A DNA stretch of 64,000 nucleotides, from the NCBI GenBank assembly GCA_030062745.1, contig CP099847.1:24166923-24230922 (forward strand), read 5' to 3'. A program made the position numbers and the translations under genes. Below the pieces are notes generated by a model that saw only the letters and a program-made list of their open reading frames with translations, was not told the DNA's origin and did no database searches. This document shows positions 1 through 64,000 of this stretch, one piece after another (the stretch's first letter is position 1; every line of letters starts with the position of its first letter). Source of the stretch: Capitulum mitella (Eukaryota > Arthropoda > Thecostraca > Pollicipedomorpha > Pollicipedidae).

Positions 1-59
1 TCTCTGTCTCGCGTTGTTTGTGATGTAGATAGATGGCGCTGTGGTAGACCTCCTATCAA

Positions 60-146
60 AGACTTTGCCTGTGGTTCGTTGGTTATTGGGGCTTAGGGGC
101 GCACCGACTGCAGGGTCATTCGGCGCCCAGACTGTGCCTGTGATTC
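60..146 (-). mobile_element. Very short retroposed element, copy 1, with 18 bp target-site duplication, in an ENT intron
   Basis: The element core is 78-128 (51 bp). It is flanked by AGACTTTGCCTGTGGTTC (60-77) and AGACTGTGCCTGTGATTC (129-146), which match at 16 of 18 positions and look like a target-site duplication. The core is identical to positions 19027-19082 read on the other strand, apart from the number of GGTT repeats at one end. Read on the minus strand it starts with a GGGCGCCGA...TCGGTGCGCCC hairpin and ends in an AACC tail, as expected for a LINE-mobilised element. Confidence 0.75.
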
Positions 147-323
147 TTGGTATCTGTCACTGGTGTCGGACTGCCGGACACAGCAAGAACTGGAGAGGAG
201 ATGACGTGGTCTCCGATTCCTGTGTCCGCACGTCAGCGCTCACACCCTGTCCACGTGTGACGTGTGTGATATATGTCGTTCACTGCGCGCAGACGACTGG
301 ACCAATGCCTGCTGTGTTGACAG

Positions 324-2277
324 ATCAAGTGGTACGCCGTCTCGGTGTGTCTGATCTTCACGGTGACGCTGTCGCTGTTCCCGGCCGTCACGGCCAAGGT
401 CACCACGGTCAGCTCCGACACGGACGACACGCCGTCCGTCTGGGCCAGTAAGCAGTGCACGGCTGCGGGCGGAAGGTAGTTGTCCCCTGTTGATCTGGGC
501 CGTTAGAGTGCACGAATGTAGTCGGAAGGTAATCATCCCCATCCGTGCGTACTAGTAAGCGTTGACGGGGACAGAAAATACCTGTTGGTCATGAACGTGG
601 AGAGCGGCGCACTCTGTCGACCTGCGTGCAGAGAATGACGTTTGTTTTCTCACGGCCTTAAACTGATGTTTCCATCGCAGACGTTTTTTCCTTTTGCTCT
701 GTTTCCGTAATATTAGATCCCTCAATTTTAATTATGCTCGGGAACAAACACAGCCGCATACCGCAGCCACAATGCCCTTCGTTTCGTCACCGTTTCAGAG
801 CCGCAGTCTGCATTGTCCGTGTGTTGCAGGAGACTACTTTGTCCCAGTGTGCTGCTTCCTTCTGTTCAACGGGTGCGACTACCTGGGCCGTATCGCTGGC
901 GGATACCAGATCTGGGTAAGTCGCCGTCCGCCGCGTCCCGCCTGTCTGCGTCCGCCTCTGAGGCCGAGGGCGTGTTAGCAGCCGCAGTCTTTTTAATCTT
1001 CCGCAGGTCGTTAGTCGTTCTTGGCATTTGACAGACACTTCTGTTCAGGGTTCCTCTACGTGAAAGGAATGCTCCACTTTGGTCCACTTTTCATCAGTAA
1101 ACTTCGTTGTTCTGAAAAAATGTCGCTGATAACGTTTTCTGTACTCATTTTTTGGAAGAATGCCAAGAGGCTTCAGGAAATGTTACCACGTAAGGCCATA
1201 TTCTGTATTAAACCGCCGATATGACGCAATACGAGCCTGCACAGGTCAGTGAACGCAAACATTCATTGGCTTACGCCTGCTTACGACGTCATGCAACAGC
1301 TGCAGATACGACGTCACCGAATAAGACATGTGTGAAGACAAGGGGCCAAACACGGACTGTCGTCTACTACTACCGGCTATAACGTGGCTATTTCAGCTCA
1401 AAATACATGTCGAAGCGGCATATTGCGTTTGAGCCGCGTTGTTGTGGTTCAGCCGTCAGCTGGAGGCCACAGATGCAGGTTCCTACGACCGTGCGTCAGT
1501 CTTGTTCGAGCCAACACCGTTGATCTGTTCATACCGTGTGGTGACGGGAGCTGGCGCCCCCTCAGCCGAAGATGCACCATTGGTACTTGGTGCTGGGCTT
1601 CGTGGTGCTGCGGGTGGCGTTCTTGCCGCTCTTCATGTACTGCCACGTCGACCACACCCACCTGAAGACCGTGTTCAACAGTGACGCCTACTACATCGTC
1701 TTCATGGTGCTCTTCGGCCTCAGCAACGGCTACCTGTCCACGTTGTGCATGATCTACGGCCCCAGGTGGGCATGCGCTCTGCGCCTCGCCAGCGCAGGGT
1801 TTGCCAGTGGGAGACGGGCCTGTTGACCGAGGTCGGCCGCTGCAGGCCCGCCAGTCGCCGGCCGTCTGGACACGGCGCCGTTCTGAGCTGCCGTTCTCGT
1901 CGCCCGGCTTTGTCACGGTGTCGCAGTCCTGGTGGGAATGGGGAAGGGGGAGGGAGAAAGGCGGTGAGGGGAGCTGGGCTTTGGGGTGATCTGGTCGCCT
2001 GAATGCCGTTCCGTTCGTCATCTCGTGCTGTGGGGGAGGCCGCTGGCGCTCTTTGTTCGTGGGGTCTGGTCGGCCGACGCTGTCTCGCCGTCGGAGGCCC
2101 GGTGAGACCGCGGGCGCTGTTCGTTCTGTAAGTCTGATCACGCGACTCTGTCTCGCTGTCGGCAGCCTGGTGCGGCCGGAGGAACAGAACACGGCCAGCT
2201 CCATGATGGCCGCCTTCCTCGGCCTCGGCCTCTGTATCGGCGCCTTCCTCAGCAACGCCACCATCAAGATCCTCTGA
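324..2277 (+). CDS. SLC29A: Equilibrative nucleoside transporter (SLC29/ENT family), 3' part, four exons
   Basis: ENT proteins are membrane carriers moving nucleosides down their gradient. Only the C-terminal 173 residues are in the window. Exons are 324-447, 830-915, 1566-1765 and 2166-2277; all introns are GT-AG and the phases join (1, 0, 2) without a stop. The product starts IKWYAVSVCLIFTVTLSLFP, an ENT helix followed by PAVTAKV. It then has RDYFVPVCCFLLFNGCDYLGR, typical of the FIPVxxFLxFNxxDxLGR region, then helices around VLRVAFLPLFMYC, GLSNGYLSTLCMIYGP (the family FxxSNGYLxSLCMxxGP signature), and a last helix MMAAFLGLGLCIGAFLS. The stop follows ATIKIL. Upstream exons must lie left of position 1. 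An AATAAA at 3047-3052 could end the transcript. Which ENT paralogue (1/2/3) it is cannot be said from this fragment. Confidence 0.93.
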
Positions 2278-4618
2278 CGCGACAGGCGACTCGTCCAATC
2301 ACATTCCGGCGCTGTGTGACGTCACGGCCGCCAGCTGGCGGCACTCGCATACCCGAAGGCGAAACGCCGTGGAGTGATTTTATACCTGGTGATATTTGCG
2401 CAGTGTGATTTTGGGGGCTTACCAGGTTTGGAGATCTCTGACCGTAGTGCCGAAACCACTGGCCACGCGTCCTGCTCGCACAGCAGAATATTTATTTTCG
2501 TAAGAATGCTGCCAAGTTCGGTGGGTGACGTGCACTGCTGAGACAGAGGCGAGTGGCGTGGTGATAGCGTATTGGCTCATACTGGTTTTTGACGGAACAC
2601 TGCTGTCTGTTCCAGTTGGATATTTTGTATTCGTTGAACTAGGGACTCAGGCTCAGTGGACCAATCATTTGGAATTTGTACGCAAGGTGTTGACAGTACA
2701 TGGCTTATGCTGCGTTGAGAATCACGTGACCACTTTAAGAGCTTTATGCGGCTTTGACTGGACATATTGAAAGTGACAAATGCTGGGGTAATTGACGTAA
2801 GACATGCTGTGCATGCTTTGAAATACATTCATTTCAGTGTGTTCGTTACTCTGGAATATGTATGTGAACAAAAATGGGAAATCCCTTCGTAGGTAACGCA
2901 ACAAACTGATCCATAGTATTTAATACAAAGGTAGATGACATTCTCCCAACGTCTTCCGCAGTTAAATAGCTGTAAAAATGTATTTTCAGAAATGATGAAC
3001 CAAGCCAAGGATTCAGGCTCAGCCTAGGCCTGTGAATATCGAAGGGAATAAAGTAAACCTTTTCATTAAGCACGCGCTGATCATGCTTTCTGACGTTCTG
3101 CTTGCAAGTACGGTCATACAGCCAGGCTTCATGGATGCAACAGTTCAGCCTGTGTTCCACCAGCTGTCCGGTTTCCCCCATCAACTTGCGGACGGCCAGT
3201 GGCCACCGCCGGGCCGGCAGTCCAGACTGTTGAGGTGAAGGCAGTGTCGCCAGGGCCCTCCGCACGTAGTCGCACGTGAACTGTGCTTGTGAAGTCGATT
3301 GCCGCGTTCATCAGTGTCGCCGGTCGCCTGCTGCGTCAGCCGCCTGCTTCACTGCGCGGCTTCTGTCGAGGCCGACACAGAGGTCGGCTGACGTCGGTGC
3401 AGCTTGCGGCGCAGTCGGCACGTGATCAGGCCGCCGCTGCGGTGGGCGGCAGCCTGGCGGCCTGACGGCAAACTGGTCTGCCGGTGTCTGCCAGCGCTGC
3501 TAGCCAGTTCTGAATATACCGGACGTCGGCGGGCCTCGTGTGTCGGCCGTGAGCTGTCGCGAAAGGGACGGGAGCTCACGCTTCAGTCTGTGCGGCACGG
3601 ATGCTGGCCTGGTGGGCATCGCGCGACGGCCGTCCTTCAGCTGACGCCAGCGCCCAGCCAGCTGAACTGGGGAAACACCTGCCGAGTCGCTGGCAGAAAT
3701 CCATCACAACTCGTCTGTTGCATCGGCCAGTTTTGGAGACACGTGCTTTTTCTGAGCGGCAGCTTCTGTATTACGCTGGCCACTTGTCCCGAATCGTTCT
3801 ACGGTATGCTCCAAACTGGAAATTACCGGCTGACAGTGGTGCGAGTGCGCTGTTGGATGGAATACGTTCATTCTTCCCATACCGATTCCAAGCCCCGTGC
3901 ACGCATCCCAATGCTGACAATATGACAAATGATGCAACCAGTCATCGTGAATAACTCGGGCATAGTACAAAATTCGTCGCTGCAATCAAGAAATCAAAAA
4001 GTACGACTACACGGTGGTCGTGGAGAGCCAAGCGCCATTTTGCACTGCTGATATCCTTTTGCCAAACGCGCTTGTGCTTTTTTTGTACACGATTCTTCTA
4101 TCAACAAACAAGTTACGATCACACTCGCAGTAACCCGCATTGAATACCCGACGGTAAGTGCCGGGTAACGAAAGACTCAATCTAAAACAAACGCTGCGTC
4201 CTGCGCATTTCATCTTCCTAACGTCAAAACCCATCCTGGCGATTTTAATTCTACCAGAATTTACGTCGCACTCCTCAAAAGCTAGTCCACAAAAACATCG
4301 ACATACCGCACATATTCTACCACATATGTCGCGGCTACATCTGATCTAAGCCAGCAGTTTCGATTTCGCACAAACCTTACCTACAGGCAGCATCAAAACA
4401 ACAGCGACCCCACCGGTGGAGCGCATTGCACAACGCGGGCACGATCGAAATGGGGATCTCCCATCACCAGCGTCACCCTCACGAAAAACACTACCCGGCA
4501 CGCAGGCTCACGGCTTTCCATATCGGCACACTGGACAACATGCTGCCACAGACATGGCCTCCCACGCCGTCCCGTCACTACCTGACTAACCGCCGACTTC
4601 TACTGGCCGCGGCGCGTC
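2278..4618. other. Intergenic stretch between convergent ENT and OPA3 ends
   Basis: No coding exon is recognised. ORFs here have no family-like motifs and are short. Candidate 3'-end signals are AATAAA at 3047-3052 (+, for ENT) and, on the minus strand, ATTAAA at 4249-4244 (for OPA3). The rest probably holds the two 3' UTRs. Confidence 0.5.
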
Positions 4619-6872
4619 TCAGCTGGGGGCGGCCGCCGCCGGCCGCGTGGTCGGCGCCGGCGCGGCCGGCGGCTGGCCGGGACCGGCCGGCGGCGACCGC
4701 CCGTGCTGGGCCGCCACCAGCCGCAGCAGCTCGCGGATCCTGGCGTCCTGTTGCTCCACGGCGAACTGCAGGTCGTCCAGCCGGGCGTCCAGCTCCAGCA
4801 ACCGCTGCTGCTGGTCGGCCTCCCGCGCCTCCTCTTTACTGGCCGACCGGTTGTATTCGTAAATGAGAATCGAGGCGGCGATGCCGAACACGATAGCTGC
4901 AGACAGAAAGACCACAACCGCGAATAAGCAAATCTTGTAACTTACATACCATGTAGTAGGGGTGCGAACACCTGTGTGATCACCATGATCTATGAAATAC
5001 GTGTGATATCACCATAGTGGTACCTATGCCAAAGCAAAATAAGCAAAACAGAAAACTGCCATCCACTGACCTGCCTGGTGAGAGAACTAGGCCTGTTGAT
5101 GAGATTCATTAATGTCCAGTATCTTTGCTATAAGAGATATTTTGCATAACACTGCAGCCAATTCAACCAGTGTTGTTTGGTGAGCAATGTATGTGATGCA
5201 CCCCATGCCTCATGAGAGATAATTTAATATTCCACCCAACAGAGGTGGCAAGGGGAAGTGTCTAGACTACCCATTTTTCAAATATTTCAGCATCAGGGCA
5301 ACAACAATGACAAAACAAACAGCATGAAATCCTATTCATAATGACCAATGCCTTTTTGGACATCTCAGATATCCAGCCACAGGCAGCTATCAATCAAAAT
5401 GAAATCCATACCCCTCAAAAGCTCATGTTACTGGTTTACTTTACCTCATACACTTACCTTCACCAATCATGTTACCACCAAGCTCTATAGCCATTGTCTC
5501 ATTCAGCTTGGGCACCTCTCCACTCTTTGTAAGTCCGAGGGTCCACATCCGAGTTCTCACTTCAAACCAGTGGTACACTGTAGTGCAGAGACCAAAGTTT
5601 GAGCTTGATGGCTCCTGATAATTGCTATTGTGATTCATGGTAAATAAACAAGAAGAAATACTTAAGTTTGGTATTCCAGTATACAAGTAGCCCAGGGTTG
5701 GAGATGTGGTTTAATTACCTTTTTTGAAACATCCAACTTGGTATGTGAAGTATCAAGGTAAAGCACAAAATTATGCACCTACAAATATCTTCATGATCCT
5801 ACATTTACAGAACCTTCCAAACATATGCAAGGTTGGGTGTTCACCAATTGCAATGAATAAAGAAACACAGGCAAACTGTTCATGAAAAGGGCATGTTCAT
5901 AAACAGCTTATGGCTGGCTGCCAGTCACAAACACAAATGAACACAAACTGTTTGCCATTGGTTGGCAAACAGGAAACCTTGCAGTAAACTGGCAATAAAT
6001 GTTCCCTCTTTGGTATTTAGGGCTGTCACAGTATTGCATATTGCTGCCTTGTTCTTCCCATCTGAACCTTACATTTCACTCATTTCTGCAAATGTACTGG
6101 TCTCAATGTACATGCTGCATGCATATCACCAATGTCTGGTATGCTCAAGCAGCCAGCCAAGCTGCTGAGCTGAGCACTGAAATTGACTGAGACACAGTAA
6201 AGGTTTGGCCACCTTACCAATGAGGCCACTGTATTTCCCCTTGCAGGAGTTCCCCTGGTTGGGAATGTCTGTTCTAGCCTCTAGGCAAGTATGGATAATC
6301 ATTTTTTTCTTCATTTTTGACCTGATGAAATTAGACCAACTGTTCAGCACCACATCAATTCAACCAATGGTGTAGCTAGCCCAATAACTGTTTGCATTCA
6401 CAAATGGCTCACAAATGGTGTGTTCATGAGCAGCTGGCCAGCCAGCAGCAAAATTACAGACTCAAACACAAACAGTGGTTCATGATCTGTTGACAAACTA
6501 ATGGCAAACACCTAACCTTGAAAATATGCCTACATTCAGCTGTCATGTCTGATTTGGATAAGTACATTAAACCTCACTGTCTACCATGGGGGATTCAGGA
6601 GCACATCATCTCTTCTTGCTGTTGTGAACAAGAACAATGTCTTACAAAGCCATAACATCACTCAAGATTTAAACTATTCTGCTATCAGGGGTTAACACAA
6701 TGAACACATGGTTGCATTTAACATCTCACTCACATTGAGCTGGGGGCATGCAGATGTAGGTGCGAAAGATGTAACTCTTCTTTGCTCTTTCTTTCATGGC
6801 ATTGGCAATGGGTCTGCTTATTTGCCGGATGACAAGCATACCCAATTTCGAGAGTGGGAATGAGCCAACCAT
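4619..6872 (-). CDS. OPA3: OPA3-like mitochondrial protein, complete, three exons
   Basis: OPA3 is a small mitochondrial membrane protein that affects mitochondrial shape; human mutations cause optic atrophy and 3-methylglutaconic aciduria. Exons on the minus strand are 6872-6734, 5577-5458 and 4896-4619, giving 178 aa (human protein 179). Exon 1 begins at CGCCATGG, a good start context, and encodes [20 protein letters not shown] ... TYICMPPAQ. Exon 2 gives [25 protein letters not shown] and ELGGNMIGE. Exon 3 gives [17 protein letters not shown], the membrane segment, then a coiled coil ([20 protein letters not shown]) and a Pro/Ala-rich tail. Each motif aligns with human OPA3 in order (PPAQLYHWVEMRTKM, ELGAELLGEA). 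Splice sites are CAAT|GTGAGT, CTACAG|TG, GAAG|GTAAGT and CTGCAG|CT; both introns are phase 1. The first intron sits at the same place as the human one. Confidence 0.96.
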
Positions 6873-7584
6873 GGCGACAAATGGTGCCTGAAGAACAGGT
6901 CATCTTTATCTGCAGATGCACAGCTGAAAAAAATTTGCAATTGACATCCTGATGAACACTGTTGATGTTTTTTGAAAGTATATCATGAAGTTCATCAAGA
7001 ATGGACAAATTATAGTCGGAATCCGTTTTATAACCCTGGTCACATTTTAGCAAAGTAGTTCAACATTTGATTTAAGGATTACGAGGTTTCGCAATCAAAC
7101 CATCGAGGAAAATGAGACGTAAAAGGCGTACCAATTACCACACAACGATCCAACGAACCGTCCTACCTCGAAGCCTTGAGAACCATATTACTGTGGCCAT
7201 TACAAGTACACACACACCGATATTGTCACTCAAGCGGCATTTTTACGAACTCGGATACCATGTCGGCAATTTGTCACCTGCCTTTAAATTTGCCTGCAAT
7301 TTTTCTTTTTCGCGCTCGAGTATCCAACATTTCTTTTTTGGGGGCGGGGGTCCTGTAGTGTCTTCTTTCCTTTGGAACAGGAATTCAATTCTGTCGTCTT
7401 ATTCGTCGCCTGTTCAGCTGTATCTTCTTGTATCCATCTACCGATTTCATCTGAGTCATGATTCAAAAGCATTTATTCCGAGACCAACGGACAGCTGGGA
7501 TGTGCATAGCAATGTCTACGTTTTCGCAGTTTTCCATTTTTCAAGGGATAAGCATCGCAGTTCGCCTGCTCAACGTGATTTTCA
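6873..7584. other. Intergenic region between OPA3 5' end and MTRR 3' end
   Basis: It holds the OPA3 5' flank and the MTRR 3' UTR. No exon is seen. The 233-residue + strand ORF starting at 7112 has no family-like motif, is AT-rich, and overlaps the MTRR coding end. A G-rich run lies at 7341-7350. Confidence 0.5.
7472..7477 (-). terminator. Candidate poly(A) signal of MTRR
   Basis: The minus strand reads AATAAA about 110 bp past the MTRR stop, a normal distance for a 3' UTR. No cDNA supports it. Confidence 0.45.
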
Positions 7585-8925
7585 TCACGACCAGACATCC
7601 TGCTTATACTGCCCCTCGTTCTGCATCTGCTTCACCAGCGCTATAGCCTCTTTGTCGGTCACTTGCTTAGCCTCTGCGACAGCCTCCACCACCATTTCTA
7701 GCACAGAGGCCGCCATGCCCTTCGCTTCACCACACACGTACATAAACGCGCCATCCTGCAACAACCAGCGCGCCAGCCGCTGGCGCTCCTCGGCTAGCAC
7801 GTGCTGCACGTAACGCTGCGGGCCGCCGGCGCGCGAGAAGACCACGTCGAGCCGCGAGAGGGCGCCGTCACGCAAAGCCGCCTCCAGCTCGTCCCGCAGC
7901 AGGTAGTCCCACTCCGGATGGCGGCAGCCGAACACGAGCCAGGCGGGCGCGCGCTGCCGGCGGGCGCGCCGCTCCTGCAGGAAGCCGGCCAGCGGCGCCA
8001 GCCCGGTGCCGGCGGCGACCAGGAGCAGGTGCGCGTCGGCATCCGGCGGCGGCCGGAAGCCGCCCGGCCGGCGCCGGTACACGGGCACGGCCGGCGGCGG
8101 CGTGGCCACGCGCAGCAGCCCGTCCAGCCAGCCGGTGCAGAGGCCGCGCCGCGGCGCCGTCACCACCGAGAAGATGAGCCGCAGCCGGCCGGGCTCCAGC
8201 AGCGGCGAGCTGCTCACCGAGTAGGGACGCGGCGCGGCCGGCGGCAGGTGCTCCAGCAACAGCTCGGCCGGCGGCCGGCACGACGGGAAGGCGGCCAGCA
8301 GCTGGAGAATGCCCAGGCCGGCGCCGCGCACCAGCGCCAGGTACTCGCCGCCGCCCTGGCGGCTGGCCAGCTCGCGCAGTCGGCGCCGCTCGCGCTCGTC
8401 GGCCGTGTGCTCCGGCAGCGCCAGCAGCAGCGGCTTCTTGGGCACGGCGCGGAGGTCGACGCACTGCGTCAGCAGCCGGCGCAGGGTGGAGCTCGGCGGC
8501 AGGTGCGCCGGCACCCGGGCCGCCTTTTTGGCCGTGCCGGGCAGCACGGACAGCCGGCACGGCCGGTCGGCGCGCGCGCCGGCGCCGAGCCGGTCCAGCA
8601 CGGCGGCCACCTCGGCGGCCGGGTTCGGACACAGCAGGCCGACCGTGTCGCCGGCGGCCGGCGGCTCGTCCAGCGCGCCGGCGTCCAGCGTCAGCGACCA
8701 CACCGTCTTCAGCGCGGCCGGCGAGGTCAGCCGGGCGGCCTCGAGGACCGGCGCGCGGCAGACGGGCCCGGCCGCCAGCGGCAGCGGGCCCAGCGGGCCT
8801 CGGTCCGTCTCAGGGCCGGGCGCGTCCGCGTCGTCCAGGTACTCCAGCTGGAGGAAGCGGGCTGGAGCGGCCGGCACGGAGAGCGTCACGCCGGCCAGGG
8901 CCTCCGACAGCTCCGCCAAGGACAT
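7585..8925 (-). CDS. MTRR: Methionine synthase reductase, FAD- and NADPH-binding half
   Basis: MTRR uses NADPH to re-activate the cobalamin of methionine synthase. This uninterrupted 446-codon frame covers the linker end, FAD-binding and NADP-binding modules. Seen: an LTV/SVPAAPARFLQLEYL start like the human linker, PGTAKKAARVPAHLPPSSTL and RAVPKK (family connecting domain), FPSCRPPAELLLEHLPPAAP followed by RPYSVSSSP (residues 233-241, FAD site), GLCTGWL, GTGLAPLAGFLQERR (306-320, pyrophosphate/NADPH loop), FGCRHPEWDYL (332-342), YVCGEAKGMA (396-405), and a C-terminal QDVWS with the aromatic Trp found at the end of MTRR. The usual protein is about 700 aa with an N-terminal flavodoxin domain; none is found in the 1.5 kb upstream. 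The ATG at 8925 may be internal: the frame is open upstream to an acceptor-like AG (exon start at 8934). Ordinary cytochrome P450 reductase is less likely because of the QDVWS end and the LEHLPPAAPRPYS context. Confidence 0.9.
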   Translation of the reverse strand: MSLAELSEALAGVTLSVPAAPARFLQLEYLDDADAPGPETDRGPLGPLPLAAGPVCRAPVLEAARLTSPAALKTVWSLTLDAGALDEPPAAGDTVGLLCPNPAAEVAAVLDRLGAGARADRPCRLSVLPGTAKKAARVPAHLPPSSTLRRLLTQCVDLRAVPKKPLLLALPEHTADERERRRLRELASRQGGGEYLALVRGAGLGILQLLAAFPSCRPPAELLLEHLPPAAPRPYSVSSSPLLEPGRLRLIFSVVTAPRRGLCTGWLDGLLRVATPPPAVPVYRRRPGGFRPPPDADAHLLLVAAGTGLAPLAGFLQERRARRQRAPAWLVFGCRHPEWDYLLRDELEAALRDGALSRLDVVFSRAGGPQRYVQHVLAEERQRLARWLLQDGAFMYVCGEAKGMAASVLEMVVEAVAEAKQVTDKEAIALVKQMQNEGQYKQDVWS

Positions 8926-10443
8926 GACGGTCAGCTGCCGGCTCTCAGGACCGTATCAAGCCCGGTTTCCGCCCCGGTACCTCTTCAAGGCCGTTGTCCG
9001 CTGCCGAGACCACCTCAATGCCCGCTGTGGTTCCTCCTGTCTCCCAGGCCGCCACGGTATGCTCTATTGCTCTTGAATCCGGTGCACTGCGGCTTCTCGA
9101 GGAGAGCTTCCAGGGCCCGCTCAGGGCTTCTCGGAACCTCTGCTGGACGCCAACAGCAACCTGCGAGAGACGCCGACCGACTTAGCAGGCGTCTAGCTCA
9201 CTTGGGATATCTACAATTGAAGCCGAACCTGAAGTAAAGCGAGCCTCAGAAGAACGGACGTTTCCAGTAATACCGCCACATCCTAGCATTGTCCTTCGAC
9301 TATGGCAAATCCGTTCCCAAACAGGGGAGTTCACGGAAAAGGGGAGGAAAGGATAGAACTCGTGACATGCTGAAAGTAAAAGTGTGTTATATGATCGGTT
9401 AAGGTGAAATGCGTCCTGTTTGCATTTTATTTCACAAAAAAAACAGTTCTAGGGGTGATTTGGGTATCTCATATGGCGGAGGTCTGGAAGGCACCATGCT
9501 TTTTGAAATCGGAAATAAGAAATGTTACTGATCTGATTTCCACTTCGCTTTTCTAGTAGGTGACACTAATCACGTTGTCTGTAATGGACAAAAGTTAAAT
9601 ATTCACGTTGCAGCCAAACGTAAACTGGTTAAGTCTCCTTGAAACAGTTAAGTGAGGCCACCACGTCTGTGCGTAACGCTCCATTATCGACCGAAAGTGT
9701 TGTCTCCACAGTCGTCAAGCGGTGAGAAGTCAAAAACGCATTTGCATAAACTGTCTGTATGTGTTCTTAACGGACACAATACACCACATAGAACAGCACC
9801 GCAAGCACCAAACTTGCCCACGATGGCCCTGATTTTATTCAGACAGTGTCTCTTCAAGGCATATCGGTGACTTAAAATTGCAATAAAATACGACTTTTGA
9901 TTCAGTAAACAAAATACGACGTCGCCAAATAAACCAACGGGCTGCACGTACCACGTCTTTACTATGCTAAGAACAATTCAGATTATGTTTGATCACCGAG
10001 TCTCTAGCATAAATGCTATTCTTAGGTCTCTACTGAGTCTACTGCCATAAAGCATCTGCTGCACTTCTGGTACCAGAATCACTCTGGAGCACATAAGCAG
10101 TTATGCTCAAGCGTGACCGTGTACCTAATGACGAGGTTTCTACTAAGTCTCCTGAACAGCATCACAAATCACCACTCACGAGAGGGCATCGGTTGCGACT
10201 GGCCAGGCGTGGGACCCGTTCCCGCCTGTTCGCGTTTGCACGATGAGGATCGACCCACACGACGAACTCAGTCCATAAAACAAGCCCTAAGCGCCTGCCT
10301 TGGAGGGCACACAAGGCCAACGCGTCTACGCCGCCGAGCGGAGGATTTCCAGCGCCACACGCGTCCTGGCCGTTACCCGCGGCCTCGGACACACCGTCCC
10401 GCCAGCGGGAGGTCGCGCGCAGACCGCTCCCACGAGGCCGGCC
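8926..10443. other. Stretch upstream of MTRR; no flavodoxin domain found
   Basis: Positions 8981-9160 (minus) form a 60-codon open stretch bounded by TCTCTCGCAG and GAG|GTACCG, a possible linker exon. From 9185 to 10440 the DNA is mostly AT-rich and I see no flavodoxin motif (no GTGDPPD- or GLGDS-like peptide). The minus strand has AATAAA at 9839-9834, which could serve TTC1. Confidence 0.45.
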
Positions 10444-11750
10444 TCACGCGGGCTTGAACTTGACCGAATACCCGCCGGCCTCGTTCTGCTCCATTTGGAA
10501 GTTGTCCGTGGACAGGTTGAACGGACGCAGCAGCATGTTGCCCAGATCCTTCAGCTTGCCGAGCATCTCGTCCTTGAGCCTCTCGTTGCGCTCGGCGATC
10601 TGGCCGGGCAGCCGGGCGGCGGCGCGGCGCGCCTCCGCGTGGCCCGGCTGCAGCGCCAGCAGCCGGCGCCAGTCCTCCAGCGCCTTCGTCCAGCTTCTCG
10701 GCGCGCTCCAGCAGCTCGGCGCGGCGCTGCAGCGGTCGCGCGTACTCGGCGTCCAGCTCCAGCGCGCGGCCGCAGTCGGCGATGGCGCCGGCCTCGTCGG
10801 CGGCGCGCGCGCGGCACGCGGCGCGGTTCGAGAAGAGCACAGCGCGCTCGCGGACGGCCGTCAGCGGGCAGACGCGCAGCGCGGCTGTGTAGCGCTCGCG
10901 CGCCGCGTCGTAGGCGGCCTCCGCCACCAGCCGGTTACCCTCGGCCTTCAGCTCGGCCGCCCTCGGCGCGGCGCGCCTCGCGCTCCGCCTCGCTCTGCGA
11001 CTCGTCCAGCCGGCGCAGCGCCTCGTCGTCGACGGCGTCTGGGTCGGCCAGCAGCTCGCCGTCGTCGTCGCTGTCGCGCCGGCGGGCGGCGGCCGGCGGC
11101 GGCTCGGCGCCGGCCGCCTCCGCCAGCGCCGCCGCCAGCGCCGCGTCGTCCGCGCCGACCGGCGCTGCCAGCGTCACGTCCTTGCCGTCGGCCGACGCCA
11201 CTGCCGCCGCGGCCGGCTCCAGCACGTCCCAGCCGGCGCGGGCCGGCTGCTCACCCCCCGACACGTCCACCTCGTCCGAGGACCGCGAGCCGCGCGCCGC
11301 CGGGCCTTCGTCCAGCACGTCCCAGTCGGCGGGCGGCGGCCGGCCGGGCGCGTCTCCGCCGCCTGCCGACACGTCGTCCCGCCCCGCCGCCGGGCTCGTC
11401 ACACCGTCCCCCGCCGCACCGTCCCCCGCCGCACCGTCCTCCTCCGCCGCCGGCTGCGTCACACCGCCGGCCTCGCCGACGCCCTGTGCTGGTGCCGCGA
11501 GCCGGCCGCGCGGACCTGGCTCCTCGCCGCGGGTGGACGAGCCCCGCTGGCCACACGACAGCGGCCGCACGTCGCCGACCTCAGGTCGGGCCGGCTCGGG
11601 TGCCGGCGGGCTGGACTCGGGTGCCGCCGGGTCAGGCTGCGCCGGGTCGGACCCCGTCGCCGACTCCGTCGGTTCGGCGCCGGCCGGACAGTCCTCGTAA
11701 AGCTCGTCCTCGGAGCTGTGACAGTCCTCGAACACGTCTTCCGACGCCAT
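10444..11750 (-). CDS. TTC1: TTC1-like TPR protein, with two single-base frame breaks
   Basis: TTC1 is a three-TPR adaptor that binds Hsp70/Hsp90 tails and small GTPases. The start is the ATG in GACGTCATGGCG (11750), giving MASEDVFEDCHSSEDELYED, then about 240 residues of acidic, Pro/Ala-rich low complexity. The TPR block follows: LKAEGNRLVAEAAYDAARER, LFSNRAACRARA, AIADCGRALELDAEYARPLQ, RRAELLERAEKLDE, then LEDWRRLLALQPGHAEARRA, and the family C terminus: QIAERNERLKDEMLGKLKDL, LRPFNLSTDNFQMEQ, GYSVKFKPA. Two extra bases break the frame: one in CCC 10960-10962 and one in TT 10685-10686 (plus-strand bases). Without them the CDS is 1305 bp, 434 codons plus stop. The family is about 290 aa, so the N-terminal region is unusually long. 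Either base-calling errors or a decaying gene; strong motif conservation favours the first. Confidence 0.88.
10685..10686 (-). other. Frame break 2 in TTC1
   Basis: The minus strand reads GACGAAGGCGCTGGAGGAC. The frame of AEKLDE is lost after this point, and dropping one A restores EKLDEALEDWRRLL, which matches the family (DKLDEALEDYK). The long shifted frame downstream has no stop for a while but no family resemblance. Confidence 0.8.
10960..10962 (-). other. Frame break 1 in TTC1
   Basis: The minus strand reads GCCGAGGGCGGCCGAG. The N-terminal frame would run into a stop just after AEGRG, whereas dropping one base gives EAAELKAEGNRLV, the expected start of the first TPR helix. The extra base lies in a three-base homopolymer. 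Confidence 0.8.
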
Positions 11751-12939
11751 GACGTCAGACCGCCGCTGCCGGGGCACACAGAGGTGACGCCATACACGCC
11801 ATCCATGCGTCGACCCTGTCAGAAACTACGCGGACCGCACGTGCCGAGACGATGAGCAGTTTAACGTAAAAAGCTTTCGTAGTTAAAAAAGCTGCTTCAT
11901 GTTTCTCAACAATATTAACATATACATCACTCGCAATATCCATGCTAAAAATTATATCACAAACTAAGCTGGGAACACGAAGTAAGCATACATACGTGGT
12001 AGGAATTGAAGAAGCAAGAATCAGTAACAAGTAAATAACAGTAGTCAATAAGAATAATTTTAACTGTAAAAAAAAAAACATTTGGACCAAGGTCTTCACA
12101 TTAAATGGAACGCATAAAGGTCTGATGCTGCTAACTGCAGATTTCTGTTAAGAATCATGAACACAAAATAATGAATACGTAAACAAAAGGAAACATAGTA
12201 CTTAAACAGGTTTGTGTGTCACACACACATTATTCCAATTCAGCTTCCGAACAGATTAACTTTCGCCGGACAGACAAGTTTTCACCTACGCATCATGCGA
12301 GGGGAGGGGAGGCATGCAACCCCTTGTCCATTTTGCTCCCCAGAGTCAAGACCGATTTTTTGTTTTCATGCTCGTCCGATACAACTTCAGATGCTGCAAA
12401 TATACTGCAAAAAATATGTATAGAAAAGTCAGACAGCCACTAACACAGATGGACTGACTGTGTGTGTCTGGCCATTCGCATGGGTGCTGCCAAACAGGAA
12501 AGGTAATGCATCGCAACATGCCCAGAACAACTGAACAGGGAGGGTGATGCATCATAATACTACAGCAACTAACACAATAACTTTGTTCTGCTGATTCTGT
12601 GCTTTGGTTCAGGCCAGTAATACAAGGTAGCCCCTGAGCAGGCATGGATGCTGGATATTAAAAAACAGGAAATGTTTGCCAGCCATATGAACTTAAAATG
12701 GAATTCTCGCAGATATTTTATTATTCCAGATGACACAGAGTGCCTGAAAACATATGCACAGCTACCACCCATTCCCTGCATAATTTACACTGGAACATGC
12801 ATTTCTATAATCATGACTGGTGACACACAAAGTCACACATTCTCTCTGAGTGTATATATGTCTGTGCTAACCCAATGGCATCCCTGTGTAATCCCCACAA
12901 CAACCACTACTGTGATGCATGGTATAATGTGGTGAGATC

Positions 12940-13134
12940 AGACATGTGCTGGGATCCTGACAGAATGCAGATTATCCTCATTTTACTTGAGACTCTAAGT
13001 TGACCAGGGTAAGTGTTGCATCACCTGAGCACTTTTTTGCCCTGGAGGAATGCAACTTTTCTGAGATAATGCAATGACCTGCCCAGGTCAACAAGGGGAT
13101 AATCTGCATTCTATTGGGACCTGGGTACATGTCT
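12940..13134. repeat. Imperfect inverted repeat (fold-back element)
   Basis: Left arm 12940-12977 begins AGACATGT and ends AGAATGCAGATTATCC. Right arm 13097-13134 is its reverse complement with a few mismatches: GGATAATCTGCATTCT is exact at 16 positions and the outer ACATGTCT also matches. The loop is about 120 bp and also has matching TTGACC and TTGCAT pieces. No protein is encoded. Confidence 0.7.
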
Positions 13135-13959
13135 GGATCAGATGTCTCGCAACCTCACCTGGGCATCCCCAGTACTGTAGTTCTTAAATTATTGGTTTTT
13201 AAGGTAAGAATCTGTATTTCCTTCCCCATTTTGATCCAACCTGGCCCAAAAACTGCCATTTAAGATGACAGGGTGATATGAAAAGTTTCATTAAATGTGA
13301 GGACCTAATTATTAAAATCATGTGTAAAACTTCAGATTCACAAGGTTTTGGTACTAGATGCTTATGTCTACACCAGCAATCAGACTGCATCAACAAAATC
13401 CTATCAAAACATGCCATTATCTTCAGTCCAGCTCTAACTGAAAACCTTAAATACAGGCTGCTCACCAAGTAAACAGCAAATAATAAAACATCAGGTCATT
13501 GAAATACAAGACCCAAGCCCAAGGAGAGTAAAAAACAACAAGCTTTAGAATGCAGGAGTCCAATAATTGTTCTTGCAGCCTATTTTTCCAGAATCCACTA
13601 GTTTGAATTTGTAAAAGCAGCTCTGGCCATACAACACATTTTGACCAAGGACTTATTTTCTGGAAAAAATAGCATAAATGGCATAAAAATCATACAAGAG
13701 ATGGTTATAAGGTAAAGGCTTGTGATACAACACCACATAATATCATTCCAAGGCAAAGAATGTGAAAAAGAGTATGAAATAATAGTCAATCCATTCACTG
13801 CTGACTGTTGTGCCACTTGCCTGGTTTTTGCTGGGATTCTCCAATAAAAAATTCAAAAAGGGCAATTTCCAAGGTTGAGGCATTTTGAGTCTTATGATGT
13901 CATCAGTACAACCTTATGTAATGAATAATAAACAAAATTAACAACCTGCATCAACCAAA

Positions 13960-14375
13960 CCTATCCTAACCTAACCTAGCCTAACATAGCCAAACACAAT
14001 CTAGCTTATCTTATTTAGACATGTGACCTAGCCTCTGTTAAACACAGCCAAGTCTGATCACACCCTTTATCGGCCAGTGGCCTCTAGTATTCTATATTGT
14101 GCCTCCAGTGTAGGGTTGTCCCTTTGGCTTATCATTATGCCCATGAACATCCCTTTACCAATCTAACCCAACATAAGCTAACCAAATGCAACCTAACCTA
14201 TCCTATTCAGTCATGGAACCTAACCTCTGTTAAACAAAGCCAAGTCTGATCACACCCTTTGTCAGCCTGTGTCCTCTAGTATCCCATCCTGAGTCTCTGG
14301 CACAGGGTTATGCTTTCAACATTGTGCCTGTGGATGTCCCTTTATCAGCCTGTGGTCTCTAGTATCATTTCCTGA
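13960..14375. repeat. Tandem duplication, period about 192 bp, with CCTAACC-rich start
   Basis: CCTCTGTTAAACA-AGCC, AAGTCTGATCACACCCTTT and CCTCTAGTAT recur at 14032 and 14224, spaced 192 bp, and a third partial copy (CCCTTTATCAGCCTGTGG) follows near 14337. Each unit begins with short CCTAACC-type repeats. No coding potential. Confidence 0.75.
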
Positions 14376-15249
14376 TGACATCATCAAATGTTATGCAGTA
14401 CATAGGGCATCCTTGGAACAGACAGTGTAAATAGAATGGTGCTGCCAGTTCTGGTTGCATTTACTTATGGTGGGATATAATTCCACTTCCTTCAAAAGCC
14501 ATATTGGTAATGTCACCAGTTCCTTTTTTAAAGGCAATTTTATGTGATCTTCTGCATCTTATATATAGCAAAAGTGGTCTGTAAAAAGGTGAATGTGACA
14601 TGTTGCTGCAAATCCTTATGCCATACCAACAGCACCACTCCTAATTTGCCTTTTCACCAGATTTTCATCCAAATTACTGGAAACTGCTCACAAATACATC
14701 AGTTGTAAACATCAAACCATGAAGAGCAAGGTCAACAGGGACTTCATCCATATCCTTCCACGCGCGGCATATGGAGGTAACGCGGCAATGTTACTACATG
14801 ACAGTTCGCAGCAAGAATGCTTCTGTAGTCAGACAATCACAATTATGTCCTCAGCGAAACCAAAGAGCGTTTTGTTTTGTCATTCGGAACAACTACGCAG
14901 TGGAACGAGTGCGGCACGACATACCTTATCGCTGCCGTGCCGACGGCCACACGCGTCCAACTGCGTAACAAGGGGCACAGCGGTTTGTGTTGCCTATTTC
15001 TCAAGAAACGTAGCATACACGCCGCTTTTGAAGGCAATATGCCAGCTCTCAGTTCCTCACTGAAGGATGTTTTTAATTTTGAAAGAAAACGCTACGTCCT
15101 GCAATACGCTACAACAATGGCATTTGCTTTGAGTATATTTTAGTTTTTCAATAATTTTCAACGAAAATTTTCTGAAAATATTTATTACAAAAGCATTTTC
15201 ATCTGCAATCAACCATGGCACCCGGCTCCTTTCTTCCTTGGTGAATCAT

Positions 15250-15345
15250 GATGACATCATTTGGCTTGACGTCACGTGACGTCAGAGAAAGCTAACCAAT
15301 CAGTGCAGGATACTGTATTTTTCTGAGAATTCTATGACGTCATCA
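15250..15345. promoter_or_regulatory. Promoter-like cluster: CRE/E-box palindrome, CCAAT box, further CRE
   Basis: Positions 15267-15284 read TGACGTCACGTGACGTCA, a perfect 18 bp palindrome in which two CREs (TGACGTCA) flank an E-box (CACGTG). A CCAAT box is at 15296-15300, another perfect CRE at 15335-15342, and a CRE-like ATGACATCAT just before at 15251. Such sites bind CREB/ATF and bHLH factors. It lies between the divergent TTC1 and Dorsal genes, so it could be a promoter for a non-coding first exon of either one. That assignment is inference. Confidence 0.5.
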
Positions 15346-16809
15346 TGCCAAAAATATCAAGGTCGCGTTTGCCCGCCAGCATCAGTTTCAGGACGACGGC
15401 GGGAGCTGCGGCGGAGCGTTGAGGGCGCGTAATCCGTCCTTCAAGGTTGTTTGCTGCTGAGAGCACGCATAAGTACTGCACAGTGCGCTTAAATAGTTGA
15501 CGCCCACATCCAGCGCAGCTCTCGTCTGTTAGAAACGCGAAGCTGCGACGTAAATACCCGTGGAGTGGAGTACTGCTCTGTAGGTACCCGTCGGCCCTGA
15601 CCACGAGTAACATGAAGCATGTGTTTGGTGTCACGAACTTAACTTTGTGAAGTTCTTCTGAATCAGGTAATTAACTGTGTATTATTTGGGTTGTTGACCT
15701 CACTGGGTCCTTTGTGTTGTGTTTTCCCTGGAATGAAACCTGTCATCCTCAATTTCATGGGCAGATGTGATTGGCTTTACCTGCCTTACCACATATTCAT
15801 GAGTATCAAGTGCACATTGCAGAAATCTAGGTGGCTGCATGCATTTGAAGCTGTGAGGTCACCCAGCATAATGGAAGGTCACAGTTTTATGCTGATAACC
15901 TTGTTTTTGTTACAGAACATGTGCCAGAATACAGGCATTGCCAAGATCTTGTACCAGGGGCTATTGGTTGGGGGGAGGTAGCATAGTGTCAGGAATGGGT
16001 TAGCTGAGGATGATTTGTGAAGGCAAATCATTTGCAAGTGTGAAATTTCCAAGCACAAAATTGGGATTGCATGGGTAGAAGATTATGCAAGGAAGCCCTC
16101 TCAGCCTCCCCCAGTTGATGTTTTTTACCAGACATTACCATTAACATGCTGTGATTGGTCTTGTTTCAGACACATTTGTTATGATTTGACTGCTTTTCTT
16201 GTACTGCTCATGTCATAATGGTAAATCAGGTTTGCTTGACAGTTGTAAATGTGTTTAAGGGCATTAACAGAACTTGAACATGTGGAAGACATCCAGTGCC
16301 CTTACAGAGTCAATATGACGTTTGTATAATCAGTATATTATAGTTGGTTATTGCACATGAATAATCTGGTCTGAGCTTGTCTAGTGTATTCCTGCAGTGA
16401 AAGTATGATGGAACTGGCTGTCAAAAAAGTATAATACACAAATTGATACAAAGTGTTGTTGGGCATTCCTCACAGGACACGGCAAGAACTGTAACAAATA
16501 AGCCAATGCTGAGAAGATAGGGGCAGTGTTGTATGCAGTGTTGTGTCCACATGGAACAGTGACAGATTCCTTTTTGAGGCCTTAACTTTCATATCACTGA
16601 ATTTGTATGTAACCAGTGTGTTTAAAATCTCATGAAAGGTGCCCAAAGTGTCTCAGCATACTCTTATTATATGCCACCAAGCCTGTGATCTCAGAGCAGA
16701 CATTTGGGCTGTTCAAATAGCTATAGCAGTAATGGTAGCAAATTACAGTTGCTGCAGGTCATCTGCCATTTTCAGGTAAGACTGCATTACTAGTAAATAC
16801 CAAAGTGGT

Positions 16810-16925
16810 ATCTGCATATATATGTATGTATATGTATAATGCATATATGCAGATGCATATATTGCAGTATTTGTGTATATGTATAAAATAATCAGTTGGG
16901 TCTAATAATATAAATAATATAAATA
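16810..16925. repeat. TA-rich microsatellite-like tract
   Basis: Degenerate TATATG/TGTATA repeats followed by AATATA repeats. No coding potential. Confidence 0.6.
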
Positions 16926-19011
16926 ATCAGTCATATAATGGTCATATGACCTGACATAGGATCATAACTTGATTTGAAACATGTTGTGTTTCATCTTTTT
17001 ATGCCTAAGTCTGCTATTGTCTCAAGACATATATCAAAGGGATATACCATGGTAACCTTGCATGATCTTAGGTAGCATAATGCCATTTCTTGGCTTGGAA
17101 GCATCTTGGTGCCATTATGGGCTGCAAAATTGACTCCATTGCTTATTTTTACCTTCAAGATCACCAAAATAGGGGTTTCCCAAATGTGACCTAACCTGAC
17201 CTCAATACCTTTTGTTATGGGCCAACACTTTCTGTTCCGCTAAATTACATCCTTGGTCCATCAATACATTTGAGGCACCAACAAGCAAGACATTGGTCAG
17301 AACACTTAAAGTAGGGAAGTAGGACAAAAATTGAGCTGACCTCAGGTCATTGACTTTGACCTTGATAATAAACTCCAGATAGCACAGTTCTTAGGAATGT
17401 TCTCAACTACAATCCCTGGAAGTTTCAGTTTGATCAATGGCACAGTTTGATTTGTAGAAGACATTAGTAATCAGAGTTTGACCTCTTACATCATCTAGGG
17501 CAGTGACCTGACATTACTGGAAGTCCAAAACTCCCCAGGACATGCACAGACGACGTAGAAAAGGGTCCGGAAAAATTCGGCACGCTGCTTGCTGGCGTTT
17601 TTTTGCTTTCAGCAAAAGTCCTGAAGGGGAGGTGTCGAACCCCCCCCCCCCCGTTGGGCGAGGGTTAAGTCTGAGCCCCATAACCCTGAGACAAAAAAAA
17701 ATCTGTCTTTGCATTTGGCTGACAAGTTTTTTGTAATTCTGCTCAATTTCGCAGTGTGTTTTGTGTGCCTTTTTCATGGGCCTGGGCAAATTTTGTGTGA
17801 TTTCTCCTTATAGTTGGTTGGAAATGTACCAGGGTCACGTGTACTGTAGCAACCCGGACCGGGATTGGTCATTGCGGACCAGTTCGTGCAGTTTTGCCAT
17901 TCCCTAACGGAGGGCGGCTCCTTTCTGTCGGTAGAGAGCTGCAGGTGGTCAGGTGGTGACCTCCCTCTCGTCATTGGGTCCACACTGACTCATGCCGCCC
18001 GCCAGGCTCGATGTCCGATGCTTGGTCTGGTCGCGGCGCCCCTGTCGGAATTGACAGCTCACCTGCCAAGAGGGGAAGATTTAGCGTTGGCGCTATGATG
18101 CCGCTGTAGAACGATTTGAAACTGTTCTTCCATCACTGTTTTGAAGTTGGCAAACCGTCCGCCGCACGAGCTCCCACCAGTGACAGCAGGGACAGATGAG
18201 ATAGTACCAGAATCAGTAAAGTAGAGACCGCATTTCGCCGCAGTTGAAGCCCCGCACCAAAGCAGCGGCGCCCCGGCGCCGGTCGCTCCCGGAGCGGGGC
18301 CGGGGCGATGCGCGCCGTGACGGCGCCCGTGACGCGCGTCATGAAGGCACCCGTGACGCGCGCCGCGCGGGCCTGTTAAGCCCGGCGTCATGCTGCGGCT
18401 GCGGCGGCGGGCCGGCGTCGTGTGCCGGTCTCTGGCCGGCGGGCCTGGCCGGCCGTGTTCCGCGCTGCTGAGGCGGCCGGCCGCCGCGCCGCCGGCTAAT
18501 TGGCTGGCGCGGGCTTTCCGTCACGTCCGCCGGCGAACAATGGCCGCGCAGCCCCCTGGACTCGTGCGCCGCCGCCAGCCACATCGGACGCGGGACGACC
18601 GAGTCCGCTCGGTCGGCGGTGGCCCGTGGCACGTGAGGCGTGTCTGGAATTGACACGGAGGCAGGCCTGCCCGCTCCTGCGCGGTGGCTGCGATGAACTG
18701 CCAGAGGCCCGGGTACCGACGACGAGCGCGCCGTCACATCCTCGCTTCGGTGATCGTTTTCCCGGTACGGAGCATTTGTTTTCGTCAGTCTGTTGTTTTC
18801 CGTCGCGTACCGGTGTCACTATCCCTTCCGTGGATGACCTCTGCCTCAGTTGACGGCCGACCGGGGTGGTCTTTTTGCGCGGCTTTGTGATATCCTGTCG
18901 CTTTGAGCGTAATGAACGGCTTTTCGATATGCGGTCGCCTGCAGCCGGTAACGTGTGCGGCAGCGGATTTGCACACGGGCGTGCGACGCGTTCCGAATGC
19001 GGAGGCGCATA

Positions 19012-19097
19012 CGACAGGCAGAGCTTTGGGCGCCGAATGACCCTGCAGTCGGTGCGCCCCTAAGCCCCAATAACCAACCAACCGACAGGCAGAGCTT
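19012..19097 (+). mobile_element. Very short retroposed element, copy 2, with perfect 15 bp target-site duplication
   Basis: Core 19027-19082 (56 bp) is flanked on both sides by CGACAGGCAGAGCTT (19012-19026 and 19083-19097), an exact 15 bp duplication. It starts GGGCGCCGAATGACC, pairs with TCGGTGCGCCC in a hairpin, continues CCCCAATAACC and ends in an AACC repeat tail. The same core occurs inverted at 78-128. The short length, simple-repeat tail and duplication size point to insertion by LINE machinery. Confidence 0.82.
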
Positions 19098-20049
19098 CAC
19101 TTCTGAACGTCAGTCCTCCCCATCATCGGAGCCGTCAGCCGTGTCGCCTGTCGGCCGGCTGTCCTCTGCCGGTCCGTCGGCGCCGTCTACTAGACTGGCG
19201 TCGCTCCTCAGCCGTCGGGGACCTCTCGCCCTGTCTTTGTGCGGGCGGGGCCGGCCCGACGAGGGCCGCGCCGCTGCCAAGTGGCTGGGTCCACGCCAGC
19301 CTCACGTGGACGGCCTGTCGCTGGCCGCTGTTGGCCTGTCGCTCGCCGTTCGCCGGCGGTGTGATGCGCAGCACTCAGAGGCGGCAGTACCGCGTGCCTT
19401 GGTGTCCGCGGCGGACCGGCCAGCCCCCGTCTGCCCGACCTCAGGAGCAGGGACCCCAACCATCGGATTCGCTGCCCGAGGCCGTCTGGTGACGTGGATG
19501 CACGCCCAAATCGGGGTCGGTGACGTGGTAACCTGGGCAGATGATATGCCTTGCTACGTCAGACCCCATGCACTGGCTCTGCCGTGCGACATTCCGGCGC
19601 CTGGCTATTCATAAACAAACGTAGCCACGAGACCGGAGCGAGCCCGAACTTTGGCAGTCCTGCGGTCGATTGGAGGGGACACTGTTGAGAAGCTCGTAAC
19701 GTCATCCGCCGCCGCTCGTCAGTCAGTCCTTGCGGTCGCAGGCTCCGGGAAATCAGCGCAATCTGTTATGTAACGGATAGCTTTTGCAGCATTACTTCAC
19801 CTGCCACGACGCATTAACTGGATCGGCCAATCTGGCAGCTGCGCTTGGAAGGAAAGGTCGCGTTTCTCCCATCGCTCCACACGCTCGCGCCGGGAGGACA
19901 CCGTTCCCCGCTCGCGCGCCGTCCAGCCGACCGCGTCCGACGGCATCCCGCGCGGCCGGACTGCGCGGCGCCGGCCGTCCGCAGTCGGGTCGGACTGCGC
20001 CGCCGCCCGGTCCGGCCTGGCGTCTGACGGCGCTCTGGCTCTGTTTCAG

Positions 20050-20087
20050 AGCGGGTTCAGCAGCGCGACAGCCGGCACTGGACGGCC
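20050..20087 (+). other. 5' UTR of Dorsal in coding exon 1
   Basis: A strong acceptor (CTCTGTTTCAG ending at 20049) stands 38 bases before the ATG, so at least one non-coding exon probably lies upstream. The start context is CGGCCATGG, a good match to the animal consensus. Confidence 0.55.
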
Positions 20088-20148
20088 ATGGAGCCGGCGA
20101 CGACCACCGGGGGCCAGCGCAACGGCAACCTCAACATCAGCGACGTCC
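20088..20148 (+). CDS. dl: Dorsal coding exon 1
   Basis: Encodes residues 1-20, ending NGNLNISDV, and one base of codon 21. Donor C|GTGAGT. Only the N-terminal tail is encoded, upstream of the Rel domain. The join to exon 2 gives ISDVLDVIQTDLDY. Confidence 0.85.
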
Positions 20149-23100
20149 GTGAGTACCGCACGGGTGACACCAGACCCTGGCGTCGGTCGGCTCGGGTCGG
20201 CTCGGCCGAAACGGGACGCCGGCGGGGTGACTGTGGGAGAGCGCGGGTGGGTTCCGGCGGGGCAGGGGAGTTAGCGGGAGGACGGTGGGAGAGGCAGGTG
20301 GGTCGTGGCGGTGTTTGTGGTGGGAGGACGGCGGGACGACTGGGTGGACCCACGACCAGGGTTCGGTGGGACGAATAGTTACCGGGAGCATGGTGGGACG
20401 GTGCGCGTGGATCGTGGCGGAACAGAACATAGGTAGGAGGACGGTGCGACGGGCGTATGGGTCGTGGCAGGACAGAGCGTTAGTGGGAGGATGGCCTTTG
20501 TCGGGCCTTTGCCTGATGGGACGGGACCCTGGTGGGACGCCGCTGAGGGGTTGGAGGTGGGACACAGGTTGGGGTCGGTTGGCACGATACACCGTGCCAA
20601 GTTTGCTGCGCTCGCAAGGCCTCGTCACACGTTTTGTTCGTGTCTGTTAAGGCTGCTTTGGATTTGTTGGTGGTCGGCGTTTGAGTGAATGGTTGCCGTC
20701 TCCATTGTGTGCAGGTGCACCGGGTTGTACTTCGTCTACCCATGCACGTGTTTTTCTTCGCGAGCAGGCTTTGTTGAATGCGATTCGTCGCCAACTCGGT
20801 AGAATCTTACAGTTTGCTACGTAAGTGAGTAGGCTATTTTGGGGGACGACCTTTATATTTTAATGCGCTTCCGGAAACATTTGACGACCATGAGAGGACC
20901 TTTTGCTTCATTACCGAACAACGCACTCCACTGCATTTGCATGCCATGTGGGACACGGCTGATGTAATCTTGCACGCCATGCAGCTTTGGATGGGGGGAT
21001 GGAGGGGGGGGGGGCGGTGTGCCGCCGCATCGCCGCACTCCCACGCTTCTGCGCAGCGAACTGAGCGCGCCGGAAGCTGGGCACATCCGGTCGATTTTGC
21101 GGCAGTGCAGCCTTTCTTCTCTGTCCTACGCCGACTGGCGTCCTGCCACACATCTCGTCCGTTTTTCGTTCGGAAAGTTTATGGGCTTGATTGCCTCTTT
21201 CCCGGGGGAAATCACGTGATTCAGAGATGTTCTTGAGGACTCGCTGATTTCCACGCAGCGACCGGCCGATGTTTCCTCGCTGAGCTCTATGACGTGCTCC
21301 TGCTGTCTGGTGACTGCGGACCGGCTGACAGCTGAGCGCGGCGTCGGTCTGCTGGGCCGCCGAGTGCCCCGTGACCCGGCGTGGCGCGGGGCATCCCCCG
21401 GCAGGGCGCGGGGCACCCTCCGGCGGAGCGCGGGGCACCCTCCGGCGGAGCGCTGGGCACCAACCGGCGGGGCGCGGGGCACCCTCCGGCGGGGCGCGGG
21501 GCATCCTCCGGCAGGGCACGGGACACCCTCCGGCGGGGCGCGGGACACCCTCTGGCGGGGCACGGGGCACCCTCCGGCGGGACATGGGATGCGTTCCGTC
21601 GCGGCGGTGGAGCGGCACGAGCAGGCTGGTCGGCACAGGCGCGTGCGGCCGGCCGCGCTGGGCCGAAGCCGCGGCTGCGGTCTGGCACCGGGGAGGGATG
21701 ACGACAGCGCTTCCGTAGTGATGTGTCTGACCGAGGTGGCCCGGATCCCGCGCCGGAGGCTGATGCAGCCCCCTGTTCCGGGTGGACGTCAGGGAGGTGA
21801 AATGCCGAGATCTGACGGCTGTCTGTTTGCAAGCGCCCGTCGTGACGTGTTCGTTGATTGTCGGAGGGGCCGGGGGTCGGAGGATGTCCTGAGATGGTCT
21901 GTGATGCTGTGAGATCGCTGCGGGTTCCGGGCATCGGGTCGGGGGGCCCGAACAGCGTTGCGTGGTGACGTGAGCCGCCTCAAGATGGCTCGAGGACACC
22001 GTGGGGAGAAAGCCGCTAATGCCAGAGGACGCTGCGGCATGTGTGAGTGTCACGAGAGATGCGAAGGGGACAATCAGAGGACGTCTTGAAGTGAAAGCTG
22101 GTGTTACCAGAGGCTTGTTGGAGTGTCGTGGTACGTTCGGAGAGTGTGGCAAAGTAAATACGGCTGGTGCCAGAGGACACCGCTGCCTGCTCAGATGTCG
22201 TGGTGCGGTCAGGGGCGGTCGAATTTGCCCGTCGGGCGCCGTTGCCGCTGCGGCCGCCGGCGTGCGGTCGCCGCTGGCCGCCCGCCAGTCGGCCGGCCCG
22301 CTGGCGTCGCGCCAGCTTCCGGCCGGCGTCGGCGCCGACGCGCCGCACGCCGTCGTCGGGCGGCGCCGCGGCGGCCGCACGGGCGCCGTGCGCCGTGACA
22401 TCAGCGGCCAGGTGACGCACTGGCCGGACACGTCAGGCGGGCACTCTGTCCCCCCCTCCCCCACGCCCCGGTTGTTACGTTGCCCGGGGAACGGGTCGCT
22501 GTGTCATCGCCGCCGGCGCCGGAGAACGGCGATCACGTGACATGCCGGCGCCGGAGAATGGCGGTCACGTGACCTGCCGGCGCCGGCCGCCGCTGCTGGC
22601 CTCAGAGCGGCCCGCCGGCGGCGTGGAAGCGTTTGTTTAGATTCGGCGGCAGCTGTTGGGAGGCGAGGGGCTGGGGTTTCGTTCGTTTGTGGCGACTGCC
22701 CTCGAACCGTTATCTAGTGTTGGTGCCCGTGCACAGTTCGGCCGCGTCTTGTGCAGAGTTTCCTGCTGGGGTATCCCGCGGGGCTTAATGCCCTGCTCGC
22801 TTTTCCTCTCTTTCACAGCCACCTAATCCGGCACTGAAGAGGGCATTTCGTCACCGTTAATTGCAGCGCAGGAGCCAGAGGGTCGGCTGCGTCGCATGTT
22901 ACGACCCTGCGACATGGCGCAGACCATACCAGACTTACATCATTCGGTGTCCTCAGTAACAAAACACTCGAAAAGCCGCCATTCTGGTCAGATTGTAAGT
23001 ACCCATGAAGACTTACCGACGAATCTGGAGAGTTTTCCGGGTCACGCGTCAGGCAACCGCGCGACCCGCCACTGGGCTGAAGGCTTTGCTGCCGGCGGCC

Positions 23101-26100
23101 CGCCGATGGCGTCAGTGGGCGAAATCGTATGCCAGGGCCGCATAATGCGAAACGAGCGACTCGACTTCAGACTATTCTGAACGGAAGAAACGAAGCCCAC
23201 GATGATTTGGGACGGAGTCGTTATGTTAAAGTAATGAAATAAAGTAGAGATGTAAGGTAGGTGAAAACCCAAATAGATCGAATGGCTGGAATTCTGCTGA
23301 ATCTTTCCTGGATTTTTGTAAAGGACCTGACCTTTGAGCATGTAAACACTTGAATTGGAACACCGATGGTGATTAAGGGTGGTATTTACGACCATGCGTT
23401 CGGAGGAGTTTAGAGGCTGCTGATTCCTTGGTTGACCTCATTGACAGTAACAGTGCAGTTATTTATGGAAGGACGGCGCGACCAGGGACCGTCCCCATGG
23501 ACAAGAAAAAAATACTGTTAAGCTAATAAACTGATAAATATTTCTGGGCGTGAAGGAGGACGTCATAAGTCGCATCGTATACGACAAGAATTCGTTTGTG
23601 TGTGGCTTCCGACTCACGGGGAGTGGATGCGAAAATCTTCTGAGGAGAGCATGGGTCGGAGAGGATACACTCATGAATCGTGGTCCCGTGTTTTATATTT
23701 CCTTTGTTACCGTGTAGACGTATTTCTCTGCCTTTGTTGGATTTTATCGCTTGGAGAAACCTATAAACCCGTTTGGACTTCTGCCTGGCGACGCGGCGGT
23801 TATCGGCCGGCTTCTGCTCGTTTCCAGTGACTAGCGGGGTCATTTACCCTCCCCCCGTCTGTCTGGATAACCAACCGCTGGATTTGGCTCATTAAAACGG
23901 CAGTCGATGGCGCTTGACCGTGCAGTTTAGGCTCCAATGACAGATACGTTTTGGTACTCTTGGGTCACTGATGCTGTCACAAGTCAGGTCAAACGCCGCA
24001 AAAGTGTTCCTTTTCTCCATGGTCGCCTAATCACAACGGAAAGCGGACCAGTACTGAATTGTGTATGGTGAGATGTCACAGATAGCTTGGCATCGTATTC
24101 TGAGCGTCGCTTGACCCTAGGTCATCAAAAATCAGGGGCACAGACTTTGTCGACTTTGAAGTCGTGCCAACGGCTTGTGCATGATATTTTTCGTGGCTCA
24201 TTTGACGCCGGGACTCTAAAAAATATCTTTTGAAGATATCTGCACGCAAAGAATGCCTTGTAATGGCTCTGGTTACCTTGCATATGTAATATTGCAGCTT
24301 ATTTTCTCCAACTCCGGAATATCGCGAATACACTGATGGCCTCCGTCTGGCACCTCTGGGCTACCCTTTAAGTGCGTTTGGTACATGTTGCATAGTTTCA
24401 TAAAATGATGCAAAGCGTTGCAGGGGCCTAATTTCCACGCCGGTCATCTGCAGCGTCAAACAGACTCCACCATTTGACTCGCTAAATTGAAATCTACATC
24501 AAACCCCCAAAGGCAACGACGGCAAATGTTGTTGCATTTCTGCAAGAACCTGCTGTGTAAGTTGCGAATGCAGTACATTGCAGAGAAGCTGGTCCGTCTT
24601 TCCAGCAGCATCCAGAAAATCAGTCCACTGTGTTTTTTTTTTCTAAAATATGTTTTTGCCGCACCCGGAAAGCGGAAAATTCATATGTGGCCTAGGATGA
24701 GCTGCCATGCGGTCAGGGATGTTGTATGGAGAACTCTCAAGTCATGCTGATACACAATACAAGTCTTAGTCACCATGCAGTGTACAAGGGTAAAAACATC
24801 GACGGTGAAGCGGCGAGCAATCGATATAAAAACACGCCGACTGTTTTAAGGCGCTACGTGTATTTGTTCCGGAGATATTCAAGCAATGTTGCAGGCGCGT
24901 TGAGCGGCGGCGCCCCCGCGCTCCGTACGCGCCGGCCGGCGGCCGGTTCGCGGAACGCTCGTCGGCGGCCGGTCTTTCCGGAGACGGAGACGGAGCGGCT
25001 GCGGCCGGCCGGGCTTTCCAGGCGTGGTCGGCCGCGCCGCCGGCCGGCTCGGCTGGGATAGGTCGCTGCTGGCCGCCGGCCGGCCGGTCCGCCGGCGCCG
25101 CGGACGCGGGCCGCTCGTGATCCGCGCGCCGGCCGGCCTTGGCCTCCTGGGCTGAATGAGGGATGAGCCGCGCGTGCGACGGCGGCGCCCGCAGACGGCG
25201 GCGGGTAACTGGCGACAGGCGTGAGAAGAGTGCGTGCCCTGGAAGTCCTGGGGCGGCGTCATGGATGTGTCGCTGCTGGTGGGTTGTCGCAGAGCTTCGC
25301 CGGACGGGATGTCGGCGTCAATTGCCGTAGTGCTGCAGCGACGCCGCGTCACTTGGATGCCCACTGGAAGGGTAACTCCGCTTGGTTACGCTCTTGTGCA
25401 AGCGTGCCCGCCCTCTGCTTGGCCTGGCTACGCGACCTGGAGCCCGCCGTGGTGGTCCCTTTACGAGCGAGACCAGGACCGCATGCGGTCCGGAGGCCGC
25501 CGTGATGGTCCCTTCACGAGCGAGTCCAGGACCACGGTGGGCTGTGTCGGACGGCACCCGTCGGCCGCGTCCCTGGAGCGTGGAACCTCGGGCCGTGGAC
25601 CCCGGCAGTACAGAATTGTCTGCCGGGCCCGGCCGCGCCGCGCCGCGCCAGGCTGGGCCGGACTGTGGACAGCTGACCCCACCGTGCGTCTGCGGTCCGG
25701 GTCGCCGTTGCCTGTGTTCGACAGTGCGTCAGGGCGCTGCTGGTCACAGCAAGCTTCAGCCAGTGCAACGTGGGCACCGTTGGCGGCGTGGTTGGCTTGG
25801 TGGTCGATGACGTATGCGGACTGCGGGGTGTCGCCTACCGTGCTGGAGTCGGGAGCCGTGTGGCAGAGGCAGACGGCGCCATAATTTCTCGTCGTCAGGA
25901 TAGATGCTGATCCTCTGCCCTCGTAGGATTATAAGGGATGTCAAGGAAAGAAGTTTATTTCGATGTTTCTTTCGATAAACTTGTCCGTGGTTGTCTGGGT
26001 CAAGGGTATCCGCAAGATAGTGTGGTTTTGCTCGTAAAATGGAAGTGAAAAAGAATTGTTAAGCCTTGCTAAGAGGAGCTTGCTGTGATAGTCTGAAGAT

Positions 26101-29100
26101 GACGTGTCTTTTTTATTCGTACCTGCACGAGCCCAAGATATGTTTCTCATATAAGCTTGGCCTCTGGTTGTCATCTATCTGACTATCTCTGAAACACTGC
26201 TTTTTCAAGACATATGGGTATGTTTACATCGTGGGTAGTATCTGTCGACCCTCCGACAAGAAGCCAAGTTTCCCTGGATTTTGTGAAGTTAATCTGCCAG
26301 CTTATGCAACACCCATGGCAAGCGCGACGTGAATTTTGCGCCAGGCACGAGCCGCCCTTGCCCAACCGCGTCGATGCGATTGGAGATTGGCAGACGCGTT
26401 TCACCACCCGCCAGCGCGGGTGAAGTCATTACCCCCTCCCCCCGTCCCGCAATCGCCTGACGCTCGGCGGGGTCGCGGCGTCACGAACCAGAACCAGGTG
26501 CGCCCGGACCGGCCGGGTCCGCCCGCCAGGCCTGGGCCGCCCCGGCCCGACGTGGGGTTTTTGTCGGCGCCGCCGGCGGTGTTCGGTCTCCCCGCCGTGT
26601 GATCTCCGGCTGCTGCCGGCGCCGACCTGGGCACGCGCCCCGGAAAGCCCGGGCCGGCGCGGCCGGGCGGCCGAACGGTGCAGCATGCGTCCGGGAGTCG
26701 CCACTCGGCGGTGTGGGCGGACTGGGCCGGGCGAGGGGGAGAGGAAATCGGTGTCGCAAGCATGCGCTCCATTCCAGTTGACTGAGCGGCGCAGGATGTT
26801 GCAGCAGTCATTAAAAGATAGAACTTAAACTTGTTTTGGTATGATGCATGAAGACATTTGCTGGTGTAAGTTTGGTCAGATTTGCATGAAATGTCTCCCG
26901 GCAGAACATGCCAACGTCGTGAACAATTCAGGTGGCACCTTGGTTCAGACATATCTCTACAACACACTCGCTACGCGTCACAAGACACTTATTATCGTTT
27001 CCCGCCGGCTCACGGCACTGGATACCAGTACTGGATGAGACAGACGCCGGGTCCGCCAGCGACCGGAGCCCGGGCGGCGCCGACCTGTTGCAGCTCGTCT
27101 CCCGGCGCCGTCCCGTCCGTCCACCCGTGGCTGGCGGGGCGGCGGCGGACCGCACCTGGCCGTCTCGCTCGGCCGGACCCCTCCTGCTCCCCTTCTGCTC
27201 CTGCGGTTACGTAACGCGAGCTCTCCCCGGCGCCGGGCGCGGTGCATCTGCAGCGGCCGTGTCGCCGCCGCCGCGGGGAACCGGAACGCGGCGGCCGGCG
27301 CACCGCTGCTGCGGCGCGCGGCCGTGCCCTGTCGCGGGACCGGCCCCTGCGCCGGCTGCAGGGGAGCCGCGGCGGACCGGCCGCGCGGACTGACCGTCTC
27401 GGCGGCACTGGACGGCCGGTCCGGGCCGCCGCCGCCGCCGCCGCCGCGCGCGTCGGGCGGCGGGAAAACCCCAGCGGCGGCTGCGCGGCTCCCGGACCCG
27501 GCCGAGCGGCAGCCGTGTCCGGCCCGCCCGGCCGGCGGGTGAAGTCCCGGCGGCCGGAACGGCCCACCCGGATACGCCGCGTGCGCCAGCGCCGCCGCCG
27601 CTGGTCCGGCCTCCGCTGGTCAGGCCGATTCAGATAGTAAGCGCTGATATCGAGATCGTGATTGGGGTGTAGTGATTCATCGTGGTCCAGCTTGCGTGCG
27701 TTAGCTCCGTTGGTCTGTTTTGCTCGGCTTCCGATGGTCTGATAGTTAACGTGAGCCGGCCCCGTGGTTCAACGAGGTCCAGTCCAGGTGTGCCGTCGAG
27801 GATATCCGGTCCAGTTGGACCGGCCCAGTGCGCCGGCCTTGTCACCAGTAGAATCCAAGGTAGACTCGTGCGTCACGCGCCGCGCGTGGACAAAAGTGGC
27901 GCAGATCTGCCACGCAACTGGATTAAGATCATGTCGATAGCGTTCACACATCCGGGCACGCTTTAGTCGTGCACGCTCGCGGCCGCATCCCTTGTCCTTC
28001 TTTCTGGACCTGCCCTCGCGCCAGTGCACGACACAGCCCTGTTCGGGCCGTCGGCACGTTCCGCCGTCGTCGCCCGCCGGTGGGCCGCCGTCGAACGGCG
28101 CCGTTCCGGCGCTTGCGCCGCGGAATTTCTGGGCGTCTCTGCAGACTGCCGGCGATTCGGAGCCGCCGCCGTCCATCCGGCCGCCCGGAGACAGAGAAGT
28201 GCCCGAAGCGCGCGGCGGCCGCCGAACCGGCTCCTGGAAAACCGGGCCCCTCCCCGCCGCGCCCCGCCCCGCCGCACGTGGGGGAACGCAGCGCGCTGCC
28301 GGCGGCGTCTGGACGCCGTGCGGCCGGACGCCGAGCGGTCCGCGCGGCGCCGGGAGCGCCGGGTCCGGAGCCGGACCGGCGCTGGCTGTCGGCGGTCGGC
28401 GCCCGTGCCGGCCACACGAGTCCCCCGGTGTGGCCGCCGTCGAGGACCGCTGGGTCATCGTGCCGGCGGCCGCGGCGCGGGGCCCGGCCTTGATCGAGCG
28501 GCGCCGGCACGAGGAGGGCAGCCCAGGATTCTGCCCGCGGCCGGCGCCGCCGGCGTGATTCCGGCCTGGCCCGTGTGTAGAGCCGGGCCCTGGCTTCCGC
28601 CAGCTGTTGCATTCTGAAACGTGTGTTGCACTGGAAGGGTCGCGAAGTCGAGCTGAGATGAGTTGGATGGTAAACTCTCTTGTTGTCTCTTATGTCTTAT
28701 GGTATCATAGTGGTCTGCAGTCATCGTGTTCACTTCAGTTGAGCAATGTTTAGATTTGCACCTGCCTGCTTTCTTGCCTTTCCTGCAGCGTGAACCATGT
28801 ATCTTTATATAAAGCTGTAATCACATCAAGATGCGATCCGATGTATATCGTGGCACATCGGGTTAAAAGATTTGTTTTTGACTTAATAAATGTTGGGAGA
28901 AATGTCACTAAAAACGGGTTTTTCTGGCATATCTGATCTTTGAACTGAAGCCGCCTTGCGGATGAGTCAAGTTCGAAACGCAAACGGTGAAGTTTGTGAA
29001 GTTTTTGGGACGTCAGATCGCCTGCGTTGAGGACTGGGAGAGGATGTGTTAAACAGTGCGGACCGTTGTACGGCGTCGGTTCCGTCCGGTCACGGCGCGA

Positions 29101-32100
29101 CCCAGACGGCATCGACCCCGCACGGAGATGGCCTTGTCCGCGCAGGACCCACCTGCACGTGCTGGATTTCCCGCCGTTCGGGCGCGGGTTTTCTGCAGTC
29201 GCCGCCCGATTACCAGTTTCGCCAGGTCCCGTCCGGCGGCGACGTCATAAACGGCGCGGACGGACGGCCGGGCCGGCCGTGGCGCGCGGCGTAGTTTTCC
29301 GGTGGTCCAGCGTGCATGACGTGGCCGTGCAGTGCGTGCCCGGGTCGCGGATGCAGAGCGCGGGCTCGCCGAGCGCGGCCGTCTCGGCAGCGGCCCGCGA
29401 GCTGGCGGCGGCGACTGCTTGCTGGTCGACCGCGGGAGACGCGGGTGCTCGTCGCGCTGGACGCTGGGCGCCCGAGGTCGGTGCCGCGGAGTCGGCCGTG
29501 CGGATGAGCTGCCGCTCGGAAGAGGAACTGGCGGCAGGCCGCGACCTTGACCTTCGTCCGGTTCCGGACGCCCCCGCCGGCTGCCGGCCCCCAGCGGACG
29601 ATCCTCCGCACCGCCGGCTCCCGCCTGCGCGGCGCCGAGGCCGGCCGCCCGCGCGGGTTTGAGAGCCCCTGGTCCGTGACGTCGGCTGGGTTTACCCAGC
29701 TCGAGGCAGCGGCGTGTGACGTCACACCGGACCTATCGGCCGGCGTCGGCGGCCGGCGGGCCGGCCAGTTGGTGGGCGACGTGCACGCGGCGGCTGCACC
29801 CCGGCTGCGGAGACGGTCCCGTCGCGGCGTGCTCTGTCGGCTCCGAGTGCTCGCTGCGCCGTCGCCGGCCGTCCAGTCGGCCGATCTCCGGTCCGTGCTC
29901 GCCGGTGGTGGCGTCTGTCTGGGAGCGGTTCCTCTCGAAGGGGAGCCCGGCGGTGCTCGGGCTGTGGTCCGGGAGGACTGGCGGAGGAGCTTCGGCGGCC
30001 GTGTGAGGACGACCGTCTGTGGAGTGGTCGCGCCACTCCGGGGAGTGCTCGTGTCCGCCGGGGAAGGCCGTGCGGGGAGTGCGCGGTCCTGACGGGAAAA
30101 CCCGCTGGGGAGGCATAGCCGCCGGCCTCAGGCGTGGGAGACTGCTTAAACGCCAGGCAGAAGACTAGAGAAGTTGCCAAGGTATGTTGGTTATCCGTGG
30201 CCTGCGGGTGTCTCCACTGAACGTGCAAGGGCTAGAATTTTTGCTTTGTTCACGGTGCGATAGGGCAGATGTCCACAGTACGCACCACTGTGCCAGTGAT
30301 TCCGCTTGAGATGCGTCCCCCCGATGCATGGCACCGTGCCGCCTCGTCCGCCATATCTCAGTCTCTCCATCGTACAGCACTGCGCCGGTTATTCCACTTG
30401 CTGTCATGCTCCTTACGGCGCTTTGCCGTAGATTCCACGTGTCCTCATTGCTCCCTGTTGTGTAGCGCTGTCTCGGTGACTCCCCATGCCCTCATTTCCC
30501 CAGTCTGCAGCGCTGTTCGGCCATCCTCCATATCCTCATGGCCCCCTGTCTGTAGCGCTGTGTCGGTAATTCACGTGTTCTCCGTATCCGCAGTGTTTGG
30601 CGCCGTCCCGTTAATACCGGTCACCATCCGTCTCCCTGGTGTACTACGCGGTGCCGTTGATTCCATCTTCAGTCAGTCTCCCCGGCGTATGGGACCGTGT
30701 CGTGGCGGTTCAGCCGCGGTGTGCGAGTCGCCGGTCGCGCCCGCCTGGTGTGGCTGCTCTGTACCGCTGCCGTCGGCCGGCGGCTGCCTCCCCCCCCCCC
30801 CCCGCCCCACCCCCGCTGTGTGGCGGTGCGGCACGGTGCCGGGAGCCCATTGTGTCGCCGACTCCGCCCGGGGCGTGGTTTGACCTTGACCGCGGCGCCC
30901 ATGGTCACAACCTGTCCTGGCCGGCGGCGGCGCTGCACCCCGTCACCAGCGGGCCTCTGTGTCGCGGTGGGGTGGACGGGTCGGGCGGACCGGTTTAGGT
31001 CGGCCGTCGCCCGCTGGCGGTCGGCTGGAGCTGGGGTCGAATCTGACCCCGGACCCCTGGCGTCGCCCTCATGGCCGGCAGAGCGTGATATCGGAGCCTA
31101 TCTGCCGGCTCGGTCGGCAGAGATTCCCCCTCCGGCCTATCTGGCATTGACGCTGGGCGGCCGGCTGCTGCGGTGGCAGTATCGGTCGGCCGGCGCGCGC
31201 CGCCCGATAGCGGTGCCGGATGGCCGGGGGTCGCCGGACATGCCACCGTGCCGCCGGACCGCCGGACCGGACCGCCGAACCGAGACCGCCGAACCGAGAC
31301 CGCCGGACCGGCTGGCGGGCCGGACCGAGTTCGGGTCCGTGGCGGGGCTGAGGGCGAAATCCGGATGGTGACGTGTTCGGACGGCGTCCCATGCGAATAG
31401 CTCTGCAGGCGACGTGAGATTGTTGTGTGCTCTTGCTGGTGTTTGACATTTTTCGGAGACACATCATGATGCTTCTTGGTTGACGGACTCACGTGCGTCA
31501 TTCGTGTTTGTTATCATGTGTTTGTATATTTTTTTTTCGCGCTCTGTTATGGAACGAGTGGTGTTTCAAGCTGCTGTACGTCATGTGTACGGTTCGGTCT
31601 GAAGAATCAGACGTCACTGCTATTTCTAAATGTCCCTTTAACCCTATTCCGTTCTGCTGCCCGATACGGACGATTCATGCTGGGGGAGGGGTAGATATTT
31701 CCCTCTCATTTCTATTAGTATATATGGGTGGATTATATGCGTATATTAGGATCATTGTGTGAATATCATACGTTGCCTTTGTTTTATTCATATAATGAGT
31801 CATAAATTCGTCGGAATAAGAAAATATAGGTATTCCGTACATGCCCTTGCATCCGCCATTGACCAACATCTTTTTTAAAGTACTTGGAAGTGTGCAGGAC
31901 AAAAATATTCTGATCATTTGAACCACTCGTGAGATTATAGACGACATCAAAATAGCACATGATCACGTCGAAGTGCGCAATCTCCAGAAAGCTCAGTATT
32001 CCCCAGACATGTCTCCCAAAAACCTCCTCTGGAACTGCCTATGGAATAGGCAGTTCTCTGGGATTTTGTCACAACATGTGAAAAGTACATTAAGGAATAG

Positions 32101-35100
32101 TCGTTAAGTTTCGCGACGCAACTTCCAAAAGCCCGGGAAAAGCGAGCGAAAGACCGGAGGGGGAAGAATCTCCCCCTCCCGCAGACGGAATAGGATTAAT
32201 ATGTTACGACTTTTTTGGTTCGTCTTGACACTGGGATTGTTCAGTATTCATCTGGCTTGTCAGTGCTGTTTAGGTTTCACTTAATGAATTTGCATGTACA
32301 TCATTTACCTTTGTAGCAAATGCCCGCACCATCGCCTATCGCATTGGGGATCTTGTTTTTGTGCGTATTCCTTTGTGGTGGTCTGTGCACGTTGCGCGCG
32401 CAGTACACTCACGTGCGCCTTCGACAGAGTTGGCAGCAACCGCCTGAAATTAATGAATGGGGCTGGTTTCAGCCGGTTTAAACTGGTTGGCTGGAGTTAA
32501 AAATTGCAAAAATGGCAAAAAAAGCAGTCGATGGAATTCAGTTATCTAGCAGTTTTCCGACGACATAGCCGAACTATCCAACGCATTCGTTATTGAAAAC
32601 TTTGAATAGCTCATACTTAGCCTCAGTATTGTGCGCAACACCTAATATCTGTTTCTAATTGGCCAGCATTATTTGGTGGTATTTTGTGCCTGTTGGAGCC
32701 GGCAGAGAAGAAAGTATGTTCTCTGTCTGAAATGTGGCCCCAGCGCGTCGGCGGACGGCGTCCAGACCGGGAGCCGTTTGACGGTCCGCGATCGTTGGCA
32801 GCGATGCCGGCTGACTCATTTCGGCGGCGTTCGACGGCCGAAATCGGCTTTGTCTCTCGGATGTGACGCGTGCCGCCGTGTTGGCTGGACGCATTCATGC
32901 GGGCGTGTATCTGCGGACGTGTCCCGGCCGCCGCGCCGCGGTGGACGGCGTTTCAGGGCTTTGTGCGGCCCGTTTCGGCTCGGTGAACGGGAACCGACGT
33001 GGTGTGCGTTTCAGTGCGTGCAGTTTGCCGTGCGTGTTCCAGTCTGCATGATCTTTGCCTTCGTTTGATCATGATTCGGTTTCGTGATACATGACCGTAT
33101 CGTGCTTCACGAGGCCGCAACGCAGGCCGCCATGTTTTCAGTGCGTACAATTTGCCGTGACTGCTCCAGTCGACGTGATCTTTGCTTTCATCTGATGATG
33201 ATTCTGTTTCGTGATACACGTGATACGGCGGTCTTGTGCCTCACGAGGCCGCGATGCCGGCCGCCGTGTTTCCCGGTGACGCGGACCGGCCGTTCGGCGT
33301 GTTGCAGTGGACGTGATCCAGACGGACCTGGACTACTCGGACGCCAACATGGCCGGCTACCCGCCGTCGGACCCCAGCAGCGCGGCGCTCTACGCCGGCG
33401 TGGTGCCGCGGCCGGACGACTACGACCCCGTCATACGGGCCAGGTCAGTCGGCGACCCGGGGCGGCGGCCAGGTCACCGGGACTGACCGCGAGTCGGGTC
33501 AGTCGCCCGCCGAAACTCAGGCCGTGTGACACTGCCTGATTTGTTACTGCGGCAAGGTCCTGGGGTCCTTGGGTCGGAGGTCGGAGGTCGGAGGTCCTGG
33601 GGGGAGAGTGTCTGAACCCCTGCCCCCATCCTTTGAAGATTTGAACATTAGGCCAATGGCAGTGACTTGACAGAAATGGCCTGAAATCATATGCATCTCA
33701 TGAATTCCCCCCCCCCCCTCAGTAGTTTTCGGAAATCTCATCCTTGACCGGGATGTCAGCAGGAAGAAACCTTCAGAGCTTAGATCGCCTGATGGCGATG
33801 TCCGAGTTGGGCCAGCAGGCTGGCACGGGACGTCTCTGCGGTGAGGTCGGCTGGAAGCATCGCGTGTGAGATACGGGGAGGGGGTACGCCCCAGTGGGTG
33901 ACCATGTTCTTAATTTCGGAAACTTTCACCTGGTCTTGTGACGCATGCCTTGCGGTGCCCGCATCACCATGTCTTGCCGTCCCCGTGCACGCCTGGAGAC
34001 CTTAAAGATTCGCGAGCGCAAGGTTAACCCTTTGTCATGGAGTCCTTCGACGACTCGGTGACCTTGAACTTGGCGCAGGCATTCGCCGGAGAGTGAAACC
34101 AGTTTGACATACGCAGGTGGCTGGCCGGGCTGTTCGTACCCGGAGGCTTACCCTTACAGCGACAACGCCTCCCCTCCGTCACAGTTTGTCCATTGTGCGT
34201 CGCACGGCATGGGTATGTGTTGCGTCGCTGCGTTTGAACGCAGAAGATAGACATGGATGCTTCGTTCGCAGTAAGTGATGAGGTATTTGAACTCCGTGGA
34301 AGAGGTGGGAGTTTTACGGTGGGGACGATTGACGGAGTAGGGTCGGAGTCAGAGCTAAGAATTCGGATTCGGATGGTTTGAATATTCGGCCGAATGTTCG
34401 GATTCGGGGTGTTCGAATCATGATTTCAAGATTCGGATAGTTGTGGAATATTCGGTTGACCGCTGTTTAATCCGATTACTTGCCGAATGTTGGAATGTCA
34501 ACTTAGCATTGGAATATTTTTTTTTTATTTCGCTAAGTATTGTGGGCAAATTCGTTTTCCGTCGTTGGGTTTCATGATGTTAAAAATTAGAAAGATGTAT
34601 TTTTCTTCTGTTTAAAAAAAGGCAGCCATCGTGACCGACATGGTCTTGGAAATCGCTGTCGTAACCAAAATCTTGAGTACAATGACAGGGTATGGAAGAA
34701 CAAAACGATGCTTGCACTTCAAAAGAAGATTACCGCAGCACTGCGCAGAAGCAAGTGGCTAACCATCATGCTGACAATATCGTAACTGATCTGCCAGCCA
34801 TTGAATGGGAGAAGCCGACCCTATCTTGATTTTGGACAGTGTCAGATGTTCAGTCTCTTCTGCAAGTGGGAATAAAGCGTAACCTCGAACCTGTTCCTTT
34901 GTTTTGGAATTCAGTTCGTCTACCGTCCAACTCATGTGCAGTTACCTGCCAGATAGCCATCTGGTGCCCAGATAATATCTGGCGCTGGAATAAGGTCTGG
35001 GCGCCAGGTACGATGTCTTGACCTCTGACCTCCTACCGCTTCCCCGGCGTGAGAGATATCCTACTTCGCCAAGTCCGAACGTTGTTACACCGGTGGATGA

Positions 35101-38100
35101 ATGTAGAAAACATAGAACGATGTGTTTGGTGGAGGGGAGTAAAGTATTGAAGTGAAATACAAGGTATGCAAATCTCAACAGTATTTAGTTCTATCATTTT
35201 AGGCACGTCGTGCCCATCACTCTCGCATTGATCGGTGCCTTGTTCGTGGCGATTAGCTATTCCAGTCAGTTATGAAAAGAGTGAAGTCACGCCAGTTGAC
35301 TGGGGATGCCGGCAACCACAGCCAACTGGAACGTCGGTCGAAAAGCCCTTTTGGACCGGCGAGAAGGCGGGAACTGCCGCATCGTAGAAGTTACGCCGAC
35401 GAACGGTAGTGCTGCAAATGATGTGTTGTACTTTGTCGTGAGTCGTAGCCAGTACCTGGGGCATGGACTTGTCCCTGTTCGGCGTAGTTTCCTACTCGGA
35501 GTTTCGTACACTGCATAATACATAGCGTTACTAAACCTTAGGAAAGATCAAGCGACTTTTAAATCAAATCTCCCTCGCGGTGAGCAGTCAACGTCCGCCT
35601 GTGCGGTTATGCCCACGTATTACTTACTTATGCCCACTTGCAGCTGCTCGGCCACGGTGACAGGGATGTTGTCCAGCATTTACATCAGTTCTCTCGGTTC
35701 GTTCCCAGTGGATCATGTGTATGATGTGCATGAATCAGCAGCAGTTGCGCGTATGCAACAAAATTGTTACCTGGCGACCTGAAGCTTCATGTACTGCGAC
35801 GGCCTGCCGGATCATTGAAAATTTTGGGCGGCTGACTTATGCCGTGCGAGAATTATGTTTCAGAAGTCAAAGGAGGGAAGGGGGGAGGTGAAATGAGTAA
35901 ATAGGCAAAAAATGCCCCCGGGAGCTCGTTGATTGAAATTCATTGACATCACGTAGATATGTATTAACAGAAACATACAAACACAGTTGCTACTCAATCA
36001 GCGAGCGCAGTACACAAATGATTACCACGCGCATAACGCAGTCGACATTGCCAAAACACATGAACGCGCTCTTTCTCCAACCAGCTGTTGTACGTTTCGC
36101 AACAGTGTGGTGAGTGCGCTTTGCGGTATTCGGTTTTGTCTCATATTTTCCGATTTTGTCATGAATTATGCTTTACGTGCCGCATAACTGCTACATGTGC
36201 TCGATCTCTGGTCGTTGAGTGTGTTTTTAAAGTATAGGATGTCCGGTTTTGATCCATTTGATTTAGCCTTGTACATTACAAACATGCTTCAGGTTAATAA
36301 GCATTGTTTGTATTCGAGCGCATCAGTTGACTAGAAACCATCTTGCTTCAGTTATTTTCAGCTGGAAGTGACATTGCTGTTCCAGTTATGCTGATGTATT
36401 TGATATCAGGCGTGAACACAGCCAAAATAGATGATTTAATGCTTCATTTTCTTGCCTGCAAAAACATCATTCTGTGGTTGCAACTAGCCCTCCTGCGAGA
36501 AAATCGGTTTGTGAGGAGTATTCTTCTAATTAATTTGAAATGCAGTGTTCTGAGCTGCGCAGATTATTATTGCAAAGGTCCGCGTTCATAACTTCCTTTA
36601 CCTCTCCTCCATTTCTGCTCGAGTCGTCTCTTACCTGAGGCATATTTGCTCGGATTTCTGAGTTCTTGGTATATTAATCTGCTGATCTTTATGTGCACAG
36701 TAAGGCCTATTGTGTGTTGCAGCATCTGTCTTTGAAATGCATTTTCTTGCAAATCGTTGTCAAATTTCGGGAGAGATTTTTTCAGAGATGCGTAATCAAG
36801 AAAACTTAACCCCAGAGAGTACATTATCTGGAGTTCCTTTGTAGATAGATATCTTCCTGACGATGAATTCCATAAATCTCCTGGAAATAGAATTCTTTTG
36901 TTTTCCCATTCCTTAAGGATGCCTCATTTGTTACTCAAATAGTGTGGAAGTCAAAGTCGTCCGTGTAACACCTGACGTGACTGAGGTTTATAAGCTCATT
37001 AGAATATTTTCCGTTTTCTTGTGATATCTTCCCAGAAATGTTTTTTTTTCATAATTCTTTGAATCTACGAGACTTTGTCGTGTTCAGACATTATGATATC
37101 CTCTAAGTTTTCCTTCAAGTTAAGTTTTTTTCTGCTGTTACCCGTAAGGCCTTGGATTCCCACAATAGGCTTGTTGTGTCTAGACCATCGTAGTCGTAAT
37201 TTCTTATCATACTGTTTCGTTTCAGTTTGACTGGTTTACTACTCCGCACGAAATCCCAAAACGTTTCCTCGATTTGTTCAGCATTGTCAGATCATGGCTT
37301 TGGTAGCGATGTCAATACGTGCACCAGCTTGGATAGAAAGAGACTTAATGTTTTTTTTTCCGCATCAGCGTAACATACCCTGCATTTCCACTCTCATACT
37401 CCATATTTTTGCAACAAGGTTGTCATCAGTTATGCATGCTGCTCTTCTCGTAAATGTGTTGCATAATTTTTGGAGAGAGACGTTACCCAACAGAACATAT
37501 TAAGTGGATCTGTATCTTCACTGAGCGTAGCGCCAGTAGCAGGGTATTTCGCCTTGGCAAGATTTATGTTCAGACCTGAAGTCCTGGAGTATCTCTCGAG
37601 TTCATTAATTGCGTTTGAAATACTATAACAGGCCCCTGCAGAAGCAGTATCACGTCATCTGCATCAGTTACGAAATGCAGACTTCGAGATCGTGTCTCGA
37701 ACTAGAAAGCTAACTAGACCTTTTCATCAACGTTGCCAATATTCCTCCACCTAGGTTAGGCGTTAAGAAAAAAAAAACAGTGATACTACCCCAGAAAAGT
37801 ATCCAAAACATCCGTTTGTGTTGTAATCACTGGTGACACGTGGGTTACATAAGCATGGGATACGTACTAACAATTCATACAGATGCGCGCGATAACATTT
37901 GACCTAGTGGCAAGCTTTCTTCACACGTGCACCATAATTGTCAGCTATCGTTGCGCATCAGACGTCGGTAAGTGATGTAATGATTTCATGTCAAAATCGA
38001 GTACTGGGAGACCGAACCTATGCGATAAATTGGCCGAAAACATGGCGGACTTAAAATGAGGTCTGGGGTTTCCTGAAACCGGTAAACGCTGAGTATAACA

Positions 38101-41100
38101 TCGGATCTCTTTGAATAGAATTGAACTCTTATTGTAGAAAAAAACAGCATTGGAATCTGTTGCAGTTCTGTTTTGTGAGATCGTTATGAAGTTTTAGGTG
38201 TCGTCAGATGTTTCTTAAATGGAAGGGTGTTTTGCGAATTTTGTATTTTGTGTTGTTTTTTTGTGAAGTTTGTGTGTGAAGAATTTCCAGTTTTGTTCTG
38301 TTTCAAAACAGAAACTCCAGGTCGAGTTTGTGCACCAGTGGGCCGCACAAACTCGGCCGACTGGTGCCGGTGTAGTGCCCAGTAGTCGGGCCTGGAGGCG
38401 CCATGAGCCACCCCAGGCGTCGTAGAGCCTCCGACAGTGGCGCCTACCGAACGACAGCTGTGGCAAACATACTGCAGTTGCAACCCGTCACATAATCTTT
38501 GAAGGTCTTAGAAATACTATGGGTGTTGGTTGGTGCGGCTCATGGAAGTTTTTTTTTTACAAAGTTCACACGAAATTTTTTGCCAAGACAGTGCAGAGCA
38601 AGATGGGGTGGCGGGGGGGGGGGGCAGCGGGGACGTCGCCAGACTTCGCGGCCTGAAGGGGGGACATCGAAACAAATGGACATCGAACCGGCGTGACTTA
38701 CTGGAAATGAGATGCTTTAAGTGGATACCGACTGCAGACGTGCTTTGACACCAAAAAGTTAAAGTTAAGAGATCGACCAAAGTAATCCTAGGTCATCGGC
38801 CTAAGATGACCTGTGTTTGATGATGAAAATAATGAACATTCGGTATGTCAGGATGTGTTTGGAATTTCACGTAAAAGATGTCTTTTCGTATTGGACTCAA
38901 CGTTTCGACATTCAGCCATGTTCAGGAAACCTCAATGCAATCCAAACATGTCATGGCATAACTGAGTTTGATTATTTCCATTATCATGCGTAACGCCTGT
39001 GAGCCAGTCAAGACCATTTTCCATTTTTTATGAGCTGGATTGACCTAAAGCTGATATATGCTGATTTCGGGAGTTGTTTTGCATGCTAAATGCGTTCATG
39101 GTTGCACCAAAACAACGCCCGTCCAGACCCTTACTTAAGTTGTAGCCTGCCCTGGACAATGAGTGAATTTCGTCAGTGAGTTCTCCAAGAACTGCTGATA
39201 GTGACCTGACCGATGCCGAATCGTCGTGACCTACTTGAAATTGGGTTTGCTAGGAGGTCGGCTATAAAACCGTGTTGACACCATTGCATTTCGATGTTCG
39301 TCATCATCATCATTTCGATATGGTCATCGCGAGTTTATCCTTTGTCAGTTGCCCAAGAGGACCTAGATTGGCCGAAAGATGAAATGTTGCTATTTCTGAT
39401 ATAATATAAACGCTAAATTTGATTTCAGCATTCATTTGTCATCTAAGGATGTCTTCACAGTCTCCAGAAGACATTTAAGTTGGAGACCTAAACGGGCACT
39501 GATCAACCTAGTATGACCGGATTTGAAATCCGTGCGTATAGTAGGACCATGTGGGGTACGAGTAGACTCAAAATCAGCCAAGAAACACTGGTCTGTTTTG
39601 TCTCTAAAAAAGCATTTTTGTCCATCTTCGATCTTTGACCTGGGTTCTACAGAATGTGGAGCTTAACGGGACCGGATTGTGAACGTGAGAACACGAGGTC
39701 GCAGCACTGGACGCAGATCGCGAGACCTAGTCGTGCGCAACTTGTTGGTGTTTTCCGCGAGGCTCTAATATGCGCGGTTTGGAAATGGCGGCTGGGGGGA
39801 GTAGGGGAGTGACGAGTCGTACCACCTTCTGCTCGTATGTCCGTGTTACGTAGATTCCCGTCTGCGGGCTAGGGTTAACGAATATTTCACAGGAATTTAG
39901 GGGTTTTGAATTTTTACTCAGTAGAAAGAGTGCTGGCATGGATTCATGGTGGTTTCCTGATGAAAAGCTGTGCATACTGGCTTCTACAGTTAGATTTGAT
40001 TATCATTTACTTAAAAGCCTGGTCTCATTTTTATGTCATAAAAAGTTTTCTCCACGCCGGCGCCAGTGTTTGGCAGCGAATGGTCACCATACATGTCAGT
40101 AGCACGTATTACTTGACAGGCTTCTCGGTGTTTTTATTATTGCGACCGAGACTTGGGAATTTGTGGAAACATGAAATGAACTTAGTACTCCCATTTGTTT
40201 CCACGAAGTGAAACACCATGTTGGAGGTGCAAGCGCCATCACACCGCAATATGGAAGAAGTAAAAAACTCGTTTCCCCCGATCTAGGGGTTGACTATGCT
40301 TGTCGGCCCTGCAAAGCAATATGGATAGAGGGGGAAGGCTGGAGCATTTGCCATAGTAGTTATTTTTGTTGTACACAGGTTTGGCAGCAGCCGGCTTAAA
40401 TTGGTTTCTGGGACTAGTTTTAACTGGTTCCGTTGGCAAAAAATAGCAGTGACAGGCAATGGCAAAAAATGGATGAAAATGATACGTAGAAAAGTTAATT
40501 ATAAAGTGTAACCAACACATTTCTTAAGGGCAGGGAACAGCATAAGTATTCGCACATGTGTCGATCTGAGGTATGTTAAAGATGTGACCTGAAGTAAAGA
40601 TTCTCTCAGTCAGCAAAAGTTATGTTAAAAAGTTAAAAAAAGTTAAAGATTAAAGATTAAAAAAAGTTAAGGAAGTTAAAAGTTAAAGATTGGTGATAAA
40701 CTAAAGACTAGAATTTGCAAAGAATGTGTTTATTTTCATTTGTAGCACGGCTTTGGAAAAGTATTGCAGGCGCAGGGTCATACTTGAATTCGCATATCTG
40801 AACATTGGTGAAAATATGTATATGAATACCTGTTTCGAGCAGTTAACATTTTATTAACACAGTATTTAAGTATCATTCAGGTAGCATGTCACCAAAAGAT
40901 TAGTGCTAAACTGGTGTAGAATGTAAATAATTCAAAACCACACTAATAAATCCATTCTTAAAAGATATAGTGGTAATGGGTACCCTACAACCATAGCCGT
41001 GGTCATTAAGAGAAGCAGTCAGGACCATTTTCACAGCTAGCACTATGCCCTAGCTACGTAGTACACATCGGCTGGGTAACTGTAATTAAATGCCAGTCAT

Positions 41101-44100
41101 GCTAATTAGGAGTACAGAATAACCATAATATATACCCATGTTGGATGCAAAATCATTTGCAACACTTCATATCTATCCTGAGTTGCAGAGTTCTTGAATA
41201 AAGATATGCCAGGTTGGTTAGGTTAAATGGTGCGTAACCATGATCAGTGCTGATCTGCAAAGTTGATCCTGTGTGAAGTCATATAGAACATCTAAGACCA
41301 GGTAGGTATTGATTATGAATTGTTATTCACAGCAATATCCTCTTTAGAGTCTTGCTTTCTGAATCGTTTACAACACTTCATATCTGTCGTGCCAACTGGT
41401 GTGCATTTGGCATGTTTTGATTTGTCCACCTCTATTCTTAAATTCATTCCGCAGTCTACAAGCTGTTCTGGTTTTAGCTGTGTGGTAGCTTTACATTACT
41501 TCATAGTTGCATTTTTTCCTTTTCTTTTTCCGTTCCTTTCTCCTTTTTCATATATGTTTGTCTCATTTTTATTGCCAGACGGTGAGGATTGTGAAATTAT
41601 TTGCAATCGTGCGTGCTGCAGATAAATTTCGTTCGCTCTGGAACAATCCAGTGAAATTTTTCGTTATTTAAGATTTTAGTACAGTGTTTGGTTAGATTTA
41701 GTGAAAGAAGCAGACTGCAGGCCCTTAATTAAAAAAAAATTCTTTTCTTTTTCTTCCATTTTCTGTCGGTTTTATCAGGTAAGTGGCAGAAAGGAATTTC
41801 ACCCAGCAAAAATCCCAACCCTGGTTAAACATTTTTTAAATCAAAATGGGTCGGAACTACGAATCCACAAATAAAGTAAACAAAATTGGAGGCGTTTTGC
41901 TGGGTGATTAAGACGAGGTGTTGGATGGGTTCGAGTTGTTTCAGATGGATTACGGATGGAGGAATTTTTCGGACTACCGTCATTTGCACAACGTCTCGGC
42001 CATTTGGTTTTCTGGCCGTCGTCAGGTGTTGATTTGTCAGGTGTTGTTTGGTCCTGAGAAGGACCAGCTGGTTTTTAGCTATCAGCCATGTACGCGTCGC
42101 AGCCTCGAAAGCCGTGCGGTGACGTGACATAATAATGACTTCGCAACGGCATTCTGCATTCTCAGTGAGCAGGCTGCATTCAGAGGCAGTGAGGCTGACG
42201 CTGAGCTTTTTGTGGTTCTGCCTACGCGCAAAACCACAGAAAGTTACACGTGCCTTTGCCCTGTTACACGGCTTTGGGCAAGGGTCAGTCTCTCCTATCC
42301 CCCACTCACGGGATTTCCATCCCAAGATGGAATTTCACCGTACTGCATGGAACCCCAGGGTAACTGCATTGTCATGGCAGTCGCTTGTGACGTGTCTGGA
42401 ATTTCAAAGATGCTCTTCTAAAAATGGTAAGATGTGTATATGTTGTGCATTGTGGTGTGGACTTTATCTGTGTTTGTGATTAATTGCCGTATGCCACCCA
42501 AGTTTGTGAATCTGGCCACTCTGATCTGAATGTATATGTGAGCAGATTCATACATAACTACGTAGACTGTTGAATAAGGAATTGTCTAGCGGTTTTTGTG
42601 CCTTTTTTGTAGAAACCACATAGAGTCACTGATGCACTAGTATACTGATGCTGATAGCACACTGGTAAACAGATATACTGATGTACGAGGTATACTGGTA
42701 CGTCTCAGTACGGCGGAGAACAGTACACGGCGTTGACATGGAACACGCTGTTCTTCCTCCCCACTGATTTGCGCCTCAGGTTTTGTGGGGCAGTACGCAG
42801 TCCCGCCAGTGGTCTGACAGTCGTTCGGTGCCTGGCTGCACCTGCAGAAGCGCCAGGTTGGGGTCAGTCCGTGAGTGAAGCGGAACGCTGCCGGAAGGCC
42901 AGCGTCAGCCCGGTTACATCCATGTTACGGAAGAGAGGGAAATGACTGGTCTGTCATTGCATTGATGGGAATTGCGCCGGCATGGAGCCTGAGCATCCAT
43001 GCTGATCTCCCGTGCTAAAATATGTTGTTCGTGTGGTGGATTTCGTTTGAAGTCCACGAGTGGGGCCGATTCACCCTCCCGCGCCCTGAGATCTGCCGAT
43101 CTGCGGGGACGATTTCGTCGAAACGGGGCTTAAACGAAATCTCATGATCCCAATTAACGTTTCATGTATGCAAAAGTAGCAGAAAAGAAAATGTTAGTGG
43201 CGCCTTTGGGACCCAAAAAGGAGTAAACAGCGGATTTTCATCGTCTAGCATTCAATGCCACAGGTAATTTTCTTGACTCTGATATCAACTATTTGGCCCG
43301 TACATATGCTGAAAGCACTTAAGCAAAGTTTTTGAAGCAGCGTCGGATTCATGGTCTCGAACGTAGGTTGGCAAGTATCTGCAAATTTTGGCATTATTTA
43401 TTCACTCACATTAGCCTCATTGACTGGTCCATTTTCAATACGTTTACCAAGGACATTGGTTACAGTACATAAGAAGCATCATTATATAGCCAAGTAAACA
43501 GCAGATCAGCAACACTCAAACGCCACAAGGCTCGCAACTTGCAGGACGCTGCCACGTATGCGAACGGAAACAGGACGCCGGAGACTGCTACGACACAGCC
43601 CAAGCATATAACCAGCAACCATCCGCACCACACAGCACGGCGTTCCGACCGCAGCTGAAACGCCAAATCAGCCACCAGTGGAACCCGTAGATATCCGCAC
43701 ATTCCCCGACCACTGCATGTAGTTGTCTCTGTACCTGACGACTTGTGTGCACGTGCTTGATTACATCGGCTTCGTGTCTGGCACTTGGCGGGTGTCGGCC
43801 GGGCCCGAAGGTGGCCGGACGTTCCGAAGTTCCAGTTTCCGAGGATCCGCCCCTGCCTGTGCATGCATAAGGACATTTCGCACATGCATTAACCGTAAAT
43901 GTCATTGTTAAGTTGAAATCAGTTATACAAAATATTGCTGCATGTAGATGGAAGTTTAAGCCTTCCACATTTCTACACCTGGTTCCGCCCGTGATATTTA
44001 TGCTCCGTCAACAAAAGTGCCCTTTGTAGTAATGCTGTGGTAAGAGGAAACGTCCCCTTATCGAGCCATACCTTATTTTCAGCACGAAGAACACAATTGC

Positions 44101-47100
44101 ACATGGCGCTGTATTACCCCAAGTGATATCCCTTCCATCGGCCATTGGCAGGGTCAGGACTTGTAAACGCTGCGAATGGTCAGTCAAATGCCATGCACCG
44201 ACATCATAGTGCTGCCAAATACTGCGGCACAGCACCGAGTTTAGAAGAGCGAGCAATTGTGTAAAACGACTGCACATTGACCTAACTTTCATAGAGCCCT
44301 TCTTGAGTCACTCCTGATGCATGTCGAACGTTGAAATTTGGATGCAGTGTGTATAAAATGTTACGATAAGTCACCAAATTCCAGCGCGCGGGGGAACAAA
44401 AAACAAGCGGGGCCGATTAAGGATTAACTGATGTAGCGGAAATGAGGTGCTACGAAACCATACGCGGAAATTTCGGTATCACTGGTCCTTCGTTCCTCAT
44501 GTCCCGAAATTCGAATGGTCTTTAACACGATGTGGATGTGTTTTAACGGGTTATATTTAACACGGCATTAGAAATGCGTCCTTTCCTGTTTGAATGCAAA
44601 CAATGTACCGCTTACGTAGACCGCTCATGCAAAAGATGTTGTATTGTTGATGTTGCAAACATTTTGTTACGGTGATTACGTGCAACGCCAAAGGCCGAGT
44701 GAAATCTGGTCCTGGTCGTTATATTGCTTATAGATGCGGCGACGGTGAGCAAGATGGGAGATTCCCTGATAATTGTAACACTGTAGTGGACACTCCCATA
44801 CTTGATTGATTTCATCCGATTTCTTGTTTTCATTCGAATTATTCCGAACAGTGGCATAGCCAGGATTCTGGTGACGGAGGGGGAGGAGTAACGGCTAAAA
44901 TAAAAAGGTCTGATACGTACTACTCTTAGCATTTTATTCCAGACATGGCGATATTAAGGTTATGAAATAGTAGAGATTCTGGATTTAAAATGCATTACTT
45001 TTAATAGGAAAAATTATGTTAAGCAATGTATGTGTGACAGTGACTAGTTGTTGGACACCTCTGACCATTAGGGAGGTCAGTTGCTCTTCTGACCTCCTCG
45101 GGCTACGTTACTGATTCCGAAGCACCGCCATCTTGACGACTAGACGACTTGCACCTCGGATTACACAGTAGTATGACTGCCAATCATTGCATCCCCTGCC
45201 GCTGACGTCACACCCTTTCCCCGCCTCGGCACCGCCCGCCGGCCGCCGCCCACCCGGTGTGCAGCGTCGGCCGCAGATTTGAAGCTTCGTAACTTCTTCA
45301 TGCAGTTGTAAATCTGTCAGATTTCTAGGTATTGTTCCGATCGTACCTCTGGGCATGAAAATCCGCCAACTGCCAAAGATTGGAATATTCCAGTTTACCC
45401 ATCCGAACAGCGACGGATTACGGATTTTTCCGGGGAGGCGATTTTTTAGAGACGTCAAAACGATGCTGTGGAGGCACCAGAATCGCACCGAAAGGGCGCC
45501 AAAACGATGCTGTTGGGGCGCCAGAATCGCACCTTTTTTGGCCCTTCCGGCGCCAAAATCGCGCCGAAAGTGCGCCAAATTCGGTCGTAACGCGTTAATC
45601 ACGAGAAGCGCTCAATTGTTTGTGACGGGCGGCGTCAAACGGTTTTCGAGGGCCTTCTGACTGGCAGGCGCTGGAAATCGGGATGTCCATAATGTATATG
45701 AGCATATTATATGACACACATGTGCTATATTATTGCCACTTTCGTGATTGTACAGGGGCGTCTAATAGAAGGGCGTCCATGTCTTGTTACAAAAGCACGC
45801 GGTTTCATATGTGCGCTCTTCAACAGTAGAGCGCCTTTGACTCAAAGGAGAAAATTAGCCCCTGAAAAATTGGATCAAGCAGTACTCTGAGCACAAAAAA
45901 ATAACATAAACTCTGTGCCTCGGTGTCACAAGGGAGCCTTTCTTACAAAAGGGAGCGTATTACTAAGATGTTGATGCCTCGTCGATTTTCCTTGGTCGTT
46001 ATTCCCAAGACAAGGATGTCGTGGTCCTTCAACCGGGGTTCCTTCGTTTCTAAGTGAAGCCTTTTGACTGGCAGGACGCCCTTAGTCCATTACAGGGGCG
46101 CCTTCTTGGTACTGCAGTAGCTACTTGTGAACGCCAGGCCACCCAGACTCCGTCACATTTGTGCCGGTTCGCTGTAAAGGGGCGTCTTTTAAACGACATT
46201 GCGCCCGCGCTTTATCGCAGAGGCGCCTTTGTAGGGCCACAGGTGCACCTTGAACGACAGGGCAACCATACTCTGTTGCTGGGCGGTTCCTTGATGTCGC
46301 AGGGGCGCCCGGGGCGCCATGGAACACCAGTACATCATTCCAGATGTATTTCCGTGATGTCTTAGGGGCGCATTTTAAATAGCGGGACGCCCAGGATACA
46401 GAATACCCCGTCATAGGGGCGCACTGTTCGTGTCACAGGGGCACCTTTTGAACGACAGGATGCCAGTACTTCATCGCAGAGGCTTGGTGTCACAGGGTGC
46501 CTTTTGAAAAGCAGAGTTACATACACGTACTAATAAATAGATTCATTTCCAATGTCACTGGGATGGTCTGTCAAATAATACGGCACCACGGTCATCTGCA
46601 GGTTGCCGTTAAATGTTATGCAGTCGAAGGCGCGCCTTTTGAACGTTGTGCCATCGAAGGGGCGTTCTGTGTCACACCGCGTCGTGCAAACGAAAAGATC
46701 GTCTGTGTGCTACAACGGGGGCAGCCTCCTCGATGTTAGCTGGGCGTCGTTTCGAGGGCGCCATATCCCCTCACACAGACTCTTCCTTTTTGTCACAGGG
46801 GCGCCTTTTCAACGCAAGGGCGCCCATACACCATCGCAGGGGTGTTTTTGTGTGCTGTGTCCTATCGGTGTCATATAACTATGTGTTAACGGCGCATTTT
46901 TAATCCGGCTACGCCTGGGGTCTTCAGTCCCTCCCCCACCACCTGGGAGGGGGATTAAAATCGACTCCCTCCGCATCTCAGGAACTAAGAGTTCGATGTA
47001 TATCATTCAAACAGCAATCGATAGGGCGTGTCTTTTTCGTCACAGGGCATAAAATTTGACCTCTTGTCGTGACCCGTGACATCACAGGCCACGAAAATGT

Positions 47101-50100
47101 GGGAATTTACGGCCGAAAAACATGCGATGGTTTTAACAAGATCGAGGAAGTGCGTCACTTGAGTGACAACCTCAAAATTAATATCAGACCAAAATATCAC
47201 AGTTTTGTGTATCTGGTATGGTGCAGTATGTCCAGGGAAATCTATCCTGGAGAAGTCGGGGAGAGTTTTTAAACTTACGGTTGTGAAGTTGCGACCAAAT
47301 GTGTGGTACTGGTGGCCAAACACTATGAATACTATCGTACTCCTGTCTGCTCTTTCCTCATCAGATTCGGCTTCTCCCCTCTTTCCTTGTGCTGCTTCAA
47401 TTCATGGTCACACGCACATCACGCAACACCATCCGTACGTCTCGCATTGCTAGTAGTTCGGCGACCAGTAGCAGCTCCGGCCGGCACCGCCCGCCAGCGC
47501 CCGGCGGCAGCCGACCCACGCGAGGATGCCCGGCGGGCCGGTCCATCTAACATATATCGCGTCATAGACAATACTTTGTCTCCGGCTGGCAAAGTTCTAG
47601 TACCGTTAGATACAGAATTAACCAATAATGTGTTGTCCGGAAAATCGTAAAGGTCTATGGATCCATTGGATCATACTTGTGAAATAACTTCCAAAAATTG
47701 TGACGTATTTGAACCATCAACTGATAAGTCCTCTGTTGTAGCGCCTTATCATAGAAAGACAAATCACTGGCACCATTCGGTTTCTTGCTTAATTCCTTAA
47801 AACATCATACGCAATTTGCAATATTTTTTTATTGGATGCATAGCCACGTTGCCGAATATCAGATCACCACGCACAGGCAGACACACGCGGCCGCAAATCG
47901 CTCGATATCGTGGCAGTAGGTTGCTTTTGTTTCCGGTAAAATACAACCCATGTGGAAAATTTATACGTTTTCTTGTGCCAAATTGATCAACAGAAAGATG
48001 CCGAAAGTTTGGTGGTGTCATCGTGTACGGTTTGGATGCAATCGGCGGCGGAAAACGGAGGGAAGATCAGTGAACCCACTCCCCCCTTTAAACCCTCCTC
48101 CTGGGCGGTCGTGACTTACGGACGGGCGCACACGAGCCATATTAGGATCGTTTCCTGGATGTTACAGGAGCTTCTTTTAATATCAGTGCGCCCATCGGTA
48201 TCACAAGGGTGGACGATGTCACGTGTGCTCTTTTTAACGACAGGGTGCCTTTGTATGCACGGGCAACATTCGTCAGTGCGTTGTTTCCAAACTCTTATCC
48301 CCCTTCGACGGCTAACAATTTCGCATTTGGCGCCCTCACACACTGAAGGGTGGCCGCCCCCTTCGTCCCCCCCTCCGATCCCTGCGTGCATCCAAGTACT
48401 CAAAGTCAAAAATGTATTCGAATGGTGATATCTGGACGGAGTTCAGAAAGTTCATGCTGTTGTGCGGCGTGTTTTTGGCTCCGGGATGGTCTGTTGAAAC
48501 GTGTGCGCGGTTGGGATTGTTTACGAACTTCGAAGAATGAGACCGACTGAGAATGGCTTTGCTTTCACGGGTCGCTGATTCAGGAGTTGCGCAATAACCT
48601 GTCTGGTCGTTCACGGCTGCTTCCGCGCAGGCGAAGGTAAATAAGTACTTTTCGTTGATCCTTCCCTTGGCTGCCGCCAGTGGCCTTTGAATGTTGCTGC
48701 CGCCCCATCGTCGGCGGAATATTTTGCCTGGCCATGCATGTCGGGACGCGGGGCCGCTCCCGCGGCGGTACTGCAGTGCACGTGCGTGCACGTCCGAGGT
48801 AGCCGTCTCCGGCGGGATGGTGCCTGGACCCGCGGGAAGCGTTTACCGCGCAGCTGAGCGGCAGTGAAGCGATGGCTGGCTGGCATTAATGCCTCGTAGT
48901 GGAGCGGGGGACGTGCTGGAGATAAGTTAAGCTTGTTACACCGGTAACTGAGGTGATCCGCTCAGCGGCCATGCGCATGCCATTGTGTACGATATCGGCC
49001 AGGATGGGACTGGTGGGGTCCTGAGCGTGAGGCTGAAGCGGCGCTGCGGCTTGCGTGGCGGCTAAGACCCTGACCTTGTTGGAGCGCCAGACAGATGTGC
49101 GCTGTGCCGCGAAGGTCATTGGCTGCCGCGGAACCCCGTGAACCCGGCTCCGTTTGTGGAGTGTGGCTTAGGACCCGGGCGCGTCGGCCCGTTCTGGTCC
49201 GTTATATAGCGGCCGTTATCATTCGTTAGCCTTGTCTGGGCACGGATTACCGAGTCTGGGTGGGTGGAATGCTGCAGGCTACTCTTGACTGGGAGACCAT
49301 CCCAGTCAAGAACAGGTTGTTTTTTTTAAGACGACTGTATCCTTGTAATCCTTGGCCACGCTCGTCGATAGTACCTCATGAAATGATTTTTAACGTAGCA
49401 TGTCTTGACAGAAAACATCGCACTTCGGTTGTAATTGGTCTGAACACTCTTGTGTGATTAAGCATTCTGACCCAGCTTGTTACAAACGCTTATAAATAGC
49501 AATACTCCATTTGTTTGTCACATGGCCGAAATATACCCTGCTTGCCGGTCGGAGTGGATGTCCCTGTATCGTGAGAATCGCAAACCGTTTTTCCGAACTG
49601 TCCTCTTGTTCTCGTTAGCCTTCACGGAGCCGGCCCGTTCCCGCCGGTCCGCCCGCCGTCACTGACCCGACCTGACCCGCCGACCCGCCCGCCGTCACTG
49701 ACCCGACCTGACCCGCCGACCCGTCCGCCGTCACTGACCCGACCTGACCCGCCGACCCGCCGTCACTGACCCGACCTGACCCGCCGACCCGCCGTCACTG
49801 ACCCGACCTGACCCGCCGACCCGTCCGCCGTCACCGACCCGACCTGACCCGCCGACCCGCCCGCCGTCACTGACCCGACCTGACCCGCCGACCCGCCCGC
49901 CGTCACCGACCCGACCTGACCCGCCGACCCGCCCGCCGTCACCGACCCGACCTGACCCGCCGACCCGCCCGCCGTCACCGACCCGACCTGACCCGCCGAC
50001 GCCGTTGGCAGGAGGCAGGCCGAGGTGGAGATCACCGAGCAGCCGGCTCCGAAGGCTCTCCGGTTCCGGTACGAGTGCGAGGGCCGCTCGGCGGGCAGCA

Positions 50101-53100
50101 TCCCGGGCGCCAACTCCACCTCGGACAACAAGACGTTCCCCAGCATCAAGGTGGTGGGCTACCAGGGCCCGGCTGTGGTGGTCGTCTCGTGCGTGACCAA
50201 GGACCCGCCGTACCGGCCGCACCCGCACAACCTGGTCGGCAAGGACGGCTGCAAGAAGGGTGTCTGCACGGTCAACGTCAACGTCGACACCATGTCGGTG
50301 ACGTTCCAGAACCTGGGCATCCAGTGCGTCAAGAAGAAGGACGTGGAGGAGTCGCTGCGGCTGCGGGAGTCCATCCGCGTGGACCCGTTTCAGAGTGAGT
50401 CCCGCGAGCCGTGGGCTCTGTCTGCTGCCGTGGCCGGCCCGCAGGAACCCCTTGGTGTCGGAATGCTGGAGGCGGAGTTGGCGCCAGTTGTGTTAATATG
50501 TGTGGGGTGCTGACCTGGTCAGGAGTGACATTACGTGTCGCCATGTGGCGAACACAACTCCTCACGACGGCTTCAGTCGGAACATTTCCGACCTCCTTTG
50601 CGCCAGGTCGTGATGAGCTGGGATGACTCCCGAAGGGTCTTTGACGGGATAAAGCTGGTTCGGTCCTATCATGTCCCGATCCCCCCCCCCCGATGGGTCT
50701 TTGACGGAATAAGGTTGGCTCTGCTCCGGTCTTGGCCTGCACAGGTGTCTGGGGTGTGAGGGGGCGGCGGGGGCTGGGGAACGCTTGAGATAAGTGGATC
50801 TCCCGGCTATCTGCGGGAAACTTTCGCAGATTACGGCTGGTGGGCTCCCCTGCCGGAAGTGAGCGGCCGTTAGACTAAGAACGATGACCATCGCTGTCGG
50901 GTCTGGGGCCGGTACCGACTCCTCTCGTTGCCGGCCGGCGCCGGCCGCTCCAGTCGGCGGCGGGGCGGAGCCGGCAAGGCTGGCCCTCTGACGTGTGTTG
51001 CCGGCTGCCGCGGCTGGCGGCGGGCCAGGACCGGGCCGGCCGACCGGCAGCCAGCGACGCAGGGGACCCCGGGCCGGTCCCGCAGGCCGGCCGGCCTCCC
51101 GTCCGGGACAGGCGCGGGGCCGTCTCGTGGATGACGGGGGTCTGCGGCGGCTGCCGAGGGTTAGACGAAGCTGAAGGTAGAGCGGTGCCGTCGCCAGGGC
51201 GTCTGAGTCCGGCGTGGCGACGATGCTCGGTCGTCAGAGGCTCCTCTCAGTGGTCGAACGCCATTGTGGTGCTTTGTGGGCGCGTCGGCGACTCCGAGCG
51301 AGTTTTTGATTCAGATAAAATGCGCAGATTCGTGGGGTGTGTGAGGCCCTCCAGATTCATGGGACCAGAACCATTTTTAGAAAATTTATTTTCGTGCAAC
51401 ACTTGAGCGCGGGCTAAAAGGATTCGAAGTCGACAGACCCAGCATCTTACCGGCCCCATGGGCTGCTACTCCTATGCGCATGTCAAATGAGCGAGAGGGG
51501 AATACATTGACCGTTGGTTTGGACTCTGGAGTTCACAGGGCAGGGACGATCTGTACGTCAGGAAGGTCGATTTACAGGGTGTTGGTTCGTAAAATTTCGC
51601 TGCCTGCCTCGGCTTTGTGATCAGGCATTTCCCTCCGTGGCGACTTTCCCACCATCAACGTACGAATTTTCCCTGGTTCTGCACCAGGAGAGGTGCACGA
51701 GTCGTGTAAACAGGAGCACGGTACAGAGCGCCACGGACGATAAGATAATGTTTGGGACGGGCCATGCAATTTCCTGTAGATAGCTCAGCGTGGGCGTGAA
51801 GTGTGGGCCCGTGACCGGGCTGAGCGTTCGTCGTTGCTGGGTGGACCGATGGGGGTTTCTTGAAATTCGTAACAGATCGTGGTCTTCGTTATAGGCAGAA
51901 CAGAATGAACATGCCTGAATGGTAATTTGCACGTTTGATATGCGGACTGCCCAAACGGACTTAAGGGCGGTTCGTGCGCAGTTCGTATAATGTCTAAAAC
52001 AAAAAGGGCTCGGTTCGTTATTTTGTCTTTGTCTTGCACATGCCTCCCGTATTCCGCAACGGGTTTCCTAGGTGACTGGTTTCTTCACACCCGCCGTTTT
52101 TAGTTTTGTGGGAAATGGGTTAACAGCATGCGGTTTTATGCGCATAGCAGTCCAACGAGAAGTGCTTGGAACGGGAAAATAAAAACCGAATGCCCAGGCC
52201 CATGTAGGTTTCCTTGGAAGACGACGCGAAACCGTGTGTTTTAGAAAGCTGGGCGGCCGATTTAAAGGCTGTTCATTGCGGGAGCACCAGCCCTCAGAGA
52301 AGGCGTGCTACAGCGTGAGGGCATGAACTGGAGTCGCAGGGCCATACAAGGCTGACTAACGGTAGCCGCGTGGCCGGTTAGCGAGCCGATCTGGCCTTCA
52401 TTACCGCGTGCCCGCCTCAGAGTGTCACGGTGTGTAAACGCTCAGTGCCCTCTGTCTCTCATACCGGCTCACTTTCCCTCTCGCCGCGGCCCCCTCTTCA
52501 GCTGTGCCGCGCCAGACAACGCCAGTCGCCGGACTGGCAGCCTTTGACAGCCCTCCTCTGCCTCGCGTCCCCTGCTGAGCGCGGCCCTCTCCGGACGTGC
52601 CTCGGCAGGCATTCCCCACTGGCACTCAGCCAGTATGGTAATTACTGATGGTCCGGCATTACCTCAGGTAGATGCACTGCATGCTGCGGGTCCTCAGCGC
52701 CGCCTTTCCTGTTATTTTGGTGCCTGCTCGCGTGCTTCTGTATTTTCAACCGTCTCGGCAGTGGCTAACATACCAGCTGTCTTCGTGGCGTTCACCGTCT
52801 GTTGTGCTGCTGTGTAACGTGCTGTGGTCTCATTTTGCCCTTCGTGCGTCTCTCGCTGGCGGTCCTGTAGCCGGTAGTCGATGACGGGTGGGGCCCTGTT
52901 TGTCGTTGTTTATCCCATTTCGTCTCTGTGTGGCGCTCGCGTGACCGTTGGTCGGTTTCAAGTATCGTTTTCACTCTGTGGTCGCGCCCTTTATCCAAGC
53001 AAGCCTGCTGTGGTCGTCGTCCTGCCTCTGCCGGCTATCCCCTCCGCCGGCCCGCCCGCTGCTCTGTTTACCGTCGGCTGACGTCACGGCCCCCGGCTGT

Positions 53101-56100
53101 GACGTCAGTGCGGCGCTCTGGGGCCGCCCGGCCCCGGGGATTTGCCCTGTGCTGACCGGCCGGGCCACCGTGGACAGCCCTGCCTCCGTCAGGCGGGCTT
53201 CTCTGTCCCGGCCCGGTCCACCGTGGACAGCCCTCACTCCGTCAGGCGGGCTTCTCTGTCCCGGCCCGGTCCACCGTGGACAGTCCTCCCTCCGTCAGGC
53301 GGGCTTCTCTGTCCCGGCCCGGTCCACCGTGGACAGCCCTCCCTCCGTCAGGCGGGCTTCTCTGTCCCGGCCCGGTCCACCGTGGACAGTCCTCCCTCCG
53401 TCAGGCGGGCTTCTCTGTCCCGGCCCGGTCCACCGTGGACAGCCCTCCCTCCGTCAGGCGGGCTTCTCTGTCCCGGCCCGGTCCACCGTGGACAGTCCTC
53501 ACTCCGTCAGGCGGGCTTCTCTGTCCCGGCCCGGTCCACCGTGGACAGCCCTCCCTCCGTCAGGCGGGCTTCTCTGTCCCGGCCCGGTCCACCGTGGACA
53601 GCCCTCACTCCGTCAGGCGGGCTTCTCTGTCCCGGCCCGGTCCACCGTGGACAGCCCTCACTCCGTCCGGGGGCGGCTGTGTCCCTGCCCGGTCTGCCCT
53701 GTGTCCTCTACATCGGTTATCCGGTCATGGCCGCACGTTGGGGTGTCACTGACCAGTTTGCGAGTGGCGGCGTGGGTGGCGTTGAAAATCTCCGGTCGGA
53801 TTTTGGATGAAATGTATCGCCGATCGCTGCCGTACCTTGCGTTACAGCGTGTGTCACCACCACTGCACATTGCTCCTGGAGAATCACGTATTTTCGAAAC
53901 ATGAAATTATTGGGCAAAGTGGCATTCGTTCGCGTCCACAAATTGCTCCGGTATTGGCCTTTGTCAAGTTCTGTAAGTGGCCTTACAGTCGATGTTTTTA
54001 TTGTCGTCTGACCTTACGTAGTACCGGCGGAAATACCAGGGGCTGGTCCTTCCGGCACTTTCAGCATCCAACGAAACCAAGTAATGCTTTTCTCAAGGCT
54101 CTGGTAGCTGTTTCATGTGGATTCTTAAAATGTTTGTGGCTGTCCATTATGTCACAAGAGTGACGAATTGATACGTAGCGGAAGATAAGTGTGAATCCCG
54201 TTCATGTGTATAACCAAAAAAGGAGCGGAATGGGCACCTCGTTGCTCATTTCTGTTCTTGAGGTGGAAAATAACTATGAGCACCCGAAAGGGGGACCGTT
54301 CGATCTCGGTAATTTTGGATACCGTTTATGCGATGGTAGGAACGAAAGATCCTGCAGTCGTCATCACCACTGGCCCAGAAGCCCATCAGATGTGAGTCGC
54401 TGGACGGCTTGGATGACCTCGACCGTGTGACCCCGACTGTCTGCCCCTGAAATGACCGCTGACCTGACGACTGACCCCGTGACCGACCCATGACCACCGC
54501 AAACTAGCTGCCCCTTCCCCTCTCACCCCTTTCCCTTGCTGATCCTCGGCGGACCCCCGACCCCGCTGATCTCCACCGCCCCTGGCCGACTCCCACTGAC
54601 CCAGCTGACCCCGGCTGGCCCCCGCTGACCTCCTCTGATATTGTCCGGCAGCCGGGTTCGACCACCGGCTGCACCCGACCACGATCGACCTGAACACGGT
54701 GCGGCTCTGCTTCCAAGTGTTCGTCGAGGGCCGGGAGCGTGGCAAGTATGTCGTGCCGCTGAAGCCCGTCGTCTCCGACGCCATCTTCGACAAGAGTGAG
54801 TGCCGTCCGCCGGCCGGCCGCGGCGGCCCGTGAGCGCCGAGTCACTCACGCGGGGGGAGTGCCCGTGCTGTCCAAGGTCGAAGTCGGGCGGTGGTGCGAG
54901 GACGCACTTCTGGGCCCAGTTTGGTTGCCCCAGCCGCGGGAAGGGGTGGTTTGTGGATGGCGCCTGTGTGATATGGTGGTGGCTCCCTCCTTGCCTCGCG
55001 GTGTCGATTTCTGGGTCATTGGCCAAGTGAGACACCACGTGCCGCAAAGATACGTGCCATTCGGTGTGTTACGATTGGCGCATATCCGCGAGTTTATTCC
55101 TCAAGGGACTCATGGCCCTTTATCGTACTCGGCGAATTGAGTAGGCTCGCCTTTCAGTCGACGAGTGTTGCCGGAATCCCGACCATCTCCGGTGATCAGG
55201 CCAGATTAGCCGTTCAATGGGGCTGGCGTGTCGGCGTGACTCACGCGCGAATGAATGGACGCCGCCGTTGCCGCTGCCGGTGCGCCCTGAGATTACGGTG
55301 ACTCACAGCGTCGGCGCCGCGATCGATTGGCCCGCCCGGAGCCCGACCTTTAGAAGCCGCGTAAAGCCCGAAAGGAGCGTGGCCCACGCTGCTCGTGCCG
55401 TGACTCAGACGTGCCGTGTATAGTCACAGCAGGTCATACGAGGGCGCCGGGACTGCGCTCTGGAGCCGTCGGCTTTATTATTGTGATATTGATTGTTGTA
55501 ATTGGAGTCAGGTGTTGAAAGGGTTTTACGGGAATATTACTGTCGGTTTTTCCGGGCAAAATGGCACCAGATGGCCTATTTGTTCCATGAACAAGACTCC
55601 AAGTGTAGCAGACACGGCGTCAAACGTTCGTTGGGCTGCCTACGTAAAGGGCTTAATTACCGTTGCTTACCTTCATGGAATCATTAGCCCTCCTTGTAAC
55701 CCATGGTATGCCCTTTGATGACCCACTGCGGTGAGCATTCCGGCAGTAAGTCTTTCTTACCATTATCGTACTGTTTTCAGAGTCAATGTGCGACCTGGTA
55801 ATATACAAAATGTCCGACTGCTCGGCGTCAGTAGCCGGCGGCAAGGACATCATCCTGCTCTGTGACAAAGTGACCAAAGGTGAGTCGCACCGACCATTCC
55901 CAGGCGTTGGACGTCACATATCTCTCGGCCGCTATAGGACTTAACGTCAGGAGATGGTGAGCCTGGCACGACCGATGACCGTCCTGACGCCACTCTGCGT
56001 CTGCACTCCGTCTGTACTGCTGTTGCGCAGCAGCGTGAACCGCAGCTCCTCAGCACGTGGGGCTGCGTAACATCGGGCCCGGCCGGTTTTCTGCGTCTGC

Positions 56101-59100
56101 GGCACACATCCGGCCGAGACTGGGTCGCAGTGAACGGCGGAGCGTGCGGGCCCGGCGCGCGGCCGGCCGCCCGCACCGGACCCCGGCTGGATTTCCCGGG
56201 CGCCGGCGCGCCGGCCGGTCTGCTCCAGTGGCCTGGTTGCCGCCGGCGCCGCATTGGATTGCCTCACCGCTGCTGGGACGCGCCTCCGGGAGCGCGGGGA
56301 CTTAGCGGGCGGGAAATTTGACCGCGCGAACCAGTTGAGCCGATAGATCCGACACAGATTGGGCTTATCCCGCATGTGATCAGCGTATAAGCATCCATAA
56401 GTAATGTGACTTCGAGTGACGGTTTGATTGTCATGGGCCCATGGCCTCAAAACATGACTGTAATGGGTGCGTGGCCTTAAAAGTTTTCTTTGCCCTAAAT
56501 TCCTCAGTCGAATTACTCTCAGATGCCGCTTGCTTCACGCGAGAAACAGGGTTACGTATGTCCTTCCCAAATTTGGCATGCCGCCGTCGTTGGTAGCTTC
56601 CGGCTCTTGTTTCACGCCGTGCCGTTGAAACTTTGTCGCTGGTCTGGCGCCGCGTCCCAAAGTCTAACCCGCCCGCCCGTGGCCGGACAGACGATATTGA
56701 GGTGCGCTTCTTCGAGGTTCGCGACAACCGGCTGTACTGGGAGGCGTTTGGCGAGTTCCTGCCGGCCGACGTGCACAAACAGGTGGCCATCTGCTTCAAA
56801 ACGCCACGCTACGCCACACTGGAGGTGAGCGTGCCACAGGTGACATCGACCGGTGACGGACTCTTTACGTGCTGTGGATCTGACGCATTGAAGGATGTTG
56901 AGTGGCGTGCCGTGGCAGTTTCTCTTTTTTTGCCGTGTGTTATCATTATGTAAAAATGCGTTTTGGGGCGCTTGCCGGATCGTTATTTGCAGTGAACTAG
57001 GTGCTTGCGGTACAGGCATGTGTCGAGTACGTTCTTTTTTCACAGCCGGCATTGTTTTCTAGTTTCGTCGGTGTATGATGAACCTAGTAATCTTGGTAAT
57101 CTTGCCTTGCCGTCCCAGTGAAAATCTGTGTGACTGTATCTTCACCTTGCATCCGAGTGGGTGTGGGAGATGGGCGGATAACGGACCTGTTTGAGCAGAT
57201 GCGGTCCCGTGTTAGCCGACGCTGTCCGCCGCGTGACGTCCCGTCCGCGATCCGGGCTTCCCGGCTCCGCCTCCGGCCACTGCCGCCGTCCGTGACCTTT
57301 TCTCGCGGCGCCGCGTGTTTCCCCGTGCCGTCGGTGACGGCAGCGCTGCGCGCCGACAGATGGAGGCGCCCGTCCGGGTCCAGATCCAGCTGCGCCGGCC
57401 GTCGGACAAACAGTGCAGCGAGGCGCGAGCCTTCACCTTCACGCCGCTCGACTCAGGTAGGCCCTTCTGGTCGTTCAAGCGCGCCAAGACGCACGTCTCG
57501 CTGTTCCACCGGCTGATGAGCTGGGAGAGCGGCGACGAGCCGAGCGCCAAGCGCTGCTCCTCGGCCGACGGCCGCCGCTCGGCCGAGCTCGCCTCGGCCG
57601 TGCTCGACTCGCTCGGCGCGCCGGCGCGGCCGCGCGACGGCGCCGCCTCGGCCGCCGACTCGGTCTCGGTCGGCGAGCTGCTCTCGGGGGCGGGCGGCCG
57701 CGACTCGCTGCTGCCGCGCGCCCCGCCGGCGGCCGAGCCGCAGCCGCCGCTGCCGCCCAAGCGCCACCACCGCGCCAAGCGCGACCCGGACGGAGACGAC
57801 TACGCGCTGCCGATGCCGGCCAACGCGCAGCTGGAATCGCCCAGCAAGGCCGAGCTGCTGCTGCGCCGGTACGCCGCGCCGCCGCGCGCCGGCCGCCTGG
57901 CGGCCGACCTCAGCAACGGCAACTACGAGCGCGTCGAGCAGATGGCGCTGTACGCGGGCGTGGCGCCGCTGGCGTCGGCATCCGAGTTCGACGAGACGAG
58001 CCTCTCGTACTTCGACGTGGAGAACAACCTGAGCTCGCCACCGCCCAAGCCGAGCCACGACGACGAGGAGATCTACTCGGCCTGGATCCGGCGCTGGGGC
58101 AGCGTCACCTCCATACCGACCACGGTGCTCGACCTTTACGTGTAGAGGCTGCGCCCGGTCGCGTTTTCCTGGACGGGCGGGCAGGGGCTGGAGGGCCCGC
58201 TGCGGCGTGCTGGCCGCCCGGGTCGTGTTTCGTTCGGCTGACGTGATTGGCCGGACCTCGCGGTCCGGTCCGGCGACGGACGCTGGTTGGTCGGTGCTCT
58301 GGGTTTCCGGTTTTGGCCGGTTTTGCTGCCCGGCGGATCGGGCGTTTGCCGTCGCGGGTGTGGGGAGCGGAGTCTCTCAGGCGACAAGCCGCGCGCGAGG
58401 AGTGACTTTTTTCGACGTTGTCGGTGTTTGGCTCCGCTGATGAGGGCCCGGCTCATAATTTGTTGTCATTGAATTTGGTGTAGTATTTTTACTTGCGTTT
58501 CGACAGTGCTGCTCATTTGTGGACAGCCGCTTATGGCGCTGTCTTTTGTTTTTGTAGCTGCGTCCGCGACGGCGGTGAAGACGTTGTTCTGCTCCCTCCT
58601 AGTCACTAGTCGCTAGTCGCTGAATGCTTCAACGGATCTAGTCGTGATCGCAGGGTTGGGTTGTGCGACCCTCTCGTTTGTGGTCTGTCAGTCTTGCCGG
58701 CGCGTGGAGGCTGTTGTTTTTGTTGTTTGTGTATGACCTGACCAGGTGGTTTGCCCGCTGAGTGTTCCCCTCCGTGCTGTTGTGAACCCTGTGGGGGCTC
58801 TAACCCGTGTGTGCGTGTCTGCCCCTCCAGACGGCATCGAGGAGAAGAAGCGAAAGATGGCGCGCAACTCGGGCCGTCTGCAGCGCTATTTGACCGATAA
58901 CCTGGGCGATGACAGCTCCAGTGAGTTGACGTTTCAGAGGCAGGCCTGGCGGCGCGTGGTGGTGGCTTGGCTTGGGCTGAGGAGTCGATTGGCTCCTCCG
59001 TGGCCGTGCGGTCGGCCGCCGGTGAATGGACCCGCGTGGTCTTTTCTCCGTCTCTGTCTCTGTCTCTGCCTGAGTTGTTTCTCGCGGGATGACTGAAGGT

Positions 59101-61894
59101 GGCGGTGCTTGGTATGGTTTCCCTTGGGGCGCTTTCGGTTGAGGCTAGAGGACTAGCCCGTTGGATATTTCGCTGAGTGTGCCTGGGACAACGCATCTGC
59201 TGGTGATCACACTAACCGTGCACATACGGGCGTTCCCATTACACGTAGCACCTCGCTTGGATGACTGAAACTCCCCGTGCAATTTAGTGGCTATGATCAG
59301 TGATGATTTTTAGAAGGTTAACCTTGAAGGTGCTCGAACAATTGTGGTTGCATGTCGGGGTTCCCCAGACGTGCGTAGTGGTGAGAGTAGCATTGTCAGC
59401 CCCTGGGTTGCGATGCACAGGACTTGGGATTGTAATTGTTTTGAAATGGATTCGATGTGCGAGCGTTTAACAAGGCGCATCATATTTTTAGAATATTGTT
59501 TGTCCTGGCTGGCACGTTACCTTCGAGAAGTCGCCAAAAATGTGAATTGATGAGGAACGAGTAGCAGGTGCTATGCATTCGTGAAACTCCCTATATCTTG
59601 TCCTAATGCCTAGTCAACTTGTCTTCCCTGAAGTTCAATCCTTGAAACCATACAGGCGCAGAGTGACGGATTGCCTTGCTCGGATGCCAATGAGGTTGTT
59701 AGTTGGTGTGGTGCAGTTTTCCGGTAACAGATTGGTGTGTTCTGGGATGGATGTAATGATTGTACATCTGCCCTGTCCTCCTATTATATGTCTGTTTGCT
59801 TCACACAAGTCTCAAGCAAAACGTTTTCAATAAAGGCTGTTTGATTAGATACTTCTGTCCATTCTGCTTCATATCACTCAACGAATAGCAATGAGGCAAG
59901 GTATTACATGACGAAACACGAAGAGTCCGTGTAAACTGAAAACAGTAAGTTGGAGTTTTGGCATGCCGCGAACAGTTTACTAGAACTTTTCTTTTTACTA
60001 TTTCGTGTGTAGTTGTAAGCACAAGGCTGGTAACCACTCTCAGTCATTTTATATTTGTCAGTCCCTGCGTTTTCAATGGCTCGGCACCTTTTTCCTACGA
60101 CATTGTGTGTTTAACATACCTCATTCTGCACAGTGCAGCACCCGATCTGTTGTGCCTTTGGGAATGACCTGCCCCAAGACGGCTTCTTTTTGGTGCAGAG
60201 AATAACGCTTTTGGCCCTAAGTTCGTGCTTTTGTGCGTTTGATGGCTTGTGCATGTTTCGTGCTCTACATTAAGTTTTTTTTTTTTGAGCCGTGAAATGA
60301 AGCTTTCGTGCAGCATGACTAAGAGCATTTCGTGTAGATAGCTGTTAGCATTGCCCTTGGGTGCTTGCCCGTGACGTGTCTCGTCATCTTGTGCAATGTT
60401 TCCCCTGGATGTTCCGTTTGAAATCTGTGATATTAGTATGTTTAAAATCAAGAGCTAGTTTTGCTGCAACTTCCACTGTCCGGAGCACCGAGGAAATCTC
60501 TTCAGAATGGTGATTTAGTGACTTGTTCGACTGATTTGGCAGCTCCGCCCTCTCATCATTAACAGCTGGCACTGCTGTTGCCACTGTCCGTTGTCCGTCG
60601 GGGCGCCTCTGACGCCGTTGGCCGCTCGCCTCCCTCTCAACTCACGTGTGTGTGTGGCGTGCTCAGGCTCGGGAGGCGGTGGCGGCGGCGGCCAGCCGTT
60701 CGCCGAAGGCGCAGGGGCGCGGCCTAAGATCAAGGCCGCCACCAAACGGATGAAGCAGATCAAACACGAGCCGATCGGTTAGTGAGCAGGCCTCCGAGGT
60801 GCCGGAGCCGCCAGGTCTGCGCCGCCAGGGCCTCAGGGCCGCGTGCTCTCGTTCTTAGCTGGACCGGGTATCTCTCTGTTGATCCTGGGTGCCATACATG
60901 AAGATGTGGCGTTGGCTGCCAGTTGCCTGTCACAAAGAGGCCTGTCACAGTCGCCTGTCACAACGGATTTCCAGCTTATGGCGTAAAACACGATCGCCGT
61001 TATTTATAATACCTGTACGTACGTCGATGATGTCCGGTAATGTTCACGTTCGTGGACTTTCTGGGCGTCGAATCTAACGGGTGGGAGGAAACGAAACGCT
61101 TGCGACTAACCATCCTACGTACATGGCTGATATTTATCGTCAGCTGTTAACCGTTGGGCGGCGGTTACCGCGCGCTGCCGGCGCCGTCCGCCCCGCCCCG
61201 CCCCGCTGCCGTGACAGTGCTCTGGCCGTGCTGACGCCGCCCGGCCGCCGTCGTTGCAGACACGCCCACCGCGTCGGAGCCAATGTACGTGCCGACGAAC
61301 GGCGCCGTCGGCGGCGGCGCGGCCGGCGTCGTCTCGCCGTCGAACATGTCGGGCGGCGGCATCGTGCGCCAGCCGTCGCCGTACGGCGTGCAGCAGACGC
61401 AGTACATCAAGGTGGGCGCGTCGCCGGCGGCCGGCGGCGAGTTCATCAAGGCCGAGTACCTGTACCCGGCGGCCGGGCCGCCCGGCGGACCGCAATACCA
61501 GGGCTACCGCTCGCCGCAGCACCCGGCCGCCACGCCGCCGCCGCCGCAGGGCGGCACTCCGTCGCCGGCCGCGCCGCACCAGCTGCTCGACATGGACACG
61601 CAGCGGCCCGTGACGTCGGCCGCCAACATCGAGCTGGACCTGACGCAGCTCAACTCGGCCGACCTCAACATGCTCAACTTCCCCTCCGATCTGGATGCCA
61701 ACGTGCAGGCGATCGAGGGCCACCTGTCGAGCAACCTGTCGCAGAACCTGAGCTTCCTGGAGGAGGCCGAGGCGGGGCCGCCGCCGCCGGCCGCCGTCGC
61801 CGTGCCGGACGAGCCGCAGGACGCCCAGATGGACAGCTTCACGAGGAACACCATCAGCGAGCTGGAGTTCCTCAACCAGCTGAGCAAGCGGTGA
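20088..61894 (+). CDS. dl: Dorsal-type Rel/NF-kB transcription factor, ten coding exons (629 aa)
   Basis: Dorsal is the class II Rel protein that enters the nucleus after Toll signalling and acts in immunity and axis patterning. Coding exons: 20088-20148, 33308-33443, 50012-50394, 54652-54795, 55781-55879, 56691-56824, 57360-57456, 58831-58920, 60667-60777, 61260-61894. Phases agree at each GT-AG join and the sum is 1890 bp. Order of parts: N-terminal segment (1-69); Rel homology DNA-binding domain with RFRYECEGR (83-91) and FEDHR-like TGFDHRLHPTTIDLNTVRLC; dimerisation domain with CDLVIYKMSDCSASVAGG, DDIEVRFFE, VAICFKTPRY and VQIQLRRPSD (RRPS 331-334, a PKA-type site); NLS KKRK at 357-360; SUMO-type IKHE at 413-416; Gly/Pro-rich then acidic C terminus ending SELEFLNQLSKR. 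There are no ankyrin repeats, so it is not Relish/p105. An alternative end is described at 57360-58145. Confidence 0.95.
21400..21595. repeat. 22 bp GC-rich minisatellite in Dorsal intron 1
   Basis: About nine copies of a unit like CGGCGGGGCGCGGGGCACCC plus TC, with point changes between copies. Because 22 is not a multiple of 3 and the unit lacks stops, all three forward frames stay open, which explains the ORFs here. Confidence 0.85.
22532..22574. promoter_or_regulatory. Two E-box palindromes 32 bp apart (CLEAR-like)
   Basis: ATCACGTGAC at 22532-22541 and the perfect palindrome GGTCACGTGACC at 22563-22574, each in a repeated GCCGGCGCCGGAGAA-NGGCG context with 32 bp period. GTCACGTGAC is the core bound by MiT/TFE-type bHLH-Zip factors in animals. 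Binding here is inference. Confidence 0.4.
26400..30110. other. GC- and CpG-dense blocks in Dorsal intron 1
   Basis: Positions 26400-27620, 27960-28610 and 29020-30110 are rich in GCCGGC-like words and CpG, separated by normal DNA. Overlapping ORFs on both strands come from scarcity of stop codons in such DNA. They could hold alternative first exons of Dorsal, but nothing in the sequence shows this. Confidence 0.45.
30280..30665. repeat. Degenerate tandem array, unit about 45 bp
   Basis: A block like GCGCTGTGCCGGTGATTCC followed by CACNTGTCCTCAT recurs at roughly 30289, 30384, 30421, 30468, 30511, 30558, 30608 and 30650, with spacing mostly 37-50 bp. Copies are strongly diverged. Confidence 0.6.
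31248..31330. repeat. Simple repeat CCGCCGGACCG / CCGAACCGAGA
   Basis: Short direct repeats of CCGCCGGACCGG and CCGCCGAACCGAGA. Confidence 0.6.
33008..33270. repeat. 126 bp tandem duplication just upstream of Dorsal exon 2
   Basis: TTTCAGTGCGT near 33008 recurs near 33134, and the following parts (TTTGCCGTG, CCAGTC, GATCTTTGC, GATTC-GTTTCGTGATAC, CACGAGGCCGC, GGCCGCC) keep the same order. The second copy ends about 40 bp before the exon. Confidence 0.7.
33308..33443 (+). CDS. dl: Dorsal coding exon 2
   Basis: Encodes residues 21-65, including VIQTDLDYSDANMAGYPP and VVPRPDDYDPVIRA; N-terminal to the Rel domain. Acceptor CGTGTTGCAG|TG, donor CCAG|GTCAGT. G/C-ending codons set it apart from its surroundings. 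Confidence 0.88.
34358..34455. repeat. ATTCGG-rich cryptic repeat
   Basis: Interspersed ATTCGG, ATTCGGATTCGG and ATTCGGCCGAAT words, some forming short palindromes. No coding potential. Confidence 0.5.
36560..37745 (-). pseudogene. Decayed non-LTR retrotransposon reverse transcriptase
   Basis: Reading the minus strand from about 37680, one frame gives LHFVTDADDVILLLQG, which contains the RT catalytic ADD box. After a frame change it continues AINELERYSRTSGLNINLAK and AKYPATGATLSE, the usual SGLxINxxKTK region. Further on, ETFWDFVRSSKPVKLKRNSM, YDGLD and LLWESKALRV resemble the FxWxxxxxKxKR...GGLxxxD region of LINE proteins, and 36824-36567 gives a last open piece. Several frameshifts and stops show that it is dead. 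The clade (L1/Tx1-like) is a guess. Confidence 0.7.
38323..38355. repeat. Perfect 11 bp inverted repeat with 11-base loop
   Basis: CGAGTTTGTGC (38323-38333) and GCACAAACTCG (38345-38355) are exact reverse complements. The following 100 bp is GC-rich with paired GGAGGC/GCCTCC and GGCGCC words in otherwise AT-rich DNA, so this may be part of a small structured repeat. No known RNA family recognised. Confidence 0.5.
40617..40700. repeat. AAAGTTAA-type simple repeat
   Basis: Repeated GTTAAA/GATTAAA words with A runs. Confidence 0.7.
44841..45121. mobile_element. hAT-like MITE 1 (265 bp) with perfect 8 bp target-site duplication
   Basis: Element 44849-45113. Its left end is CAGTGGCATAGCC and its right end, reverse-complemented, is CAGTAACGTAGCC. 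ATTCCGAA stands on both sides (44841-44848 and 45114-45121). An 8 bp duplication and CAG-type ends are typical of hAT transposons. The inside encodes nothing. A related element of almost the same length is at 63165-63433. Confidence 0.8.
45457..45585. repeat. 44 bp direct repeat
   Basis: AAAACGATGCTGT occurs at 45457 and 45501, each followed by a GGGGCGCCAGAATCGCACC-like block; a third, shorter GGCGCCAAAATCGC piece follows. It stands right before the GGGGCGCC array and may be related to it. Confidence 0.7.
45750..46870. repeat. Degenerate GGGGCGCC satellite-like array, unit about 60 bp (two ~30 bp halves)
   Basis: Words such as GTCACAGGGGCGCCTTTT, GAACGACAGGGCGCC and CATCGCAGGGGCG recur at about 45757, 46095, 46178, 46218, 46299, 46366, 46417, 46437, 46498, 46628, 46657, 46797 and 46838. 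Full units (GTCACAGGG to GTCACAGGG, 46430 to 46490) are 60 bp apart. Copies are strongly diverged; a few stray ones occur at 47040 and 48180-48260. ORFs through it are chance. Confidence 0.65.
49655..50000. repeat. 36 bp minisatellite ending at the acceptor of Dorsal exon 3
   Basis: Ten copies beginning GCCGTCACTGACCCGACCTG, spaced 36 bp (two are 32 bp). The last runs into GCCGTTGGCAG, the splice acceptor at 50011. Each copy has one or two CTGAC words, which resemble animal branch points. Confidence 0.9.
50012..50394 (+). CDS. dl: Dorsal coding exon 3 (DNA-binding part of the Rel domain)
   Basis: Encodes residues 66-193. It has ALRFRYECEGRSAGSIPG, the recognition loop contacting kB DNA, then FPSIKVVGYQGPAVVVVSC, TKDPPYRPHPHNLVG, GKDGCKKGVC and FQNLGIQCVKKKDVEESL. 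Donor CAGA|GTGAGT. Confidence 0.95.
50395..54651 (+). other. Dorsal intron 3 (4.3 kb)
   Basis: Contains the 53 bp minisatellite (53165-53690). The last 240 bp (54410-54650) is pyrimidine-rich with many CTGAC/CTGAT words before the acceptor. No nested gene is seen. Confidence 0.7.
53165..53690. repeat. 53 bp minisatellite in Dorsal intron 3
   Basis: CCACCGTGGACAGCCCTC recurs at 53165, 53218, 53271, 53324, 53377, 53430, 53483, 53536, 53589 and 53642, exactly 53 bp apart, with almost no drift except CCC/TCC and ACT/CCT changes. Since 53 is not a multiple of 3 and the unit has no stop, three overlapping ORFs run through it. Confidence 0.95.
54652..54795 (+). CDS. dl: Dorsal coding exon 4
   Basis: Encodes residues 194-241: TGFDHRLHPTTIDLNTVRLC, FQVFVEGRERGKY and PLKPVVSDAIFDK, the end of the DNA-binding domain and the link to the dimerisation domain. 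Acceptor TTGTCCGGCAG|CC, donor AAGA|GTGAGT. Confidence 0.95.
55781..55879 (+). CDS. dl: Dorsal coding exon 5
   Basis: Encodes residues 242-274: SMCDLVIYKMSDCSASVAGG and KDIILLCDKVTK, the start of the Ig-like dimerisation domain. Acceptor CTGTTTTCAG|AG, donor AAAG|GTGAGT. Confidence 0.95.
56691..56824 (+). CDS. dl: Dorsal coding exon 6
   Basis: Encodes residues 275-319: DDIEVRFFEVRDNRLYWEAF, GEFLPADVHKQVAICFKTPR and YATLE, core of the dimerisation domain. Acceptor GGCCGGACAG|AC, donor GGAG|GTGAGC. Confidence 0.95.
57360..57456 (+). CDS. dl: Dorsal coding exon 7 (long-isoform end)
   Basis: Encodes residues 320-351, VRVQIQLRRPSDKQCSEARA then FTFTPLDS, the last strand of the Rel domain. Donor TCAG|GTAGGC at 57456/57457. 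If this donor is not used, the frame continues to 58145. Confidence 0.9.
57360..58145 (+). CDS. dl: Dorsal exon 7 with retained intron: alternative C terminus without the NLS exon
   Basis: Reading through the exon 7 donor keeps an open frame for 229 more codons to TAG at 58143-58145. With exons 1-6 it gives a 580-residue protein. The tail begins GRPFWSFKRAKTHVSLFHRL, is rich in G/C-ending codons, has a basic KRHHRAKR, an Asp/Glu-rich SEFDETSLSYFDVE and ends TTVLDLYV. It lacks KKRK (exon 8) and the IKHE site (exon 9). Drosophila Dorsal-B and mosquito REL1-B are known splice forms lacking the NLS exon; this looks like the same arrangement. AATAAA at 59829-59834 could end this transcript. Whether it is expressed cannot be seen. 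Confidence 0.75.
   Translation: MEAPVRVQIQLRRPSDKQCSEARAFTFTPLDSGRPFWSFKRAKTHVSLFHRLMSWESGDEPSAKRCSSADGRRSAELASAVLDSLGAPARPRDGAASAADSVSVGELLSGAGGRDSLLPRAPPAAEPQPPLPPKRHHRAKRDPDGDDYALPMPANAQLESPSKAELLLRRYAAPPRAGRLAADLSNGNYERVEQMALYAGVAPLASASEFDETSLSYFDVENNLSSPPPKPSHDDEEIYSAWIRRWGSVTSIPTTVLDLYV
58831..58920 (+). CDS. dl: Dorsal coding exon 8 (nuclear localisation signal)
   Basis: Encodes residues 352-381: DGIEEKKRKMARNSGRLQRY, LTDNLGDDSS. KKRK after IEE resembles the NLS after the Rel domain in Dorsal and p65. Acceptor GCCCCTCCAG|AC, donor TCCA|GTGAGT. Confidence 0.93.
60667..60777 (+). CDS. dl: Dorsal coding exon 9 (Gly-rich, SUMO-type motif)
   Basis: Encodes residues 382-418: seven glycines, then KIKAATKRMKQIKHEPI. 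IKHE (413-416) fits the psi-K-x-E SUMOylation consensus, at about the place of the IKTE site in Drosophila Dorsal. Acceptor CGTGCTCAG|GC, donor ATCG|GTTAGT. Confidence 0.9.
61260..61894 (+). CDS. dl: Dorsal coding exon 10 (C-terminal activation region)
   Basis: Encodes residues 419-629 and the stop. It is Gly/Pro/Ala-rich at first, with QPSPYGVQQTQYIKV, and then acidic and Leu-rich: NIELDLTQLNSADLNMLNF, LSQNLSFLEEAEAG and NTISELEFLNQLSKR. This is the type of region that works as a transactivation domain. Acceptor CGTCGTTGCAG|AC. Confidence 0.93.
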
Positions 61895-64000
61895 GGCGGC
61901 GCCGCGCCGCGCCTCGCGATCTCTCAGGGCGGCAGTCGGCCCGGCCACCGGAGCGGCGGCGGCGGGGCGGCGGCGGCGGTAGCGGCAGCGGCGGCGAGGG
62001 CGGGGGCGGGGGCGGGGGCGGGTGGAAGCAAGGCTTGTGAACGTAGCGGTGTCGGCTGCTGCCGGTAGAGCGGCGTTATTCAGATACAACGTTGTTTTGT
62101 ACGGGCGAGGTGGCAGTTCGGGACGGGAGGCGTTTTCCGGCGCGTTCGTTCGTCTGTGTGAATTATTTGTACCCCTTGTTATTAATTATACCCCTTGTCT
62201 TTTGAGATTATTTGTACTGTTTTTGTGCGATAGCACTGCTGTTCAGCTGCTTTTCGTGGCTGTCGTGTACATGATTTGCGCACTGACATTAATTTCAAGT
62301 GGCACGAAGGCCGCTGTTCGTCTACGTGCATGGAAATCCTGCTACAGTGAATGTAATTCTGATCCAGTAAGATACTTGTGTATTTTTCGAGCGGTTTTGT
62401 AGACTCGACCTTTCTGGATTGTACTTCAGTGGCTCCTTGATTGCATAGGCCAGCCGCTAGTTACGCAACAAGCGTTTGCTGATGGGTGTGTGGTCGTCGC
62501 CTGCATAAAGCCCTGGCTCTGTGAGTACTGGCGTCGAGACCTGAATGACTGCGTTCTCACAAACGGCGTCGGGAGTTATTTTGTGGTGTATTCCGGCCAG
62601 CTGGCAGGCTTTTTGACGGTACCCGCTGCCTGATATTTATGCTTCGCATGGGCCAGACGGTCGAGGGCGTTGTTCATCTTCATCATGAACATCGGCGCAA
62701 TAACGATCGGCCGGTGCGTCATTTCCATTGTGTCCTGGCGTGGATCGACTGATGTGTATTTGCGTGTGTTAAGGAAAGCGTACGAAATACATTTTCGCAG
62801 AATTCTGCCATTCCGTGTTAGCGGGTGCAAGTACGAACGCCATGTGAATCACCGCACGGATGCTCCCGGCAGGCTGGGTAACCAACCTGCATTGTTGACG
62901 GCAATGGCCGGCATATTGGTTTTTTTTGCTGTGCGATGTGTTAGAGCTGTGAGTGAACATTTCCAGTGGCAACACAATATGCACAGTCGAAGGAGCAGCA
63001 GTGATAAAGACTCATGTCAAAGTATGTTTACGGAAAGCGCCACTGCAAGACAGTGAAAAGGGTGTATGTTCCCCAATAGTGTCTGCTACATTGAATGTCA
63101 CCCGATTACGTGTCAACTGAGCATTCTTTTGACGATACGGCCTGGTAACGAAATCACGTTATCCCAGGTATGTAGCCAAGGGGGACCATGGGGGCTATGT
63201 CCCCCCCCCCGAGCCAAGCGGTCTACACTAGATATATGGCGATTTCGCATGAATACGTAATAGTGCTCAGATATATGCTGCAAAAGCAAATGTACTCTTT
63301 CCTGTGCATTAAATATTAGATAAATTGCCTAAAATTACTACCTTTTCTTATAAATTGCGTCATATGCCTGTGGCATATGACGAAATTCGACATTTGCCCC
63401 CCCCCCCCCAGGAAAATCCTGGCTACGTGCCTGTGTTATCCTTTGGGCCAACAAAAGTACCAAAGCAAAATGCCCTTAACTGCGTGGATGGTGGCTTGGA
63501 ATGACGAGTTCCCGGTCCGACGGCATCAGCAGGAGACACCAGGGAAGCTGACGTCCCCGTTCCGGGGGTCCAGCCGGTACCCCGGTCAAGAATGGACCGA
63601 CCCCAGACCGAAGACTGCCCGTTCACCGGACTTCCGCGGCTCTTCCTCCAATACAGCTTGACATGACTGCCGTGCTGTGGCGCTATTGATATTGTGAAAA
63701 CGGCATTGGTGTCGGAAATTGATCCCATGGAAGAGGTAGCCCAGTCGGCTATACCTGACAGTTTTTAACGCTCTCTGGAGCGGTCTCCGGTAAGACGTGG
63801 GGATTCATTGCTACATTGAGATGTTTGAGATCACTCTCCTTACCCCTGCCAATGATTTAGCCTGCCCCAAAAACCTGCGCCGCGTCCCTCCCCATGGGTG
63901 TAAGGGCCCAAATGGAAGGCAGGAAAGCGGTCTCACCAACTTTAGAGAATTTTGGTGTTCTTCCCTGACCAACTTTAAAGATGCTCCTGTACATATGCCC
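61895..64000. other. Dorsal 3' flank
   Basis: The first 140 bp is GC-rich with a GGCGGC repeat and a (GGGGGC)n run at 61996-62020. The remainder has normal composition and the MITE at 63165-63433. No further gene is seen; the ORFs are short and motif-free. The Dorsal poly(A) site is not clear: no AATAAA within the first kilobase. Confidence 0.5.
63157..63441. mobile_element. hAT-like MITE 2 (269 bp) with 8 bp target-site duplication
   Basis: Element 63165-63433. Ends are CAGGTATGTAGCC (left) and, reverse-complemented, CAGGCACGTAGCC (right). The flanks CGTTATCC (63157-63164) and TGTTATCC (63434-63441) match at 7 of 8 bases. C and G runs follow each end. Shares the CAGNNNCRTAGCC end and near-equal length with MITE 1, and both have an inner ATGGCGAT. 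Confidence 0.8.

Follow-up and report, generated by a model that had tools for sequence, protein, structure and literature searches.

A 56-nt tail-only retroposon in Capitulum mitella that matches the 3′ terminus of its partner LINE

Two copies of a short retroposon in the window

The window analyzed here is a stretch of 64,000 nt from the Capitulum mitella genome (assembly GCA_030062745.1, contig CP099847.1, forward-strand positions 24,166,923 to 24,230,922). The features identified in this window are as follows:

19012..19026, + strand: 5′ target-site duplication CGACAGGCAGAGCTT
19027..19082, + strand: tail-only retroposon comprising T1, the hairpin and the AACC-repeat tail; the partner LINE ends in an identical sequence
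19028..19059, + strand: GC-rich hairpin GGGCGC...GCGCCC, recognized from its fold and its loop variants; terminal loop variable, here CTGCAG
19060..19082, + strand: 3′ tail CTAAGCCCCAATAACC followed by AACC repeats
19083..19097, + strand: 3′ target-site duplication; its first C also closes the AACC run
74..129, − strand: second retroposon copy (98% identity over 56 nt)
130..142, − strand: 5′ target-site duplication of the second copy, CACAGGCACAGTC (read directly)
61..73, − strand: 3′ target-site duplication of the second copy, CACAGGCAAAGTC, one mismatch (read directly)
7588-8955, − strand: open frame in which FAD_binding_1 and NAD_binding_1 domains are found, resembling a methionine synthase reductase-type flavoprotein
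57237-58142, + strand: weak Rel-homology dimerization match (RHD_dimer, E 6.9e-06, below the Pfam cut-off)
21376-21581, 49640-50000 and 53156-53694: GC-rich tandem arrays with units of 22, 36 and 53 bp

A sequence-only reading of this window had described a perfect 15 bp target-site duplication around a 56 bp core, and we find the two repeats of CGACAGGCAGAGCTT exactly so, at 19012-19026 and 19083-19097 on either side of the core at 19027-19082; the second copy has a flanking repeat of its own (13 bp, one mismatch). Eight clusters of exact 15-mers repeated within 200 bp were found in the window, five of them in tandem arrays; the repeat bracketing the core is one of the three located outside such arrays. 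The core consists of one T followed by the GGGCGC...GCGCCC hairpin, CTAAGCCCCAATAACC and AACC repeats. The hairpin proposed by the sequence-only reading was recovered when the core was folded, with a free energy of −15.3 kcal/mol (z = −1.54; 18 of 200 shuffled sequences folded equally well or better); judged on energy alone, its stability is modest and unexceptional. A 52-base pattern of the core had no match in 100 shuffles of the window, and neither a tRNA gene nor an Rfam match was found in the window.

The window contains four occurrences of the motif ACAGGCANAG (63-72, 132-141, 19014-19023 and 19085-19094; 0.42 occurrences expected), all of them in the duplications of the two core copies; by eye, the motif is absent from the other short-copy duplications listed. 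Its presence at both window copies raised the idea that the flanks are part of the element. This idea was rejected because flanks differ among most of the copies listed. The 86 duplications examined showed only a weak preference, for T before the site and for C or A at its second base.

Copy number, duplications and the fixed 5′ end

The genome (477 Mb in 16 contigs) contains 1,686 places that match a 36-base stretch of the hairpin with ≤3 mismatches, as compared to none for the reversed control of this stretch in the same genome; 780 places are exact over 49 bases of the core. Contig C1 was used to define the structure of the copies. Its set comprises the exact matches to the 36-mer among the matches listed, which were ordered by mismatch and place; because all 85 C1 copies match the 36-mer exactly, older copies are under-sampled in this set. 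All 85 were read, and 81 are short copies and four are attached to a LINE. Upstream of the core, sequence matching the LINE extends either 0–3 bases (81 copies) or >100 bases (four copies), and the base preceding GGG in the 81 short copies listed is T in 78, with A, C and G found in one copy each. No more than 76 of these copies represent independent insertions, since five of them (L079, L095, L096, L123 and L131) carry a single insertion located inside another repeat, and two others (L025 and L026) have common flanks. The core insertion in the former is found with identical flanks in six C1 and C2 places (the five above and L132); this insertion rides inside another, multiplied repeat family. 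Because reading of contig C2 was incomplete (five matches known as LINE were left out and two others are unread) and all 85 C1 copies were read, the ratio of short to LINE-attached copies is given from C1 alone.

Altogether, 151 distinct copies were read, including 116 short and 35 LINE-attached copies; these two figures do not represent a genome ratio, because most LINE-attached copies were fetched as LINE junctions. T precedes GGG in 113 of the 116 short copies. If the 278 LINE-attached places (see below) are subtracted from the 1,686 matches, and the remainder is taken as short, as in the samples read, we estimate that the genome contains about 1,400 short copies cut at one base. Short copies among the matches listed look dispersed. 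At one place (L129; G000:C14:2193000-2193560), four cores lie head to tail at a spacing of 70 bp with the duplication gacctggatccgt between them; this seems to be a duplication-flanked tiny retroposon that has grown into a mini-satellite.

Target-site duplications and tails were scored for 95 short copies, among them eight (L001-L008) that were the best matches to a query that also spanned the flanks, as well as two units from the tandem array at L129; copies near a stretch end and copies with repeated flanks were omitted. A duplication was found for 90 of these copies and none for five. Most duplications (69/90) are 12–15 bp in length, with 13 or 14 bp being the commonest (49/90); five are just 7–9 bp long and weak. 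Perfect flanking repeats of at least 10 bp were present in 72 of the 95 copies, as compared to 0.77 expected when flanks were re-paired at random. One base separates the duplication from GGG in 62 copies, two to three bases do so in eight, and in 20 copies there are none, the T being common to element and target; a few short copies appear to begin at G2, or bear an extra A or T. One to four AACC units follow CCCCAATAACC in 87 of the 95 copies. The sequence-only reading had predicted a retroposon family of many copies with variable flanks, AACC tails and duplications of 10–18 bp; the genome-wide count agrees with this prediction, as do the flanks, tails and most of the duplications in the copies read.

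The partner LINE and its subfamilies

The core represents the 3′ terminus of a LINE of about 6.5 kb with predicted endonuclease, reverse transcriptase and RNase H domains. Three LINE-attached copies (L019, L033 and L037) share, at 99.4–99.6% over 1.3–1.6 kb, a longer element whose final 56 nt are the core, and in L033 all 56 nt of the core are identical to the LINE terminus. Three longer copies (L089, L091 and L092) have about 6.48 kb in common at 99.1%. Read from stop to stop, L091 contains an ORF1 of 566 aa, in which three CCHC-like motifs can be seen by eye and no Pfam match was found at E 0.001, and an ORF2 of 1,244 aa, which matches Exo_endo_phos_2 and Exo_endo_phos (PF14529/PF03372), RVT_1 (PF00078) and RNase_H (PF00075). 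The element is therefore an AP-endonuclease LINE with RNase H, probably of the I superfamily. The 3′ junction of the main LINE lineage is found at 135 places in the genome, and a looser count across lineages (AAGTTAT plus hairpin, ≤2 mismatches) gave 278; a pattern located close to the 5′ end of the LINE is present at 59 places. Clusters of LINE junctions, with spacings of about 10 kb in some cases, are found in the following regions:

G000:C8:9386021-9444034: cluster of LINE junctions
C10:9595138-9634655: cluster of LINE junctions
C14:20894808-21029086: cluster of LINE junctions
C16:5654417-5674372: cluster of LINE junctions

LINE and short copies are alike in their tails and duplications. 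One to four AACC units are present in 26 of 30 LINE copies, and among 10 truncated LINE copies with a readable 5′ end, six show a duplication of 12–15 bp (four directly at the 5′ end and two with 10–16 bases between) and four show none. The fact that the core is the LINE 3′ end might suggest that short copies are LINE copies that underwent ordinary random 5′ truncation. Scattered truncated LINE copies do exist; at 10 of 30 LINE loci, the LINE match begins within about 1.5 kb upstream of the core (−57 to −1478). However, random truncation cannot explain the short copies, because LINE truncations are scattered at a density of about 0.012 per base (about 76 over about 6.4 kb), as compared to an estimated 1,400 at a single base. 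The length distribution thus refutes random truncation, an origin to which we give practically no credence, and ordinary 5′ truncation, a possibility raised by the sequence-only reading, leaves the single fixed 5′ end unexplained.

The same reading had suggested that the core may be the conserved tail domain of a SINE. A conventional SINE would indeed be expected to show a hairpin, a simple-repeat tail and target-site duplications like those observed here. The tail belongs to the LINE, though, and no longer SINE form was found among the 151 distinct copies read; the longer copies, which might have revealed a truncated SINE, are the 35 LINE-attached ones. A search for the tail without the 3′ arm of the hairpin returned one place (L140), which looks like a worn hairpin, with a pattern that catches about 13% of unrelated upstream sequences. 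A longer SINE as the source was thus rejected, as none was found among the copies read or by the tail search; with neither a tRNA gene nor an Rfam match in the window, we consider it very improbable that the core is the tail end of a conventional SINE. The sequence-only reading was right that a conserved tail domain moves alone.

The hairpin stem is kept in the family and the loop varies, with 1,105 places presenting an exact stem with any six loop bases. The loops TTGTAG, TTGAAG, CTGTAG and TCGAAG recur among the matches listed, and substitutions in the AATG directly preceding the loop are rare (10 places). Of the variant copies, 22 were read (L141-L162): three (L141, L143 and L156) adjoin a LINE whose 3′ UTR clearly differs, and the other 19 are short copies, all of which have T preceding GGG. 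The TCGAAG and TTGAAG subfamilies include LINE-attached copies (L141 and L143 in the former, L156 in the latter) as well as short ones; the TTGTAG loop is found at 41 exact places, of which the seven read are short, and at two exact LINE junctions. Since these subfamilies have short copies starting at T, the same 5′ base is used by several lineages. The tail-only family combines identity to the LINE terminus, one common 5′ base, LINE-like duplications and tails, high copy number and recurrence in subfamilies. The element is a tail-only, LINE-mobilized retroposon and not a SINE.

Template of the short copies and comparison with known retroposons

The 5′ end of the short copies could be fixed by a short RNA with a defined end, which we prefer, or by a stop of the reverse transcriptase. 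We propose, with a probability of roughly 0.55, that the 3′-terminal 56 nt of the LINE are copied in trans by the ORF2 protein (ORF2p) from a putative end-defined short RNA. In other LINEs, the 3′ stem-loop is an established recognition handle bound by the ORF2 protein, according to excerpts of one report (PMC4176376). The source here would be the 3′-terminal 56 nt of the RNase H-bearing LINE, i.e., one U, the hairpin, CUAAGCCCCAAUAACC and AACC repeats. The partner ORF2p would recognize the hairpin and the AACC tail, nick the target, prime on the AACC repeats and copy to the end of the short RNA, whose own 5′ end would be fixed at U1. The short RNA may be a stable 3′ fragment of the LINE RNA that is cut or trimmed to the hairpin base, and bound ORF2p perhaps protects this fragment, such that the recognition handle would be copied without the rest of the LINE. 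A more far-reaching proposal, which we put forward tentatively and at somewhat below even odds, is that the 3′ recognition hairpin of the LINE is itself mobile, as an RNA of about 56 nt with a 5′ end set by structure that is copied several-fold more often than the LINE and in several subfamilies. The structure-set end may represent the footprint of bound ORF2p against 5′–3′ decay, and read-through transcripts of the element itself may even serve as templates for its replication.

A stop of the reverse transcriptase, the main alternative, appears to be a less likely way to fix the end, and it still carries appreciable weight. ORF2p copying a full LINE RNA would halt one base past the hairpin, and the stub cDNA would integrate; the template may also be a host RNA carrying a short copy, and the blocker may be upstream RNA or a bound protein. 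The end does fall one base beyond the stem, a stop could also give the G2 starts or the extra A or T, and host flanks transduced at the 5′ end were not spotted by eye among the copies listed. In addition, bases just upstream of the core pair with the tail in alternative LINE folds; for most of the lineages folded, this pairing has a low to moderate probability, and it could form a barrier. However, ends at one base in 113 of 116 copies, together with a duplication separated from GGG by no more than the T in 82 of 90, are sharper than expected of stalling. A stop would also predict that most insertions end at T1, but many LINE copies that extend past T1 reach the 5′ end (59 five-prime ends vs. 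135 three-prime junctions). At LINE 3′ ends (about L091 9452-9520, and L156), GUUAUGGG lies upstream of and across the core start; in some folds it can pair with the CCC...AUAAC of the tail, strongly so in L156, forming an outer stem that short copies do not contain.

A promoter in the 3′ UTR of the LINE might instead start an end-defined RNA at T1, or a few master genes might supply it, which we regard as improbable. The main lineage presents TTTTTAA 22–28 bases upstream of T1; however, this motif is not conserved in the four LINE-attached copies read from other lineages (L141, L143, L156 and L102), all of which keep the AAGTTAT adjoining the core, and a TATA-type promoter in the LINE 3′ UTR was rejected on this ground. 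Furthermore, transcripts rarely start at U, no tRNA was found in the window, and no credible Rfam match was found there or at the LINE 3′ end. The LINE presented a single Rfam match at its 5′ end and a single one at its 3′ end, both far below the gathering score; no credible ribozyme or processing motif was found at the LINE 3′ end with Rfam, and a ribozyme setting the end was rejected because neither LINE end has a credible match.

The family bears on the least RNA that a LINE enzyme copies in nature, as a hairpin and AACC tail totaling 56 nt suffice to be found as an insert, and on whether 5′ truncation stems from the enzyme or from the template. It represents a natural experiment run many hundreds of times, with the 5′ end set nearly to the base; the family, its partner LINE and the parallel subfamilies make a cut template and an enzyme stop directly testable against each other. 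If the hairpin is mobile by itself, few known retroposons would be as small, and it would drain its LINE. Tiny duplication-flanked inserts such as these may easily be missed by repeat annotation. A literature search with partial coverage returned no tail-only LINE retroposon with a fixed 5′ end, and Repbase or Dfam possibly list one; no exact match was found in collections of prokaryote and virus contigs, which says little on spread.

Elements that bear a LINE tail and are mobilized by LINEs are well known; SINEs add a head to this tail. The tail-only family has in common with SINEs a 3′ end shared with a partner LINE, target-site duplications, dispersal and many copies. However, a SINE has its own 5′ head (derived from tRNA, 5S or 7SL RNA) with a pol III promoter, whereas here the LINE tail stands alone and all 56 nt, including the first repeats, correspond to the LINE terminus. 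With 5′-truncated LINE copies, the family shares target-site duplications and a 3′ end and AACC tail identical to those of the LINE, but truncated copies have scattered 5′ ends and tail-only copies have one (78/81 on C1 among the copies listed; 113/116 overall). Short or non-autonomous LINE relatives in trypanosomatids, i.e., RIME, NARTc and SIDER, retain 5′ sequence of the LINE and are much longer. In eel, the LINE UnaL2 has UnaSINE1 as its SINE partner. In stringent LINE/SINE pairs, including those of eel UnaL2 and zebrafish ZfL2, the LINE recognizes a 3′ stem-loop and short repeats, as proposed here, and copying in trans extends to other RNAs that carry the same end, as described in excerpts of two reports (PMC4176376, PMC3747384). 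The parts of the latter report (PMC3747384) that concern a platypus snoRNA-derived retroposon describe an element that, like the one identified here, is short and lacks an internal pol III promoter, but its source is a cellular RNA and not a LINE tail. Therian tailless retropseudogenes, as portrayed in excerpts of PMC5322556, are likewise short and LINE-mobilized, have preferred end points set by RNA structure, and pose the same question of a cut RNA vs. the behavior of the enzyme. These retropseudogenes are L1-copied cellular RNAs that are truncated at the 3′ end and nearly intact at the 5′ end; the tail-only family, by contrast, derives from the LINE itself and has a fixed 5′ end.
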